Origin: Bacteroidetes bacterium HGW-Bacteroidetes-16 | GTDB lineage: Bacteria; Bacteroidota; Bacteroidia; Bacteroidales; F082 | Direction of reading: 5' to 3' | Assembly (NCBI GenBank): GCA_002840975.1 | Contig: PHDN01000024.1 | Span: forward strand, 31,261 to 95,260 | Length of the DNA: 64,000 bases | Shown here: in pieces, positions 1 through 64,000 of the stretch | Layout of the letters: each line of letters starts with the position of its first letter | How positions within the stretch are numbered: the stretch's first letter is position 1 | The notes under the pieces: model-generated | The model's database searches: none | Told to the model about the DNA's origin: nothing | What the model saw: the letters and a program-made list of their open reading frames with translations, nothing else | Position numbers and translations under genes: made by a program

Positions 1-2
1 CA

Positions 3-959
3 AGGCCGCAAAAAGGACGATCTTATGATGACACTGACAAAAAGAAGCCTTTTAAATCTTCCAGACCTGAATCAGGAAGCTCTTCAGAAAGACCTTACAA
101 AAAAACATACGAAGGCTCTGATCAAAAGAAACCTTATGGTAAATCCAGACCCGAAACAGGGAATTCTTCCCGGAAGCCATTCAGCAAAGGAAAGTTCGTG
201 ACAAAACGAAGAACGGATGAAGAACCTGAAACCGTACAAGGATTAAAATCAGTGATCCGGCTAAACAAATACCTGGCCGACGCAGGCATCTGCAGCCGCC
301 GCGAAGCCGATAGGCTCATCGAAAGCGGTGTGGTTGAAATCAATGGTGTTGTCGTTACTGAACTGGGAACCAAAGTAGGACCCAACGACAAGGTGCGCTA
401 TGGAGGGGAATCGCTTAAACGTGAGAAATTGAAATATGTGCTACTCAACAAGCCCAAAGGTTTTATTTCCACTTCTGACGATCCTTTGGATAGGAAAACC
501 GTGATGAGCCTGGTTGAAAATGCCTGCAAGGAGCGAATCTATTCCGTGGGCCGCCTGGATAGAAATACCACCGGTTTGCTATTGTTTACCAACGATGGCG
601 ACATGGCCAAAAGGCTCACCCATCCCAAACATGGTGTACGAAAGCTATATCATGTTACACTCGACAAAGCCCTCACAAAAAACGATATGCTTCAGATCCT
701 CAAGGGCGTTGAGCTGGAAGACGGTATTGTTCAGCCTGATAAAATCGACTGGGTGGAGAATGTGGAGTCTAAAACTGAAGTAGGTATTGAATTGCATTCA
801 GGGAAAAACCGTGTTGTGCGCCGGATTTTTGAACACCTGGGCTACCAGGTTGAAAAACTGGATCGGGTTGTGTTTGCCGGATTGACTAAAAAAGATATTC
901 CCCGTGGAAAATGGCGTCTGCTTTCTGATAAAGAAGTAGACATGCTTAAGATGCTGTAA
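3..959 (+). CDS. RsuA/RluB-family rRNA pseudouridine synthase, 5' end outside window
   Basis: Converts a specific uridine in rRNA to pseudouridine. The reading frame is open to the left edge, so the GTG at 198 is internal and the true start lies outside the window. Visible order: a basic, low-complexity N-terminal extension (nt 3-240) with two imperfect repeats of the form KKPF/Y-x-K/S-S-RPE-S/T-G; an S4 RNA-binding domain (nt about 250-400, beginning IRLNKYLADAGICSRREAD); then the catalytic domain with GRLDRNTTGL at nt 549-578, whose Asp is the family's catalytic residue. The C-terminal GKNRVVRRIFEHLGY is typical of RluB/RluE/RluF/RsuA. Repeat-rich basic extensions are common on this enzyme in Bacteroidota. 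The rRNA target (RluB- or RluF-type) cannot be decided here. Confidence 0.93.
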   Translation, partial: RPQKGRSYDDTDKKKPFKSSRPESGSSSERPYKKTYEGSDQKKPYGKSRPETGNSSRKPFSKGKFVTKRRTDEEPETVQGLKSVIRLNKYLADAGICSRREADRLIESGVVEINGVVVTELGTKVGPNDKVRYGGESLKREKLKYVLLNKPKGFISTSDDPLDRKTVMSLVENACKERIYSVGRLDRNTTGLLLFTNDGDMAKRLTHPKHGVRKLYHVTLDKALTKNDMLQILKGVELEDGIVQPDKIDWVENVESKTEVGIELHSGKNRVVRRIFEHLGYQVEKLDRVVFAGLTKKDIPRGKWRLLSDKEVDMLKML

Positions 960-1079
960 TGAAGCTATCAGCGAATTTTCTCTTATGAGTCATTCTATAA
1001 TGAGGCTTATTAACCTGTTGTTTCATCATTTCCTTTCGGATAGATGATTGAATATTAACATGTTTAGATAATATTCAAC

Positions 1080-1940
1080 TTACTCTGATACCGCTATTTC
1101 TTCTACCTGAATCACTGCTTTGGTATCTTCGTGATAGATAAAAGCGACCACATGGCAGTTTTTAGGAACCCATTCGTCAATAAAGTCCAGGGTATATTCC
1201 TGAGAGAATTTATCTCCATAACCGACGGAATTCCCGCCATTGATTGATTCTCCCCATATCCCGTTAAGGGTGGTACGCAACATGTGCATATGCACATAGT
1301 TTTCATCGATGGGAGTTTCTCCGGCCTCGGGAGTGTTATTCTTTTGAGGAGCGATGATGCTGTCCTGTGTGAGGCAAACCAACAAATTGATGTCGCCTTC
1401 AACGGCATCCAAAAAGGTGGTGGTTATTTTGGTGGTAAGTTTTTTGTTTGTATGATCAAACGTGTTCTTCAGGATCAGACTTGCTTTGGCTGGTTGTTGC
1501 AATAATGGGGCAATGGCGGTTCCCCAGTTCCCGGGGGTAACCACGAAGTTGTCGTTTATCGGAATGCGGTTTATTAACCCATTTGGATTGCCCTGAGCCC
1601 CGTTACCAAAAAAGGTATCCCATGCATTACCGGCTTCAGTTCTAAAATCATCGGCAAACAAAGGGTCATAAGCTGAAGGACGGGCAAAAAAACCAGCATG
1701 TACGCTTATAATCACGAGCCGGTCGCAGAAATTTTGCTTCAGGGTGTGTGCCAGCAGGGCGGCACCGGGACAATTCACACATTCGTGGCCGGTATAATCT
1801 TCGAGCAGCACTTTTTTATCGCCACTGCAGTAGTCCACTTTTTCTACGTAGGGAGCATCCACCTTGTCGCAGCTGTTTGCTACAAAAACAACTAAAAATG
1901 CCAATAATATTAAATATCTTATTTTCATCTTCTTACACAT
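1080..1940 (-). CDS. Omp28-related outer membrane lipoprotein
   Basis: Predicted lipoprotein: hydrophobic N-terminus followed by lipobox VANSC (Cys24 from the ATG at 1940; an alternative ATG lies at 1928). The mature part starts with a thioredoxin-like stretch, VLLEDYTGHECVNCPGAA, with a CxxC pair in the position of a thioredoxin active site; this pattern is characteristic of Omp28-like proteins of Bacteroidota. The rest is beta-rich and has no recognisable catalytic motif. It is the last gene of a minus-strand operon after a TlpA-like thioredoxin and a DUF6029 protein, and its ATG overlaps the preceding stop by one base (TAATG), so translation is probably coupled. A role in surface thiol chemistry is inference; family assignment is fairly secure. 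Confidence 0.85.
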   Translation of the reverse strand: MCKKMKIRYLILLAFLVVFVANSCDKVDAPYVEKVDYCSGDKKVLLEDYTGHECVNCPGAALLAHTLKQNFCDRLVIISVHAGFFARPSAYDPLFADDFRTEAGNAWDTFFGNGAQGNPNGLINRIPINDNFVVTPGNWGTAIAPLLQQPAKASLILKNTFDHTNKKLTTKITTTFLDAVEGDINLLVCLTQDSIIAPQKNNTPEAGETPIDENYVHMHMLRTTLNGIWGESINGGNSVGYGDKFSQEYTLDFIDEWVPKNCHVVAFIYHEDTKAVIQVEEIAVSE

Positions 1941-3610
1941 TAAAAGTTACTTGAAAGCGTGATCGAAAATCCGTTGGAGGCAGGCACCTGGCGACAGACA
2001 CCTCCCACGCATACCACTCCTTCGCGCTGACGGCCATAGGTTACAGCTATCCGGGTAGTTTGGTAGGTGTATCCAAATGATCCTGTGTAGTAGTGCAGGC
2101 GGTTGGCTTTGATTTCGTTTCCGTAGTTATACTGGTCGGCAACCGAAAAAAACCAATGCGGGGAGATGGTGTATTCGAGCAAAATGGCAGCCCAATCCTG
2201 TTTGTCTTCCTTTGTCCAAAGACCCTGGAATTCTCCTCTTAATGCTTTGTTGGAAGTAAATTTATAGGTCATATCCAAGATGGCGATATTGGCTTTTACA
2301 TTGGGTTCACCGGTATGTCCCAGTACCACAGCCTGGTTATACTCCTGATTGATGAGGGTAAAAATTCCCTTAACCTTCTTACTGAATTTTTTGTTGATAG
2401 CGACTGTCAGGTCACGATTGAACACATCTTTTCCAAACTTGAAGAAGTCGCTTTTGTAACCCAATGTTCCGCTTTGGTTGATTCCGGCTGTATCGTGGGC
2501 TTTTTGACGATCGATATCGTTGATTTGTGAAAAATTGACCGACAGGCCCGCTCCATATTTACCACCGATCCAGGTATCTTTCGGGATTTTATAATTGACC
2601 TGAATCTGGAATCCAATTTCGCCATTTGGCTGTGTAGCATAAGGATACATCGATGCCAGCATATAAATATGGTCTTCGGTTAACGCAGGCAGGTAATTGA
2701 TGTGAAGGGCATTTCCGTTAACGGACTGATCGCTTTTGTAACTCATGTTATCGTAGCGTTTAAACATGGCAAAAAGGCCAAGTCCCGCTGTAGAATAACT
2801 ACCTGTAAACACCAATCCTTGTCCGTCCTTGTAAATGTAGTTGTTAACTGCCGATGGGTCGTTAATTTTATAGGCATACTCCGAAGTGAAATTAAACTTG
2901 CCCAAACCCACGTTGAACCTTCCGGCAAATGCGGCCACATTCTGTGGCATTTTATAAAATGGGTTGTCATCAACCTGGTATTTACTCACAGCGCTTCCCC
3001 CCAGTGTCAGTTTGAGTTTGGAACCGGCCATGGAGGAAAACAGGTCGTTAAAATTCAACTCGGCATCCACCCCTTTTACAATTCCACGGGCGTTCTTTTC
3101 CCATTTGTTCCAAAAGAAACGTTGTGTTCCATACACACCTTTCAGAATCATCCCTTTTACAGGTTTGGCAATCACACGAACCCCATTGATTGAATTGTCG
3201 TATCCCAGAGTCCATTCCTGATAGGTGCGCAGCACCATCCCGTTTCCAAACTGTTCGTAGAAATTACCAACCGTAAAGCTATAATTTTCGGTAGCGTAGG
3301 TTGCCCAGAGATAGGGAAATCCCTGGCCTTCAAGACGTGGATCAAATCCTGCAATGGGCGGCGCATAGGCTTCATAACGAAACCCGGCCGTAAAATCGCC
3401 CAACGTATAAATGATATCGGCAAAAGCGTTAAAGCCAAAGTTTTTACCATTGATAAGTGTATCAGTAATACCCAGGGCATTGTCGGCCTGGTAGAACATT
3501 CCATCGGTTTCAAAGCTGCCATGAACTTCTGATTTTTCTAGAAATTCCTGTGCATTTAGCGAAATTCCAATTGCCAGAATAGCGGTGATGGTGAGTAGTG
3601 TTTTTTTCAT
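1940..3610 (-). CDS. DUF6029-like outer membrane protein
   Basis: About 556 residues from the ATG at 3610. An ATG at 3661 would add 17 residues and overlap the upstream gene, but the 3610 start gives a normal signal peptide (MKKTLLTITAILAIGISLNA, then QE), so it is preferred. The mature protein is a long series of amphipathic beta-strands with many aromatic residues (GNFYEQFGNGMVLRTYQEW, FFSVADQYNYG) and a final strand ending in Phe, as in outer membrane beta-barrels. It sits between a TlpA-like thioredoxin and an Omp28-like lipoprotein, an arrangement that recurs in Bacteroidota. Function is unknown; a barrel used in export or surface display with its neighbours is inference. Confidence 0.8.
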   Translation of the reverse strand: MKKTLLTITAILAIGISLNAQEFLEKSEVHGSFETDGMFYQADNALGITDTLINGKNFGFNAFADIIYTLGDFTAGFRYEAYAPPIAGFDPRLEGQGFPYLWATYATENYSFTVGNFYEQFGNGMVLRTYQEWTLGYDNSINGVRVIAKPVKGMILKGVYGTQRFFWNKWEKNARGIVKGVDAELNFNDLFSSMAGSKLKLTLGGSAVSKYQVDDNPFYKMPQNVAAFAGRFNVGLGKFNFTSEYAYKINDPSAVNNYIYKDGQGLVFTGSYSTAGLGLFAMFKRYDNMSYKSDQSVNGNALHINYLPALTEDHIYMLASMYPYATQPNGEIGFQIQVNYKIPKDTWIGGKYGAGLSVNFSQINDIDRQKAHDTAGINQSGTLGYKSDFFKFGKDVFNRDLTVAINKKFSKKVKGIFTLINQEYNQAVVLGHTGEPNVKANIAILDMTYKFTSNKALRGEFQGLWTKEDKQDWAAILLEYTISPHWFFSVADQYNYGNEIKANRLHYYTGSFGYTYQTTRIAVTYGRQREGVVCVGGVCRQVPASNGFSITLSSNF

Positions 3611-3641
3611 GTCAAGCTTAATTTTAATGAACCACCATGGG

Positions 3642-4163
3642 TTATTCATTTGGATTTTCACCGGCGGCTACTTTTTGGATGATTTCAAAAATCTCGTCTT
3701 CGAGGCCTTCGTAATATGAAGTATGTTGATAAACCACCTCTCCATTACCGTTCAGAATAAAGGTGTGAGGGATCATGTTGACACTCATGGCGCGCTTAAA
3801 ATCCCCGTTTGGATCGAGGAGCATTTCCATGGTCCAGCCTTTTCCGCTGACAAAGGGCAGCACTTTTGCCGTGGAACGGGCATCATCAATAGAAACTGCA
3901 TAGATTTTTACACCTGTTTTATCAACCCATTCGGCATAGTTTTCGTTGTAAGCATCCATTTCCAATTTACATGGTTTACACCAGAGCGCCCAAAAACTGA
4001 TCATAATGGGCTTGCCATCATTTGAAATATCCCGGGTATTAAACGAATTCCCGTCAAGGGTTTTAATGGTTACCGAAGGCAGTTTATTGCCTGTATTGTT
4101 TTCCTGTGCAAACAGGACGACGCCAAATAAGACCAAGTAGGCCATTACAAGTATTTTCTTCAT
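3642..4163 (-). CDS. TlpA-like periplasmic thioredoxin
   Basis: A 173-residue thioredoxin-fold protein with a signal peptide (residues 1-19, ending LFAQ). The active site is WCKPC in FWALWCKPCKLEMD, the resA/TlpA pattern of membrane-associated periplasmic reductases, and a conserved cis-Pro region follows (VNMIPHTFIL). It is likely to reduce disulphides in exported proteins. First gene of the three-gene minus-strand operon with the DUF6029 barrel (31 bases downstream) and the Omp28-like lipoprotein, which has its own CxxC; a thiol relay between them is plausible but inferred. Confidence 0.9.
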   Translation of the reverse strand: MKKILVMAYLVLFGVVLFAQENNTGNKLPSVTIKTLDGNSFNTRDISNDGKPIMISFWALWCKPCKLEMDAYNENYAEWVDKTGVKIYAVSIDDARSTAKVLPFVSGKGWTMEMLLDPNGDFKRAMSVNMIPHTFILNGNGEVVYQHTSYYEGLEDEIFEIIQKVAAGENPNE

Positions 4164-4233
4164 GTGTAAGATTTTATCTTCCTTTTTCCACCTATGACAA
4201 CTCCAGGTTTAGTAATGTTGCACTTTTTTTTGA

Positions 4234-5217
4234 TTAAACCAGATAAACTTCGAGCAGTTTTACGTTCGCTGTTTCGGGTACAAATCTGATTTCCGACATG
4301 ACAGCAGGCACCAGAATGGCCTCGCCTGTGTTCAACAATATTGAATCCTCTTCCCATTGAAGCTTGCATCTACCTTCTACACCGATATAAATGACAAAGG
4401 AATCCATGAGTACCAGGTTTTTTTCCAGTATTTGATCGAAAAGGACGATGTTGGTCGTAAACTGAGGACAATTCACTACTTCTGTCGTGGCATTCTGATG
4501 GGGATGGTATTCAGTTTTATAATTTGATTCATGCTTAAAGTCGATGGCTTCCAGGGCTTCTTCGGTATGCAATTCCCTGGAATTTCCCTGGGCATCTTTG
4601 CGGTCCCAGTCGTAAATGCGGTAGGTTGTGTCCGAAGTTTGTTGAATTTCGGCCAGTAAGGTACCGGGACCTATAGCATGTACACGACCGGCAGGCATAA
4701 AAAACACATCCCCTTTTTCAACGGTCTCGAAATTCAGGATTTCTTTTAAGGTACCTTGTTCCATGTGATTCAGGTAGCTTGCCTGGTCCACAGGCTGATT
4801 AAATCCGCTGATTAACTGAGCACTGGGTTGAGCTCCCAGGATATACCACATCTCGGTTTTTCCCTTCCCGATATGGCGCTTTGCCGCCAGTTCATCATCG
4901 GGATGCACCTGGATGGAAAGCCAGTCGGCAGCATCGATAAATTTGATCAGCAAAGGGAATTCATTTCCAAATTGTTCGAAGTTTTTTTCGCCCACCAGAT
5001 CGCCCATATAGATTTCTACCAGCTCATTGAGTTCGTTTCCCTCCAGAAATCCATTATCCACCAAAGTGGGATTGCCTTCCACGCCCGACATCACCCAGGC
5101 TTCGCCACAATTGTCGAGTGTACCGTAATCCATGCCCAGTTTGGTTTTTAGTTGATGGCCACCCCATATTTTTTCTTTGAAGACGGGTTTAAATTTGAAA
5201 GGATACAGATCGTTCAT
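4234..5217 (-). CDS. manA: Mannose-6-phosphate isomerase, class I
   Basis: Interconverts fructose 6-phosphate and mannose 6-phosphate, feeding GDP-mannose and glycan synthesis; zinc enzyme of the cupin fold. 327 residues, the normal length for the short bacterial type. Metal-site motifs are present: QVHPDD (103-108) and GKTEMWYIL with Glu122, and the active-site stretch AGRVHAIGPGTLLAEIQQ followed by TTYRIYDWDR. A possible -7 element TATTTTTG lies at 5236-5243 on the minus strand, about 20 bases before the ATG. Apparently monocistronic; the gene upstream is separated by a 450-base repeat region. Confidence 0.95.
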   Translation of the reverse strand: MNDLYPFKFKPVFKEKIWGGHQLKTKLGMDYGTLDNCGEAWVMSGVEGNPTLVDNGFLEGNELNELVEIYMGDLVGEKNFEQFGNEFPLLIKFIDAADWLSIQVHPDDELAAKRHIGKGKTEMWYILGAQPSAQLISGFNQPVDQASYLNHMEQGTLKEILNFETVEKGDVFFMPAGRVHAIGPGTLLAEIQQTSDTTYRIYDWDRKDAQGNSRELHTEEALEAIDFKHESNYKTEYHPHQNATTEVVNCPQFTTNIVLFDQILEKNLVLMDSFVIYIGVEGRCKLQWEEDSILLNTGEAILVPAVMSEIRFVPETANVKLLEVYLV

Positions 5218-5235
5218 TCTAAAAGATGTTTAGGG

Positions 5236-5243
5236 CAAAAATA
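5236..5243 (-). promoter_or_regulatory. Probable -7 element of manA
   Basis: Minus-strand TATTTTTG fits the Bacteroidota -7 consensus TAnnTTTG and lies 19 bases upstream of the manA ATG. No clear -33 TTTG is seen, so this is only a candidate. Confidence 0.4.
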
Positions 5244-5333
5244 ATGAAAACAGGGAAACGGCAGGAAGATTGTCGGTTTAATATCGGTTAAGCCTATCTG
5301 GTGAATGACATGAGAAGATTAAATAAATCCGGA

Positions 5334-5405
5334 GAGCCGGGCTAAAGCCGCAGCTCAATGGATAGCAGGATTGTTGAGCCGGGCTATAGCCGCAGCTCAA
5401 TGGAT
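5334..5405. repeat. Two direct copies of a 30-base palindrome-rich repeat
   Basis: Copies at 5334-5363 and 5376-5405 differ at a single base (GGGCTAAAGCC versus GGGCTATAGCC) and are separated by 12 bases. Each contains a small inverted repeat (GAGC...GCTC around GGCT-AA-AGCC). They lie in the gap between manA and the DAHP synthase gene and code for nothing. Confidence 0.85.
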
Positions 5406-5444
5406 TAGGGACTACATTAGCTGTTCAGAATTCTATGTTACTTC

Positions 5445-5465
5445 CCTGCCTACCGGCCAGGCAGG
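5445..5465. repeat. Short hairpin CCTGCCT/AGGCAGG
   Basis: Perfect 7-base inverted repeat (5445-5451 and 5459-5465) around a 7-base loop. It is followed by two direct copies of AGCTCACTTTT (5473 and 5490 region). Part of the repeat-rich intergenic stretch. Confidence 0.7.
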
Positions 5466-5510
5466 TAATTTTAGCTCACTTTTAACTTTAGCTCACTTTT
5501 CACTTTAAAC

Positions 5511-5675
5511 TTGAGTCCACTCCGAAAAGTCAAATACCCCTACCTGCCAACCGCAGGCTGGAATCCCCTAAAGGGGACTTTAGATCGTTCATTGATTTTC
5601 AACGAATCCCTTTTTAGGGGTCAGGGGTAAATGAGTTGAAAATCAATGAACACATACTTTTCGGAGTGGACTCAA
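5511..5675. repeat. Nested inverted-repeat element with two CCCCTAAAGGGG-type cores
   Basis: Outer arms TTGAGTCCACTCCGAAAAGT (5511-5530) and its perfect complement at 5656-5675; inner arms GTTCATTGATTTTCAAC (5587-5603) and its perfect complement at 5635-5651. Core 1 (5531-5586) holds TACCCCT...AATCCCCTAAAGGGG; core 2 (5604-5634), read on the minus strand, holds TTTACCCCTGACCCCTAAAA. The right arm is continuous over 5635-5675 (inner arm, ACAT, outer arm), whereas the left arm is split by core 1, as if one element had inserted into the arm of another. The outer right arm includes the stop codon of the DAHP synthase gene (5672-5674). Related elements are at 43271-43335 and 57409-57456. Confidence 0.9.
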
Positions 5676-6787
5676 ACTTTAATATTCAAACTTTCCCCCA
5701 CTTTCCCATTAAAAATCACCGTCTGTCTCCTGATGGATTCTTCATGCATCAGGCTTAGGAGGTTTTTCAGGAAAACCTCTTCCAGTCCGAGATGTGTGCC
5801 AATGGCCAGACGGTCTTCGATGATGCCGGCCCACCGTTTCATCTGCAGGATGGTGATGTCATTCTTGTTTTTGTACTCACCGATTTCATCGATGATTTCC
5901 ATGCGCTTAGCCAGGATCTGCAACAATTCGCCATCCAGCTTATCGATTTCGGTTCGTAGCTCTTCCAGCTTGTTTTCAAAGTCAATATTGCCACGCTTTT
6001 CGCGAATAACCAACTTATTGATCATTTCCTGCAAGGCTTTTGGTGTGATTTGCTGGGCTGCATCTGTCAGGGCCCTGTCGGGATCGAAATGGCTTTCGAT
6101 GATCAGCCCGTCCATTTCGAGGTCGAGGGCTTTTTGGGCAATGGATTCCAATAGATCGCGCCGGCCACAGATATGGCTTGGGTCGACGATAATGGGTAAA
6201 TCAGGAACCAGACGTTTGAGTTCGATAGGGATTTCCCACATGGGAGCGTTGCGGTAGATGGATTTTTCAAAATAATGAAATCCCCGGTGGATGGCAATCA
6301 TCTTGCGGATTCCCATGGCATGGATACGCTCAATGGCGCCCAGCCACAGTTTCAGGTCGGGTGAAATGGGGTTTTTTACCATCACGGGGATGTCTACACC
6401 ACGCAAGGCATCGGCAATGGCCTGCACCGAGAATGGATTGGCAACCGTTCGCGCTCCCAGCCAAAGGATATCCACTCCGTGCTTTAATGCCTGTTCCACA
6501 TGTGAGGCATCAGCCACCTCCACGGTTGTTTTCAGTCCGGTTTCCTGTTTCACACGGGTCAGCCATGGAAGGCCTTTTTCGCCCACACCACTAAATTCGC
6601 CCGGACGGGTTCGTGGTTTCCATAAGCCGGCCCTAAACACCGTTACTTGCGGTATTTCTGCAATTCTCCGGGCTGTTTCCATCACCTGAAACTCACTTTC
6701 GGCGCTGCATGGACCGGCTATCACCAACGGCTTTCCACCGGTGTTGAGCCAGGAATCCAGAGAAGAAATTTGAAGGTCTGTACTCAT
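5672..6787 (-). CDS. Bifunctional 3-deoxy-7-phosphoheptulonate synthase / chorismate mutase type II
   Basis: Catalyses the first step of the shikimate pathway (PEP plus erythrose 4-phosphate to DAHP) and chorismate to prephenate, the branch to Phe and Tyr. From the ATG at 6787: DAHP synthase domain about 15-265 with AGPCSAES (24-31), RAGLWKPRTRPGEFSGVG, GARTVANP and DPSHICGRRD; then a chorismate mutase domain from about 275 (FENKLEELRTEIDKLDGELL). This domain order is typical of Bacteroidota. An upstream in-frame ATG at 6802 is less likely because a -7-like TACTTTTG lies at 6792-6799, which would put the transcript start at or near the 6787 ATG. The stop codon falls inside the right arm of the inverted repeat at 5656-5675. 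Confidence 0.96.
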   Translation of the reverse strand: MSTDLQISSLDSWLNTGGKPLVIAGPCSAESEFQVMETARRIAEIPQVTVFRAGLWKPRTRPGEFSGVGEKGLPWLTRVKQETGLKTTVEVADASHVEQALKHGVDILWLGARTVANPFSVQAIADALRGVDIPVMVKNPISPDLKLWLGAIERIHAMGIRKMIAIHRGFHYFEKSIYRNAPMWEIPIELKRLVPDLPIIVDPSHICGRRDLLESIAQKALDLEMDGLIIESHFDPDRALTDAAQQITPKALQEMINKLVIREKRGNIDFENKLEELRTEIDKLDGELLQILAKRMEIIDEIGEYKNKNDITILQMKRWAGIIEDRLAIGTHLGLEEVFLKNLLSLMHEESIRRQTVIFNGKVGESLNIKV

Positions 6788-6907
6788 GGAGCAAAAGTAC
6801 ATTTTATTTTACGGCCCGAATTACCCGATATCCGTCTCGTATTAAAAATGCCCGGGTTCGGAATTAAACTATTTAAGCAATGATCAACACTACAGCAAAA
6901 TAGATGC

Positions 6908-8077
6908 CTAAAACAATCTATTTTTCTTTGCGATACTTCTAAAGTTAATTATTTCCGTATCACTAACGTTTCCAATATCTTCTCCGTCATAGATCAATAA
7001 ATTATCAATATTTCTTTGAGGATAAATATCTTTTAAATAATGTAAGCCTTTCAGGAATTCCTTGTTGAAGGTTTGCGAAGATTTTATTTCAATTCCCTGT
7101 ATTTCATTGCCATGAGGAATGATCAGGTCAACTTCATTGCCGTGGTTATCGCGAAAAAAATAATATCTTGCATCCAATCCCCGGTTATACCTTTTTTTAT
7201 AAAATTCGGCAATCACCATGTTTTCAAAAATATTACCCCGCAACGGATCGCGCGACAATTGGTTTTTATTCTCAATACCAAGGATATACGAAAGAAGTCC
7301 TGTGTCGTAAAAGTAAACTTTGGGCGATTTTATGAGACGTTTGTTGATGTTATCGTACCATGGCGGCAAAAGAAAAATGATATAAGAAGCTTCAAGAATG
7401 GAAATCCACGATTTGATGGTATGCACCGACACTCCCGTTTCGTTTGCAAGGGCAGAGGCATTAAATATCTGACCAACCCTTCCGGCACAAAGCCTGACAA
7501 ACTTTTTAAAATCTGAAAGATTTTTGATATTGATCATACTTCGCAGATCACGCTCAAGGTAGGTCTCGTAATAGTTTTGATAAGTACGGTAGGGTTCGAA
7601 CCGATTAGCGACAACAGCAGGGTAGTAGCCATTCAGTATCAAATCATCAGTTAGTGTGCTTGGCAGTTTGTCTTCTACCTCCGATAGGCTAAAAGGCAGT
7701 AGCTTAAAAAGTGCGACCCTGCCAGCCAACGATTCTGTCACCTGATTCATGAGCATAAACTGGTTGCTCCCTGTCAGAATAAACATCCCCGGTTGCCTGA
7801 CTTCATCAACAATTCCCTGGATATACCTGAGCAGTTCAGGCATCCTTTGAATTTCATCAATCACGGCTCCGTTGGTTAACTTATTAAAAAATGACCTTGG
7901 ATCCTGTTGAATAATGTCGCTAACATCAGGCAACTCAAGGTTAAAATAAGGTTTGTCACCAAAAACATTCCTCACCAGGGTGGTTTTGCCTGACTGCCTT
8001 GGCCCTGTAACCACGATTACAGGAAATTGCCGGGCAAAAGAAACAATAGCCTTTTCGATTTCTCTTTGAATATACAT
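6908..8077 (-). CDS. AAA ATPase with DUF4143 C-terminal domain
   Basis: 389 residues. N-terminal AAA_14-type ATPase with Walker A GPRQSGKTT (25-33), Walker B VIDEIQRMPE (about 71-80) and sensor-like FILTGSNQF; C-terminal DUF4143 domain containing a winged-helix-like stretch (ALANETGVSVHTIKSWISIL) and a PD-(D/E)xK-like core (GNEVDLII...GIEIKSS). The last resembles a nuclease fold (E..D..ExK), though activity is unproven in most members. These stand-alone ATPases are patchily distributed, often as accessory genes, and their function is unknown. Two TTGTACAA palindromes overlap its start and its probable -7 element (8078-8114), suggesting autoregulation. Confidence 0.88.
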   Translation of the reverse strand: MYIQREIEKAIVSFARQFPVIVVTGPRQSGKTTLVRNVFGDKPYFNLELPDVSDIIQQDPRSFFNKLTNGAVIDEIQRMPELLRYIQGIVDEVRQPGMFILTGSNQFMLMNQVTESLAGRVALFKLLPFSLSEVEDKLPSTLTDDLILNGYYPAVVANRFEPYRTYQNYYETYLERDLRSMINIKNLSDFKKFVRLCAGRVGQIFNASALANETGVSVHTIKSWISILEASYIIFLLPPWYDNINKRLIKSPKVYFYDTGLLSYILGIENKNQLSRDPLRGNIFENMVIAEFYKKRYNRGLDARYYFFRDNHGNEVDLIIPHGNEIQGIEIKSSQTFNKEFLKGLHYLKDIYPQRNIDNLLIYDGEDIGNVSDTEIINFRSIAKKNRLF

Positions 8078-8119
8078 TTGTACAATATTGAATTACAACT
8101 TCATATTTGTACAAAAATA
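8078..8119 (-). promoter_or_regulatory. Paired TTGTACAA operator-like sites and -7 element before the AAA ATPase gene
   Basis: Perfect 8-base palindromes TTGTACAA lie at 8078-8085, directly against the start codon, and at 8107-8114; both are preceded by AT on the plus strand, so a 10-base ATTTGTACAA is repeated 29 bases apart. A minus-strand TATTTTTG (8112-8119) fits the -7 consensus and overlaps the second palindrome. Binding there would block transcription start. Confidence 0.5.
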
Positions 8120-8292
8120 ATATTTTTTACGATAGTAATGTTATTTAATTGATTAACCTTGAATTTCCATCCGCGTTTCACAATCTCATTAATTTAACAA
8201 AATAATTGTCATGAGTTTAGCTTTCATTTTTACTCCCAATCTTAACCAATCTTCCAAAATTTTCTATTAAATTTGGAGGAAATTATTAAAAA

Positions 8293-9354
8293 ATGAAAAA
8301 GTACTTATTCTCACTGGCCCTGGCTGCCATAATGATGACAGCCTGCCAACAAAATGCTCAGAAGTCAGCGCAACATGAAAATGACGCTGCCGTCATCACC
8401 CAACAGGACAAAGACCTGCTTGCGCAGGCACAACTCTTCTTTAAACCCCTGCCTGCTGCAGCCGAGAATCCCGACAACATGATTACTGAGGCCAAAGTAA
8501 AACTGGGGAAACACCTGTATTTCGACAACAGGCTTTCAAAAGATGGAAATCAAAGCTGCAACACGTGTCATAATTTAGACACCTATGGCGTGGACAACCT
8601 GCCCACTTCTCCTGGTGACAATGGAATTTCAGGTACACGAAACTCACCAACCACATTTAATGCAGCCTTACGCACAGCCCAGTTTTGGGATGGCCGTCAT
8701 AAAGATGTGGAGCAACAAGCCGGCGGCCCGGTACTAAACCCGGCAGAAATGGCCATGCCATCGGAAGAAGTTGTCGTACAAAGGCTTTCTGCCATTCCAA
8801 TTTATCAAAAAATGTTCGCAGAAGCCTATCCTGACGAAATGGTTCCTGTTACCTATGCCAATATGCGCCATGCCATTGGCGCCTTCGAACGCACCCTTAT
8901 CACTCCAACAAAGTTCGATAGCTATCTGAGTGGCGATGTAACCGCCCTGAACACCCAGGAAAGTCAAGGACTAAAACTGTTTATCGATCAGGGTTGTATC
9001 GCCTGTCACACAGGACCTTTGCTTGGAGGAACCATGTTGCAAAAATTTGGTTTGTATGGTGACTACACTCAATATGTGCACCCCACAGTAGCCGATGCAG
9101 GTAAATTCAACGAAACCAAAAACGAAGCCGACAAAGACATGTTTTTTGTTCCCGGATTGCGAAATGTTGAAAAAACCTATCCCTATTTCCACAATGGCGG
9201 AGTGAGCAATCTGGATGAAGCCATTCAAATCATGGGGAAACTGCAATTGAATAAAGAATTTGAGGATCAACAGGTTGGTGATATGGTTGCCTTCTTTACC
9301 ACGTTGACCGGCGATATTCCTGAAGAGGTAAAGCTGGCCCCGGCAGATATGTAA
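8293..9354 (+). CDS. Di-haem cytochrome c peroxidase family lipoprotein (CcpA/MauG)
   Basis: Reduces hydrogen peroxide to water in the periplasm using electrons from the respiratory chain. 353 residues; lipobox MTAC with Cys18, so probably membrane-anchored. Two haem c sites: CNTCH (89-93) and CIACH (235-239). Other family motifs: KLGKHLYFDNRLSKDGNQSC, GTRNSPTTFNAA, FWDGRHKDVEQQAGGP and the C-terminal VPGLRNVEKTYPYFHNGG. A strong ribosome site GGAGGA (8276-8280) sits 13 bases before the ATG. Transcribed alone. Confidence 0.95.
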   Translation: MKKYLFSLALAAIMMTACQQNAQKSAQHENDAAVITQQDKDLLAQAQLFFKPLPAAAENPDNMITEAKVKLGKHLYFDNRLSKDGNQSCNTCHNLDTYGVDNLPTSPGDNGISGTRNSPTTFNAALRTAQFWDGRHKDVEQQAGGPVLNPAEMAMPSEEVVVQRLSAIPIYQKMFAEAYPDEMVPVTYANMRHAIGAFERTLITPTKFDSYLSGDVTALNTQESQGLKLFIDQGCIACHTGPLLGGTMLQKFGLYGDYTQYVHPTVADAGKFNETKNEADKDMFFVPGLRNVEKTYPYFHNGGVSNLDEAIQIMGKLQLNKEFEDQQVGDMVAFFTTLTGDIPEEVKLAPADM

Positions 9355-9564
9355 GTTGCTGCTGGTACAATGAAATCAATTGATCAGGCTGTTCGTCCCA
9401 ACTGATTTATTTTGGGATGATCGGCCTGTTTGTTATATGAAAGATCGAACAGCAAAAAAGGTGTTCAACATTACCCGATTTCAAATGAGCATCCTGTTGA
9501 TCAGCTTATTTATTATATTTGTCAATATCATTGGCCCGGTTTGTTCCACTGAAATGTAACTCAC

Positions 9565-10395
9565 ATGAACTCAGACCATCTTCACCACAGTATAAAACAT
9601 ACAAATACCATTTTCCTCATTTCTTTATGCACGGCGCTAAGTTCGTATGTCATTTTGTTTTTTATTTCCGGTTATTCCTCTTTGTATTTTGCTGCCGATT
9701 TTGATATTTTGGCCAGGTTGGGACTGGAAGGGGTGGTGTACCTTACTCCGTTATCCGATGCCAAATGGACTTTTGATGCCCTGGTGACTGTTTTTTTATC
9801 CAAACCCGTGGCTTCTTTTTCCATTGGTATGCTGGCACTTTTGCTGCTGATGTTTGTAAATCAGAAATCAACCACAGGATTGTATTTTTTGCTGTGGCTG
9901 GCCATTTGGGGATTTAATGGTTCAATAGGTACGTTTATTGGTGATGCTATTTTTGGAATGGGCACCTATGCCGTTGCAAAGGCAATGGAGTTCTCCTTTT
10001 CCGTGTTGCTGGTCAGCGGTGTCTTCTCAGTTTATTTTCTTTATCTGATAGGTGTGATTGTTGGCCGTTTGTATTTTGCCTATTTGTGTGATGCTCCTTT
10101 TTACGGAAGCAAGAAGCGAATATTCTGGGTCACAACTACTATTTTACTCCCCTGGATAGTGGTGATGTTAATAAATTATGCCAACCGGATGCCCGAATTT
10201 TCCTGGCCGGAATTCGTAAAGAATATCACGGTTATCATATTGATTCTGCCCATGTTTATCATCAAAGAACAAGTGAAACAATCGGTATTATTAAAAAAAT
10301 GGAAAATGCCCGACTGGATCGACCTGCCATTGGTTATGGGTTTATTGGCAACCACTATTTGGATTGTTTTTTCTTTAACTCATAAACTTGGATAG
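9565..10395 (+). CDS. Hypothetical polytopic inner-membrane protein
   Basis: 276 residues with about six hydrophobic segments (near 17-40, 85-105, 108-125, 147-170, 190-210, 225-243, 255-275); several contain clusters of Gly and Phe. No motif recognised; Yip1-like or DUF-type membrane proteins have similar layout, but there is no firm evidence. A TATATTTG -7-like sequence lies near 9513. It stands between the peroxidase gene and the Asp-box protein gene without overlap to either. Confidence 0.75.
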   Translation: MNSDHLHHSIKHTNTIFLISLCTALSSYVILFFISGYSSLYFAADFDILARLGLEGVVYLTPLSDAKWTFDALVTVFLSKPVASFSIGMLALLLLMFVNQKSTTGLYFLLWLAIWGFNGSIGTFIGDAIFGMGTYAVAKAMEFSFSVLLVSGVFSVYFLYLIGVIVGRLYFAYLCDAPFYGSKKRIFWVTTTILLPWIVVMLINYANRMPEFSWPEFVKNITVIILILPMFIIKEQVKQSVLLKKWKMPDWIDLPLVMGLLATTIWIVFSLTHKLG

Positions 10396-10482
10396 CATCC
10401 TAGATGCTAAATAAATTTAAGTTGGTTCTCAATATTTTTCTACTTTTAGGCCTTCAAAAAATTACTCATCATTCAAAAAAAT

Positions 10483-13400
10483 ATGAAACTACATTTATTA
10501 TTCAAAGCCATTGTACTTGTTTTCATTTTCATCATGTCCGTAAGTGTGGCTGATGCCAAGAAGAAAGAAGAAACTGTAAAGGATAGCCTGAAAGCATCCA
10601 CCTTTAGTGGGCTTAAGTGGCGCAGCATCGGACCGGCGTTTTCATCAGGCCGAATTGCCGATTTTGCCGTAAATCCAAACAATTTTAGTGAATATTATGT
10701 GGCAGTGGCCAGTGGGCACATCTGGAAAACCACCAATAACGGCACCACTTTTGAACCGGTTTTCGATAATCATGGCGTTTATTCCATGGGCTGTATAACC
10801 ATGGATCCCACCAACACCAACGTGGTTTGGGCCGGAACGGGGGAAAACAACCACCAACGTGCACTGGGTTATGGTAACGGAGTATACAAAACTTTAGACG
10901 GGGGAAAATCGTGGAAAAACATGGGATTAAAAGACTCACGCCAGATTGGCGGTATTTTGATTGATCCCCGCAATTCGTCAGTGGTATATGTGGCCGCGGA
11001 AGGTTCAGCCTGGGGACCCGGCGAAGAACGCGGATTGTATAAAACCACCGATGGCGGAAAAACCTGGGAAAAAGTGTTGAACATCAGCGAAAACACAGGA
11101 GTCGCCAATATTTGTTTCGAGCCGGGAAATCCTGATGTGATTTATGCCGGGGCCGAACAACGCCGCAGACGGCAGTTTGGTAAAATTGGTGGAGGACCTG
11201 AATCCGCTTTTTATAAATCCACCGATGCAGGTAAAACCTGGGACAAACTCACCAATGGAATTCCTGAAGTTGACAAAGGCGGCATGGCCATCGCTGTTTC
11301 CCCTGTCAACCCAAACAACGTATACGCGATGTTTGAAGCCTCTAACGACAAAGGAGGTGTTTACCGCTCCACCGACAGGGGAGGATCCTTTTCAAAAGTA
11401 AATGATTATTACAGCAGCGGTCAGTATTACAGCGAGTTGTATTGCGATCCCAAAGATGCCGACAAACTCTATTCTGTAGATACCTATACCAAATTTTCAA
11501 CCGATGGTGGAACAACATGGAGCAACCTGAGCAACAACCAACGCCATGTGGACGACCATGCGCTATGGATCGATCCTGACAATACAGCACATTTCTTTAT
11601 TGGCGGAGATGGTGGAATCTACGAAAGCTGGGATGGAGGAACCACCTATTTATTCAAAACCAACTTGCCTGTCACTCAGTTCTATCGGGTGAATGCCGAT
11701 AATACCGAGCCTTTTTACTGGGTTTATGGTGGTACCCAGGACAACAACAGCATGGGAGGTCCCTCGCAGAATACCAACCGGGGAGGCGTAACCAGCGACG
11801 AATGGGTGGTGACCCTTGGCGGGGACGGTTTCTGGCAAGCCATCGATCCCAATAACACCAACATCGTTTATTCTGCTTATCAGTATGGAAATATCTACCG
11901 GTATGATAAAAAATCCGGAGAACGTCTGAAAATACAGCCTACCCCACGGCAAAACGAGTTAACCTATCGCTGGAATTGGGATGCCCCGTTCATCCTTAGC
12001 AAACATGCGCCAACCCGCCTGTATATTGCATCCAACAAGGTTTTTAAAAGCGATGACCGGGGAAATTCCTGGCAGGTGATCAGCGAAGATATTACCCGCA
12101 ACGAAAACCGAAACCAGTTCTCCGTTATGGGAAAATACTGGCCGGCAGATGCCGTGGCCAAGGATGTTTCTACTTCTCAATGGGGAACCGCGGTAGTACT
12201 GGCCGAGTCGCATTTAAAAGCAGGTTTACTGTTTGTCGGTACCGATGATGGGGTGATTCAGATCAGTGACAATGATGGCAAATCATGGAATAAATCGACC
12301 TCGTTTGCCGGTGTGCCGGATTATACTTTTGTAAGTGATATTTTTCCTTCAAATTTTAACGAAAACGTGGTTTTTGCATCGTTTAGCAACCTCAAGAGCG
12401 ATGATTTTAAACCCTATCTGCTAAAAAGCAGTGACAAAGGAACAACCTGGGTTTCCATCGCAGGCGATTTGCCCAAAGATCAGGTAGTGCATAGCATCGT
12501 GCAGGATCCCGTAAATGAAAACCTGTTGTTTGCCGGCACAGAATTGGGTATTTATTTTACCCTCGATGGTGGCAACCACTGGATGAAGTTGGGTAGCGGT
12601 TTACCCGATGTGGCCGTGCGTGACATCACCGTTCAGGAGCGTGAAAAGGACCTGGTGATTGCTACTTTTGGACGTGGATTATATATTCTGGATGATTATT
12701 CCGCTTTACGCGAAATTGATCAGCAAAAACTCGAGACCAATGATGCCTTGTTTTTCCCGGTAAAAGATGCCCTGATGTATGTTCAGGAGGGAAGTCGTTA
12801 TGGAACAGGTGCGGCCTATTACAAAGCGGAAAACCCTGAATTTGGGGCCAACTTTACCTACTACATCAAAGAGTTGCCTGAATCGTTGAAATCGAAACGA
12901 CTGAAATTGGAAAAAGACCTGTTTAAAGAAGGAAAGCCCATTCCACAGCCTTCCCGTGAAGAGCTACAGGCTGAAGAAAGAGAAATTACGCCTTATCTGG
13001 TGTTTGACATTAAGGATAACAATGGTAGGACTGTACGTACCTTGTACGAAAAAGCATCCAAAGGCATTCATCGTACAAATTGGAACCTCCGATACGGAAG
13101 TCAGTCTCCGGTAAAGGTAGGCAAAGATCAGTTTGATCCAACCAAGGAAAGCGGCGACTGGATGTTGGCTCTTCCGGGTGAATATTCGGTAACAATGTCC
13201 ATGGTTGAAGAAGGGAAACTAAAACCGCTTACCGGGCCTGTCGTATTTAATGCCGTGGTGTTGAACAATACCTCTATTCCTGCTATCGACAGGAAGGAAA
13301 TGGTTGAATTTTACGACCAGGTAAATGATTTGTACCGTGTTTATGCCGCTGCCACCGATTTTAGAGAAGAATTGGTGAAAAAAACAGCCTATGTACAGCA

Positions 13401-13758
13401 GGTATTACAGCAACAAAGCCAAGCTGCCATGGAAATGAAAAATCAGGCACAACAGATCAAACTTCAGTTGGATGACCTGAAATTTGTGTTTGAGGGAACC
13501 CCTGCCAAAGCCAGCTGGGAAGAAGTGCCTCCGGAACATATGCCACTCGATGGCCGCTTCGAGGCCATCGCCTGGACAGCCTGGCAATCGACTTCTTCAC
13601 CTACCGAAACGCAAAAAGAAAATTACCGGATTTTGATGGAAGAGTTTCCGCCGGTATTGGTTAAACTGAAGAAAATCGACCAGCAACTTAAAGAGATAGA
13701 TAAAACTCTTGACGAGATGAAAGCACCTCATACGCCAGGAAGGATACCGAAGTTTTAA
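10483..13758 (+). CDS. Large exported Asp-box (BNR/sortilin-type) beta-propeller protein
   Basis: 1091 residues with a signal peptide (about 1-25, ending VSVADA). It has at least nine Asp-box motifs of the form S/T-x-D-x-G-x-T-W: KTLDGGKSW, KTTDGGKTW, KSTDAGKTW, RSTDRGGSF, FSTDGGTTW, KSDDRGNSW, KSSDKGTTW and others, spread over residues about 30-740, which predicts two multi-bladed propellers as in VPS10/sortilin and xyloglucanase-like proteins. The C-terminal third has an Ig-like region and a coiled-coil stretch (about 970-1000, QQQSQAAMEMKNQAQQIK). No T9SS sorting domain is seen. Usually annotated as glycosyl hydrolase; no catalytic residues can be assigned here. Confidence 0.88.
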   Translation: MKLHLLFKAIVLVFIFIMSVSVADAKKKEETVKDSLKASTFSGLKWRSIGPAFSSGRIADFAVNPNNFSEYYVAVASGHIWKTTNNGTTFEPVFDNHGVYSMGCITMDPTNTNVVWAGTGENNHQRALGYGNGVYKTLDGGKSWKNMGLKDSRQIGGILIDPRNSSVVYVAAEGSAWGPGEERGLYKTTDGGKTWEKVLNISENTGVANICFEPGNPDVIYAGAEQRRRRQFGKIGGGPESAFYKSTDAGKTWDKLTNGIPEVDKGGMAIAVSPVNPNNVYAMFEASNDKGGVYRSTDRGGSFSKVNDYYSSGQYYSELYCDPKDADKLYSVDTYTKFSTDGGTTWSNLSNNQRHVDDHALWIDPDNTAHFFIGGDGGIYESWDGGTTYLFKTNLPVTQFYRVNADNTEPFYWVYGGTQDNNSMGGPSQNTNRGGVTSDEWVVTLGGDGFWQAIDPNNTNIVYSAYQYGNIYRYDKKSGERLKIQPTPRQNELTYRWNWDAPFILSKHAPTRLYIASNKVFKSDDRGNSWQVISEDITRNENRNQFSVMGKYWPADAVAKDVSTSQWGTAVVLAESHLKAGLLFVGTDDGVIQISDNDGKSWNKSTSFAGVPDYTFVSDIFPSNFNENVVFASFSNLKSDDFKPYLLKSSDKGTTWVSIAGDLPKDQVVHSIVQDPVNENLLFAGTELGIYFTLDGGNHWMKLGSGLPDVAVRDITVQEREKDLVIATFGRGLYILDDYSALREIDQQKLETNDALFFPVKDALMYVQEGSRYGTGAAYYKAENPEFGANFTYYIKELPESLKSKRLKLEKDLFKEGKPIPQPSREELQAEEREITPYLVFDIKDNNGRTVRTLYEKASKGIHRTNWNLRYGSQSPVKVGKDQFDPTKESGDWMLALPGEYSVTMSMVEEGKLKPLTGPVVFNAVVLNNTSIPAIDRKEMVEFYDQVNDLYRVYAAATDFREELVKKTAYVQQVLQQQSQAAMEMKNQAQQIKLQLDDLKFVFEGTPAKASWEEVPPEHMPLDGRFEAIAWTAWQSTSSPTETQKENYRILMEEFPPVLVKLKKIDQQLKEIDKTLDEMKAPHTPGRIPKF

Positions 13759-13769
13759 ATGGTTAAAGC

Positions 13770-14585
13770 CTAACTCTTCCCCAGCATTTTCGATATCAGG
13801 ACTACCACCTTTTGGCGAAGTAAGAAAAACGGATAATCGAATCTTTTTCGTGGTTCAGAAAGAGAAATATCCAGTTTTTCATTGATAAAATATTCATATA
13901 GAGCGATGTCCCATCTTAAGACATGCCGCAGCTGATCCATATAATCTTTCGATAAATGAACCCCATGGTGGTCTTTTTTGGTCATGTTACTCGGTCGATA
14001 GATTGGTATTTTGGACCAGTTCAGTTTTTTGGATAAAGCATAAACTCCCTTGTCGAACCTGGATAAATCGATCAGGGCGTCATATTGTCTCAAATTTGAA
14101 ATTGCCTGTTCGAGCATAGAAGCGCCTTCATTTTCCAGGTTGGGAATTGGTATTTCAGGGTCAGCCAGCCATTGAACAGAATTGGAAAAATAGCGGGTAA
14201 GCAGGTTATCCTGTCCATGTGCAACAGCATATTCCAGGTACTCCTCTTCGGATTTTAGTTCGCTGACCTCCTTCAGGAAATTTGAGTCAGGGCTTTTTTT
14301 AAGGTAATGATATTGTGAAAGAAAAAGAGAAAGAGGGTCTCTTAAAATACTGATTCTAAATGGTTTTATCAACATTCCGGCAAAGAGTCCGGCTCCATGG
14401 CCCGAAACAACCCGGTAGATGTTTCTTTCAGGTTTAGTCAGATTTTTAAATTCATCAAGCGATTTTCCAATGTTTTTACTTTGAATAAAGAACACCTTTT
14501 CATGACCATATACCCGGTTTAAGATAATCCGAAGGGTAGTCCCTCCTGTTTTTGGGATGTGATTGAATACGAGTTGGCGTTCCAT
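13770..14585 (-). CDS. Sulfotransferase family protein
   Basis: Likely transfers sulfate from PAPS to a carbohydrate or similar acceptor. From the ATG at 14585 it has 271 residues; a TTG one codon earlier is not preferred. The PAPS-binding 5'-phosphosulfate loop is HIPKTGGTT (9-17) and the 3'-phosphate motif is RISILRDPLSLFLSQYHY, both typical of sulfotransferase family 2. It stands alone between a convergent Asp-box gene and the terminator of tRNA-Gly. The acceptor is unknown. Confidence 0.87.
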   Translation of the reverse strand: MERQLVFNHIPKTGGTTLRIILNRVYGHEKVFFIQSKNIGKSLDEFKNLTKPERNIYRVVSGHGAGLFAGMLIKPFRISILRDPLSLFLSQYHYLKKSPDSNFLKEVSELKSEEEYLEYAVAHGQDNLLTRYFSNSVQWLADPEIPIPNLENEGASMLEQAISNLRQYDALIDLSRFDKGVYALSKKLNWSKIPIYRPSNMTKKDHHGVHLSKDYMDQLRHVLRWDIALYEYFINEKLDISLSEPRKRFDYPFFLLRQKVVVLISKMLGKS

Positions 14586-14623
14586 CAACTTAATATTTAA
14601 AGCGGCTTAGAAGCGATAAAAGT

Positions 14624-14660
14624 AAAAAAACCTGTCGAAAATCATCCGGCAGGTTTTTTT
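14624..14660 (-). terminator. Terminator after tRNA-Gly
   Basis: Imperfect inverted repeat AAAAAACCTGTCG / CCGGCAGGTTTTTT around a short loop, giving a T- or A-run on either strand. It lies just downstream of tRNA-Gly and upstream of the sulfotransferase gene on the minus strand, so it separates the two transcripts. Confidence 0.75.
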
Positions 14661-14663
14661 ATG

Positions 14664-14736
14664 AGCGGCAAATGGGAGTCGAACCCACGACCCTCAGCTT
14701 GGGAAGCTGATGCTCTACCAACTGAGCTACTACCGC
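14664..14736 (-). tRNA. tRNA-Gly (CCC anticodon)
   Basis: 73-base cloverleaf read on the minus strand: acceptor arm GCGGTAG/TTGCCGC with G-U wobbles, D arm AGCTCAGTTGGTAGAGC, anticodon stem TCAGC/GCTGA with loop TTCCCAA (anticodon CCC, plus-strand 14701-14703), T arm with GTTCGACTC. CCA is not encoded. It reads GGG codons. Confidence 0.95.
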
Positions 14737-14748
14737 CTTTAACGCAGG

Positions 14749-14756
14749 CAAAATTA
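14749..14756 (-). promoter_or_regulatory. -7 element of tRNA-Gly
   Basis: Minus-strand TAATTTTG matches TAnnTTTG, 13 bases before the tRNA. Confidence 0.55.
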
Positions 14757-15260
14757 GGCAAATTTTAAAGATGATAAAAATAGCGTGAAAAATTTTATCT
14801 TTGGGATTCTAAAGACCGCATCACGCGGTATGATTGCTACGCATTCTGCCACGATCAGCGGTGGCGATCGATTATTTATTCCGAACCTTGTAATTGTGCA
14901 ATGCGTAATTGTTTGCCATGCATCGGTATAATTGATTAAGCTGCGTTATCCCCCGCGGAAAGAGAAAATGTGGATAAATTTTCAGGAGCATATTGATCCC
15001 TCACTTCAGCTTTGTTTTATGCAGCACCAAAATAAATCACCAAAATAATAACGTTAAAAATCAAACCATTAGAATAAATCCCTAGATTTACTCCTCTAAA
15101 CACCTGATGATCCATTTAAAATGAAGTAGAAAGAAACCGATTTGACAAAATATAAATGGCTCTAATTGTATAAAATATTGATAATGCGATTAATTGAATA
15201 GCAGAAGGATTTTTAACAACAAAGGCTATATAATGGGCATAGCGACAATTGGCGATAAAC
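14757..15260. other. Intergenic region without recognisable gene
   Basis: About 500 bases upstream of the tRNA-Gly promoter. Composition changes from mixed (14815-14960) to strongly AT-rich (15040-15240). I see no coding frame with a plausible start and ribosome site, no tRNA and no clear repeats. It forms the left edge of the accessory region. Confidence 0.5.
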
Positions 15261-15278
15261 AAACGTTGTGCCGCATGC
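15261..15278. repeat. Left inverted site flanking the toxin-antitoxin cassette
   Basis: AAACGTTGTGCCGCATGC. Its complement (GCATGCGGCACAACGTTT) matches the site at 16105-16122 (GCACGACGGCACAACATT) over CGGCACAAC-TT plus the outer GCA. The two sites point in opposite directions and enclose the 15318-16103 genes. It does not fit the integron attC ends RYYYAAC/GTTRRRY. Confidence 0.6.
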
Positions 15279-15317
15279 AAAGTAACCGAAGTCTTACAAA
15301 ATCAGGATTAAGGATAA

Positions 15318-15560
15318 ATGGAAAATAAAAGGAAGAAAAAGGTTCAAAAAGATATAAACGGCCGTGAATTTATAAAGGAGGCTTACTTTGTCGGTGGGAA
15401 AATGAAATTCCATAGAATTTATGTAATTGATGGCATTCCTGCCAATGAATTCTACGAGAAATATGCAACTGATTTGGATTTCTTTATGAATGGAGACTAT
15501 GAATTTATGAGTAGCGAAAAAGATTCTAAAATGCTTCAAAAATCGACAATCGCATTTTAA
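15318..15560 (+). CDS. Small hypothetical protein in the toxin-antitoxin cassette
   Basis: 80 residues, very basic at the start (ENKRKKKVQKD) then a compact domain with GGKMKFHRIYVIDGIPANEFYEKYATDLDFFM. No signal peptide or membrane segment; no family recognised. It ends 30 bases before the antitoxin gene, with a TATCTTTG promoter element in between, so it may be transcribed separately. Its position inside the flanking inverted sites makes it part of the same mobile unit. Confidence 0.6.
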   Translation: MENKRKKKVQKDINGREFIKEAYFVGGKMKFHRIYVIDGIPANEFYEKYATDLDFFMNGDYEFMSSEKDSKMLQKSTIAF

Positions 15561-15565
15561 ATCAG

Positions 15566-15573
15566 TATCTTTG
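15566..15573 (+). promoter_or_regulatory. -7 element of the antitoxin gene
   Basis: TATCTTTG fits TAnnTTTG and lies 17 bases before the antitoxin ATG. No good -33 box. Confidence 0.4.
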
Positions 15574-15589
15574 TCCAAAACAATTTGAT

Positions 15590-15817
15590 ATGGAACTTAC
15601 AATTAATATAAAGGAGCAGAGTAAAATAGCGGCATTTCTTAATCTAATCAAAGAAATTGATTACATTGAGATTGTTAATGTGAAAGAAGTATTGCATGAA
15701 CTTCCAACCGAACATAAGGATTTGCTTGATAAAAGGCTGCAAAGAATAGAAAACGGTGAAACGACTTTTAAAAAATGGGACTTGATTAAAAAGAAATATG
15801 ACGACAAAGGCGTTTAG
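15590..15817 (+). CDS. Antitoxin of a ParE-type toxin-antitoxin pair
   Basis: 75 residues: N-terminal beta/alpha segment, then HKDLLDKRLQRIENGETTFKKWDLIKKKY, the pattern of addiction-module antitoxins in which a conserved Leu-rich helix is followed by a toxin-binding tail with Trp. The 3' end overlaps the start of the downstream toxin frame by 20 bases, the usual organisation. Because the toxin carries a stop codon, this antitoxin may now be an orphan. Confidence 0.8.
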   Translation: MELTINIKEQSKIAAFLNLIKEIDYIEIVNVKEVLHELPTEHKDLLDKRLQRIENGETTFKKWDLIKKKYDDKGV

Positions 15818-16103
15818 TATAGAATTATTAGACGAAGCAGAAGTTGACTTTGATTAATCATATGAATTTTATCTCGAAGACAGCCCTAAAGTTGCAGATA
15901 TTTACTTTAAGCAAAGTAACCTTGGTTTTGAGAATATCAGGCAAAACCCAAAATCTTTTCCAATTGCTCACAAACATGTAAGAAAATATGTAGTTAAAAA
16001 GTTCCCGTTTGTGATTTACTATCGAATTGTCGATGCAATAATACAGGTAATTGCAATTTTCCATACAAGCAGGAATCCTGAAATATGGCATGAACGGATA
16101 TAA
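15798..16103 (+). pseudogene. ParE/RelE-superfamily toxin broken by an in-frame TAA
   Basis: Frame from the ATG at 15798 reads MTTKAFSIELLDEAEVDFD, then TAA at 15855-15857, then continues without shift as SYEFYLEDSPKVADIYF... to TAA at 16101-16103. Joined, the product would be about 100 residues with ParE features: an N-terminal strand-helix, KKFPFVIYYRIVDAIIQVIAIFHTSRNPEIW at the end (last strands, with the HTSRNPE stretch typical of the family). The stop replaces a residue in helix 1. An intact toxin could be made only by readthrough or reinitiation, so it is called a pseudogene. Confidence 0.85.
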
Positions 16104-16104
16104 A

Positions 16105-16122
16105 GCACGACGGCACAACATT
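16105..16122. repeat. Right inverted site flanking the toxin-antitoxin cassette
   Basis: GCACGACGGCACAACATT, immediately after the toxin stop codon. It is the imperfect complement of the site at 15261-15278. The following bases TCTGTATAAGTAAT may belong to the same site. Confidence 0.6.
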
Positions 16123-16318
16123 CTGTATAAGTAATATCATGTAAAGTGCAAAATATCAAGGTTTGTAACACGCTCAGACTGCGAAGCGGTTTGACAGGAA
16201 AGTACCACGCAATCTGACACTACTCATACAAACTACCGCGACAAACACATCCAGAAAAATCACCACCACCAATCGAGTGTATGATTCTATCTGTATCTTT
16301 ATGATTTGAAAATACCAA

Positions 16319-19300
16319 ATGAAGTCGATCGCGTTTATAGATACAGAGATTGAACCGAAAAGCCAATTGATTCTTGACATTGGAAGTATCAGGGGCGACG
16401 GCCATTCTTTTCATTCCGGTTCAGTCACCGGCTTTATTGATTTTCTTACTGGCACACAGTTCATCTGCGGACATAACATCTTTAATCATGATCTAAAATA
16501 CATTCAAAAAGCCGTTCATGATGCAGGCCTAATACCTTCAAACGTCATCGATACTTTATTTCTTTCGTCCTTACTATTTCCGGCAAAGCCATATCATGCC
16601 TTGTTGAAAGACGATAAACTGCAATCAGACGACAACAACAACCCGCTGAACGATTCAATAAAAGCCAAAGACCTTTTCTATGATGAAGTGGCAGCCTTCC
16701 ATCAAACAGACGAAACACTTAAACAAATTTTGTATTTGTTGTTGAATGACCAAAAGGAATTCCGTTCCTTTTTCCTTTTCATCGGGTATACAAACAGCAA
16801 CACGAACCTTGAAAAACTGATTCGTGAAAAATTTCAGAATGAAATTTGCGAAAACGCCAACCTCACAAAAATAATTTCAGAACATCCGATTGAATTGGCT
16901 TACTGCCTGGCTTTAATCAATTGCCGCAATCGCTATTCAATCACACCGCCTTGGGTGCTAAAGACTTATCCTGAAACCGAAAGTGTGATGATTGCCTTAC
17001 GAAACAAACCGTGTATACTGGGTTGTGGGTATTGCAATCAGGCATTGGACATTCACAAAGGCCTGAAAACCTATTTCGGTTTTGATTTTTACAGAATATA
17101 CGCAGGTGAGCCATTGCAAGAGAACGCGGTAAAAGCCGCCATCGACAATAAATCGCTTTTAGCTGTTTTTCCTACCGGTGGAGGCAAATCCATTACATTT
17201 CAGGTTCCGGCTTTCATGAGTGGCGTTGCAACAAAGGGTTTGACGGTTGTAATCTCTCCCCTGCAATCGCTGATGAAAGACCAGGTTGATAATCTTGAAA
17301 AGATTGGAATCACGGAGGCTGTTACCATCAACGGTTTGCTCGACCCCATTGAAAGAGGTAAATCCTTTGAAAGAGTTGAAGATGGTTCTGCTTCCATCCT
17401 TTACATCTCGCCCGAATCGTTGCGTTCAAAAACCATTGAACGACTTTTGCTGGGAAGAAAGATTGTTCGGTTTGTAATTGATGAAGCGCACTGCTTTTCG
17501 TCGTGGGGTCAGGATTTCAGGGTCGATTATTTATATATCGGTGATTTTATCAAACAAATTCAGGAGAAGAAAAACCTGGAAGAAACCATTCCCATTTCCT
17601 GCTTTACCGCGACAGCCAAGAAAAAAGTGATTGAAGATATTTGTACCTACTTCAAAGAAAAACTTGCTCTTGATTTGGAAATTTTCAGCTCAAGTGCCAC
17701 CAGAACAAACCTGCAATACAAAGTTTTTGAGAAAAGCGATGAAGAACAAAAGTACAATTCAGTCAGGGATTTGATTGAAGAAAAAAATTGCCCTACCATC
17801 ATTTATGTGTCAAGAACGAGAAAAGCGTATTCACTTGCTGCGAGGTTAACCGAAGATGGCTTCAATGCAAAGCCCTATCATGGCAAAATGGAGGTGAAAG
17901 AAAAAACCGCCAATCAGGATGCTTTTATTCAGGGAGAGGTTCAAATTATGGTTGCAACTTCTGCTTTCGGGATGGGAGTTGATAAAAAAGATATAGGAAT
18001 GGTGATTCACTATGAGATTTCCGATTCGTTGGAGAATTACATTCAGGAAGCGGGCCGGGCAGGCCGGGATGAAAACCTCACCGCCGATTGTTTTGTGTTG
18101 TTCAACGAAGAAGACCTCGGCAAACATTTCATCCTGCTGAACCAAACCAAACTTTCAATCAAGGAAATTCAACAGGTTTGGAAAGCAATAAAAGACATCA
18201 CAAGATTTCGCTCATCGGTTTCAAATTCAGCTTTGGAAATTGCCCGAAAAGCAGGCTGGGACGACAATGTAGTTGAGATTGAAACCAGGGTTACCACCGC
18301 GATTGCAGCCCTTGAAGATGCCGGTTATTTAAAACGGGGGCAGAACATGCCAAGGGTTTTTGCAAACAGCATTCTTTCGAAGAATGCGCAGGAAGCCATT
18401 GAAAAAATAAATGCTTCCTATCGTTTTGAGGAGAAGCAAAAAGTTCAGGGAATCAGAATCATCAAGAAGCTTTTTTCGAGCAAGAGCCGGAAGCCATCAA
18501 ACGATGAAGTGGCAGAATCAAGAATAGACTACATCAGCGACCATTTGGGGATTGTAAAAGAAGAAGTCATCAACATTGTGAACCTTCTTCGTGAAGAAAA
18601 AATTCTGGCTGATGCAAAAGATTTGACGGCATTCATCAGAAAAGGCGAGCATATAAACCGTTCATTAAAAATTGTTGAAACATACAGTCAGATTGAGAAT
18701 TTTCTGTTGCATTTGTTTGAAGAGAAAGAAAAGACTTTTCACATCAAAGAACTGAATGAAGGGGCTGAGGAGAACGGTTGCAAAGAGGTTACACCGAACA
18801 AGATAAAGACCATCATCAATTTTTGGGCCATCAAGAATTGGATTAAACGGCACAATGAAGAATATTCAAAAAATCACGTGGTGATTCTTTGTGTTCAACC
18901 CAAAGATTCGTTGAAAGAAAAGTTGGAAAAACGACATGAATTGGCCAGGTTTATTGTGGAATTGCTTTATGAGAAAAGCAACCTGAACAAGGCGGAAGGT
19001 GAAAAGGAAAAAGAAGAAGTGTTGGTTGAGTTTTCGGTTCACGAACTGAAAGACGCCTATGAGAAAAGCCTGAAACTTTTTCAAATGAACGTTTCAATTG
19101 AAGACATTGAAGACACCCTTTTTTATCTTTCAAGAATCGATGCCATAAAAATTGAAGGTGGATTTTTGGTGGTGTACAATCGCTTAACCATCGACAGAGT
19201 TGAGCCAGACAACAAACGGAGATACAAAAATGACGATTACCATAAGCTAAATCAGTTTTACGAAAACAAGGTGCAACAAATTCACATCGTGGGAGAGTAT

Positions 19301-21127
19301 GCCAAAAAAATGATTGGCGACTACAAAGGAGCATTGCAGTTTGTTGACGATTATTTCCAGTTGAACTACACCTCGTTTTTGAATAAATATTTCAAGGGTA
19401 GCCGACAAAATGAAATCAAAAGAAATTTAACTCCTGCAAAGTTCCGGCAGTTGTTTGGTTCCTTATCACCTGCGCAATTAGAAATCATCAAAGACAATGA
19501 AACCAGGAACATGGCCGTTTTGGCCGGGCCAGGCAGTGGAAAAACAAGGGTGTTGGTTCATAAATTGGCCTCGCTGCTTTTAATGGAAGATGTAAAGCAT
19601 GAGCAATTGCTGATGCTGACCTTTTCAAGGGCCGCGGCAACCGAATTTAAAAAAAGATTGCTATCGCTCATCGGCAACGCCGCCCACTACATCGAAATAA
19701 AAACGTTTCATTCTTACTGTTTTGATTTGTTGGGCAAGGTTGGAAGCCTGGATAAATCGGATACCATTTTGAAAACCACCATTGAAAAAATAAAGAACGG
19801 CGAAGTGGAGGCAAACCGAATTACGAAAACAGTTTTGGTAATTGATGAAGCACAAGACATGAATGCCGACGAATTTGCCCTGATAACTACTTTGATGGAA
19901 CAGAACGAAGAAATGAGGGTGATTGCGGTGGGAGATGATGACCAGAATATTTACGAATTCAGAGGATCAAGCTCAGGATACTTGAAGCAGTTTATTGCAG
20001 AAAGCAAGGCCGCCAGGCATGAACTCATCGAAAATTACAGAAGCAAAAACAACCTGGTTGAATTTACAAACGGGTTTGTAAAAAAGATTCGCCACCGTTT
20101 GAAGGAAACTCCCATTGCAGCAAAACAAACCGACAACGGACATATAAAATTAGTGCATTACCAAAACGGAAATCTCATTTCAGCGTTGGTACAAGACATC
20201 CTTTCGACAGGACTTGCCGGAACTACCTGTATATTGACAAAAACAAATGATGAAGCATTACAAATTACGGGTTTACTTTTAAAAAACGGAATGCAGGCAA
20301 AGTTGATTCAAAGCAACGATGGTTTTGGTTTACAGAACCTGGCAGAAGTTCGTTTTCTGTTGAATGAGATTAACCTGGGTGATGAAGTGAAAATGGTTAG
20401 CGATGAAGTGTGGGCAAATGCAAAAAGTGAAATGAGAAAAAAATTCCAACTTAGTTCAAAGTTGGATGTATGCAACAACCTCATTAAACAGTTTGAGGAA
20501 AGCAACTCTCAAAAAAAATACAAATCCGATTTTGAGGTTTTCGTCAGAGAATCAAAACTTGAAGATTTCTACAGTGGAAACGGAGAAACCATTTTTGTTT
20601 CCACCATTCACAAAGCCAAAGGAAAAGAGTTTGAAAATGTTTTCATCCTGCTCGAAGACTTCAACGCTGCAACAGATGAAGCCTGGCGCCAGCTGTATGT
20701 TGCCATGACAAGAGCAAAACGTAACCTGACAATTCACTTAAACGGAAATTTTCTTGACAACATCACAGCCGAAAATTTGGAACGAGTCGAAGATAGAGAA
20801 GAACGTTTATTGCCAAAAGAAATGGCCATGCACTTGTCGTTCAGGGATGTTTGGTTAGATTATTTTATCTCAAGGCAACACCTTGTTTCGCAACTGACCA
20901 GCGGAGACACTCTGACAATAAAAGGTGAAGAATGCACGAACGCCAAAGGACAATCTGTTTTGAAATTTTCAAGACAGTTTCTCCATACAATTGAAACGCA
21001 AAAACTAAAAGGTTTTTACTTGAAACAAGCAAAAGTGAATTTCATTGTTTACTGGAAAAAAGAAGATGCGGCACAGGAATCGAAGATTATTTTACCTGAA
21101 TTGATTTTTGAAAGACAAGACAATTGA
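16319..21127 (+). CDS. DEDD exonuclease - RecQ helicase - UvrD helicase fusion protein
   Basis: 1602 residues in three parts. (1) DEDD 3'-5' exonuclease: FIDTE (Asp8, Glu10), GHNIFNHD (Asp58), and PYHALLKDD to NDSIKAKDL (about 91-119, Asp112). (2) RecQ-type SF2 helicase: Walker A PTGGGKS (285-291), DEAHCFSSWGQDF (388-400), SCFTATA, GMGVDKKDIGMVIHY, QEAGRAGRD (576-584); the RecQ zinc cysteines are not evident. (3) UvrD/PcrA SF1 helicase: AGPGSGKT (1069-1076), DEAQD (1176-1180), GDDDQNIYEFRG, ENYRS, TIHKAKGKEFENVFI, YVAMTRAK (1460-1467). A winged-helix-like part follows RecQ, and the last 100 residues may be a small beta domain. All key motifs look intact. Such fusions are annotated only as RecQ-family helicases; role in repair or defence is unproven. 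Confidence 0.93.
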   Translation: MKSIAFIDTEIEPKSQLILDIGSIRGDGHSFHSGSVTGFIDFLTGTQFICGHNIFNHDLKYIQKAVHDAGLIPSNVIDTLFLSSLLFPAKPYHALLKDDKLQSDDNNNPLNDSIKAKDLFYDEVAAFHQTDETLKQILYLLLNDQKEFRSFFLFIGYTNSNTNLEKLIREKFQNEICENANLTKIISEHPIELAYCLALINCRNRYSITPPWVLKTYPETESVMIALRNKPCILGCGYCNQALDIHKGLKTYFGFDFYRIYAGEPLQENAVKAAIDNKSLLAVFPTGGGKSITFQVPAFMSGVATKGLTVVISPLQSLMKDQVDNLEKIGITEAVTINGLLDPIERGKSFERVEDGSASILYISPESLRSKTIERLLLGRKIVRFVIDEAHCFSSWGQDFRVDYLYIGDFIKQIQEKKNLEETIPISCFTATAKKKVIEDICTYFKEKLALDLEIFSSSATRTNLQYKVFEKSDEEQKYNSVRDLIEEKNCPTIIYVSRTRKAYSLAARLTEDGFNAKPYHGKMEVKEKTANQDAFIQGEVQIMVATSAFGMGVDKKDIGMVIHYEISDSLENYIQEAGRAGRDENLTADCFVLFNEEDLGKHFILLNQTKLSIKEIQQVWKAIKDITRFRSSVSNSALEIARKAGWDDNVVEIETRVTTAIAALEDAGYLKRGQNMPRVFANSILSKNAQEAIEKINASYRFEEKQKVQGIRIIKKLFSSKSRKPSNDEVAESRIDYISDHLGIVKEEVINIVNLLREEKILADAKDLTAFIRKGEHINRSLKIVETYSQIENFLLHLFEEKEKTFHIKELNEGAEENGCKEVTPNKIKTIINFWAIKNWIKRHNEEYSKNHVVILCVQPKDSLKEKLEKRHELARFIVELLYEKSNLNKAEGEKEKEEVLVEFSVHELKDAYEKSLKLFQMNVSIEDIEDTLFYLSRIDAIKIEGGFLVVYNRLTIDRVEPDNKRRYKNDDYHKLNQFYENKVQQIHIVGEYAKKMIGDYKGALQFVDDYFQLNYTSFLNKYFKGSRQNEIKRNLTPAKFRQLFGSLSPAQLEIIKDNETRNMAVLAGPGSGKTRVLVHKLASLLLMEDVKHEQLLMLTFSRAAATEFKKRLLSLIGNAAHYIEIKTFHSYCFDLLGKVGSLDKSDTILKTTIEKIKNGEVEANRITKTVLVIDEAQDMNADEFALITTLMEQNEEMRVIAVGDDDQNIYEFRGSSSGYLKQFIAESKAARHELIENYRSKNNLVEFTNGFVKKIRHRLKETPIAAKQTDNGHIKLVHYQNGNLISALVQDILSTGLAGTTCILTKTNDEALQITGLLLKNGMQAKLIQSNDGFGLQNLAEVRFLLNEINLGDEVKMVSDEVWANAKSEMRKKFQLSSKLDVCNNLIKQFEESNSQKKYKSDFEVFVRESKLEDFYSGNGETIFVSTIHKAKGKEFENVFILLEDFNAATDEAWRQLYVAMTRAKRNLTIHLNGNFLDNITAENLERVEDREERLLPKEMAMHLSFRDVWLDYFISRQHLVSQLTSGDTLTIKGEECTNAKGQSVLKFSRQFLHTIETQKLKGFYLKQAKVNFIVYWKKEDAAQESKIILPELIFERQDN

Positions 21128-21192
21128 AATTTCAGGTTTAAGATAAAACTTATCCAAATTTAAAGAAAATTTATAAAACAGAATCAAAGTAA

Positions 21193-21220
21193 GGCACGCA
21201 AAACAATCGCGCGCCAGAGG
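21193..21220. repeat. Palindromic repeat, copy 1 (GGCACGC...GCGCGCC)
   Basis: 28-base sequence starting GGCACGCA and ending GCGCGCCAGAGG. Its ends can pair with one A-C mismatch. 26 of 28 bases are the same as at 31220-31247, in the same orientation. It follows the helicase gene. Confidence 0.8.
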
Positions 21221-21426
21221 GGTGTATAGCGATTTTTGAATTTCATATCAGAAATTGCTTTTATTGAAGCAAATAATATTTTATTTAAACTCATTCTAAA
21301 TTAAAAATTGTACTAATATTGTATTTGGTAAAAATAAATGCCATACCAACTAATTAAACTGCTCTCTTGATGCATTGTTGAACAAGGTAAATTAGTGCAA
21401 GAGTAACTAAATATCAATTTCATAAA

Positions 21427-22068
21427 ATGGAAACCTGGGACATTGCTAACAAACATGCTGAAAGTATTGCTAAACTCTTTCCGGATCAGATTAAAGTATT
21501 TGATCTGAAAAAAATAAAAAAGTGTGATGCAGTTGATGCACCTACTTTTCTTCATAAACATATTAGAGAACCTCTTACGAAAGAAATATGGGAGACACTG
21601 ATTTGGGAAGTTGTTGATTTCCTGATGACCAATAAGATGCATAATGTGTATTGTTTTTTTTACCGTCAAAAAAATGATGAATTTTCTGAGGTTATCTGGA
21701 CCCTTTCTTGCGCCAAATTAAATATTGATGATAAAGGTATTCCTGATGAGATGGTTGTTTTCTCCTATGATTTGAAACTACTTGGCGAAAAATCAAAAAG
21801 ACTTTACAGGGTATTAGAGAATGATGAATTTATCAAAGAAAATTTTAACAAAGTTTCATCACTTACCAGAAGAGAAAAAGAAATTATCCAATTATTAGCT
21901 TCCGGAATGAGCAGCCCGGAAATTGCAAATTCTGTTTTTCTCTCAGTTCATACCGTGAATACACACCGGAAAAATATTATTAATAAGCTTCACATTAAGA
22001 ATTTTTCTGGCTTATTAAAATATGTTGATCTTTTTGACTTAAACACAACCAATATAATAAGCCTATGA
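21427..22068 (+). CDS. LuxR-type HTH regulator with unknown N-terminal sensor domain
   Basis: 213 residues. The C-terminal HTH (about 142-205) reads LTRREKEIIQLLASGMSSPEIANSVFLS...VNTHRKNIINKL, the GerE/LuxR DNA-binding pattern. The N-terminal 135 residues resemble a compact alpha/beta sensor (PAS-like) but no motif is decisive; no receiver-domain Asp is recognisable. The stop overlaps the start of the next gene by 4 bases (ATGA), and that gene encodes a second LuxR-type protein, so the two are co-translated. Confidence 0.85.
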   Translation: METWDIANKHAESIAKLFPDQIKVFDLKKIKKCDAVDAPTFLHKHIREPLTKEIWETLIWEVVDFLMTNKMHNVYCFFYRQKNDEFSEVIWTLSCAKLNIDDKGIPDEMVVFSYDLKLLGEKSKRLYRVLENDEFIKENFNKVSSLTRREKEIIQLLASGMSSPEIANSVFLSVHTVNTHRKNIINKLHIKNFSGLLKYVDLFDLNTTNIISL

Positions 22069-22790
22069 TGACAAATTTAACCAATCAGGAGAGTAGCAGC
22101 ATCAATAGTCAGCAGGTATATTCCCTGGAAAGAAAAATACAAAAGGGTGAATTCTCAATCGAATCCATTGGCGACCATTTGCCAGGAAATGTGTTAGTTA
22201 CTGATCTCAGCAAACTTGCCACCATTTATATGAACAAGAGTGGATGCAATATCCTAAAGCATAGTGCTGAGGAACTTGCTGCACAAGGCCCGGAATATTT
22301 CCAGAGTTACTTTGTCCCGGAAGAAATCGGTGTGATTATTGCAACATATTTAAAAATGCAACAAAATCAGGACTCTACCTGCGTTTACAATTTTGCACAC
22401 AGGGTTAAGACACAGGATAAATCATCTTATAAATGGTATTTTGCTGCTGCCAAATTACTGTTTACCCCTGGCGATATAGTTTCGGATAAAATACTGCTAA
22501 TTGTGAATGAAGTAACCTCGATGGGTTATATAGCTGCAAAAATAAACAGTGTCCTTGAGGAAGACGACTGGATGAAAAAGAACTTTTCCAAATTTTGCAG
22601 GCTCACCAAGCGTGAGAAAGAAATTATTACACTTATTTTAACTGAGAAAACCAGTTCTGAGATTTCCCGTATTTTCAATATATCCCCTTTCACAGTCAAC
22701 GCACACCGCAGGAATATCCTCGGGAAATTAGAGATAAATAGCATTTCGGCGCTTTACAAATTTGCATTGGTTTTTGGGATGATAGCTTAA
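22065..22790 (+). CDS. LuxR-type HTH regulator with PAS-like N-terminal domain
   Basis: 241 residues. The N-terminal part (about 20-165) fits a PAS domain (HLPGNVLVTDLSKLATIYMNKSGCNIL, then KMQQNQDSTCVYNFAHRVK). The C-terminal HTH (about 175-235) reads LTKREKEIITLILTEKTSSEISRIFNIS...VNAHRRNILGKL. Paralogous to the preceding gene in the HTH, but the sensor parts have diverged. ATGA overlap implies coupled translation; a heterodimer is possible but inferred. Confidence 0.87.
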   Translation: MMTNLTNQESSSINSQQVYSLERKIQKGEFSIESIGDHLPGNVLVTDLSKLATIYMNKSGCNILKHSAEELAAQGPEYFQSYFVPEEIGVIIATYLKMQQNQDSTCVYNFAHRVKTQDKSSYKWYFAAAKLLFTPGDIVSDKILLIVNEVTSMGYIAAKINSVLEEDDWMKKNFSKFCRLTKREKEIITLILTEKTSSEISRIFNISPFTVNAHRRNILGKLEINSISALYKFALVFGMIA

Positions 22791-22932
22791 GATTACCAGC
22801 CAAATATTTTACCTTTCCTTTCTACAGAACTTGTCACAGGCTCCATCTGTGAATAAAAACATTTTCAATAAAGGCTTATATCCTTTTCAGATTCTTCAAA
22901 ATCAAGGAGTTAAAAATACCTAAATGTAACTA

Positions 22933-22964
22933 TTGAATTGGGGTGGTCACTCAATCTATATTTG
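22933..22964 (+). promoter_or_regulatory. Promoter for the 23031 lipoprotein gene
   Basis: TATATTTG (22957-22964) matches TAnnTTTG. An ATTG lies 20 bases upstream and could act as -33. The transcript would have a leader of about 60 bases. Confidence 0.45.
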
Positions 22965-23030
22965 TATCGTTAAGATTGTGCTTTTAAGTAACTAAAATTT
23001 GGCTAATAAATTTAATAAACCGATTTCTTA

Positions 23031-24866
23031 ATGTCCAAACTTATGACACCCACCTTAAGACCTTATCGAAGTAAAATTCTACTTTTCATAGTAATATTTG
23101 CCATTGCCCTTACATCCTGCAAAAAAGACAACAATGAAACTCCACCTGAGAATGAGGAGTTTATTATTGCATCTAATGCAAAATTTATAATCGACGATGA
23201 TTGGCAAGCCATGTTTAAAAGTATAGATAGCACTGACTATACCCTAATTTTTGATAAGGAGTTGTTGGATAAATATTCATTTCAGCAAGGTGACCTGATT
23301 GTATCTTCTGAAGGTAACGGATTATTGCGAAAAATTGAATCGGTAAATCAAGAAGGCAATAATCTGCAATTTGAAACTTCACAGGCAACCCTTGTCGATC
23401 TAATTCAGCAAGGAAATATTGATTATAAGGGTCCTCTCGATTTTTCCAAAATAAAAAGCATTAAGTACTATTATCCGGGCATTCATTTAGATACCCTCAA
23501 CACAAAAACAACTAATGGCACTATGCTCAATTGGAATATCAATACTGAAATTGCGCCACAAATCAAGTTGAAAGGTAATTTTCAATATTCTTCAAATGTA
23601 ATTCTTCAAGTGCAAACAAGTATTTTACAAGGATTAAAAAAAGTGAAATTTGGATTAGAAGGAGCAGAAGATTTTAACCTTGCTTTGATTGCAGGAACTG
23701 AATTTACGCTTGATAAAGAAATTACTATTGCAACCGTTTCTATGTTACCAATCTTGATTCCTTTGCCAGTACCACCTTTTGCATTGGTGCTTACCCCAAT
23801 CATAAATGTAAAACTTGGATTGAATGGAACTGCAAATGGAAACATATCAACGACACTTACACAAAACATAACTATAGATGCTGGTTTACAGTACATTAAA
23901 TACGAGGGTTGGTCAAATTATGAGAATAATGATATAACATTCGACTATACTCCTCCTCAACTGAATGTAAATGCCGGGGCTATGGCATATTTAAAACCCG
24001 AAATAAATTTGTTGTTTTATAATGTTGTCGGGCCATATTTTAATGCACAAGGCTACGGAAAGATTGAAGCAGACCTGACCCAAAATCCCTGGTGGAAAAT
24101 GTATTATGGATTCAAAATGGCGGCAGGAATGAAAGTTACTATACTTAGTAAAATATTATTTGATTATTCCGTTGATGATTTACTGACTTGGGAACAACTG
24201 GTTGGACAAGCAGCCAGTGTAACGATTACGACTTCACCTATGATTAATATTACTGCAACCTCAGCTTCTGGAGGAGGTGATATAGTCTCCGACGGTACAC
24301 CAATTTTAGCCAGAGGCATTTGCTGGAGTGCTATTTCGAACCCATTAATCACAGATTCACATACATCTGATGGTACTGGTGCAGGGAATTTTACAAGTAG
24401 TTTGACTGAATTAATAGTAAATACCCCATATTTTGTAAGGGCGTATGCAACAACTGCTAATGATATTGTTTATGGTGCAGAAGTGAGTTTTATTACCACA
24501 ACAATTCCTGATTCTACTGAAATTTACAGGGCAGCAGCTATAGGAAGCTGGACCGTATCGAATTTAGCCTACCCTAGTGATGCACCTTACGACCTTGAAC
24601 TCTATTCCGATGGTACTGGAAATTATATTGGACAGGGAGGCCAGCCTTTTCCAAATGGTGGTTATTCTATTACCTGGACAGTAACTAAGTTCAATTACAA
24701 ATATTACATATATGATTATGGGTTTTGGCATCCTGGTTATAACCAATTTCGTGTAATTGGCAATAATTTGCCCAATGAAAGCTTAACTTACCCTATTACA
24801 TTTTTCAAGACTTATGACGATGCAGGAAGCGGCCCTGGTGAAGCACTGACTTTCACCAAAATTTAA
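23031..24866 (+). CDS. Secreted lipoprotein with one Bacteroidota Ig/FN3-like repeat
   Basis: 611 residues; lipobox ALTSC with CKKDNNETPP behind it, so surface or periplasmic lipoprotein. Residues about 40-390 form a beta-rich domain without recognised relatives, including an unusual proline-rich hydrophobic stretch (PILIPLPVPPFALVLTP). Around 400-490 comes the ARGICWS...DGTGAGNFTSSL...YFVRAYATT pattern, a repeat common in Bacteroidota surface proteins. The last 110 residues look like a lipocalin-like or beta-sandwich tail (IGSWTVSNLAYP). Function unknown. Confidence 0.8.
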   Translation: MSKLMTPTLRPYRSKILLFIVIFAIALTSCKKDNNETPPENEEFIIASNAKFIIDDDWQAMFKSIDSTDYTLIFDKELLDKYSFQQGDLIVSSEGNGLLRKIESVNQEGNNLQFETSQATLVDLIQQGNIDYKGPLDFSKIKSIKYYYPGIHLDTLNTKTTNGTMLNWNINTEIAPQIKLKGNFQYSSNVILQVQTSILQGLKKVKFGLEGAEDFNLALIAGTEFTLDKEITIATVSMLPILIPLPVPPFALVLTPIINVKLGLNGTANGNISTTLTQNITIDAGLQYIKYEGWSNYENNDITFDYTPPQLNVNAGAMAYLKPEINLLFYNVVGPYFNAQGYGKIEADLTQNPWWKMYYGFKMAAGMKVTILSKILFDYSVDDLLTWEQLVGQAASVTITTSPMINITATSASGGGDIVSDGTPILARGICWSAISNPLITDSHTSDGTGAGNFTSSLTELIVNTPYFVRAYATTANDIVYGAEVSFITTTIPDSTEIYRAAAIGSWTVSNLAYPSDAPYDLELYSDGTGNYIGQGGQPFPNGGYSITWTVTKFNYKYYIYDYGFWHPGYNQFRVIGNNLPNESLTYPITFFKTYDDAGSGPGEALTFTKI

Positions 24867-24902
24867 TTCAAATAATCATTTTACACATCAAAATTTACCA
24901 AT

Positions 24903-25454
24903 ATGAAAAACAAGATATACAAAACGTCGGCCATTTTAAGCCTGTTGTACTTCACCAATGGATTCGGGCAATTCACAAACCCATTTATGAAAGGCAACGA
25001 CCCGCAATATAACATCAAAGAAATGATTTCGCACTTTCCTGAAAATGACAACCTGGTGACGATGAACAATAATTCAAAGTCGACCAGTTCATTAATCTGG
25101 GATTGGAATACTGTTACTGTTTTTAATGAACAGAATAGTTTATCTGAAAAACACTCACAAACATTTGATGCAAATGGTCTTGTTTCGATCTGGCTGAAAG
25201 AAATAAGGGTAAATAATGCGTGGGTAAATTCAATCAGAAACACATATACATACAATACAAACGGGACTTTACTCACGAATATTGAGGAGAAATGGTTAAG
25301 CAATGCATGGATGAACTAGGAGAAACGTACATTTTCTTATTATGTAAATGGAAACCAGATGACTGAAATAGTGGAAGAATGGACAACTAATGCATGGGAG
25401 AACAATTCCAGGTGTACATTAATCAATGATCAATTTCAGGTGGTAAAAAGCTAA
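24903..25454 (+). pseudogene. Secreted repeat protein broken by an in-frame TAG
   Basis: Frame from ATG 24903 encodes a signal peptide (to about residue 22, GFGQ), then repeats of the pattern W-x-N-A-W-x-N-S-x-R-x-T-Y-T-Y-N-x-N-G, common in Bacteroidota secreted proteins. TAG at 25317-25319 interrupts a repeat (KWLSNAWMN*EKRTFSYYVNGN); the frame continues unchanged through another unit (EEWTTNAWENNSRCT) to TAA at 25452-25454. The pattern before and after the stop is continuous, so this is one gene with a nonsense change, or a stop read through. No T9SS tail is present. Confidence 0.8.
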
Positions 25455-25526
25455 TAAATTACAAAACTCTCATGCAGCGGAGAAAACTGAGTCTGCAAAA
25501 GTTTAATAAATCTAAAGACAAAAAAC

Positions 25527-26075
25527 ATGAAAAAGATTTTCTTCTCATTTTTATTATTTGCTTTGGCAGCAACTAATGCAATATCACAATTACATCCAGA
25601 GTATAGTCAATGGCTTTTTGTACAGTCTGACAAAGCACTTCAATATCGTATTGCTATTGTAAAACAAGAAGGTCCGGTTGCTACACTACAGATACAATTT
25701 AGAGTGAATAATGAAGATGAAGTATATTGTAAAAGTGAATTATGTAATGGAATGTTGCTTTCTCTGAATAATGTAAATGTTGGAGATAAGGAAAGCACTA
25801 AATACAGTTTCATCTTCGAAAAGTCTTTTGTAGGGTTGGATAATATATATACTTGGCCAGTACTGTTAACTACAGAGCTTAAAACCTGGCCTGATGGGTC
25901 TAAAAGGTATTTGAGTTTTACTAAAGGTATAGTTTATACCACTTCGGATGGCGATGATGAGCGTTCTGCAAATGTCCCCTACTGTTGTGTAGATATAAGG
26001 TTGGCGGCAAATCCAAATCAACATCGTTGTGAAAGTCATGGTTTTGATGCTGCCAATGCTATAATTATAAAATAA
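25527..26075 (+). CDS. Hypothetical secreted protein
   Basis: 182 residues with a signal peptide (1-21, ending NAISQ). The mature part is beta-rich with six cysteines (CKSELC, PYCCVD, HRC), suggesting periplasmic or surface disulphides. No family recognised. First intact gene of a series of secreted-protein genes on the plus strand. Confidence 0.7.
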   Translation: MKKIFFSFLLFALAATNAISQLHPEYSQWLFVQSDKALQYRIAIVKQEGPVATLQIQFRVNNEDEVYCKSELCNGMLLSLNNVNVGDKESTKYSFIFEKSFVGLDNIYTWPVLLTTELKTWPDGSKRYLSFTKGIVYTTSDGDDERSANVPYCCVDIRLAANPNQHRCESHGFDAANAIIIK

Positions 26076-26157
26076 ACACATTGAAAAATGACATAGTAGC
26101 TGTTTTGAAAAATGCATCAATTAACATAATTGTTAGTATCTTAAAACTCTAGAAATT

Positions 26158-28290
26158 ATGAAAAACCTAAGTAAGATTTTCATTTGTAGGGTTAACCCTG
26201 GAATTGTAATGGCTTTGTTTATATTGGCCATACTATCAAGTCATTTCGTTTCAGCACAGGTTAACTACAGCGGAACGATAAATTATTCCCCGCCCAATGG
26301 CGAAGATGGTTGCCTTTACAGTATAAATGTGGCTATTACAATGACGATAATGAGCGGAAGTAATGGAATGGGTATTGACTATGATATAAAAGTTGCTTCT
26401 TTTAAAGGGCTGATTATTGACGGAACAACAATCGGCTCCTCCCAGCTACCTGCTTCCGTTGTGCATGAATACGCCAATCCTCCCGCGTTTTATTATTTAC
26501 CTGTGAAATACACGGTCAAAGGCGGCGGTGCATCAAAGGCCATGAGCTCTAGAACTTCCAATAGTTTAGATTGGTACCTGTTACTTGGTAAAAATTTCAC
26601 TATGGATGAAAAAATAGATGAACCTATAAAACAACAAGGTATTTCACTTTATAATAGCGGGAGTATAAGTATCAGTGATGTTGCAATTGATGGAGTCCTG
26701 GTTTTTAACAAATTGCCCTATGCTGAATATATGGAAAGCCAGGAAAAAAATGAAACAAAGGTAGAAACCAGCAATAATGGAACTTCTTCGAGCAATGCAG
26801 AAGATGACTTCTGGAATGATAAAAAATCATCTTCCTCATCTAACAATACAGCAACAACCAATCAACAAAATGATACAAAACAAAAGTCGCCAACTGAAGA
26901 CGAAATAAATAAAAGTGTTCAAAAGCAGACAGACGATTTCTGGAACGATAAGGCTGAAACCGACAAAAAAATTGAACAACAGTCGGCGCTGAGAATGCAA
27001 AATTATAATGATGCAGTTGCTGTACAGGATGCCAAGGATGATCTTAGAGCGACCACTTCTCTTAATGAAACCTATGCTTCGGTTGAAGCACTGATGGCTG
27101 ATTTTAATGAAAAAATGAGCCAGATCAACAACCAGGTAAGAACCCTCACGGATAACAATAATGCTGAATGGAATAGCAGGGTGGATGCAAGCTTTAACGG
27201 TTCCGACGACGCGACCATGAATGAGGGGCTGAAATTAATAGGAGGTATAGTAAATGAGATAAAAGCAGCAGATGATGAAAAATATTATAGGGAAAAATTA
27301 GAAAAAGAAAAGGAAGCAAAGTTCTTAGAAATTCAGGAAACCAAGAAACGGATGTTAACCGCAGTACGTACAGAATTGTTTACAAAATTTAAAGAAGGTT
27401 CCCTGCCTTTATCGTCAACAAAGGTTGACGCAGGTACACTTTACTATTTTGCCTATGCTTATGACCCTGACCATATGGATGCAGAAACCCCGGTTTTATA
27501 TTTGTCCAATATCTTTCCCATTGGCCGGTATGGTGATGGTACGTGGCCATTCAAGTCAACGATAGTTGGAGAAATTTCTAACCTTTCACCATACAACGAA
27601 ACATTAAACGGTTATTACCTCAGCGAAAAGGAAGCAAGTGTTATGCAACAGGGGATGGCTAACATTTTCCAAAAAACGGATGGTGCGATACAATACATAA
27701 ACTACAAAGGGAAACCAGCTCATGGCAACATTGACCAATCGGGTGATTTTTGGGGCACCGGAGATAATAAAACAAAACCGGAATTAGCCAGTAATACAGC
27801 AGATGACTTTTGGGAGACTGGCAGTAAAAAAATAAATTCCGAATCATCTGACAAAAAAGCAGATGATTTCTGGGAAACCGGAACAAAAGAAAAAACGACA
27901 GATAACAACCCTGATATATCAGAAACAGAAATAACAGAAGTGGATTATATAGGCGTAAGGGCAATTTATAAAAAAATAAACAGAGGAACAGCCGGATATG
28001 ATCTTTTTATGAATTTCAAAAACATCACTTCCTCACTTGAAGCCACTCTTACCATAAGTTCAGGCGACAATGTGATTTTTCAGTATAATCTTGGGCCAGG
28101 TGCCATTTTCCAGCGGACCATTAATTCAGTGGATATTGACGTGCAGATCACTTACCAGGCGTTCAAGGAAATAAAACCTGAGGCAGATCTCTATTATCTG
28201 ATAAAGAAAATGGTACAGGATAATGTTACAATAGATAAAAATGCACCCAAATCACACATGAGTCATGCTTGTATGTGTGTAAGAGGATAA
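26158..28290 (+). CDS. Secreted protein with five DFW motifs
   Basis: 710 residues. Long signal sequence (about 1-34, ending FVSAQ). Residues 35-195 are a beta-rich domain; 200-265 are Ser/Asn/Lys-rich and hold DDFWND (216 and 259); 265-420 are charged and probably coiled coil (EKEKEAKFLEIQETKKRM); 420-515 a globular part; 525-580 hold GDFWGTG (529), DDFWETG (549) and DDFWETG (569), exactly 20 residues apart; a beta-rich tail ends with HACMCVRG. The motif copies use different codons (GAC/GAT, TTT/TTC, GAG/GAA). No known family. The neighbours are Sel1/TPR-like secreted proteins, which could bind such linear motifs, but this is inference. Confidence 0.8.
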   Translation: MKNLSKIFICRVNPGIVMALFILAILSSHFVSAQVNYSGTINYSPPNGEDGCLYSINVAITMTIMSGSNGMGIDYDIKVASFKGLIIDGTTIGSSQLPASVVHEYANPPAFYYLPVKYTVKGGGASKAMSSRTSNSLDWYLLLGKNFTMDEKIDEPIKQQGISLYNSGSISISDVAIDGVLVFNKLPYAEYMESQEKNETKVETSNNGTSSSNAEDDFWNDKKSSSSSNNTATTNQQNDTKQKSPTEDEINKSVQKQTDDFWNDKAETDKKIEQQSALRMQNYNDAVAVQDAKDDLRATTSLNETYASVEALMADFNEKMSQINNQVRTLTDNNNAEWNSRVDASFNGSDDATMNEGLKLIGGIVNEIKAADDEKYYREKLEKEKEAKFLEIQETKKRMLTAVRTELFTKFKEGSLPLSSTKVDAGTLYYFAYAYDPDHMDAETPVLYLSNIFPIGRYGDGTWPFKSTIVGEISNLSPYNETLNGYYLSEKEASVMQQGMANIFQKTDGAIQYINYKGKPAHGNIDQSGDFWGTGDNKTKPELASNTADDFWETGSKKINSESSDKKADDFWETGTKEKTTDNNPDISETEITEVDYIGVRAIYKKINRGTAGYDLFMNFKNITSSLEATLTISSGDNVIFQYNLGPGAIFQRTINSVDIDVQITYQAFKEIKPEADLYYLIKKMVQDNVTIDKNAPKSHMSHACMCVRG

Positions 28291-28327
28291 AACTGAAATT
28301 ATGAATAATAATTTATTCGCTATTATT

Positions 28328-29590
28328 ATGAAAAAGAAAATCCTGCTATTACTTGCAACGATCAGCATTTGCGTTTCTATTTCGGCACAAAACGACCTTA
28401 AAGCTCGCATGGAATATGATGAAGCTGAAAAAGCTTTTAATGAAAACAACTCTGAAGAAGCAATAAGCCACCTGGATAAAGCACAGGAATATTTAGGCAA
28501 ATGGTCGGCTTTAATCAGTTACCTGAAAATACTTTCATTAGATAATTTGTGTGATTATAATGATTGCGAATATAGCTACAATAAATTACAGCAATCTGAA
28601 GTGAAACAATACCTCGACTTTTCGGATAAAAACGAGGAAATTGTTAACATTGATAAATTTAAAAATGTATACGAAATCGAACAGAAGCTAAAAGAAATGG
28701 AGGATAATGCCTCATATCTCAGTATGCCGGAATTAATTAATAGTGCGGATGCATTTAATGCCAAGGATTATTCAAAGGCCAATGATTGGCTTCATAAAGC
28801 AGCTGATAAAGGGAACTCTCAGGCTATGTATATAATTGGGCTTTTATACTATAATGGGGAAGGAGTTGATCAAGATTATAATGTGGCATTTATTTGGTCA
28901 AAAAAAGCTGCCGATAAAGGGGTGGCCGGGGCTATGAATACTATTGGTGCATGCTATGCCAACGGATATGGCGTTCCTGTTAACACTACCGAAGCAATAA
29001 ACTGGTATAAAAAAGCGGCCAAAAAAGGAGAAGAAAAAGCACTAGCAAATTTAGGCTATTGCTATAAAAACGGAACTGGTTTGCCAAAAAATGTCTCCGA
29101 ATCAATAATTTGGTTCACAAAAGCATGTGAAAAAGGAAATTCTGATGCTTGTTTTCAAATTGGCTTTTTATATCATGATGGTGTAGAGGTTAAACAAGAT
29201 TTTCAAGAAGCCAGAAATTGGTATAATAAATCCATTAGAATCGATAATAATCTCAATGCATTAAAAAATTTAGGCTGGATGTATGAAAATGGACAAGGAG
29301 AGCAGCAAAATATTTCTAAAGCATCTGATTGTTACAAAAAAGCAACTGAAAAGAATGATAGTAGGAGTATGTACTTACTTGGGAAAATTTATACCGAGTG
29401 GATCTTTAATGGAGTTCATGAAGCAGATGAGGCTATTAAATACTTAACAATGGCTGCGGATAGAGGTGAAATAGATGCAATGGAACTATTGGTAAATATA
29501 TATTCTCAAGGGTGGAGTAATGTGAAAAAAGACAGACATATGGCTAAAGAATGGACAACAAGAATCCAGGCAGCAAAAGCAAAACAATAA
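28328..29590 (+). CDS. Secreted Sel1-like repeat protein
   Basis: 420 residues from the ATG at 28328, whose MKKKILLLLATISICVSISA is a clear signal peptide; an ATG at 28301 would add nine residues. Residues about 22-125 are an N-terminal helical domain (DEAEKAFNENNSEEAISHLDKAQEYLGKW) shared with the next two genes. Then come seven or so Sel1 repeats (about 140-415) with AMYIIGLLYYNGEGVDQDY and NTIGACYANGYGVPVN. Sel1 repeats are scaffolds that bind other proteins. It lies 10 bases before... the next reading frame follows after 12 bases, so the genes are probably cotranscribed. Confidence 0.88.
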   Translation: MKKKILLLLATISICVSISAQNDLKARMEYDEAEKAFNENNSEEAISHLDKAQEYLGKWSALISYLKILSLDNLCDYNDCEYSYNKLQQSEVKQYLDFSDKNEEIVNIDKFKNVYEIEQKLKEMEDNASYLSMPELINSADAFNAKDYSKANDWLHKAADKGNSQAMYIIGLLYYNGEGVDQDYNVAFIWSKKAADKGVAGAMNTIGACYANGYGVPVNTTEAINWYKKAAKKGEEKALANLGYCYKNGTGLPKNVSESIIWFTKACEKGNSDACFQIGFLYHDGVEVKQDFQEARNWYNKSIRIDNNLNALKNLGWMYENGQGEQQNISKASDCYKKATEKNDSRSMYLLGKIYTEWIFNGVHEADEAIKYLTMAADRGEIDAMELLVNIYSQGWSNVKKDRHMAKEWTTRIQAAKAKQ

Positions 29591-29602
29591 ATAATAAACA
29601 CC

Positions 29603-30535
29603 ATGTATAAGAACCTAATCATGCTGTTTGCGGCGCTAATAATTTTTCAAATTTCAATTGCCCAGACTGCTATTGCCAAATTGAAATTTGAAGATGCAGA
29701 GGAAGCATTTAATAATAAAGATTATTTAGCTGCATTAGCAAAACTGGATGAGGCAGAGAAAATTTTGGGAAAGACCAATCCTCCCATGCTCTACCTGCGG
29801 ATATTAAGCCAGGATAATATGATCACTATCGACCCTTTAAAGGATTTTAAAATACTGGAAAGTGTCCGGGATAATTGTTCCTATTATTTGACTAACTATG
29901 AGAACATTGAAAACAATGATGACAAATACAGGGAGATTTATAAGATATCTGAAAGCCTGAAACAATACGCCACCACATTAAAAGATTGGGAAAACGATAA
30001 AAAACAAAAAATTGAAGAAGAACGAAAGCGAATAGCTGCAATTTCTGAGAATGAAAAAAAACAAAAAGAAAGGTTCAGAAATTATGTTTATTATAAAGGG
30101 TGGGATAGGATTATTGGAAAAACTGTAAGTGAAGCTAAACCCCTTGCTGAATGGTGGTTTAAGAGAACATATAAACCAACTCCTTATGGCCAATATTGGA
30201 TAATTAGGACCAAGTATTTTAATAATAGTCTATATGTAGGAATACGAGAAAATGATCTAAATGTAATAATAAACAAAAATGATGTAATTATTGGTTATTC
30301 TGGTTTGATAGGCCTTCTTAGGGATAATGAACAAGCTAAAAATGAAGCAGATAATCTTGTAAAACAATTAAATATCTTTTTTGGATTTGAATCCGTTATC
30401 ACACAACAAAATGGTGAGACAAAATACATTTGGGAAAGATATCAAAAAAAAATATCCATTATACTTTCCTATGACATGTTTAAAAGTGACTTGGATTATA
30501 TTGAAATTTATTCTGTTGATGAGAGCTTTAATTAA
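29603..30535 (+). CDS. Secreted protein with Sel1-type N-terminal domain and unique C-terminus
   Basis: 310 residues; signal peptide 1-20 ending SIAQ. Residues 20-125 (KLKFEDAEEAFNNKDYLAALAK, LDEAEKILGKTNPPMLYLRI) match the N-terminal domain of the preceding protein and almost exactly the start of the broken gene at 30625. A charged helix (about 130-155, KKQKIEEERKRIAAISENEK) links to a C-terminal alpha/beta domain of about 155 residues with no recognised family. It replaces the Sel1 repeats found in the neighbour, suggesting domain shuffling after duplication. Confidence 0.75.
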   Translation: MYKNLIMLFAALIIFQISIAQTAIAKLKFEDAEEAFNNKDYLAALAKLDEAEKILGKTNPPMLYLRILSQDNMITIDPLKDFKILESVRDNCSYYLTNYENIENNDDKYREIYKISESLKQYATTLKDWENDKKQKIEEERKRIAAISENEKKQKERFRNYVYYKGWDRIIGKTVSEAKPLAEWWFKRTYKPTPYGQYWIIRTKYFNNSLYVGIRENDLNVIINKNDVIIGYSGLIGLLRDNEQAKNEADNLVKQLNIFFGFESVITQQNGETKYIWERYQKKISIILSYDMFKSDLDYIEIYSVDESFN

Positions 30536-30624
30536 CATTTTTATTTTAAGAATGACATGTTTATTTACTTAATGATTGAGATTAGAAATAAAGACACGAA
30601 ACATCATAAATTAATTTTAATCAA

Positions 30625-31089
30625 ATGCATAAGTACCTAATACTGTTTTTTACCGTGCTATTGATTTTTCAAATTTCAATGGCCCAAACTGCTATTGCCA
30701 AATTAAAATTTGAAGAAGCGGAAGAAACCTTTGAGAAAAAAGATTACACAACTGTATTAACAAAACTGGATGAGGCAGAGAAAATATTGGGAAAGACGAA
30801 CCCTCCAATGCTGTATTATGTATTATAGCCCAGAGTAAAAACATCTCCCTTCATGATGATATTGATATTGAGGATATTGCAATGCTTAGAAGCAATTGCA
30901 CTTCTTATTTAAAAAACTATGAGCATATAGAAGGTATTGAAGAAAAATACAAGGAAGTTTACAAATTATTTGACTCGTATAAAGATTATGAACCCTTTGA
31001 TGATATAGTTAACGGTGCAAAAGCAGGCAATATAGAGGATATTGTAAGCTTGGGACGTGCATACAAATTGGTTTCAAATACCTGTCACT
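30625..31089 (+). pseudogene. Third Sel1-type paralogue, frameshifted and truncated by a palindromic repeat
   Basis: Starts MHKYLILFFTVLLIFQISMAQ and follows the 29603 protein closely to NPPMLYY; a one-base loss at about 30820 then shifts the frame to a stop. The +1 frame continues the homologous sequence (IIAQSKNISLHDD...YLKNYEHIEGIEEKYKEVYKLFD, GNIEDIVSLGRAYKL) into what looks like a Sel1 repeat, and then runs into the palindromic element at 31090. So it is disabled by both a frameshift and loss of its 3' end. Confidence 0.85.
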
Positions 31090-31114
31090 GGCACGCGTTT
31101 TACCAACGCGTGCC
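31090..31114. repeat. Palindromic hairpin GGCACGCGTT/AACGCGTGCC
   Basis: Perfect 10-base stem (31090-31099 with 31105-31114) and 5-base loop. It is related to the repeats at 21193 and 31220 and marks where the third Sel1-type paralogue ends. Confidence 0.85.
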
Positions 31115-31219
31115 TCTACCTGTATCAACTACCATATTCTCAAACTTTAAACAAAATATAGCCTGGTTGGTAGTATTTAACCAGCCTCAGTTTGTTGATT
31201 TGCAAATTGTTGTATTAAT

Positions 31220-31247
31220 GGCACGCGAAACATTCGCGCGCCAGAGG
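31220..31247. repeat. Palindromic repeat, copy 2 (GGCACGC...GCGCGCC)
   Basis: 28 bases, 26 identical to 21193-21220 and in the same orientation, about 10.0 kb apart. The two copies bracket the LuxR to Sel1 gene block. Confidence 0.8.
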
Positions 31248-31281
31248 TAGGGTTATGTAAGTAATGACGGAGACATCCTCG

Positions 31282-31315
31282 CTCCCGCTTTCCGATGGCC
31301 ATAGGATGGCGGGAG
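31282..31315. repeat. Hairpin CTCCCGC/GCGGGAG
   Basis: Perfect 7-base inverted repeat (31282-31288, 31309-31315) around a 20-base loop, between the repeat cluster and the ATP-grasp promoter. Could stop transcription from the left or be another repeat remnant. Confidence 0.5.
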
Positions 31316-31335
31316 ATGAGAATAAAAACCCTGAT

Positions 31336-31369
31336 TTTGGTTAAATCGTATGAAGTGTTTCTAATTTTG
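31336..31369 (+). promoter_or_regulatory. Promoter of the ATP-grasp gene
   Basis: TTTG (31336-31339) and TAATTTTG (31362-31369), spaced 22 bases, fit the Bacteroidota TTTG/TAnnTTTG promoter. The start codon is 20 bases downstream. Confidence 0.6.
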
Positions 31370-31388
31370 CAGGCTAATTTACTGAGAT

Positions 31389-32558
31389 ATGTTCATCATC
31401 GACCTGCCTTATGTTTCGGATCTGCTCAGGCAAACCCTGCTGACCAATCAATTTCCGGTATTGAAAACTCCCGATGCCGTTATGCTCTTACCCAAAGAGG
31501 GCATCCATTTTATTTCCGAAAAAAAGGCCATCGAAAAATACAAAACAGGTGAAATTCCTACCATTTATACCTCTTCCGAGAATTCCATCGGCTGGATAGC
31601 CAAAAATTTATCTTTTTCTGAACTCCCCGAAAAGGTGGAGCTTTTCAAAAACAAATTGAAATTCAGAAAGCTGGTTTCTGCACTTTATCCGGATCTTTAT
31701 TTCAGGGAAGTCGATCCTGATAAAATTGAAGATATTGAATACGGTGAGTTGCCCAGGCCATTTATCATCAAACCCAACGTTGGGTTTTTCAGTTTGGGAG
31801 TGCACCAGGTCAGCTCGCCCGAAAGTTGGGAAAAGGTTAAAATCAAGATCCGGGAAGAAGCTGAGGTGATAAAAGATACCTACCCCAAAGAGGTGGTCGA
31901 CACAGCCAAATTCATTATCGAAGAAATAATTGAAGGGGAGGAGTACACCATTGATGCTTTTTATGACAAAAAGGGTGAGCCTGTGATTTTAGGCATGATG
32001 CACCACCTTTTTTCGGGAGAGGCCGATACCAGCGACCGGCTGTACACCACTTCTTCAAAAGTACTCAGTGAAAACATGGACAGGTTCATTGATTTCCTAA
32101 GGCAACTGGGGAATTTGGTGTGCCTTAAAAATTTCCCAATCCATCTTGAAGTTCGGATTGACCACAGTGGCAGAATTATGCCCATCGAAGGAAACCCGTT
32201 GCGCTATGGAGGATGGTGCACGTCTGCCGAACTTACCCATTACGCCTTTGGGTTTAATCCTTACGAATATGTGATGCTTGACAAAAAACCGGATTGGAAT
32301 ACTATCCTCGAACATCATTCCGGAAACTCATTCAGCATCATTATCCTCAACAACAATTCGGGTATTGCGGCAGGGAAAATTGCCCGTTTCGACTATAAAA
32401 AACTTACCGGGAAGCTTGGTAAAGTGCTGGAACTGCGTAAAACAGATGTGGTCAAGTTTCACATCTTTGGATTTGTATTTGCCGAAACCACACCCGATCA
32501 CTTTGACGAGCTTGAGCAGTTGCTGCATGCTGATTTGAGGGAATTTATCATTCAATGA
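31389..32558 (+). CDS. ATP-grasp domain protein
   Basis: 389 residues. ATP-grasp features: PFIIKPNVGFFSLGV (the substrate/ATP lysine loop), IIEEIIEGEEYTIDAFYDKKG and the metal-binding HLEVRIDHSGRIMPIEGNPLRYGG near 250-285. The family joins a carboxylate to an amine or thiol via an acylphosphate; carbamoyl-phosphate-like or peptide-ligase members share this layout. N-terminal 100 residues carry no recognised domain. Isolated gene with its own promoter, outside the repeat-bounded block. Confidence 0.87.
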   Translation: MFIIDLPYVSDLLRQTLLTNQFPVLKTPDAVMLLPKEGIHFISEKKAIEKYKTGEIPTIYTSSENSIGWIAKNLSFSELPEKVELFKNKLKFRKLVSALYPDLYFREVDPDKIEDIEYGELPRPFIIKPNVGFFSLGVHQVSSPESWEKVKIKIREEAEVIKDTYPKEVVDTAKFIIEEIIEGEEYTIDAFYDKKGEPVILGMMHHLFSGEADTSDRLYTTSSKVLSENMDRFIDFLRQLGNLVCLKNFPIHLEVRIDHSGRIMPIEGNPLRYGGWCTSAELTHYAFGFNPYEYVMLDKKPDWNTILEHHSGNSFSIIILNNNSGIAAGKIARFDYKKLTGKLGKVLELRKTDVVKFHIFGFVFAETTPDHFDELEQLLHADLREFIIQ

Positions 32559-32734
32559 TCGGTCAGAGGTTTTACAGAGTCTTGCACAAATAGCATTCAC
32601 CTGTCAACCCGGGAACTTTCAGCTATGAATCGAAGCCCGTTAAACAATGCCGTAGACAAGACCGACAGTGTAACCTGAAATTTCAATCTCAGGCAAGCAA
32701 GCCTGACACACACCAAACCCATCCAATGAATCAT

Positions 32735-32764
32735 AAAAAAAGACCCCTGAAATTCAAGGGTCTT
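32735..32764 (-). terminator. Terminator of tRNA-Gln
   Basis: Inverted repeat AAGACCC/GGGTCTT on both sides of a short loop, followed on the minus strand by seven T. It ends next to the tRNA 3' end. Confidence 0.75.
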
Positions 32765-32765
32765 G

Positions 32766-32838
32766 TTGCCTGACTAGGGGTCGAACCTAGACTCTTCTGA
32801 TTCAGAGTCAGACGTGTTGCCAGTTACACCATCAGGCA
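32766..32838 (-). tRNA. tRNA-Gln (CTG anticodon)
   Basis: 73-base cloverleaf on the minus strand: acceptor TGCCTGA/TCAGGCA, anticodon stem TCTGA/TCAGA with loop CTCTGAA (CTG, plus-strand 32803-32805), T loop GTTCGACCC, discriminator A. It reads CAG codons and lies about 100 bases after glnS on the same strand. Confidence 0.95.
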
Positions 32839-32847
32839 ATAAGGGCG

Positions 32848-32855
32848 CAAAGGTA
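32848..32855 (-). promoter_or_regulatory. -7 element of tRNA-Gln
   Basis: Minus-strand TACCTTTG matches TAnnTTTG, 9 bases before the tRNA, so it can be transcribed apart from glnS. Confidence 0.55.
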
Positions 32856-32938
32856 AAATTTTTGCTCAATACCGATCAAGTTTAACAACTGATTTTTTCT
32901 GAAAAAATTTAATGTTTTTATCGACCGGAATATGAGCA

Positions 32939-34624
32939 TTATGCATTGCTCTTTGCCCAGTTATCGCGCAATCCAACGGTCCGGTTAAAGATTAAATGTC
33001 CGGGAGTGCTGCTCTTGTCGGCGCAGAAATATCCAAGGCGCTGAAACTGGAATTTGTCGCCTGCCATGGCTTTTTGCAGCCAGGGTTCCAGTTTGGCCTT
33101 TGGAATCACCCTGAGTGAATCGGGATTGATAAACTCCTTAAAATCTACTTCTTTATGTCCGGCAGGATCTTCGTCCACGAAAAGACGGTCGTACAGCCTG
33201 ACCTCGGCATCTACAGCATGTGGTGCCGACACCCAATGCAGGGTTCCTTTTACTTTGCGTTGTGAGCCTGCTTCACCGCTCTTCGATTCTGGGTCGTAGG
33301 TGCAATAGATTTCGGTAATGTGTCCGTTGTCATCCTTCTTAAAGTCTTCGCATTTGATGATGTACGCCCCTTTTAAGCGGACTTCCCGGTCAGGAGCCAG
33401 ACGAAAAAACTTCTTGGGGGCGTTTTCCATAAAATCGTCCTGTTCGATGTAGATTTCCCGGCTAAAGGGCACCTCGTGGCTGGTACTTTCGGGGTTTTCG
33501 GGATTGTCTACCAGCATCATATTTTCTGTTTTGCCTTCAGGATAGTTGGTGATGATCACCTTGAGCGGATCGAGCACGGCCATCACCCGATCGGTTATTT
33601 TATTGAGGTGTTCACGCACGTTGAATTCCAACAAACCCATGTCAATCACGTTGTCGCGTTTAGCCACACCAATGCGTTCCGAAAAATTTCGCAACGATTC
33701 AGGTGTGTAACCTCTGCGGCGCAGACCTGAGATGGTGGGCATTCGCGGGTCGTCCCATCCATTTACAAGCCCCATCTGTACCAGTTCGAGCAGTTTGCGT
33801 TTGCTCATCACCGTGTAACTCAGGTTCAGACGTGCAAATTCAATCTGTCGCGGGCGGTAACTGCTGTCGGTGATCTGATCCAGAAACCAGTCGTATAAAG
33901 GTCGGTGGATTTCAAATTCAAGCGTGCACACCGAGTGGGTGATTCCTTCGATGTAGTCGGATTGTCCGTGGGCATAATCGTACATGGGATAGATGCACCA
34001 ATCGTTTCCGGTGCGGTGGTGCTCCTGGTGCAGGATGCGGTACATAATCGGGTCGCGCATGTGCATGTTGGGTGAACTCATGTCAATTTTTGCACGGAGG
34101 ATCATTTGTCCGTTTTTGAACTCCCCGGCACGCATGCGGCGGAACAGATCCAGGCTTTCGGCTATGGGTCGGTTCCGGTAAGGACTTTCCGTTCCGGGCC
34201 GTGTAGGAACGCCCCGTTGTTGGCTGATCAATTCCTGCGGTTGTTCATCAACGTATGCTTTTCCCTGCTCTATCAGCATTTCGGCCCACTTGTAGAGTTG
34301 CTCAAAATAATCGGAAGCAAAATAAGGATTTTGATCCCAGCTAAAACCAAGCCACTCGATGTCTTCTTTAATCGAATCAACATATTCTACATCTTCCTTT
34401 TCGGGATTGGTGTCGTCGAAGCGAAGGTTGCAAAGACCATGATAATCCTGCGCCAGACCAAAGTTAAGGCAGATAGATTTGGCATGACCAATGTGCAGGT
34501 ATCCATTTGGTTCGGGCGGAAAACGAAGGTGTACTCGCCCTTCATTCTTGTTGTTCTGCAAATCTTCCTCAATGATAGATTCGATAAAATTCAATGACTT
34601 TTTTTCGTTTTCAGGAAATTCCAT
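32939..34624 (-). CDS. glnS: Glutaminyl-tRNA synthetase
   Basis: Charges tRNA-Gln with glutamine; class I synthetase in the cytoplasm. 561 residues, the usual length. HIGH-like motif [15 protein letters not shown] (36-50), KMSKS-like VMSKRKL (about 268-274), and the anticodon-binding C-terminal beta-barrel ([16 protein letters not shown]). Start ATG at 34624 with a -7 element TAAGTTTG at 34657-34664 on the minus strand. tRNA-Gln(CTG) lies directly downstream. The presence of GlnRS means this organism need not rely on the GatCAB route for Gln-tRNA. Confidence 0.97.
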
Positions 34625-34656
34625 GGTTGTGATTGCTAGCGGTTGAAAAACAGCTG

Positions 34657-34664
34657 CAAACTTA
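34657..34664 (-). promoter_or_regulatory. -7 element of glnS
   Basis: Minus-strand TAAGTTTG, 33 bases upstream of the ATG; no -33 box found. Confidence 0.45.
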
Positions 34665-35038
34665 GTGAGAAAATAAATAGGAGCATCTGTAAATTGTTTG
34701 AATCACTCATTTCATGAATCTTCCTGATGGAAGAAAACGGTATGATGTGTTTGAGTGACTTTCGGATAATCCCTTTCTTCTCCAAATAATGAACACCCAT
34801 TTTGCCCAATGGAAGCTCATTTGTTAAAATTCGTTAACAGATTGCTAATCAAAAATATATAAGATGTTCGTATATGTACAGGTCTGTTTCAGTGTCGTAC
34901 AGTATGCTGGTGAGAACAGCTGGCGAATAAAAAGATGTGGTATTTAAAATTCTATATATCAACCAATAACCAACTTTGGCACAGGATTAGTAAAGTGGTT
35001 AGTGCAACCATTAATGTAAACTTAAAAAAATTAAAGTC
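34665..35038. other. Intergenic region between divergent glnS and the 35039 gene
   Basis: About 370 AT-rich bases with a small GTTAA-AATTC-GTTAA inverted stretch near 34820 and two GTACAG boxes near 34880 and 34900. No gene or clear promoter element for the 35039 gene was recognised. Confidence 0.4.
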
Positions 35039-35389
35039 ATGAAATCAAGAATTGCAACCATCCTCACCCTGTGTTTGTTTATTACAGCCACAGCTTTTGC
35101 CAGCAAACCTGTTCCAGCCTCCAAAGCCGTCAGGGCTTCGGTAGTTGATTTAGTTAAAAAGAGTTTAGATTATCCTGAATTTGCCATTAAGAACAAAACG
35201 CAATGTTGCGTGGTAGTCAGCATGGTTATCCAGGATAACGGTACGTTAAAAGTAGATGCTTCGAATAGTATTTCACCCCAAATGCAAAATTATGTGGTAA
35301 ACACCATTGAAAAAGTGCAAGATAAAAACCTGGTCAATTACGCCGGACAAAGAGTACTGATCAAGGTGAAATTTGAATTGATTTCCTAG
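35039..35389 (+). CDS. Small secreted protein, TonB C-terminal-like
   Basis: 116 residues; signal peptide 1-22 (ending TAFAS). The mature part, VDLVKKSLDYPEFAIKNKTQCCVVVSMVIQDNGTLKVDASNS..., has the strand/helix order of a TonB C-terminal-like domain and a conserved YPEFA box, but with a Cys pair instead of the usual residues. Small secreted proteins of this type recur in Bacteroidota and are uncharacterised. Strong terminator downstream. Confidence 0.72.
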   Translation: MKSRIATILTLCLFITATAFASKPVPASKAVRASVVDLVKKSLDYPEFAIKNKTQCCVVVSMVIQDNGTLKVDASNSISPQMQNYVVNTIEKVQDKNLVNYAGQRVLIKVKFELIS

Positions 35390-35436
35390 CAGGCAATCAT
35401 AACTCCACATACTTTCAGGGCTTCGGCCTGTGTTTT

Positions 35437-35465
35437 AAAAAACCGCTTTTATAAGGCGGTTTTTT
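35437..35465 (+). terminator. Terminator after the 35039 gene
   Basis: Perfect 10-base stem AAAAAACCGC (35437-35446) with GCGGTTTTTT (35456-35465) around a 9-base loop, with a T-run. Confidence 0.85.
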
Positions 35466-35652
35466 TATGAAGTAAAAGATGTTTGTCAGAAGGATCTTTC
35501 TTGTAAATCGGAGCATCATGAAATCTATCCGTACTAAAACTCATCCTATTGTATATCACTTTAACCAAATGAGACAAATCAAGAGATTCATTGGTAAAAC
35601 ATCCCATCGGTAGAAAAAAGCAGTAATTTCGTGAAAATATTTCTTTGCTGTC

Positions 35653-38600
35653 ATGAATAAATTTAAATATATACTGTTTTTGCTATTATTTACCTGGATT
35701 TCGGTTTCGGCTCAGATTCCGCTTCAGGTGCTTGAACTTCCGCAGGGAGATACGCCAACTGGATACGATGAAGACACCTTAAGAAGTTGGGTGCTGAACC
35801 GATTGCATGGAGGTGGTGGGATTATTGATACCAACAGCATCAAATTTATTGGCGACCACCAGGCATGTGGTTTGTTTTGGAATGGAATAGATATTGGTTT
35901 AAATGCGGGTTTGGTGCTCTCCAATGGAAAAGTAACCAGTGCCGCTACCCCGAATACGGGTGGTTTTAAAAGCGATGTTTTGGGCACTCCAGGCGACCAC
36001 GATTTGTTAAATATGTACAATTTATTGTTTGGCGCCATGAATCTTAAAGATACCGCCATGCAATACACGGGTGACGCCGCGGTTATTGAGTTTACATACA
36101 AACCTTATGGCGAAGAAATTGTAATGGATTATGTATTTGCTTCTGAGGAATATCCCTGGAATAAACAACCGGATATTGACCTGACCGGATTCCCCGTGTC
36201 AAATAGCCAGGCTTTTGACCTTTTTGCCATTTCCATCGAACGTCCCAATCAATTTGAAAATTCGGCCATACTCCCCGAAACAGCTCCACCACCGGGTACT
36301 CCAAAACCAAGAAGATGGGTAAGTGTTGGTACCGTAAATGCCAATACGCTGTTTTCAGGTCATTTTGTTTCCAACCCGACACCTCCACCAAATTCGCAAC
36401 CACTTGGAACCCAATTTGACGGATTTACAAAAAGGGCTGGAAACCAGGACCCCATCTATATTCGGAAGAGGGATGTTATTCCATGCACCAACTATAAAGT
36501 TAAAATTGCCATTGAAGATTTTTATATGGATTCGGCCACCTATGATCCATTATACGGGTTTACGGTCAATTCTGCTGTTTTTCTAAAGGCCAATAGCCTA
36601 AAAGGTGGGATGGACCATCCCGGTTGGGAAGCTGGTTATCACTTTACCAATCCTGCATTCGACGGATTTCTGATAGAAGGTGGTTGTAACAATATCGAAG
36701 TGACATTCACGCTTGATGCCACTGCCCCTGTTGATTATTATATTCCTTTCAGGGTGCTTGCCGATGTCAACCGCGATAAAATCCGGGTGAGCAATCTGGC
36801 CACAGGGATGGTTATCACAGAAGATTCCATTCGCTTTATTCCCGGCGAAACCGAAATCACCATTTTACTGGAAGCCATCAATCTGACGGCGGACGTTCCC
36901 AATGTAACGTTTCAATATGCTACCAATCCTTGCGAAGGACGTCCAACTCCATTTGGTGGTCCAATATATTCCGGACGCATTCCCATGACCCTCCGCAACA
37001 ATGAGCCTTTTACTTTTACTCAAAATCCAAAAACCTACCAGGCCTACTGCAAAGAAACGCTTGATATTACCATTACCGATATAACTCAGGGAGGCGTTAC
37101 CCCAATTAATTTCATATGGAACGGACAGTTGCCAGCCATGGATACTTTAGCTTATCAGGTGAATGCAAGTCCTGATTTTGTAACTGTTAATGTGGGCGAT
37201 GGATGTGGTAACGATTCAACAATACAAGTGAAGATCATCAACAAACCCATTGTGCTGGAACCGGTTTTAGATGCCTTTTTGTGTGGCCCAGGGCAATCGA
37301 TCGTGATTCAAATAAATGCTGAAACGCCCTCTTTTTCCGATTACACCATCGATCATGTGCGTTGGTACAAATTGCCGGGCAATACGCCTCTTGGCGATCA
37401 AAATGGAAATGAAATCACGGTGGTATATGATGACGTGGTGGGCGCTGACCTCTGGACCTGCGGTTTTGAAATCACGGATGTTTGTGGGGGAACACAAACC
37501 GGGAGTTTCCTGGTCAACCAATCGGAACTTACACTGGGTAGCGATGTTTGGATTTGCAATGGTGAATCAAAAACACTGACGGCCAATGCGCAAGCCCAGC
37601 AATTCGAATGGTATGCCACCAATAATCCGGGAGTTATTTTGTCGACTACCAACAATGTTACTGTCAGCCCTTCGGTTACCACTGAATATGCGTTGCGAAT
37701 CCTGGATTTATGCAATCATATTCAAACGGCCACCATCACCGTGAATGTCGATTTATTTGTGCCTGCCATTACCATCGATCCGGCCAGTGCCGAAATTTGC
37801 CCCGGAACAACCATTACACTTACTGCCAACGATGCTGAATCCTGGGAATGGCAACCCGGTGGACAAACCACCCAAACCATTGTACTCAACCCTGTTACGC
37901 CTGACACCTACACGTATACCTTAAACGCCTCTTCATTGTACTGTATTGATAAAGAGGCTACTCAGAGTTTTACCGTATTTCCAATACCCTCTGCTAACTT
38001 TTTATTTACACCACCTTCTGAAGCCTGTACCGGCGAGGAAATCTCCTTTACCTATGGTGGAGGTACCCCAGACACCTTGATCTGGGATTTTGGAGATGGA
38101 ACCACGAGTCGGTTGCAAAACCCCACACATGCCTATACAAATGCCGGTATTTACAACATCAGCCTCCATGTTGATCAGTATATCTGTAGCAACGATACCA
38201 GTATTCAAATCAGCATTGACCCGCTGCCTGTTCCTGATTTTCAGGCCGATTTGCTGGAGGGATGTTTGCCTGTGACGGTTCAGTTTACTGATTTTACCGC
38301 CGATGCCTTCCCCAATGCCACCTATGTTTGGGATTTTGGCGACGGAGACAGTTCTTCTTTAAAAAACCCGCAACATGAATATACTACCGCCGGGTTATTT
38401 TCGGTTAGGTTAAGTGTAAACAACACCAACCGCTGTGCCGGAAGCAACCTCCAATCCAACCTGATTCAGGTAAATCCCAACCCGGAAGCCAATGCCTCCG
38501 CCGATCCTTACCTGACCACCCTCGACACACCCGAAATCAACTTTTTCAACCAAAGCATCAGCGATTCAACCATTCAATACTATATTTGGACTTTTGGAGA

Positions 38601-39009
38601 CGGTGATACCAGCCACATGGAGAACCCTTCACATATTTATCAGGCAGCAGGAGATTATACGGTCCAATTGTTTATTGAAACAGTGAATGGTTGTTTGGGC
38701 GACACTACCCTGTATGTAGCCTTAACCGAGGAAGTCAGGTTGTTTATACCCAACGCGTTTACGCCCAATGGAGATGGATTAAACGATGTTTTCGAAATCA
38801 AGGGAACGCCGGTTGCCGATTTCAACCTCTATATCTTCGACCGTTGGGGAGGCCAGATTTTTAGCACGCACAACTACGAAGAAAAGTGGGACGGTAACAA
38901 TACTGCGGGTGATCCGGTGCCTGCAGGAACGTACGTGTATCAAATTTCAGGAACAGATTACTTGTTGAGGCCACTCAGCTTTAAGGGAATAGTAACCGTG
39001 GTACGCTAG
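35653..39009 (+). CDS. Giant secreted protein: choice-of-anchor L, PKD domains and T9SS type B sorting domain
   Basis: 1118 residues; signal peptide (1-20, WISVSAQ). N-terminal choice-of-anchor L domain (about 30-310; GIDIGLNAGLVLSNG, VFASEEYP). Then Ig-like and PKD domains (VWDFGDGDSSSLKNPQHEYT, IWTFGDGDTSHMENPSHIY) and, at about 1030-1118, the gliding-motility C-terminal domain (LFIPNAFTPNGDGLNDVFEI, YIFDRWGGQIF, DGNNTAGDPVPAGTYVYQI), which targets proteins to the T9SS. Exported to the surface or released. Likely adhesion or carbohydrate binding; unproven. No other T9SS machinery genes are in this window. Confidence 0.92.
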   Translation: MNKFKYILFLLLFTWISVSAQIPLQVLELPQGDTPTGYDEDTLRSWVLNRLHGGGGIIDTNSIKFIGDHQACGLFWNGIDIGLNAGLVLSNGKVTSAATPNTGGFKSDVLGTPGDHDLLNMYNLLFGAMNLKDTAMQYTGDAAVIEFTYKPYGEEIVMDYVFASEEYPWNKQPDIDLTGFPVSNSQAFDLFAISIERPNQFENSAILPETAPPPGTPKPRRWVSVGTVNANTLFSGHFVSNPTPPPNSQPLGTQFDGFTKRAGNQDPIYIRKRDVIPCTNYKVKIAIEDFYMDSATYDPLYGFTVNSAVFLKANSLKGGMDHPGWEAGYHFTNPAFDGFLIEGGCNNIEVTFTLDATAPVDYYIPFRVLADVNRDKIRVSNLATGMVITEDSIRFIPGETEITILLEAINLTADVPNVTFQYATNPCEGRPTPFGGPIYSGRIPMTLRNNEPFTFTQNPKTYQAYCKETLDITITDITQGGVTPINFIWNGQLPAMDTLAYQVNASPDFVTVNVGDGCGNDSTIQVKIINKPIVLEPVLDAFLCGPGQSIVIQINAETPSFSDYTIDHVRWYKLPGNTPLGDQNGNEITVVYDDVVGADLWTCGFEITDVCGGTQTGSFLVNQSELTLGSDVWICNGESKTLTANAQAQQFEWYATNNPGVILSTTNNVTVSPSVTTEYALRILDLCNHIQTATITVNVDLFVPAITIDPASAEICPGTTITLTANDAESWEWQPGGQTTQTIVLNPVTPDTYTYTLNASSLYCIDKEATQSFTVFPIPSANFLFTPPSEACTGEEISFTYGGGTPDTLIWDFGDGTTSRLQNPTHAYTNAGIYNISLHVDQYICSNDTSIQISIDPLPVPDFQADLLEGCLPVTVQFTDFTADAFPNATYVWDFGDGDSSSLKNPQHEYTTAGLFSVRLSVNNTNRCAGSNLQSNLIQVNPNPEANASADPYLTTLDTPEINFFNQSISDSTIQYYIWTFGDGDTSHMENPSHIYQAAGDYTVQLFIETVNGCLGDTTLYVALTEEVRLFIPNAFTPNGDGLNDVFEIKGTPVADFNLYIFDRWGGQIFSTHNYEEKWDGNNTAGDPVPAGTYVYQISGTDYLLRPLSFKGIVTVVR

Positions 39010-39902
39010 TCCTGGAATTCTTTTGGTTTTTTCAGGACGAAGTTCCTTGAGATATTAAATCCAAAATGGATGTCCCCATTTAACCATTTTCCGGTCGTTT
39101 TTGGTATGAAATGTTCTTCAATAATGCCCTGGGAATTGGTGAAGAATAACTGAAAAACATGGCCTCCTGTTTCAATGTCAAAGCCAAGGGTCAGCGAATT
39201 GTTGTAATCTTTGGCTGTTTGGGCCGACAACACGTAATAATATTCCACATTCAGACTGACGCGGTTGTTGAGTTTTACCCTGCCACCTGCACCCAAGGCA
39301 AGCACATCGTTGTCGTCGGTGGTTTTTTCAACCAGATTGCGGTGAATATAGGTCGGGCTTAATTGAACTGAAAGTGCATTGCTCAGTTTTCGTGCTATGA
39401 GTACCTGACTGGCATACGACAACCTGGACGAAAAATAATTAGTCCTCACAGGGTCGGCCCATTTAAGGGTACTCAATGCAGCATCTCCGAAATAACTGAC
39501 AGAAACCGGACTGTTTACTTCGCCGGTGCTTTGTCTCAGCAATTTTATTTTTACCCACCCATTCACTGTTTTTTCAAGTGTCGATCGACCAATCCCAACG
39601 GCTAGCCAATTGGTAATCCCATATTGAAGTCCAAGCCGCGTGATGGCCTGGTCGAGTCCAAAAAAGTCGTTGAATCCAATATTTGCCGGTCCAAAGTGAT
39701 GTTGGACATCGAAAATTAAATTCCCTTCCGGCGGATTTTCGACCGATTGTCCCAGTGAAATACGTGTTGATTTGAAGGTCGCATAGGTGTATTCAGTGGT
39801 GGGTTTGGTATCGCCAATGAGATCCATCAAATCTTCTTGTCCGGTCAATCGGAATGAACTAACAAAAAAGGTGAGCAAGAGTACGGCAACAGTGGTTTTC
39901 AT
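39006..39902 (-). CDS. DUF5777-like beta-barrel outer membrane protein
   Basis: 298 residues from the ATG at 39902 (MKTTVAVLLLTFFV signal peptide); an ATG 13 codons earlier is not preferred because it lacks a signal core. Beta-strand pattern throughout, with LGLQYGITNWLAVGIGRS and a final strand ending in VLKKPKEFQD. Matches the DUF5777 layout. Its stop overlaps the stop of the convergent 35653 gene by 4 bases. Last gene of a minus-strand operon with YceI and two c-type cytochromes; electron transfer across the outer membrane is an inference. Confidence 0.82.
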   Translation of the reverse strand: MKTTVAVLLLTFFVSSFRLTGQEDLMDLIGDTKPTTEYTYATFKSTRISLGQSVENPPEGNLIFDVQHHFGPANIGFNDFFGLDQAITRLGLQYGITNWLAVGIGRSTLEKTVNGWVKIKLLRQSTGEVNSPVSVSYFGDAALSTLKWADPVRTNYFSSRLSYASQVLIARKLSNALSVQLSPTYIHRNLVEKTTDDNDVLALGAGGRVKLNNRVSLNVEYYYVLSAQTAKDYNNSLTLGFDIETGGHVFQLFFTNSQGIIEEHFIPKTTGKWLNGDIHFGFNISRNFVLKKPKEFQD

Positions 39903-39946
39903 TATTTTGGGATGGTTTGGTTTGGAGAATAGCATGATCAAACTGG

Positions 39947-40501
39947 TTAAAATTTAAGAGGGTCGAGACGAACATCCACCCTGATTTCAATTTCTTCGGC
40001 AATTTTTCCGGCAACTGCCCCCGGGATACTGATGTTGTAGTCGGCCAATTTTATTATAAATACCGATTTGCCAACAATAGCTTCCGTAGAAACTTGAAAT
40101 GTGCCCTGTTCTTTCACCTGTTTCGTTACCCCGTGGATGGACAGTTTGCCTTCAAGGATGGCATCGTAAGTGCCGGGTTTGGTAAAATCGATGGCTTCCG
40201 GGTTGGTAATTTTCCCTACAAAGGTAGCATTGGGAAACTGATCACTTTCGACGTAATTCTCATTGAAATGCTCCTGCATAAGGGCTTTCTCGAAGAGAAA
40301 CGACTTCATCAACACTTTAAAAACAAAATCCCCTGATTTTACGTCCAGTACCGAGTTCACCTGGTTGTTTTGGGCCTCGATTTTTTCAAGCGGCCCGTCA
40401 GAGAAAAAAGAAATTTGACCGTTTTTAGTTAGATATCGCTGTGCATTTCCATATTGGAAAAAGGTGAGCGAAAAAATTAAAAGCAGCACGAGTTTTTTCA
40501 T
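39947..40501 (-). CDS. YceI-family lipocalin-like periplasmic protein
   Basis: 184 residues with a signal peptide (1-20, YGNAQ). YceI features: the opening beta-strands QISFFSDGPLEKIEAQNNQ, then FPNATFVGKI and GKLSIHGVTKQVK. YceI proteins bind long lipophilic molecules such as polyisoprenoids or quinones, which would fit a redox role. 119 bases downstream of the cytochrome gene 40620-40991, and followed by the DUF5777 barrel, so likely one operon. Confidence 0.9.
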   Translation of the reverse strand: MKKLVLLLIFSLTFFQYGNAQRYLTKNGQISFFSDGPLEKIEAQNNQVNSVLDVKSGDFVFKVLMKSFLFEKALMQEHFNENYVESDQFPNATFVGKITNPEAIDFTKPGTYDAILEGKLSIHGVTKQVKEQGTFQVSTEAIVGKSVFIIKLADYNISIPGAVAGKIAEEIEIRVDVRLDPLKF

Positions 40502-40619
40502 GGTTAGTTATTATTAGTTAATGATTGAACATTGCTCCAGAATGATGTATGTTCCATTATAACCCCATTGCCAAAGTGGTTATCAGGAAAAATTTCCATT
40601 TTTTCATATCCCGGAGAGA

Positions 40620-40991
40620 TTAGTTGTTTGGAGTTCCATTGGCCACCCATATTTCCAGCTTCCTGATATTACAGTCATCCAGTTGATTCGTGTTTTTTGG
40701 CATTGGCGACCAACCTGATTCATGCCTGATGGCTCCCATCAAGCTCCCATTGGTAACTGCTGATACAATATTTTCGTAACTGTCGAGCTGAACATTTCCA
40801 TTGGCTCCGAACCCCGAATGACATCCGACACATTGTGCCGAAAGAATGGGGAAAACGGTTGCAGAATAACTTACGTTGGTTGTGTCGCAGAGGCTGGTTT
40901 GGGGATAAAGCGCTTCTTCGCTGTCGTAATAACAAGCATTCATTAATACCAGGGTAATAAATGCGATGGTCAGGGTAATTGTTCTTTTCAT
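40620..40991 (-). CDS. Monohaem c-type cytochrome lipoprotein
   Basis: 123 residues from the ATG at 40991; an upstream ATG at 41150 lies inside the previous gene and is not used. Lipobox LMNAC anchors it. Single haem site CVGCH; the later WSPMPKN likely gives the axial Met. Its sequence from CDTTNVSYSATVFPILS to the end is close to the C-terminal half of the preceding gene product, so it arose by duplication. Start follows the preceding stop by one base. Confidence 0.88.
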   Translation of the reverse strand: MKRTITLTIAFITLVLMNACYYDSEEALYPQTSLCDTTNVSYSATVFPILSAQCVGCHSGFGANGNVQLDSYENIVSAVTNGSLMGAIRHESGWSPMPKNTNQLDDCNIRKLEIWVANGTPNN

Positions 40992-40992
40992 T

Positions 40993-41697
40993 TTAGTTAG
41001 TTGGTGTACCGTTTTCAATCCAAATTTCGATGGTTCTGATTTCACAGCGGGTAAGGGGATCGCTGCCTTTTGGCATGGGGTAGTAACCGGGTTCCCGATT
41101 AATTGCACCCACCAAAACCCCATTCTCAATAAAGGCGGAGAGCTGTGCAAAATTACTCAGGTCTAGGTTATAAGCGGGGTTTAGGCCACTATGGCAAGGG
41201 TAACAGTATTTTTCAAAAATGGGTAGCACACTTGCTGTATAGGTAATATTTGTAGTATCGCAGTATGGTAGGTTTAAGCATTTATTATTCTTTGCCCCTT
41301 GCGAAATCCAGGTGAGTAGCAGGTTTTTTTGCAGATCTGTCCATTGAGGCTTGGGTGAAGGAGGCATGCGCTCATCCGAGCCAATAACTGCCTCATAAAT
41401 ATCGCTTGATGCGGGATTGCCCGTGTTGATCCCTCCTGTTCGCATGACAGAAAGGTAATCAATTAGCACAACGCCTTTTTTTGCTGTACCTATATTATGA
41501 CATCCGGCGGTTCCACAAGTGGACGAAAGCATGGGCAGAATGTCGTTTTGAAAATACACCGTATCTTCGTAACACACATCACTTACAATAATGGTATCAT
41601 CGATGATAGGATCAGGCTCGTTTTTACAACCTGAAAATACAGCAAAAATCAGAGCCAGGAAAAGAAATCCTCCCACTCTGGTTGTTAACTCCCTCAT
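40993..41697 (-). CDS. Two-domain c-type cytochrome lipoprotein
   Basis: 234 residues; lipobox VFSGC with Cys at about 24. Two haem domains: the first has CGTAGCH (a C-x4-CH spacing, unlike the usual CxxCH), the second CYPCH with GYYPMPKGS supplying a probable axial Met. The first domain continues to AVIGSDERMPPSPKPQWT, likely holding its own Met ligand. C-terminal half matches the neighbour 40620-40991. First gene of the operon. Expected to carry electrons at the outer face of the cell envelope. Confidence 0.87.
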   Translation of the reverse strand: MRELTTRVGGFLFLALIFAVFSGCKNEPDPIIDDTIIVSDVCYEDTVYFQNDILPMLSSTCGTAGCHNIGTAKKGVVLIDYLSVMRTGGINTGNPASSDIYEAVIGSDERMPPSPKPQWTDLQKNLLLTWISQGAKNNKCLNLPYCDTTNITYTASVLPIFEKYCYPCHSGLNPAYNLDLSNFAQLSAFIENGVLVGAINREPGYYPMPKGSDPLTRCEIRTIEIWIENGTPTN

Positions 41698-41891
41698 AAT
41701 TTAGATTGATTTTTGAAGATTGCAAATTAACGCCAATAAAATATACATGTTGCAACAAGAATAATATTAACAAAATATTAACATTATGGGTTTTTTTTCC
41801 GAATTTATAAACCATCCATAAAAAGTTTACAAATCGGGGAATGATTGAAGCAATAAGAATGTCTAAACTGCAAATCTTAAAACTTTGAAAT

Positions 41892-43223
41892 ATGAATAAG
41901 CGAAATTTATGGGTAACCACTTTGATGTTACTTTTCTCTTCACTACTGATCGGGCAGAATGCTCAAAGGCAACAAACACGCGAAGAAGTTAAAAAATATT
42001 TTGATGAACAGGTGAAACCGTTGCTTATGGAGCAACAAAATATTTATGTACAATCGCTGTCTGCACAGGAGAAAGCCCGGTTAGAGGAAATTCAGACGAC
42101 CTTTGGCAATGGCAGGTTCGCACAGAATGGTCAACGCGGCAGAAACGCAAATGACGGTAACTTCAATTGTGTTGCCCGGGCCGAAGAAATTACGGCCAAT
42201 CATCCCGATCAAAACAAATCTTATAGGCAGTTTATTGAAGACCACAAATCGAAATGGGGAGAAGATATAAAAGCCATTCATGAAAAAAACGGGGTCAGTC
42301 AAATGAAAAATGCGGATGGGAATACAGGTCCTGAATTTTGGATCGGCCGGTTCGAAAATCCTGAGACCTTGTTGCTGATGAATCCTGACAAGCCCTTCCC
42401 TGGATTTGGACAGGGTGCAGGACGTGGCTTGGGCAGAAATGGAAATATGGGGAAAGGCAATTGTCCTAACGGGAGAAATGGAATGCAGTCGGGCGTTAAT
42501 CCGATGATTAACAATGAAATGATTCCGGTAGTTGCCAAAGAACGGCTTGCCTTCGACAGCAACCTTTCCGATGCAGAAAAAGAAACCATTGATCTAGCCC
42601 GCCAAAAGATACAGGTTCGCAAGGCGATGTTTAAAGCCTGGAGGGAAAGCGAAGATTTTGTACCCGGTGCACGTCGCAACGATCCCAACTTCGATGCCAT
42701 GCGGGCCGATATGCAGGAAAGCATGCAGGCTGTGAGAGATATCGCCTTGAACCACAGCAGCGAAATCAGACAATCGCTTGACGAAATCAGAGGCCTGAAT
42801 CCTGATTTGATTGATTGCCCAAAATACGGAATGAACAACCACCGCAAAGGCAGCCATTTTAAAGGAAACCAACCCGGACATGGCAACAAATGGAATACGC
42901 CTATGGGATTTCTGCTTTTTGATCCTGCAAACGCAGAGGAATCAGCTTCCACAAATTTGGAAAATGAAGCTTTGATTTCGGTTTACCCCAATCCTGTGAA
43001 GGAAACAGGAACAGTGAAAATTGGAAATGCCAATGGAAAAAATATAGAGGTGGTACTGTTAAACCAGGATGGAAGCCAACGCGAAAAACTATTTAGCGGA
43101 CAGGTAAACGACGATTTATATGAAGTAGCTATTCAGGCTTCAGGTTTGGACGAAGGCATTTATTTTGTTCAGGTTATTCTGAACGATAAAACGACCACAA
43201 AAAAGATGGTTGTAAAAAGATAG
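41892..43223 (+). CDS. Spy/CpxP-like secreted protein with T9SS type A sorting domain
   Basis: 443 residues; signal peptide 1-20 (LLIGQ). The N-terminal region is helical, with QSLSAQEKARLEEIQTTFG reminiscent of LTxxQ chaperones. A Gly/Asn/Arg-rich linker (about 165-200, GFGQGAGRGLGRNGNMGKGN) precedes a second helical stretch (DARSNLSDAEKETIDLARQKI-like). The tail (about 360-443: LISVYPNPVKETGTVKI, GIYFVQVILNDK) is the T9SS type A sorting domain. Divergent from the cytochrome operon 200 bases away. Confidence 0.85.
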   Translation: MNKRNLWVTTLMLLFSSLLIGQNAQRQQTREEVKKYFDEQVKPLLMEQQNIYVQSLSAQEKARLEEIQTTFGNGRFAQNGQRGRNANDGNFNCVARAEEITANHPDQNKSYRQFIEDHKSKWGEDIKAIHEKNGVSQMKNADGNTGPEFWIGRFENPETLLLMNPDKPFPGFGQGAGRGLGRNGNMGKGNCPNGRNGMQSGVNPMINNEMIPVVAKERLAFDSNLSDAEKETIDLARQKIQVRKAMFKAWRESEDFVPGARRNDPNFDAMRADMQESMQAVRDIALNHSSEIRQSLDEIRGLNPDLIDCPKYGMNNHRKGSHFKGNQPGHGNKWNTPMGFLLFDPANAEESASTNLENEALISVYPNPVKETGTVKIGNANGKNIEVVLLNQDGSQREKLFSGQVNDDLYEVAIQASGLDEGIYFVQVILNDKTTTKKMVVKR

Positions 43224-43270
43224 TTTTTTGTTGATTTGTAATTATTTATCAGCAGTATTAATTTAATCCG

Positions 43271-43335
43271 CAAATCAACCTTTCCCTGAATCACCCTTTA
43301 GGGTAAGGGGTAAAATTCAGGGAAAGGTTGATTTG
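43271..43335. repeat. Inverted-repeat element with CCCTAAAGGG-type core (copy 2)
   Basis: Perfect 21-base arms at 43271-43291 and 43315-43335 around a 23-base core whose minus-strand reading is TTTACCCCTTACCCTAAAGG. Lies between convergent genes and could work as a two-way terminator, but the core is shared with the elements at 5511 and 57409. Confidence 0.9.
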
Positions 43336-43385
43336 ATTAATAAGTTGATGATGACCAGGTGGCTTTCGTTGAGAGCCACCTTTTT

Positions 43386-44366
43386 TTAGCGTTCATCACC
43401 ATAGATTTTTACTTCAGCATTTTTATCAGAAGTGATTGTTCCTCTGTACATGCCGGCTGTGTTAAAAGGCATGGATATATTTCCCAATGTATCGAGCGCA
43501 ATCACGCCCCCCTCTCCTCCGATAGGTTTTAACACCTCAAAAATCATGTACCGGGCTGCTTCATCCAGCGACAGGTCTTTGTATTTCATCAAAGCATTTA
43601 TTTGAAAGGCCACCACATTGCGAATAAAGAATTCTCCATGTCCGGTGGCGGAAATGGCGCAACCGTTGTTGTCGGCATAGGTTCCTGCACCAATAATAGG
43701 AGAATCGCCCACACGTCCTTTCATTTTGTAGGTCATACCCCCGGTTGAAGTGCCGGCAGCCAGATTTCCGTGCTTGTCGAGCGCCACGGCTCCGCAGGTT
43801 CCGAAATTTTCTTTAGAAGCTTTTTCGCGTGCTTTTAAATAGCTGTTCCATCGGTTTTCGGTAAAGAAGTAGCTGCTGTCGACAAGTTCGATGCCCTGGT
43901 CTTGAGCGAATTTCTCGGCACCATCACCCATGAGCATCACATGGGGACTTTTTTCCATCACCGCCCGGGCAGCTAAAATGGGGTTCTTGATGCGTTTAAC
44001 ACCGGCCACGGCACCGGCCATCAGGTTTTCACCATTCATAATGGAAGCATCCATTTCGTTTATGCCTTCGGCTGTAAAAACAGCCCCTTTTCCGGCATTG
44101 AAAAGCGGAGAGTCTTCCATCACATTAATGGCTGCGCAAACCGCATCCAGGCTGGTGCCGCCGTTTTTAAGGATTTCCGAGCCTGCCTGCAGGGCTTCAT
44201 CCAGTTTTTCCTGATATTGTTGCTCCAGTTCAGGAGTCATACTTTCTTTTGTGATGGTGCCTGCACCGCCGTGGATGGCCAGTGCCCAGGCGGGTTGTTT
44301 TGGAGCCTGATGTGGGACACAGCCAAATAGAATCAAGGCCAGAAAGAGGAAAGATAATTTCTTCAT
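43386..44366 (-). CDS. Isoaspartyl peptidase/L-asparaginase lipoprotein
   Basis: Hydrolyses asparagine or isoaspartyl peptides; an Ntn-hydrolase activated by self-cleavage. 326 residues; lipobox LFGC anchors it. Catalytic Thr follows the GTCGAVALDKHGNLAAGTST stretch (cleavage before the Thr of TCGAVA). GGAGT near the start and GAGTYAD, GHGEFFIRNV later fit the family. Faces the convergent element 43271-43335. Monocistronic. Confidence 0.9.
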   Translation of the reverse strand: MKKLSFLFLALILFGCVPHQAPKQPAWALAIHGGAGTITKESMTPELEQQYQEKLDEALQAGSEILKNGGTSLDAVCAAINVMEDSPLFNAGKGAVFTAEGINEMDASIMNGENLMAGAVAGVKRIKNPILAARAVMEKSPHVMLMGDGAEKFAQDQGIELVDSSYFFTENRWNSYLKAREKASKENFGTCGAVALDKHGNLAAGTSTGGMTYKMKGRVGDSPIIGAGTYADNNGCAISATGHGEFFIRNVVAFQINALMKYKDLSLDEAARYMIFEVLKPIGGEGGVIALDTLGNISMPFNTAGMYRGTITSDKNAEVKIYGDER

Positions 44367-44438
44367 GTGCGGAGTATTAAAACCCCAAATGTAGGAAAAA
44401 GCGTTGAATCATATCGGATTCGGCAGTCACGCTGTATC

Positions 44439-45233
44439 TTATTGAAGTTGTGGCAACAATCCGCTAACGACACTTTTAAAATCGTAAATTCCGAACATGT
44501 CGGCGGCAGTGATGAGGATGATCACTACGATGACCCATTTCACAAAATCAACGCCTTTGCTTACGGCTAACCGCGATGCAATCAGGGCTCCGGTTACATT
44601 GCCAATGGCCAGGGTAAGTCCGTAAATCCAGTTCACCTGGTTATACCACAGGAAAACCAACAAGGTAAAGGGCGAATACGCCAGTACGATAAATACCTTG
44701 ATGGCGTTGGCTTTTACCAGGTTGAAACCAGCACCGGCCACAATGCCCGCAAGCAAAAAGTAACCTACACCCAGGTGGATAAATCCGCCATAAATACCGA
44801 TCAGGAAGAAGATGAGCAAGAGTTTCCAGCTAAGGGGTTTGCTTGTAATTTCTGCCCTGCCATAAATGTATTTCTGAGGTTTGTAAAAGATAAACACCAA
44901 CATCACCAGCATGATAACGCCGATGGCCTTTTCAAAAATGTCCTCCCGAATATCAACGGCCAGCCAGGCACCGATAAGCGAACCTAAAACAGTTGGAATT
45001 GACAGGTAGATTGCTTTTCGTAATTCAAGTGCTTTTTGCTGATGGAAACTGGTGGTGGCCGCGAGGGTTTGAATGGTGATGGCAATGCGGTTGGTGCCGT
45101 TGGCCACGCCTGCCGGCAAACCCATGAGCATGAGTACTGACAGGGAGATAATGCTGCCACCCCCTGCCAGCGTATTGATGAACCCAACCATCAAACCCGC
45201 CGTAATAAGAATGATAATTTCAACCGTGGTCAT
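44439..45233 (-). CDS. TauE/SafE-family sulfite exporter-like membrane protein
   Basis: 264 residues from the ATG at 45233; an ATG at 45308 lies in the upstream thiL. Eight or so membrane segments, with the family's Gly/Pro-rich motif GFINTLAGGGSIISLSVLM and a second repeat GVGYFLLAGIVAGAGF. Members move sulfite, sulfoacetate or similar anions, but substrate cannot be deduced. 32 bases after thiL on the same strand, likely cotranscribed. Confidence 0.87.
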   Translation of the reverse strand: MTTVEIIILITAGLMVGFINTLAGGGSIISLSVLMLMGLPAGVANGTNRIAITIQTLAATTSFHQQKALELRKAIYLSIPTVLGSLIGAWLAVDIREDIFEKAIGVIMLVMLVFIFYKPQKYIYGRAEITSKPLSWKLLLIFFLIGIYGGFIHLGVGYFLLAGIVAGAGFNLVKANAIKVFIVLAYSPFTLLVFLWYNQVNWIYGLTLAIGNVTGALIASRLAVSKGVDFVKWVIVVIILITAADMFGIYDFKSVVSGLLPQLQ

Positions 45234-45265
45234 GCTGCTAAAGATAAATAGGTTGCGAAATGCTA

Positions 45266-46333
45266 TTACTTGTCCGGAAAGAGATCTCTGCTCTTTAAGG
45301 CATCCCAACCCTGTGCCCTGAGTGGAATGGATTGGTTGTCGTTGGTAATCAGTCGTTCGCCTTCACTGTCGTCTGTCATGTATCCGATAATGGAGATGCC
45401 TTCCATCAATTTTACTTTTTCAAAGTCGGTCTGTCTGATGGTAAACAACAGTTCATAATCATCGCCTCCGTTTAAAGCCGCCACCGAAGGAACGATATTA
45501 AATTCCTTAGCCGTGTCGAAGGTGAGTTGGTCGATGGGAATTTTATCTTCGTAAATGGCACAACCTGTCCCCGAAGCCTTGCACAAATGCATGGCTTCTG
45601 AAGCCAGTCCGTCCGAAATGTCGATCATTGAAGAAGGCTTTACACCGGCTTCTTCAAGCAATTTCAGGACATTAATCCTGGCTTCCGGTTTTAATTGACG
45701 CTCAAGCAGATATTCCTTGTCCGACAAATCGGGTTGCATATTCGGATCGGCCAGGAACACTGTTTTTTCTCTTTCCAATAATAACAATCCCATGTAGGCC
45801 GCGCCCAAATCGCCGCTTACACATAGCAAATCATTTGGTGAAGCCCCTTTGCGGTATACAACCTTTTCAGGATCGGCTTCGCCGATGATGGTGAGGCTTA
45901 AAAACAAACCAGCCGGACTTGAAGTGGTGTCACCACCAATTAAATCTACCCGATAAACTTCGCAGGCTTTTTTTATCCCGTCATAAATCTCTTTTATGGC
46001 TTCGGCAGAATATTTGGAAGAAACACCCAATCCCACCAACAGTTGTTTTGGCGCACCGTTCATGGCCACAATATCTGAAATATTCACCACCGCAGCCTTA
46101 TAGCCCAGGTGCTTTAAAGGCATGTAAACCATATCGAAGTGAATGCCTTCGATGAGCAAATCCTTTGAAACAAGCATCACTTTTCCGGTTTCCGGCTGAA
46201 TTACCGCGGCATCGTCGCCCACGCCCATTTTGGTGGAAGCATGAAGGATAACAATACCTTTTGTAAGTTCATCGATGAGTCCAAATTCGCCTAGTGCGGA
46301 TAAGTCGGTGAGTTTTTCTGTTGAATCAGACAT
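45266..46333 (-). CDS. thiL: Thiamine-monophosphate kinase
   Basis: Phosphorylates thiamine monophosphate to thiamine diphosphate. 355 residues from the ATG at 46333 (MSDSTEKLTDLSALGEFGLI); an ATG six codons earlier is possible. Motifs: GVGDDAAVIQ (near 45-55), the Mg site VNISDIVAMNG, GGDTTSS and GGDDYELLFT. Slightly longer than enterobacterial ThiL. Followed by TauE on the same strand. Confidence 0.95.
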   Translation of the reverse strand: MSDSTEKLTDLSALGEFGLIDELTKGIVILHASTKMGVGDDAAVIQPETGKVMLVSKDLLIEGIHFDMVYMPLKHLGYKAAVVNISDIVAMNGAPKQLLVGLGVSSKYSAEAIKEIYDGIKKACEVYRVDLIGGDTTSSPAGLFLSLTIIGEADPEKVVYRKGASPNDLLCVSGDLGAAYMGLLLLEREKTVFLADPNMQPDLSDKEYLLERQLKPEARINVLKLLEEAGVKPSSMIDISDGLASEAMHLCKASGTGCAIYEDKIPIDQLTFDTAKEFNIVPSVAALNGGDDYELLFTIRQTDFEKVKLMEGISIIGYMTDDSEGERLITNDNQSIPLRAQGWDALKSRDLFPDK

Positions 46334-46411
46334 AGGGATATTTTTGCGCAAAAATAAGCTAAAATCATGGTTTAAGGAGGGTGTGTTTTTTGTTACTTTG
46401 GAGTCGGTAAA

Positions 46412-46888
46412 ATGTGGTTAATTAAATTTGGCATGGTACGGCGGTTATTGATTCTTCTAATTTTTTTTCTCCTGTTCGGGTGTGTTCCCAATTCGGAAGA
46501 GGCTTTTGTTCAGATGAAAACCCTTGAGGGGAACTGGTCTTCGTCCGGTAACGTGTTGATTAACCTGCAATGGAAATCCATTGGCGATTCTGCCTTAAAA
46601 GGTCGGATGTACACCTTATTGGTTGCCGACACCACCTGCGTTGAGCAATATATTATTTTTAAACGCAATGATTCCGTATTTGCACAATTGGGGAACTGTG
46701 AAGGCTATTTACACCCTCAATTGCTTTTGTTAAGTAAAAGCAGGGGGAATTCGTATTGGTTTGAAAACATGGATCGGCCTTATCCAAACCGGATTGTATT
46801 TGAATGGGGAGGTGATTCTTTATTTGTATTCAGGAAAGAGAACAGCCGCGGCAACAAACCCATCGAGTTTCAGATGAAGAGGAATTAG
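46412..46888 (+). CDS. Small lipoprotein, possible DUF6265-like beta-barrel
   Basis: 158 residues; lipobox LFGC with Cys about 24. The mature part starts VQMKTLEGNWSSSGNVLINLQWKS and has the strand order of a lipocalin-like fold as in DUF6265 and related small Bacteroidota lipoproteins. Start at 46412 or the ATG at 46433; the first gives a longer basic N-terminus. No neighbours in the same direction; a two-way terminator follows. Confidence 0.75.
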   Translation: MWLIKFGMVRRLLILLIFFLLFGCVPNSEEAFVQMKTLEGNWSSSGNVLINLQWKSIGDSALKGRMYTLLVADTTCVEQYIIFKRNDSVFAQLGNCEGYLHPQLLLLSKSRGNSYWFENMDRPYPNRIVFEWGGDSLFVFRKENSRGNKPIEFQMKRN

Positions 46889-46891
46889 CCT

Positions 46892-46923
46892 GACCTGCCG
46901 GGTTTTTTCCAACCCGGCGGGTC
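46892..46923. terminator. Two-way terminator between the 46412 gene and purN
   Basis: GACCTGCCGGGTT (46892-46904) pairs with AACCCGGCGGGTC (46911-46923), one G-T mismatch, around a 6-base loop, between convergent genes. There is a T-run on the plus side and A-run (T on minus) on the other. Confidence 0.75.
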
Positions 46924-46937
46924 GAAATAAATTGTGT

Positions 46938-47501
46938 CTATAGAAGCGACTCAATAATCTCAGGGAAGTACCTATATTCCAGTTGATGGATTTTTTCGGC
47001 CAGCGATTCGGGTGTATCATCTGGTGTGATTAGGGTATCGGCCTGAAACAGGATATCTCCCTGGTCGTATTTTTCGTTTACAAAATGGATGGTAATTCCT
47101 GATTTTTCTTCTTTTGCTGCAATCACGGCCTCATGCACATGATGTCCGTACATTCCTTTTCCACCATAGGCAGGTAATAAGGCGGGATGAATGTTGATAA
47201 TCCTGTTTCGGAAAGCCCGGATGATTTCGGCAGGGATCAACCAAAGAAACCCGGCCAGCACGATGAGGTCAGGTTGTTCATTCTTTAGCCAGTCAAGTAC
47301 CTGGTGTCGGGTATAAAAATCGTCGCGGGAAGCGATTTTTGATTTAACACCAAGCCGCTGACATCGTTCCAACACGCCTGCCTTTGGGTTGTTTGTAATT
47401 ACCAAAGTTACTTCGGCAAGTCCGTTTTCCCTGAAAAAGGTGATGATTCGTTCTGCATTGGACCCATTTCCTGAGGCCAGGACGACTATTTTTTTTTTCA
47501 T
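46938..47501 (-). CDS. purN: Phosphoribosylglycinamide formyltransferase
   Basis: Third step of purine synthesis: GAR to formyl-GAR with 10-formyltetrahydrofolate. 187 residues, normal length. VLASGNGSNAERI (6-18) is the nucleotide-binding start, NIHPALLPAYGGKGMYGHHV (102-121) carries the catalytic Asn/His and GDILFQAD the Asp. Divergent from acpP; 200 bases of shared regulatory sequence. Confidence 0.95.
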   Translation of the reverse strand: MKKKIVVLASGNGSNAERIITFFRENGLAEVTLVITNNPKAGVLERCQRLGVKSKIASRDDFYTRHQVLDWLKNEQPDLIVLAGFLWLIPAEIIRAFRNRIINIHPALLPAYGGKGMYGHHVHEAVIAAKEEKSGITIHFVNEKYDQGDILFQADTLITPDDTPESLAEKIHQLEYRYFPEIIESLL

Positions 47502-47701
47502 TGGCTGCTTCCCCCTTTAAATTGGGACAAAAATAGGATTTATTGAAAGTCGAAAAGTTAACACAAAGGTTAATTATTCGCTCTACCAACAGGTTATCCA
47601 ATAAGTGATTACTATCCAATCGCTTAAAAAGTTATCATGACTATTGTTTTTTATTGCATTAATGCCGTTCTTTGCACTGAGTTTAACCAAAAAATACACA
47701 T

Positions 47702-47935
47702 ATGTCAGACGTACGTTCAAAAGTTGTAAGCATTATTGTTGACAAGCTTGGAGTAGAAGAAAGTGAAGTAACTAATGAGGCAAGCTTCACCAATGATTTA
47801 GGTGCAGATTCTCTTGACACTGTAGAGTTGATCATGGAATTTGAAAAAGAATTTAACTTGTCAATTCCTGATGAAGAAGCTGAAAAGATTGAAACTGTAG
47901 GTAACGCCGTTGCTTACATCGAAGCACATCAGTAA
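47702..47935 (+). CDS. acpP: Acyl carrier protein
   Basis: 77 residues. Carries the growing acyl chain on a 4'-phosphopantetheine attached to the Ser in [12 protein letters not shown] (Ser38). Acidic, as expected. First gene of acpP-fabF-rnc, spaced 11 bases before fabF. Confidence 0.97.
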
Positions 47936-47946
47936 AATAAGTTGTT

Positions 47947-49203
47947 ATGGAGTTAAAGCGAGTTGTAGTAACAGGTCTTGGTGCAATAACTCCTATTGGC
48001 AATAATGTAAGAGATTATTGGACCGCTTTGCTTGCTGGTGTGAGCGGAGCCGGTCCAATAACCCTTTTTGATGTAACAAACTTTAAAACCAAGTTTGCTT
48101 GCGAAGTAAAGGGCTTTAATGCACAGGAGTTTTTTGACCGAAAGGAAGTTCGAAAACATGACCGGTATGCACAGTTTGGATTAATTGCAGCCGATCAGGC
48201 CATCGAAGATTCCGGGTTGCTTCAGGACGAAAGTCTTGACAAAAACCGTGTTGGGGTTATTTGGGCTTCAGGTATCGGGGGATTAGGCACTTTTTTTGAA
48301 GAGGTGTCTGGTTTTATCAAGGGTGATGGAACTCCCCGGTTTAATCCTTTTTTTATCCCAAAGATGATAGCCGACATTGCCGCCGGTCATATCAGTATTA
48401 AGTATGGATTCAGGGGACCTAATTTTGCCACTGTTTCTGCATGTGCTTCTTCTGCCAATGCTTTGGCGGATGCCTTGATGTATATCCGTCTTGGAAAAGC
48501 CAATGCTTTTATTGCCGGAGGTTCTGAAGCTGCGGTAAACGAGACCGGGGTGGGTGGTTTTAATGCCATGCATGCCATTTCAACCCGAAATGAAGATCCC
48601 CTAACGGCCTCGCGTCCTTTTGATAAAGACCGTGATGGATTTGTCATTGGCGAAGGGGGTGGCGGGGTTGTTTTCGAAGAAATGGAACATGCCCTTGCAC
48701 GCGGTGCCCATATATACGCTGAAATTGCCGGAGCAGGTTTGTCGGGTGATGCCTATCACATGACCTCTCCCCATCCCGAGGGCCTGGGTGCCTACCTGTG
48801 TATGAAAGCCGCGCTGGAAGATGCAGGAATGGAAACTACCGATATTGATTATGTAAACACACACGGAACCTCAACCCCCGTAGGAGATATAGTTGAACCA
48901 AAGGCCATTGTGAACCTATTTGGAGATCATGCCTTTAAGCTGAATATCAATTCGACTAAGTCGATGACAGGTCATTTACTCGGTGGAGCGGGCGTTGTAG
49001 AAGCAATTGCCACCATACTTTCCGTGAAAAACGATATAGTTCCTCCTACCATTAACCACTTTACCGATGATCCGGAAATAGACAATAAGTTGAATTTCAC
49101 TTTTCATAAAGCACAACCCCGGGTGATTCGTGCTGCTGTGACTAATACTTTTGGATTTGGTGGACACAATGCTTCGATTATATTTAAGAAATTTGTAAAA
49201 TAA
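47947..49203 (+). CDS. fabF: 3-oxoacyl-ACP synthase II
   Basis: Condenses malonyl-ACP with acyl-ACP in fatty acid elongation. 418 residues. Catalytic Cys in VSACASSANALADAL, His pair in NTHGTSTPVGD and KSMTGHLLGGAG, and FGFGGHNAS near the end. The C-terminal end is 10 bases before the rnc start. Confidence 0.97.
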   Translation: MELKRVVVTGLGAITPIGNNVRDYWTALLAGVSGAGPITLFDVTNFKTKFACEVKGFNAQEFFDRKEVRKHDRYAQFGLIAADQAIEDSGLLQDESLDKNRVGVIWASGIGGLGTFFEEVSGFIKGDGTPRFNPFFIPKMIADIAAGHISIKYGFRGPNFATVSACASSANALADALMYIRLGKANAFIAGGSEAAVNETGVGGFNAMHAISTRNEDPLTASRPFDKDRDGFVIGEGGGGVVFEEMEHALARGAHIYAEIAGAGLSGDAYHMTSPHPEGLGAYLCMKAALEDAGMETTDIDYVNTHGTSTPVGDIVEPKAIVNLFGDHAFKLNINSTKSMTGHLLGGAGVVEAIATILSVKNDIVPPTINHFTDDPEIDNKLNFTFHKAQPRVIRAAVTNTFGFGGHNASIIFKKFVK

Positions 49204-49213
49204 AGCGGCTGAT

Positions 49214-49948
49214 TTGCTATTAGGCAATAAATTACGATCGTATTTTTCATCTGACAGGGCACTGCATCAGGCCATAAGAAATGTTTTTGGGTATTATCCG
49301 GGAAACATTTCTTTGTTTAAGCTGGCATTGCGTCATAAATCAGCTTCAAAAAAAATAATACACGGCCTAAAGGTTAACAACGAACGGCTTGAATACCTGG
49401 GTGATGCCATTCTGAGCGCAGTGGTAGCCGACTACCTTTTCAGACTGTTTCCGTATAAAGACGAGGGTTTTTTAACCGAGATGCGTTCAAAAATCGTAAG
49501 CCGAGTTTCATTGAATAAACTTGCTCAAAAACTGGGATTGACCAAATTAATCAGTATCGGCGGTGATCACCAGCAGAAAGGGAAATCAAGCGGGGGTGAT
49601 GCTTTTGAGGCAGTCGTGGGAGCCATTTATATTGATAAAGGGTATGATTTCACTTACAAAATCCTGGTAAAGAGAATTATCAAAATACATTTCGATATTG
49701 ACCAGCTCGTCGACACAGAAATTAGCTTCAAAAGCAGCCTTCTGGAGTGGGCTCAAAAAGAAAAGCATGAACTATCGTTTCCGGTGCTTAGTGAAATAGG
49801 ACAAAGAAACGATAAACTATACGTGGTAGCTGTAGAAATCGATGGCGAAATCAAGGCCAGGGCTCATGATTACACGATAAAAGGCGCTGAAAAGCTGGCC
49901 GCCGAGAAAGCATGGAATGCAATTATTGATAACTCGAATAAAGCGTAA
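49214..49948 (+). CDS. rnc: Ribonuclease III
   Basis: Cuts double-stranded RNA in rRNA and mRNA processing. 244 residues. NNERLEYLGDAILSAVVADYLF is the signature, with the RNase III acidic residues (E..D); the dsRNA-binding domain is at about 165-240 (KSSLLEWAQKEKHELSFPV, GAEKLAAEKAW). The probable start is TTG at 49214 (leads to LLGNKLRSYF), as no in-frame ATG precedes the domain. Follows fabF by 10 bases. Confidence 0.95.
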   Translation: MLLGNKLRSYFSSDRALHQAIRNVFGYYPGNISLFKLALRHKSASKKIIHGLKVNNERLEYLGDAILSAVVADYLFRLFPYKDEGFLTEMRSKIVSRVSLNKLAQKLGLTKLISIGGDHQQKGKSSGGDAFEAVVGAIYIDKGYDFTYKILVKRIIKIHFDIDQLVDTEISFKSSLLEWAQKEKHELSFPVLSEIGQRNDKLYVVAVEIDGEIKARAHDYTIKGAEKLAAEKAWNAIIDNSNKA

Positions 49949-50014
49949 CTCTACTGTTCAAAACAGGTACCCGATAAATTCTTTCGGCCAACTGTATTCA
50001 CAAGGCTAATTGTG

Positions 50015-50022
50015 TACCTTTG
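50015..50022 (+). promoter_or_regulatory. -7 element deciding the start of the 50049 gene
   Basis: TACCTTTG fits TAnnTTTG. Transcription would begin about 50027-50030, after the upstream ATG at 50010, so the 50049 ATG is the likely start. Confidence 0.55.
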
Positions 50023-50048
50023 TGAAAGGAGAATTAAACGCCAATACC

Positions 50049-50507
50049 ATGCCCCGAAAACATACACTTGCGTACGTCTCACAGGAAGAGTACAGGGTGA
50101 TAGCGATTATAAGCAGCCTCAAAGACTACCGGTTTACTTTTTTTCTAAATCAGGTTTTGGGAATTGATTTGATTCATTACGATGACATCGCTTATGCCCG
50201 GACAGGTGATGTGATGTGCACCTATTCCTGGTTCTTTTTTCATGATACCCAATTGCATACAAATTACTACCTGATAAGCAATAAACACACCGGAGGTACG
50301 TTATTGGCTACTGTGAAAGAGGCTGATTATTTGTTGCTTATAAAAAACCTGACAGACCCTGATCGGGTGCAGCAACTTGTGAGTGACATCAGGACCATTA
50401 CCAATGTGGTGACAGCTTTTGAAGTTCAACCGCAATCTGTTAAAGACATGAATAACCTATTGGATACGAATGAAAACCATGAGATGGAACAATTAATGAA
50501 GAAATGA
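50049..50507 (+). CDS. IPExxxVDY-family protein
   Basis: 152 residues from the ATG at 50049. Small conserved protein of Bacteroidota with unknown function, found after rnc in several genomes. Features here: YRVIAIISSLKDYRFTFFLNQ and a TNYYLISNKHTGG stretch; no signal peptide or membrane segment. A -7 element at 50015-50022 rules out the ATG at 50010. Family assignment by overall pattern. Confidence 0.75.
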   Translation: MPRKHTLAYVSQEEYRVIAIISSLKDYRFTFFLNQVLGIDLIHYDDIAYARTGDVMCTYSWFFFHDTQLHTNYYLISNKHTGGTLLATVKEADYLLLIKNLTDPDRVQQLVSDIRTITNVVTAFEVQPQSVKDMNNLLDTNENHEMEQLMKK

Positions 50508-50541
50508 ACTTCCGGCAAGCGTAAATAAAAGTTATAATAAC

Positions 50542-50910
50542 ATGATACCAATACCATCAACGTTTAAAAAATATACAGCTTATTTTAACGACCATGCCCT
50601 GATGGAAAAAATAAGGCTTGTTGCTGAAAAAGCAGGGGCTATCTTGATTTACTATGCCCTCATTCTTTTTTATTTGCTAAAGGATAAAAATGTACCTGCC
50701 AGAAACAAAATGGTAATGGTAGCTGCTTTGGGTTATTTTATCCTGCCAACCGATCTGTTGGCAGACATCATTCCCGTGCTGGGTTTTACTGATGACATCG
50801 CATTTTTAAGCTTTGCTGTAAGCACTGTTTCAAGTTTTCTGACTCCTGAAATCAAGAAAAAAGCCATGCAAAAGTTGAACAGAACCCTGGTTAAAGAGTT
50901 AACTGAATAA
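50542..50910 (+). CDS. YkvA/DUF1232 small membrane protein
   Basis: 122 residues. The DUF1232 core is NKMVMVAALGYFILPTDLLADIIPVLGFTDD (about 51-82), with the conserved PTDLxxDxIPxxGFxDD, followed by a hydrophobic segment. Function unknown; often near housekeeping genes. Starts 34 bases after the preceding gene. Confidence 0.88.
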   Translation: MIPIPSTFKKYTAYFNDHALMEKIRLVAEKAGAILIYYALILFYLLKDKNVPARNKMVMVAALGYFILPTDLLADIIPVLGFTDDIAFLSFAVSTVSSFLTPEIKKKAMQKLNRTLVKELTE

Positions 50911-51146
50911 TTGAAGTTGATTGCTGTTCAATTATTTGTAAATGCATTAGCTCATCGTCGAACTACCTCAATATTCGATGATACTGATAATAGGGTTGAA
51001 CCAATATTCCACACTTTCCGTTTTTTTTAGCGAAGCGATTCTCAAGAAAGCTACCGATTTCAAACAATGAACTACCCCAAGGCAGAGCCATAGAGGTATC
51101 AAATGCCTTGTTGTCAGACAGACCCGTTGTAGTGAACGTGATGAGG

Positions 51147-51482
51147 TTAAAACTCTTCTTCCTCAGTAAAATTATCGGCTAAATAGTCCAGATCGGAATA
51201 TTTATCCTCATAATCATCCCTTGCATCGTCCTTTAAATGACCATTGTCGTCATAGTCATCGTCTTCGCTAATAATTTCTTCGGCTTTTTCGGAAGTCATC
51301 CGAACGAGGTAATATATTTCATCTGTTTCGAAAGGCAACGCACTGACAAATTTGCCTTCTTTGTTGGTAAATCGAATCAGATGTTGGCTAAATCCGTAGG
51401 GATAAACGAGTTTGATCTGCTCCTGAATTTCCGGGGTCAGTTTCTCAAAATCTTTAATTACCCTGGTTTTATGATCTTTCAT
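51147..51482 (-). CDS. Hypothetical acidic protein
   Basis: 111 residues. N-terminal half globular (EKLTPEIQEQIKLVYPYG, HLIRFTNKEGKFVSALPFET); C-terminal half very acidic (DDDYDDNGHLKDDARDDYED, TEEEEF). Conserved layout in Bacteroidota; function unknown. Likely cytoplasmic. Confidence 0.78.
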   Translation of the reverse strand: MKDHKTRVIKDFEKLTPEIQEQIKLVYPYGFSQHLIRFTNKEGKFVSALPFETDEIYYLVRMTSEKAEEIISEDDDYDDNGHLKDDARDDYEDKYSDLDYLADNFTEEEEF

Positions 51483-51829
51483 TTTGATATAGATTATTAC
51501 TTTTCAATTCTTAATTTTCGTGTTGAGCGCATTGATTGGTAGAAAAAAATTAATTTAATATTGTATTTTAACCATTACAAAAGCCAATTCAAATGCTGAT
51601 TCCAAGCGGGCTAAATTATTTATTTTTTTATACGTGGTACCCTGTTTAATATTTTTTTTTAATTTTTTATTCTGCTATGAACCAATCTGATAAACTAGCT
51701 ACCTTTAATTTTATTGCACAGGGTAAACAAATATAGGTAAGATCGTTTAAAAGTAAGCGCCTCACCAGAGACGAAACCTTAGGACAATAACTTCATCGTG
51801 TATTCAGGAAGATTTAGTTATTGATTGGA
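51483..51829. other. AT-rich intergenic region without recognised gene
   Basis: Contains a long T-run (51651-51665) and an ACCCTGT/ACAGGGT inverted pair (around 51640 and 51720). No gene, tRNA or clear promoter seen. Confidence 0.4.
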
Positions 51830-53029
51830 TTACCTCCGGCTTAGATGGCGATAGCTAAGTTTTTTCCAAAGATGTTCCAGTGGCCCCTGTTCAAATTTTT
51901 GCAACCAAAAATAGCTCGTCAAAACTTCTGACAGGAATATTAAAATAGCGTAGATCTCAATTTGCGCCGGCTTCTGCCAACCAAAAAATCCCAAGCCCCA
52001 TCCATAAAAAAGAAATCCAAAGAAAACCGATTGCATTAAATAATTGGTAAGCGACATCCTGCCGGGATAGCTAAGAGGTTTAAGGATTAATCGGGAAGGT
52101 TTGAATGAACACATGAGTAAGATCGCAAGGATGTAACCTGAGGCTAAAAAAAGATTCATGATTTCATATCCAAACATATACGCAGCAGTAAGAAATTCGC
52201 TTTCAGGCGAAATAATGGTCATCACCAGGTTTTCATAATACAGGTAAGCCAAACAACCTACTGCAAGAATTACACATGTTATCCATAACCATACCCTTCT
52301 ATGTTGTTCTAATTGCAGGTGCAATTGCAGTCTTGAAGTAACAAATCCAAAAAGTGTGATGCCCATGATTTTTGGAAAATAGTAAATCAGGTTCACCGGA
52401 ATGAAAGCGGAGTACTCTGTTAAGCGGAGATTAAGAACGGACAGATAGTTGCCTTGGGCATAAACCTCCATTGCCTGGCCCATGCATTCCGGACAAGTGG
52501 ATGAAAGAGCATTGGGAAGTGGAATCCATACCGAAATTGTTAACCAGAAAATAACGAAGAAATAAAAGAAAGCAGCCAGGGTGAGCAAGATGGTATTTGA
52601 AAATTTGCTAAGTGCCAACACAACCATCCCGGCAATGGCATAGGGTATAAGGATATCGCCTGCCCATAAAAACAGAACGTGAGCCATTCCAAACAACAAA
52701 AGAACACCCATTCTCCTGATAAAGAATGCGTAAAAGTGACCCTGCCTGACTGTAAAGCGGTGATATTGCATCCAGATACCATATCCAAATAAAAAGCTGA
52801 ATAAAAAAATGAATTTATCGGCGCAAAGACCAATGATTACCTCGTAAAAGTTTACTTGTGAAGGATCGGGTAGCTGACTATAGAACCCTCCAAAATCAAA
52901 AAAAGAGGCGTTAAAACCCAGGATATTGACCATTGCAATCCCCAACAAGGCAAAACCACGAAGAATATCAAGAGACGCAATCCTGTTTTGAGGCTTTACG
53001 GCTGTTATTGCGATGTTCGGGTTTATCAT
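51830..53029 (-). CDS. DUF418 membrane protein
   Basis: 399 residues. DUF418/heparan-alpha-glucosaminide acetyltransferase-like layout: N-terminal RIASLDILRGFALLGIAMVN, then about ten membrane segments, then the C-terminal SLTNYLMQSVFFGFLFYGWG region typical of DUF418. Might transfer acyl groups to surface glycans, by analogy. Starts inside the end of the GNAT gene (4-base overlap), so the two are coupled. Confidence 0.87.
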   Translation of the reverse strand: MINPNIAITAVKPQNRIASLDILRGFALLGIAMVNILGFNASFFDFGGFYSQLPDPSQVNFYEVIIGLCADKFIFLFSFLFGYGIWMQYHRFTVRQGHFYAFFIRRMGVLLLFGMAHVLFLWAGDILIPYAIAGMVVLALSKFSNTILLTLAAFFYFFVIFWLTISVWIPLPNALSSTCPECMGQAMEVYAQGNYLSVLNLRLTEYSAFIPVNLIYYFPKIMGITLFGFVTSRLQLHLQLEQHRRVWLWITCVILAVGCLAYLYYENLVMTIISPESEFLTAAYMFGYEIMNLFLASGYILAILLMCSFKPSRLILKPLSYPGRMSLTNYLMQSVFFGFLFYGWGLGFFGWQKPAQIEIYAILIFLSEVLTSYFWLQKFEQGPLEHLWKKLSYRHLSRR

Positions 53030-53553
53030 GAAGGATCATATTTATCGTGGCGTCGAATGGCGAAAATCAGTTCATCCTCGTACCGGTTATTTTTCCAAAT
53101 TGTGCGCTCAAGTTTGGCTTCCAGCTTCATTCCGTTTCTTTTTAGCACCAGCTGTGATGCCATGTTCGATCCAAAAGGACGGGCAAATATCCGGTCAATG
53201 TCCCAGGTGGCAAAACCATACTCAATCATCTTACCCACAAGTTTGGTGATTATCCCTTGTCCCCAAAATGGTTCGGCAAGCCAATAGCCCATTTCAGCAT
53301 TCTTTTTGTGGATATCAACTTGAGGGAATATACCAATGGCCCCGCAAGCCTCACCATTGATTTCAATAGCAAATGCTTTAACCGGGTTGTCCTTGCTTAC
53401 GGTGTTGATAAAATTCAGGCCATCAGATTCACTGTATGGATGAGGAAAAGCATCCGTCAGGTTATTGGCAATGTTGGCATTATTTGCATACTTAACCAAT
53501 GATTCAAGGTCAGATAAATTCCAGGCCCTTAAATTGACATTGAGAGATTTCAT
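53026..53553 (-). CDS. RimJ/RimL-type GNAT acetyltransferase
   Basis: 175 residues. GNAT motif A-like stretch AEMGYWLAEPFWGQGIITKL with acetyl-CoA-binding GQGI, and the closing FGSNMASQLVLKRNGMKLEAK typical of RimJ/RimL. It may acetylate protein N-termini or small amines. Overlaps the downstream DUF418 gene by 4 bases. Confidence 0.88.
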   Translation of the reverse strand: MKSLNVNLRAWNLSDLESLVKYANNANIANNLTDAFPHPYSESDGLNFINTVSKDNPVKAFAIEINGEACGAIGIFPQVDIHKKNAEMGYWLAEPFWGQGIITKLVGKMIEYGFATWDIDRIFARPFGSNMASQLVLKRNGMKLEAKLERTIWKNNRYEDELIFAIRRHDKYDPS

Positions 53554-53628
53554 TTGCGCAGGTGTTTACTGCACAAATGTAACAAGCCTTTTATTAATTA
53601 AAAATGGCAAACGTTGAATAATTTGATA

Positions 53629-54456
53629 TTATTTCAGGTCGCGCTTAGAAAGAATGGTGATAATCATTGTGAGATAAAAAACCAACCAACCACTTGCAAT
53701 GGCTATGGTTTTAAATGGAATATTGTCCTGGATTTCCATAAAAACATACCTGCCAAAAGGAACGGTAATCAGGTTGTTGAGCGATTGAATGGGAAAGAAA
53801 GCTACCAGCCCTGACCAAAAGCTGTCTTTAAAATAGGGGGCGTTGGTTAAAATGGCACTGGCAACCGGCTCAAACATCATGGTATACAGAAATAACACCA
53901 CGATAACAAAACCTGCTTTTTTGATTATGAGTGAAAGTAAAAAGGCCAGCGAACAATAAACAATGATATCGAAAAAGTAAGCGCCAAGGAATTCCATCTC
54001 GTCAAAAATAAAGCGCCCTTCCCATACATGTGAATAAATAGTCCCGGTAATCATTCCCGTGAAAAATAAAAATAAAGTACTGATACCCGCCAGAACAATA
54101 ATAAAAATGAGTTTGCTGAGGAGGTATTTTTTTTTACTGATACCATCCACAATATTCTGTCGCAACGTGTTGTATGTGATATCGTTGTTCACTGATATAA
54201 TGACCACAAAAGCCAGCAGGATTTTAACAAAACTACCCAGGTAGGTCATGTTTTGCCAGATGTCGGGGAAATCATAAATGGGTACGATGGTGGGATCGAT
54301 GCCGTTAAAATCAGCACCCAGGCTTTTAAGCCATTCAAGAAAAAACACCCCGCCTGCGGCAATAATAGTCAGTGCCAACAAATACATGCCCAATAAAATC
54401 CAGAATACACGGTAGTTTCTGATTTTTAACCATTCAAGTTTTATTGCATCAATCAT
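53629..54456 (-). CDS. ABC-2 type transporter permease
   Basis: 275 residues, six predicted membrane segments. The N-terminal MIDAIKLEWLKIRNYRVFWIL is common in ABC-2 permeases next to a DUF4252 operon. Start overlaps the end of the ATPase gene by 8 bases. Export substrate unknown. Confidence 0.88.
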   Translation of the reverse strand: MIDAIKLEWLKIRNYRVFWILLGMYLLALTIIAAGGVFFLEWLKSLGADFNGIDPTIVPIYDFPDIWQNMTYLGSFVKILLAFVVIISVNNDITYNTLRQNIVDGISKKKYLLSKLIFIIVLAGISTLFLFFTGMITGTIYSHVWEGRFIFDEMEFLGAYFFDIIVYCSLAFLLSLIIKKAGFVIVVLFLYTMMFEPVASAILTNAPYFKDSFWSGLVAFFPIQSLNNLITVPFGRYVFMEIQDNIPFKTIAIASGWLVFYLTMIITILSKRDLK

Positions 54457-55351
54457 GTTCTTTGAGGATTTTAAGAAATTCTTTTTCCAACGTATTGGTC
54501 TGGGTGAGCAGTCTTTTTAAGATGACATGGTTGTCAAAACAATGGCTGTTGATTTCGTGAGATGTAAATCCGGGTTTAAGGGTTACCAGCAATGCGCCGT
54601 TGCCATTGGCTTTTATTTCTTCGGTGCCTGCAAAATCATACAGGATATTGGTGAGCTGATCCTGGTCGAAATCTGCTGATATTTCTACTTTGTTCAGCTC
54701 TTCAAGGGTTTCTTTTACCAGACCTTCATGTATTTTCACCCCTTTGCGCAGCACACAGAAATGAGTGCATACTTTTTGTACTTCATCGAGCAAATGGCTG
54801 GCCATGATGATGGTTTTCCCCTGTTGGGCTACCCGGGTAATGAGGTCCCTGACTTCGGCTATTCCTTCAGGATCAAGTCCGTTGGTGGGTTCATCCAGGA
54901 TGAGTACAGGCGGATTGCTGAGTAACGCGGCTGCAATGCTGAGTCGTTGTTTCATTCCCAGACTGTAGGTCTTAAATTTGTCGTCTCTACGTTCGTACAG
55001 GTTTACCTGTTTCAGTACATCCTCTATATTTGAGGTTCCGCACTGTTTGATGTGTGCCGTGATTTTCAGGTTTTGAACTGCGGTGAGGTAGGGATAGAAA
55101 CAGGGCGATTCGAGGATGGAGCCTATTTTTTTTCTGGCCTCTTCGTTGGGTGTGTTGTTAAACCAACTATAATGACCATCGGTTGGGGCCACAACATCGA
55201 GAATCATGCCCAAAGTGGTGGTTTTTCCACTTCCATTGGGGCCAAGTATCCCAAAAATCTGTCCGCTTTCGATGGTCAGCGACAGTTTATCGACGGCAGT
55301 TAAACGCCCAAATTTCTTGGTCAGGTTGTTAATCGTGAGGGTTGTGGCCAC
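54449..55351 (-). CDS. ABC transporter ATP-binding protein
   Basis: 300 residues. Walker A GPNGSGKTT (37-45), signature SLGMKQRLS, Walker B LILDEPTNG and the H-loop MASHLL. C-terminal 80 residues form an accessory domain of the kind found in Bacteroidota export ATPases. Forms an exporter with the following permease. Overlaps the upstream DUF4252 gene by 23 bases. Confidence 0.93.
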   Translation of the reverse strand: MATTLTINNLTKKFGRLTAVDKLSLTIESGQIFGILGPNGSGKTTTLGMILDVVAPTDGHYSWFNNTPNEEARKKIGSILESPCFYPYLTAVQNLKITAHIKQCGTSNIEDVLKQVNLYERRDDKFKTYSLGMKQRLSIAAALLSNPPVLILDEPTNGLDPEGIAEVRDLITRVAQQGKTIIMASHLLDEVQKVCTHFCVLRKGVKIHEGLVKETLEELNKVEISADFDQDQLTNILYDFAGTEEIKANGNGALLVTLKPGFTSHEINSHCFDNHVILKRLLTQTNTLEKEFLKILKEHD

Positions 55352-55847
55352 GTTGTTGGGATTTTATTTGAAAGATATTGATCAGGTCGCCTTTTTGCAG
55401 ATTTTGGATCAACGTTGGAATTTTACTCCATTCGACTTGCCCGCTCAGGTAAAAGGCTTGCATTTGATCTTCCTGCTGAAAGACGCCTACATAGTTTCCT
55501 CCCTGGTTTTTTTCGCGACCATAAAGAAAAAACTGATTCTTCCCGCCATACATGGCTGCAAATTCCTCATACCCTGATGCCTGGTAGCCTTGCAACATTT
55601 TCAGGTATGATTTATCCGCGACAGCGGTGGAGTCGAGTGTGTAAATCACCAGTTTTTCGATGTTGTTCACCACCTGATAGAAGTTGGGGTTTCGGGTGGG
55701 ATCGAGCATACGAAGTGTGCTGGGATAAAGGCAATAAGTGCGTGTTTTGGTCGAATCGGCATATTCCTTAATGGATTCTTGTTGCGCCCAAAGGGGTTGA
55801 ATCAACCCCGTCAGGAACAACAGAAATATGATTTTGTAACTACTCAT
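55329..55847 (-). CDS. DUF4252 secreted protein
   Basis: 172 residues from the ATG at 55847 (signal peptide ending LWAQ); an ATG eight codons upstream is inside the previous gene. DUF4252 layout: repeated alpha/beta with QVVNNIEKLVIYTL and LIQNLQKGDLINIF. Follows another DUF4252 gene. Role unknown; regulated by the ECF sigma factor is an inference from the operon. Confidence 0.82.
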   Translation of the reverse strand: MSSYKIIFLLFLTGLIQPLWAQQESIKEYADSTKTRTYCLYPSTLRMLDPTRNPNFYQVVNNIEKLVIYTLDSTAVADKSYLKMLQGYQASGYEEFAAMYGGKNQFFLYGREKNQGGNYVGVFQQEDQMQAFYLSGQVEWSKIPTLIQNLQKGDLINIFQIKSQQRGHNPHD

Positions 55848-56358
55848 GGTGCATTCTGCCAAGGTTCTCAAGTCCTTCTACTTTCATTTGCTGTGCGATC
55901 TTTGAAATGTTCTTTAAATCAATTTCGCCATACAGGCTTAAAAGTACAAATTTATTTCCACCACCAACTACCATGATCAGTTCTTCGATAATGCCTTTGT
56001 TTTCTTTTATCGAGAACAACATGCTTTGATCCGGATCGCTGACGGTCATAAGTTCATCATAACCCGCTTTCCCGACATCCGCAATCGCTTTTTTGTAAAG
56101 TTGCATGGCATCAGGAAGGCTGTCGGTCATTACAATTTTCAACCCTTTCAATTTGCTTACAGCCGTCATAAATTCCTTTTCAGATTCGCTTCCGGCTTCC
56201 ATCTCGGTAAACATCGAGAACATTTTACTGCTGACAGAAACTTTGGTGAAGTTGTCGTTGTCGGCATATTGATTAAAGTAAGAAGTAATTACGTTTCCCT
56301 GGGCAAAAACTCCGAATGCAAGAAACGCGAACGTGATGATTAAGATTGATTTTTTCAT
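55840..56358 (-). CDS. DUF4252 secreted protein
   Basis: 172 residues; signal peptide 1-20 (GVFAQ). The mature part starts NVITSYFNQYADNDNFTKVSVSSKMFSMF, the typical DUF4252 N-terminus, and ends with the AQQMKVEGLENLG repeat. Similar to the following protein but diverged. The start of the next gene overlaps by 8 bases. Confidence 0.85.
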   Translation of the reverse strand: MKKSILIITFAFLAFGVFAQGNVITSYFNQYADNDNFTKVSVSSKMFSMFTEMEAGSESEKEFMTAVSKLKGLKIVMTDSLPDAMQLYKKAIADVGKAGYDELMTVSDPDQSMLFSIKENKGIIEELIMVVGGGNKFVLLSLYGEIDLKNISKIAQQMKVEGLENLGRMHHE

Positions 56359-56388
56359 GTTTTTAGTTTTATTAATAGTTTAAGTATG

Positions 56389-56832
56389 TTATTTATTGTT
56401 GTTTCCGCTTAAAATCTCTTTTGGTTTGTTTAGCTGTTGCAGTTGGACTGTTGAGTAATTTTTTCCTTCGTTTAATCCGTCGGAGACCATCATCAGGGCC
56501 TGGCGTGTTATTTCCAACGCTTTATCCGGATCGTTAACATTGTAAGCCGCTTGGGTGTAATTATAGCGAAAAAGCCCGCTCACAACCACAATACCAATGA
56601 TTAGCGATGCTGCGACCGTGTACCACATCATGCGAATTTGTTTGCCGGGGTGTTGAAACGCAAATTCGGGTTTTTGTTGTTTTAGTTTCGAAATGGCTTC
56701 AAAGTAATGTGTTTGATCTGATAAATCATGGGCCGAAGACATGAGTTCTTTCAAGAGTTTTTCTTCTTCCGGGGTGGTTTCGGCCCGCCAGTACTTTTCG
56801 AGTAGTTGATTAGTTCGCGAGTCCATATGCAT
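56389..56832 (-). CDS. Membrane-anchored probable anti-sigma factor
   Basis: 147 residues; an N-terminal cytoplasmic domain (DSRTNQLLEKYWRAETTPEEEKLLKEL), one membrane segment (about 69-87, MWYTVAASLIIGIVVVSGLF) and a short external tail. This is the layout of a small anti-sigma factor, and the gene overlaps the end of the ECF sigma gene by 23 bases, so it probably holds that sigma in check. No zinc HxxxCxxC motif. Start ATG at 56832 or 56826. Confidence 0.75.
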   Translation of the reverse strand: MHMDSRTNQLLEKYWRAETTPEEEKLLKELMSSAHDLSDQTHYFEAISKLKQQKPEFAFQHPGKQIRMMWYTVAASLIIGIVVVSGLFRYNYTQAAYNVNDPDKALEITRQALMMVSDGLNEGKNYSTVQLQQLNKPKEILSGNNNK

Positions 56833-57319
56833 CTATTTTAGTTATTAAATCTTTGATTTTTACCCTGGTTCTGAAGAGTGAAATCTTTACCTCCGAGAGA
56901 GTTAACGAAAGAATGTCGGCAATTTCCTGGTACGAAAGTTCTTCCACTTCACGCAAGTGAAACACTTCGCGGTGTTTTGGCGGAAGTTCATTGATAATCC
57001 GGCTTAACCACCTCTGGCGATCGCTTATCAGCAGACCTTCATCGGTTTGTTGGGTGTCGGCCTGTTCCAACGGAGGCACATTGAGTAAACTGAATCTGTT
57101 TACCTTCACCCAGTCGTAGCATTGGTTCCGGGTGATGCGCATGGCCCAGGATTCGGGATTGTCGATGGTTGCAATCATGTGTCGTTTTTTCCAGATTTTC
57201 ATTAAACATTCCTGTACCACATCATGTGCATTGTCGGGCGTTTTAAGTATCGACAGCGCGTATCGGTACATTTTATTTTGTACCGGGATGATGTGTATAT
57301 CGAAAAGTTCTTTTGACAT
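56810..57319 (-). CDS. RNA polymerase ECF-type sigma factor
   Basis: 169 residues from the ATG at 57319; an ATG 10 codons upstream is less likely. Region 2 (MYRYALSILKTPDNAHDVVQ, ECLMKIWKKRHMI) and region 4 (LPPKHREVFHLREVEELSYQ, EIADILSLTLSEVKISLFRT) are intact. Directs transcription of a stress or envelope regulon, probably including its own operon (anti-sigma, DUF4252 pair, ABC exporter). Confidence 0.93.
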   Translation of the reverse strand: MSKELFDIHIIPVQNKMYRYALSILKTPDNAHDVVQECLMKIWKKRHMIATIDNPESWAMRITRNQCYDWVKVNRFSLLNVPPLEQADTQQTDEGLLISDRQRWLSRIINELPPKHREVFHLREVEELSYQEIADILSLTLSEVKISLFRTRVKIKDLITKIDAYGLAN

Positions 57320-57769
57320 ATTTGCAAGGAGACGACAGGAATAGAACAAAGTTACAAAGTTGGTGTTTTTTTATTGATGATTTCCGGTCTAAAAAGGTAA
57401 TAGAACGATTTCAGCCACTTTTACCCCTCAATCCCCTAAAGGGGAAGTGGCTGAAAATCAGAACTCCCTTTAGTCCCGAAAGTGATCGTGATGGCCGCTG
57501 ATGGATGAAAACATGATAGTTAATACCCCATGCATCCTTTTCCTGTTTATTCTTGTCATGCTGGGGCAAAAGGACTCGACTTATATTAGCAGGAACGATT
57601 AAATTATCTTTAACATTTCATTAACAGAGGGATAAGGAATTATGCTGTTTCTTAGCAAAATATCTTTTTACTAAGGTGTGTATTAGGCACTTTAACCGAT
57701 ACCGGATGAATGTACAAAGGTGCCTTTTGCCTGTTAGTCAATTTTAACACCATAACTTAATTTTAACAC
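57320..57769. other. Divergent intergenic region
   Basis: 450 bases between the sigma gene and the 57770 gene. It contains the inverted-repeat element at 57409-57456 and an AATTTTAACAC direct repeat (near 57739 and 57757). The rest shows no gene; the promoter for 57770 was not recognised. Confidence 0.5.
57409..57456. repeat. Inverted-repeat element with CCCCTAAAGGGG core (copy 3)
   Basis: Perfect 12-base arms TTTCAGCCACTT (57409-57420) and AAGTGGCTGAAA (57445-57456) around a core (57421-57444) TTACCCCTCAATCCCCTAAA followed by GGGG. It lies between two divergent genes, where a terminator role is unlikely. Confidence 0.9.
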
Positions 57770-60694
57770 ATGAAAATACGATTTACAACCATGATGCTGA
57801 TGTTACTGGCATTGGGTGCGTTTACCTTAAATCTGCCCGCTCAGGAAATTCATCCTGAAAAAGTAACCAAGGCAGTCCATTTTGATATGTCAAGACCCTT
57901 GGGACAAGTAGATCCCATACCCATGGGTGTTCGCAAAAGAGCCTGGAAAGAGAAAGTGGTTCCCAATAAACTTCACCTGACAAATGAACTGGAGAACACA
58001 CCACTTCCTACCGGACCAGACCCTGTTTTACAGGATGAAACACGTTGGTTTTCGGGAACACCACAGGTAAATCAAAACTTTAGCGGAATTACCAATACAT
58101 ACGGGGTGGCTCCTCCTGACACCGATGGCGATGTAGGACCTGACCATTATTTCCAGATGGTAAACAGCGGATTCGCCATTTGGGACAAACAGGGAAATCT
58201 CATGTATGGCCCTGCCGATAACATCACGCTGTGGGATGGTTTTCCCGGACCCTGGTCGAGTACAAATGATGGAGACCCCATTGTATTGTATGATGAGTAT
58301 AGCGACCGATGGATTGCCACGCAATTTTCACTTCCAAATTATCCTTCCGGACCGTTTTATGAACTGGTGGCTGTTTCCGAAACCGGTGATCCATTGGGAG
58401 CCTGGTATCGTTATGCTTTTGAGTTTGATGCCATGCCCGACTATCCAAAATTTGGTGTTTGGCCCGATGGTTACTATTTTACCACCAATTTATTTAGCAA
58501 TGGCGGGTTTTCAGGTGGAGGTATCAGCATCTTAGATCGCAATGCCATGCTGACAGGCGATCCTGATGCACAAATGGTCTTTTTTGTGATAGGCACTAAC
58601 TGGTCGAACCACAGCAGTTTTTTACCGGCTGATGCCGATGGTGAGATGCTTCCCCCTGAAGGATCACCCTCCTACATGGTAAACATGGGAAACAATGTAC
58701 TGCGTGTTTACGAGGTGGATGTTGATTGGGTTAACACCACCAATTCTTTTATTCTACAAGTGAATACATTGCCAACACAGCCGTTTTCGACCAATGGACT
58801 TAATATACAGCAACCCGGCACGAGCCAGTCGTTGAGCACTTTAGCCGGAAGACTGATGTATCGCTTGCAATACCGCAATTTTGGCGATTATCAGGTGATG
58901 TTGACCAATCACACCGTGAATGCCGGAAATGGCAAGGCCGGAGTAAGATGGTACGAATTACGCAACTATGGCAGTGGCTGGTCAATTTACCAACAAGGAA
59001 CCTTTGCCCCTGCCGATGGTGAAAACCGATGGATGGCATCGGTGGCCATGAACCAGGGTGGCGATATCGCCGTTGGATATTCCGTGTCGAGTGCTACTAC
59101 TTATCCCTCTATTCGCATCGCGGGCCAATCGTCCGGTGCTCCTGCCGGATTGGGTGTACTGGATATTGACGAGGTGTCTATTTTCGATGGTAGCAAATCT
59201 CAATCAGGTGTAGACAGGTGGGGCGATTATTCCATGATGTCGGTCGATCCTTCGGATGATAATTCATTTTGGTACACTACCGAATATTCAAACGGAGGCT
59301 GGGGATGGAAAACACAAATTGCAAGTGTTTCGTTTGCAGCCCAACCCGTGTGTGATTTCGAGTCGGATGAAACCCTGATCCCTGTGGGTGAAACAGTTAA
59401 CTTTGCCGATCTCACCGAAGGTATCCCAACCCATTGGAACTGGACCTTTGAAGGAGGTTCTCCGGCAACCTCTGCAGAAGAAAATCCACAAAACATTCAA
59501 TACAGCGCCGAAGGTGTTTATCCTGTAAAGCTCGTGGCTTACAATGCCATCGGTATCGATAGCATTACCAAAGAATCATTCATAACAGTGAGTGCAACCA
59601 TATTGCCACTGGTAGATTTTGTTGCCGATAAAAAGGCCATCTGTTTAGGCGAGCCGGTGCAGTTTACTGACATGACGCAATACAGTCCCAATCAATGGAG
59701 TTGGGAATTTGTTCCTACAGACATTACCTACGTGAATGGAACCAGCGCTAACAGTCAAAATCCGGAAGTCGTATTTAATTTATCCGGCGATTATCAGGTG
59801 ACGCTTACCGCCAACAACCTCAATGGCAGCTCTACCACTACAAAAGACGATATGATTAAAGCGGGAGGGAACACACCATATTTTCTGGAAGATTTTGAGA
59901 CAGAGGGTGTGAAAACAAACGAATGGACCATCGAAAATCCTGATGCCGGCGTTACCTGGGAAGTTTTTGAAACCGAAGGCACTGCACCGGGAAATCATTC
60001 TGTGGGCATTAATTTTAGAGAATATTTCGCCATTGGGCAGCGCGACTATTTAATCTCGCCACCTTTTAACTTAGCCAATACATCCACTCCTTCACTGGAG
60101 TTTCAACATGCCTATGCTCAATACTATGCCGAGGCAGGCGACTCATTGATCGTTTCGGTTTCAGCCGATTGTGGCACTACATGGAACCGCATTTATGCCA
60201 ATGCCGAAAATGGAACCGGTAATTTTGCCACGCACGAATTAACCACCGATGATTGGTGGCCGGCTGTGGCTTCTGACTGGTGCCTGGAAGGATGGGGAGC
60301 AAGTTGTATTACCCTCGATTTGTCTGCTTTCGCAGGAAACGATCAGGTACGTATTCGATTCGAAACCTTTAGCTTTGCAGGTCATCCCATATTTATCGAC
60401 AATGTTGCAGTAAGCAGCTTGGTCGGAATACCCGGTAACTCGTTGGGATTAAGCAAAATGAGGGTATACCCCAATCCATCCGATGGAAATTTCCATGTTG
60501 CTTTGCCCGAAGGTCATCAATTCGATAAAATTCAGGTGATGAACAATCTGGGACAAATTGTGAAAGAAATACCAGTATCTGCAAAGACTGAAACATGGGT
60601 GGTGGAGCGTGAAATTACCTGGCAACCAGGAATTTACTTCTTAAAGGGAATTGGACAGACCAACAGTGAAACAGTTAAAGTGATTATCTATTAA
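57770..60694 (+). CDS. Giant T9SS-secreted protein with propeller-like, PKD and MAM-like domains (copy 1)
   Basis: 974 residues; signal peptide 1-24 (TLNLPAQ). Long N-terminal beta domain with YGVAPPDTDGDVGPDHYF, LYDEYSDRWIATQFSLPNYP and FYELVAVSETGDPLGAWYR, then two PKD-like domains (TFEGGSPATSAEENPQNI; EFVPTDITYVNGTSANSQNP), a jelly-roll part with FLEDFETEGVKTNEWTIENP and PIFIDNVAVSSL, and a T9SS type A sorting tail (MRVYPNPSDGNFHV, GIYFLKGIGQTNSETVKVII). Highly similar along its length to the next gene. Likely a surface or secreted enzyme or binding protein; no catalytic motif recognised. Confidence 0.9.
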   Translation: MKIRFTTMMLMLLALGAFTLNLPAQEIHPEKVTKAVHFDMSRPLGQVDPIPMGVRKRAWKEKVVPNKLHLTNELENTPLPTGPDPVLQDETRWFSGTPQVNQNFSGITNTYGVAPPDTDGDVGPDHYFQMVNSGFAIWDKQGNLMYGPADNITLWDGFPGPWSSTNDGDPIVLYDEYSDRWIATQFSLPNYPSGPFYELVAVSETGDPLGAWYRYAFEFDAMPDYPKFGVWPDGYYFTTNLFSNGGFSGGGISILDRNAMLTGDPDAQMVFFVIGTNWSNHSSFLPADADGEMLPPEGSPSYMVNMGNNVLRVYEVDVDWVNTTNSFILQVNTLPTQPFSTNGLNIQQPGTSQSLSTLAGRLMYRLQYRNFGDYQVMLTNHTVNAGNGKAGVRWYELRNYGSGWSIYQQGTFAPADGENRWMASVAMNQGGDIAVGYSVSSATTYPSIRIAGQSSGAPAGLGVLDIDEVSIFDGSKSQSGVDRWGDYSMMSVDPSDDNSFWYTTEYSNGGWGWKTQIASVSFAAQPVCDFESDETLIPVGETVNFADLTEGIPTHWNWTFEGGSPATSAEENPQNIQYSAEGVYPVKLVAYNAIGIDSITKESFITVSATILPLVDFVADKKAICLGEPVQFTDMTQYSPNQWSWEFVPTDITYVNGTSANSQNPEVVFNLSGDYQVTLTANNLNGSSTTTKDDMIKAGGNTPYFLEDFETEGVKTNEWTIENPDAGVTWEVFETEGTAPGNHSVGINFREYFAIGQRDYLISPPFNLANTSTPSLEFQHAYAQYYAEAGDSLIVSVSADCGTTWNRIYANAENGTGNFATHELTTDDWWPAVASDWCLEGWGASCITLDLSAFAGNDQVRIRFETFSFAGHPIFIDNVAVSSLVGIPGNSLGLSKMRVYPNPSDGNFHVALPEGHQFDKIQVMNNLGQIVKEIPVSAKTETWVVEREITWQPGIYFLKGIGQTNSETVKVIIY

Positions 60695-60716
60695 TTGTGT
60701 TTATTACAATAATCCG

Positions 60717-60780
60717 AAAGTGGATATAATTTATTTGGTAATTGGAAATTGTTCAAAACCGGATGAATTATATCCACTTT
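60717..60780. terminator. Hairpin between the two giant T9SS genes
   Basis: Perfect 15-base stem AAAGTGGATATAATT (60717-60731) with its complement at 60766-60780, around a 34-base loop, followed by TTT. Likely terminator of the first gene. The last TTTG overlaps a possible -33 box of the second gene. Confidence 0.7.
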
Positions 60781-60813
60781 TTGTATGCCGAATAAGCAGA
60801 TTATCTATCTTTG
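60780..60813 (+). promoter_or_regulatory. Promoter of the second giant T9SS gene
   Basis: TTTG (60780-60783) and TATCTTTG (60806-60813), spacing 22 bases. Transcription would start near 60820 and leave a 50-base leader. Confidence 0.55.
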
Positions 60814-60869
60814 CGACTCATTTATCCAATTGAATAAATGTACCTTATATTATTAACAGGATCAAAATC

Positions 60870-63770
60870 ATGAAAAAATTTATTACCGCATTTTTAATTT
60901 GTACCTTGCTTCTTTTCATTCCGATGACGGGTATGTTTGGTCAAAGCATTCATCCAACCAAAATTGCTAAAGCCGCTTATTTCGATAAGTCACCGGCTTT
61001 GCGCGATGTTCAACCAATTCCACTCGGCCAAATTGAGCGCACTTGGAAGGACAAGAAAATCCCCAACATATTCGATTTCGGCAAATTCAACCAGAAGGCT
61101 TCCTGGATAAAAGGAGAAGATCCTGCCTTGCAGAAACAACAAGGAAACCCAATGAGTGCTGATGCAGTTATTGATGTCAACGTCGCCGGCATTACCAATA
61201 TTTATGGTGTTGCTCCTCCTGATACTGATGGGGACGTTGGTCCAAACGAATTTTTCCAAATGGTTAACAACGGCTTCGCCATTTACAACAAATCCGGGGT
61301 TAAGACTTATGGCCCGGCGGATAATATTACCCTTTGGAGTGGTTTCCCGGGTCCATGGTCGAACACCAATGATGGCGACCCGGTGGTGTTATACGATGAA
61401 TATTCCGACAGGTGGATTGCCACCCAATTTTCACTTCCCAATTACCCGAACGGTCCTTTCTATGAATTGGTAGCTGTTTCGGAAACCGGTGACCCGCTGG
61501 GTGCCTGGTATCGTTATGCGTTTCAATTCGACAACATGCCTGACTATCCCAAGTTTGGCGTTTGGCCTGATGGTTATTACTTTACCAGCAACCAGTTTGA
61601 TAGTGGTAACTGGGCCGGAGCAGGCATTAGCATCCTAGATCGTGATGCGATGTTGATAGGTGACCCTGATGCTCAAATGTTATTTTTTGCCATGGGTACA
61701 AGCAACGGAAGTCTGCTTCCTTCTGATGCAGATGGTTCGATGCAACCTCCCGCCGGAGCTCCTTGTTACTTTGTATCGGTTGCGGGCGCTTCCCTTAAAA
61801 TGTGGTCGGCCACCGTTGACTGGAATAACGTGAACAACACGACCGTTGATTATCTTGGCTATATCCCTGTTGATCCCTATTCGAGCAATAACATCAATAT
61901 TTCGCAACCAGGAACCTCCCAAAAACTGGATGACCTGGCCGACAGATTGATGTATCGTTTACAATACCGCAATTTCGGCGATTATGAAGTTATGCTGACC
62001 AATCATACTGTTAATGCCACCGGAGCTGGTCAGGCTGGTGTTCGCTGGTATGAATTAAGAAAATATGACGCCGATTGGGAACTCTATCAGCAAGGAACAT
62101 TTGCTCCTGCAGATGGTGCCTCGAGGTGGATGGGAAGTATAGCCATGAATGACCTGGGCGACATTGCCATTGGATATTCTGTTTCGTCTTCTACTCTTTT
62201 TCCCTCTATCCGCATTGCGGGCCAATCTGCCGGAGCTCCCATGGGACTTGGTGTGCTCGACATTGATGAAATCAGCATCAAGGAAGGAACCAAATCGCAG
62301 ACCGGTATAAATCGCTGGGGCGACTATTCAGCTATGACAGTTGACCCGGCAGACGGGTTGACATTTTGGTATACTCAACAGTATTCCAATGGCGGTTGGA
62401 ACTGGCGGACTCAAATTACTGCTGTTAATTTCGCTCAGGCCCCTGCCCCTGATTTTATTGCCGACAATGTATTGATCCCGGTAGGAGAAACAGTTAACTT
62501 TTTCGATCAAAGCCTGAACCTGCCAACCGAATGGGCATGGACTTTTAGTGGTGGTCAGCCTGACGCCTCCACCGAGAGAAACCCTGAAAACATACTTTAC
62601 GCTACTGAAGGGAGTTTTACCGTTGAGTTAACCGCAACCAATGACATTGGAAGCAATACCGTGGTTAAGGAAGCCTACATTACCACCAGTTCAACCATTT
62701 TACCCGGAGTAGACTTTGAAATCAGTGCAATAGCTGGCTGTACTTCAGATACTATTTCATTCACCGATTTAACACAATATCTCCCACGGCAGTGGAATTG
62801 GGAGTTTAATCCTTCAACCGTTACTTTTGTAAATGGTACCGGACCTTCGAGTCAAAACCCGGTGGTTGTTTTCGACCAGCCCGGAGTTTACTCTATTACC
62901 CTGACTGCCACCAACCTGAATGGTTCTTCTTCCCTCGAAAAGCCCGAATTGTTTACTGCCGGGGGAATGATACCCTATTTTGTTGAAACTTTTGAAGACG
63001 GGCTTGCTCAAAACAACTGGACCGTTGAAAAATCGACCAGTGAGTTTACCTGGGAAATTAAGCAAATCGGAGGAACCTCCCCCGGAAACAGGGCGGCGGG
63101 TATTTTGTTGCGCGACAAACCGGAAGGTGAACGTGACCGGCTGATTTCACCTGCCTTCAATCTCTCGGGATTGTCGAGTGCCTCACTCGAGTTTCAATAT
63201 GCCTACGCCCAGCGCAACGATCGTTTATATGATTCTCTGATCGTTTATATTTCGTCCGATTGCGGCAACTCCTGGACCAGAATATTTGCCGGCGGAGAAG
63301 ATGGATTTGGGAGTTTTGCAACCCATGAACTGGCCTCCACTTTTTGGCCTGAAACAGCTGACGACTGGTGTATTTCCGGTTGGGGAGCACAATGTGTCAG
63401 CCTGGATTTAACTGCCTGGACCGGCAACTCAGATGTAAAACTGGCTTTTGAATCATACAGTGATCTGGGAAACCCATTATTTATAGATAACATCGCGGTT
63501 AGCCAATACTTAAGTGTTAATGAAATCAACAGCAATGCCATCAAGGTATACCCCAATCCTACCAACGGATCGCTTCAGGTTTTGATAGGAGATTCTCCAT
63601 ATACACAAATTCAACTTCTGAATCAGTATGGGCAAGTGGTTTATCAAACCCGGGTGGATAAAAAATCTGCTACCGTCATTATTCCTGATCTGGGATTAAG
63701 CACCGGAATGTATTTTGTGGTAGCCCGGGGTGCTAAGGGTATGAGCACCGTGAAACTGATAGCTTATTAG
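60870..63770 (+). CDS. Giant T9SS-secreted protein with propeller-like, PKD and MAM-like domains (copy 2)
   Basis: 966 residues; signal peptide 1-25 (TGMFGQ). The same domain order as the 57770 gene, with many shared blocks (YGVAPPDTDGDVGP, IATQFSLPNYPNGPFYELVA, DYPKFGVWPDGYYFT) and both PKD parts (WTFSGGQPDASTERNPENI, EFNPSTVTFVNGTGPSSQNP); ends in the T9SS type A tail IKVYPNPTNGSLQV and GMYFVVARGAKGMSTVKLI. Divergence is highest in the N-terminal linker and the 270-330 region. A tandem duplication. It has its own promoter and a strong terminator. Confidence 0.9.
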   Translation: MKKFITAFLICTLLLFIPMTGMFGQSIHPTKIAKAAYFDKSPALRDVQPIPLGQIERTWKDKKIPNIFDFGKFNQKASWIKGEDPALQKQQGNPMSADAVIDVNVAGITNIYGVAPPDTDGDVGPNEFFQMVNNGFAIYNKSGVKTYGPADNITLWSGFPGPWSNTNDGDPVVLYDEYSDRWIATQFSLPNYPNGPFYELVAVSETGDPLGAWYRYAFQFDNMPDYPKFGVWPDGYYFTSNQFDSGNWAGAGISILDRDAMLIGDPDAQMLFFAMGTSNGSLLPSDADGSMQPPAGAPCYFVSVAGASLKMWSATVDWNNVNNTTVDYLGYIPVDPYSSNNINISQPGTSQKLDDLADRLMYRLQYRNFGDYEVMLTNHTVNATGAGQAGVRWYELRKYDADWELYQQGTFAPADGASRWMGSIAMNDLGDIAIGYSVSSSTLFPSIRIAGQSAGAPMGLGVLDIDEISIKEGTKSQTGINRWGDYSAMTVDPADGLTFWYTQQYSNGGWNWRTQITAVNFAQAPAPDFIADNVLIPVGETVNFFDQSLNLPTEWAWTFSGGQPDASTERNPENILYATEGSFTVELTATNDIGSNTVVKEAYITTSSTILPGVDFEISAIAGCTSDTISFTDLTQYLPRQWNWEFNPSTVTFVNGTGPSSQNPVVVFDQPGVYSITLTATNLNGSSSLEKPELFTAGGMIPYFVETFEDGLAQNNWTVEKSTSEFTWEIKQIGGTSPGNRAAGILLRDKPEGERDRLISPAFNLSGLSSASLEFQYAYAQRNDRLYDSLIVYISSDCGNSWTRIFAGGEDGFGSFATHELASTFWPETADDWCISGWGAQCVSLDLTAWTGNSDVKLAFESYSDLGNPLFIDNIAVSQYLSVNEINSNAIKVYPNPTNGSLQVLIGDSPYTQIQLLNQYGQVVYQTRVDKKSATVIIPDLGLSTGMYFVVARGAKGMSTVKLIAY

Positions 63771-63790
63771 ACACTTACGTCAATCCTACT

Positions 63791-63825
63791 AAAAAGAGCG
63801 GCCGGTTCATCCGACCGCTCTTTTT
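63791..63825 (+). terminator. Terminator after the second giant T9SS gene
   Basis: AAAAAGAGCGGCCGG and CCGACCGCTCTTTTT form a 15-base stem with one mismatch and a short loop, with T-runs on both strands. It can stop both this gene and the convergent gene at the right edge. Confidence 0.85.
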
Positions 63826-63890
63826 GTTGGGTTCAGCCTCGACACATTGCGGTGCTGCGCAACACGCAGAGTACTATATATTTAGGCTCA

Positions 63891-64000
63891 TTAATTTTTG
63901 TCATTTCTCGTCACTCCAAAAGGGATTTTCATATTAAATGAAATATTTCTACCCGGATTGTATAAGTTTACTTCTTTTAATGTCGATAAATGGTCAATAT
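63891..64000 (-). CDS. 3' end of a probable TonB-dependent receptor (rest outside window)
   Basis: Minus-strand frame open from the right edge to TAA at 63891-63893 gives 35 residues: LSTLKEVNLYNPGRNISFNM then KIPFGVTRNDKN. The pattern VxLYNPGRNISFNMKIPF is typical of the last strand of Bacteroidota TonB-dependent receptors, whose end reads YNPGRNxxxxLxxxF. A few residues follow the usual terminal Phe here. The upstream part is needed for proof. Confidence 0.6.
   Translation of the reverse strand, partial: IDHLSTLKEVNLYNPGRNISFNMKIPFGVTRNDKN

Follow-up and report, generated by a model that had tools for sequence, protein, structure and literature searches.

A nested inverted repeat in a Bacteroidales genome is very probably a non-autonomous MITE moved in trans, most likely by an IS1182/IS5-type transposase

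The DNA analysed here, referred to below as the window, is the whole stretch of 64,000 nucleotides from contig PHDN01000024.1 of Bacteroidetes bacterium HGW-Bacteroidetes-16. Near its left end a nested repeat occupies positions 5512-5674, and its right end supplies the TGA stop codon (5672-5674) of a gene on the minus strand (5672-6802). The repeat is bounded by a left terminal inverted repeat (TIR), TGAGTCCACTCCGAAAAGT (5512-5530, + strand), and a right TIR, ACTTTTCGGAGTGGACTCA (5656-5674, - strand), and the unstranded sequence AACT stands on either side (5508-5511 and 5675-5678), recognised as a target site duplication (TSD) from the flanks and from the empty orthologous site described below. 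Between the TIRs lie, in this order, core 1 (5535-5576, +), which is composed of TACCCCT, an optional 20-bp hairpin (ACCTGCCAACCGCAGGCTGG), AAT and CCCCTAAAGGGG; the left arm of an inner stem, GTTCATTGATTTTCAAC (5587-5603, +); core 2 (5608-5629, -), which is inverted relative to core 1 and reads CCCTTTTTAGGGGTCAGGGGTA on the + strand; and the right arm of the stem, GTTGAAAATCAATGAAC (5635-5651, -). The perfect inverted arms reported in the preliminary description (5511-5530 with 5656-5675, and 5587-5603 with 5635-5651), and the two cores of opposite orientation between them, were all found. The same description took the stop codon within the outer arm as a sign that the arm had been copied from the local gene; this TGA is in fact the start of the TIR itself.

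The repeat has no gene of its own, and the single ORF starting inside it (5646-6257, +) runs antisense to the gene at 5672-6802. Folded as single-stranded DNA it reached -47.7 kcal/mol compared with -16.8 kcal/mol for shuffled sequences (z -10.7), which is far beyond chance. A search of the window against Rfam returned two tRNAs only, leaving the repeat unmatched, and it was likewise unmatched in plasmid and phage records. A little upstream, at 5334-5406, the sequence GAGCCGGGCTAAAGCCGCAGCTCAATGGAT occurs twice in tandem in near-identical copies.

The results of genome-wide searches showed that TTGAGTCCACTCCGAAAAGT is the TIR of a dispersed element of 143-175 bp, and that the inner 17-nt stem belongs to the same repeat. 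Copy numbers in the window genome were obtained by pattern searches, which gave 30 matches to the TIR of this family, named family A (reversed control, 0), and 25 matches to that of a second family, named family B (reversed control, 1); the majority of the TIRs of both families pair at a distance of 109-191 bp. Family A starts with TGAGTCCACTCCGAAAAGT and has the stem GTTCATTGATTTTCAAC, as in the window, and family B starts with TGAGTCYGGTCTAAAAAGGT and has the stem GATTTCAGCCACTT. The core sequence CCCCTAAAGGGG was found at 29 sites of the genome, against none for its reversed control; by reading of the printed flanks, 25 of these sites belong to families A and B and 4 lie outside both. The family A TIR is also present in three further genomes of the genus and in several of the taxonomic family.

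Two more core-bearing elements had been described in the window and are present, at about 57.4 and 43.3 kb. The former is a family B MITE (57378-57475, approximate limits, +) with the TIR TGAGTCYGGTCTAAAAAGGT and the stem GATTTCAGCCACTT/AAGTGGCTGAAAATC, truncated at its right end, with its core at about 57421-57444. The latter (43257-43349, unstranded), named type C, consists of the stem CAAATCAACCTTTCCCTGAAT/ATTCAGGGAAAGGTTGATTTG enclosing a CACCCTTTAGGGTAAGGGGTAAA core, and two more copies of it occur elsewhere in the window genome. The arms of all these elements had been considered specific to their loci. However, both arms of the 5.5-kb element recur throughout the genome, the outer one also in other genera, and the remaining two elements have recurring arms as well. 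In those other genera the family A TIR surrounds different repeats, ATTGCGAGCGGAGCGAAGCAATC, CCACGAAGGC and GCCACAGATTCACAGAT (L085, L088, L089, L099, L100 and L107), so TIR ends and interiors occur in free combination.

The nested arrangement had been interpreted as one copy inserted in another at this locus. The alignment of complete family A copies gave a different picture: the two-core layout was observed in all 11 complete copies aligned from the window genome and in the copy of genome G004, with core 1 sometimes degenerate, and a similar layout with a TIR of the family A type and another stem was observed in the elements of G012. One partial copy (L001) lacks both core 1 and the TIR at the core 1 end. 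Since the layout is common to all intact copies and to copies in other genera, it is the architecture of the family rather than a local event; if one core was ever inserted beside another, this far predates the window locus.

The optional 20-bp hairpin of window core 1 is absent from most family copies. It is G/C-rich, of the type CCTGCC...GGCAGG, occupies 5542-5561 in the window and was seen in copies L010, L012, L021, L060 and L076; in both MITE families its presence or absence falls at one point between two CCCC tracts. It looks as if it had been exchanged between families A and B. Stem pairing within family A is retained in 93.6% of cells, but compensatory changes were not above those of shuffles; selection on the hairpin inside family A is for this reason not shown.

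A 4-bp target duplication was exact at 17 of 22 intact copies and present within one mismatch at 21 of them (family A: 8/11 exact, 11/11 at no more than one mismatch; family B: 9/11 and 10/11), whereas permuted flanks led us to expect about one exact duplication per family of 11 (maximum 5) and about two in all. In G004, a genome of the same genus, the element is present at the orthologous site with the same TSD as the window copy. In G001, also of the same genus, the site reads as the uninterrupted sequence CACTTTAAACTTCAAACTTC and has neither arm, and G002 is likewise without the element at this position. We concluded that the window element transposed into its present site. Close to the empty site of G002 there is also a sequence resembling GAGCCGGGCTAAAGCCGCAGCTCAATGGAT.

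These data bear directly on the model of the preliminary description, in which a mobile core inserts and copies the adjacent native DNA in inverted orientation, so that arms would be locus-specific and one of the two would be native. The enclosure of a conserved core by perfect inverted arms speaks for this model, and a further point in its favour comes from family B, where long and short copies differ by a segment that holds a core-like hairpin and repeats the adjoining stem in inverted orientation; hairpin-mediated rearrangement inside elements thus seems to occur. Against it, the arms are conserved across loci, the outer one even in other genera, and the direct 4-bp duplication lies outside them. 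The comparison proposed at that time, of an orthologous empty site for a single native arm, revealed neither arm in G001, which refutes the model for the window element. We regard it as hardly tenable.

A likely source of transposase was found in a genome of the same taxonomic family. The sequence G024:C67 75-1905 is a 1.83-kb IS with the ends TGAGCCCACTCCGAAAAGT...CCTTATCGGAGTGGGCTCA and the TSD CTAA; its ends match the family A TIR and its duplication is likewise 4 bp long. Its transposase matched PF05598 (DUF772; 3e-11) and the IS1182 model NF033551 (1.4e-28), the latter with a score of 100 bits against a curated cut-off of 270. Because the transposase scores under this NCBIfam cut-off, IS1182 is the nearest model and the family name is only approximate, for which reason we call this IS "IS1182-like". 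What the MITE has in common with the G024 IS is the TIRs and not the interior. The transposase ORF (L125 225-1949) runs through the right end of the IS without a stop codon and continues in the flank as far as the contig end. At several broken contig ends of G005, an ORF start (M-F-K-K...) follows a perfect family A TIR, the pattern expected of a multi-copy IS. A homologue of the G024 transposase was sought in the window genome and its genus and none was found; present mobility in the window genome is therefore unproven.

Taken together, the dispersed TIRs, the 4-bp TSDs, the empty site and the IS with matching ends lead us to conclude, with a probability of roughly 0.94, that the 5.5-kb nested repeat is a non-autonomous MITE moved in trans, most likely by an IS1182/IS5-type transposase from an IS with the same ends. 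The features by which a MITE is recognised were found: the element is shorter than 300 bp, carries no transposase gene, has TIRs and a TSD of fixed length, occurs in dispersed copies with empty orthologous sites, and shares its TIR with an autonomous IS (G024:C67), although this IS is missing from the window genome. The MITE consists of TIRs of about 20 bp, one inner stem and a pair of G/C-rich cores in opposite orientation, and lacks a gene of its own. Its TIRs are most likely recognised in trans by a DDE transposase of the IS1182/IS5 type whose gene lies on a full-length IS with matching ends; this enzyme would excise or copy the MITE and insert it between genes, leaving the 4-bp target duplication. 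We infer that the transposase which moved the window element was of this type and that the inner hairpins are passengers that transposition does not require. The striking layout of nested arms is accounted for by a standard MITE, to which ends, a TSD and a probable partner IS can now be assigned. Searches of the literature by topic yielded no account of the family, and a search by sequence string returned a single, irrelevant paper on E. coli.

Two other origins were weighed against the MITE. The strong fold could also be that of a transcription terminator or RNA element of the host, the more so as 8 of the 21 copies with classifiable context lie between convergent genes; but 3 others are flanked by divergent and 10 by tandem genes (by a simple ORF-based gene call), Rfam did not match the element, TSDs flank it, and it is missing from the orthologous sites in G001 and G002, with the site empty. 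A host element instead of a transposon is thus very improbable, while the hairpin of the MITE may secondarily serve as a terminator. The alternation of hairpin units in orientation recalls repeats of the REP/BIME type mobilised by a RAYT (Y1) transposase, and genes with a RAYT domain are common in the genomes examined. Nevertheless, none of 30 PF01797 loci had a core or a TIR within about 1.5 kb, on which ground a RAYT/REP origin was rejected; in addition, a RAYT gene of the window genome has another repeat on its sides, and the element carries TIRs and TSDs, neither of which RAYT products are known to have. We give this origin just as little chance as the terminator. The RAYT gene in question (L156 1150-2240, G000:C26) has an internal stop and lies between GGGATTGGG ... 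GATGGAATTTATTCCGTCG, which is probably the true REP of the window genome.

The core itself extends beyond families A and B. When 84,980 species genomes were scanned for exact matches, the core turned up in 22 stretches, all from Bacteroidota and from several orders. It was present in 2 of 148 genomes drawn evenly from the phylum, namely the window genome and one other; a phylum-wide core was rejected on this sample in favour of a patchy one. Anaerophaga has about 100 matches to the 22-nt core, and in the elements inspected there the core is placed within another TIR, TGAGTGCAGTCTAAAAAGCC, and another stem. In G051 (Bacteroidia bacterium MS502-39) the core elements measure about 59-130 bp, many of them about 85, and have no IS1182-like TIR. 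Several TIR-less core pairs are also clustered in the window genome (G000:C11, about 61.9-62.9 kb; L006-L008). The preliminary view of the core as a conserved unit with differing arms therefore stands in so far as the core is found again with other TIRs and other stems, or with no TIR; the arms are not made anew for each locus.

Several core pairs of G051 are positioned in-frame in long intact ORFs, including those for CarA, MurC, RF3 and a prolyl-oligopeptidase-like protein (L250, L238, L239, L251, L268 and L269), and the peptides they encode include PLNPLKGTLPQHDEQTHSPNSPFRGLGG and KSPLGDLGV. The inserts in CarA and RF3 correspond to 28-29 residues missing from solved homologues, and that in MurC is similar but longer; the insertion limits are approximate in each case, since the native loops vary. 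In two further Bacteroidota the loop in CarA is a short one. In the same genome CarA runs into CarB, and MurG into MurC, without a stop codon (L264/L265), and the MurG-MurC read-through passes a repeated HSSPFTL stretch.

It is possible, though on balance doubtful, that the ACCCCTNAATCCCCTAAAGGGG core pair is an unnamed mobile palindrome of its own, leaving no TSD, which rides as a passenger in several MITE families of the IS1182 type, was captured by the window MITE and has entered genes in frame in at least one lineage, as Rickettsia palindromic elements do; such a reading is compatible with the MITE explanation of the window copy. It would explain why one 22-nt core, mostly in inverted pairs, goes with the differing TIRs of family A, family B and the Anaerophaga elements as well as with none, also in the window genome (C11), why it sits in-frame inside conserved proteins, and why elements with the family A TIR in other genera have quite different interiors. 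On the other hand, the TIR-less pairs of G051 showed no target duplication in a consistent register, no transposase is linked to the core, none of the 30 RAYT loci has a core nearby, and common ancestry of the MITE lineages could account for part of the sharing. That one small unit recurs in distantly related Bacteroidota, in MITEs whose ends differ, is the more interesting by-product of this work, and the in-frame inserts are a lead on the spread of short palindromes and their conversion to protein sequence outside Rickettsia.

Palindromic elements of Rickettsia (reviewed in PMC10969869) are inserted in-frame in conserved proteins, like the TIR-less core pairs of G051; the window family, in contrast, is intergenic, none of its 21 classifiable elements in the window genome lying inside a long ORF, and the likeness, across different phyla, is one of position. 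REPINs and BIMEs are likewise inverted pairs of small hairpin units, whereas the window family has TIRs and 4-bp TSDs and was associated with RAYT genes at 0 of 30 loci. The IS1182 family (NF033551; DUF772, PF05598) is the closest model, below its cut-off, to the likely partner transposase, and the IS1182-like IS found did not give rise to the interior of the MITE. The nearest known relatives in kind are BrickBuilt and MITE293, IS-derived MITEs of Porphyromonas gingivalis (PMC4596501), and MITECca01, an IS-derived MITE of Cardinium (PMC9769881): these too are short, gene-less, bounded by TIRs that match those of a full IS, multi-copy and mostly intergenic. The partner of MITECca01 is IS982 and those of BrickBuilt are ISs of P. 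gingivalis, whereas that of the window family is IS1182-like, with other TIRs; and what sets the window MITE apart from these Bacteroidota MITEs is its interior, a nested hairpin with two cores that is common across families.
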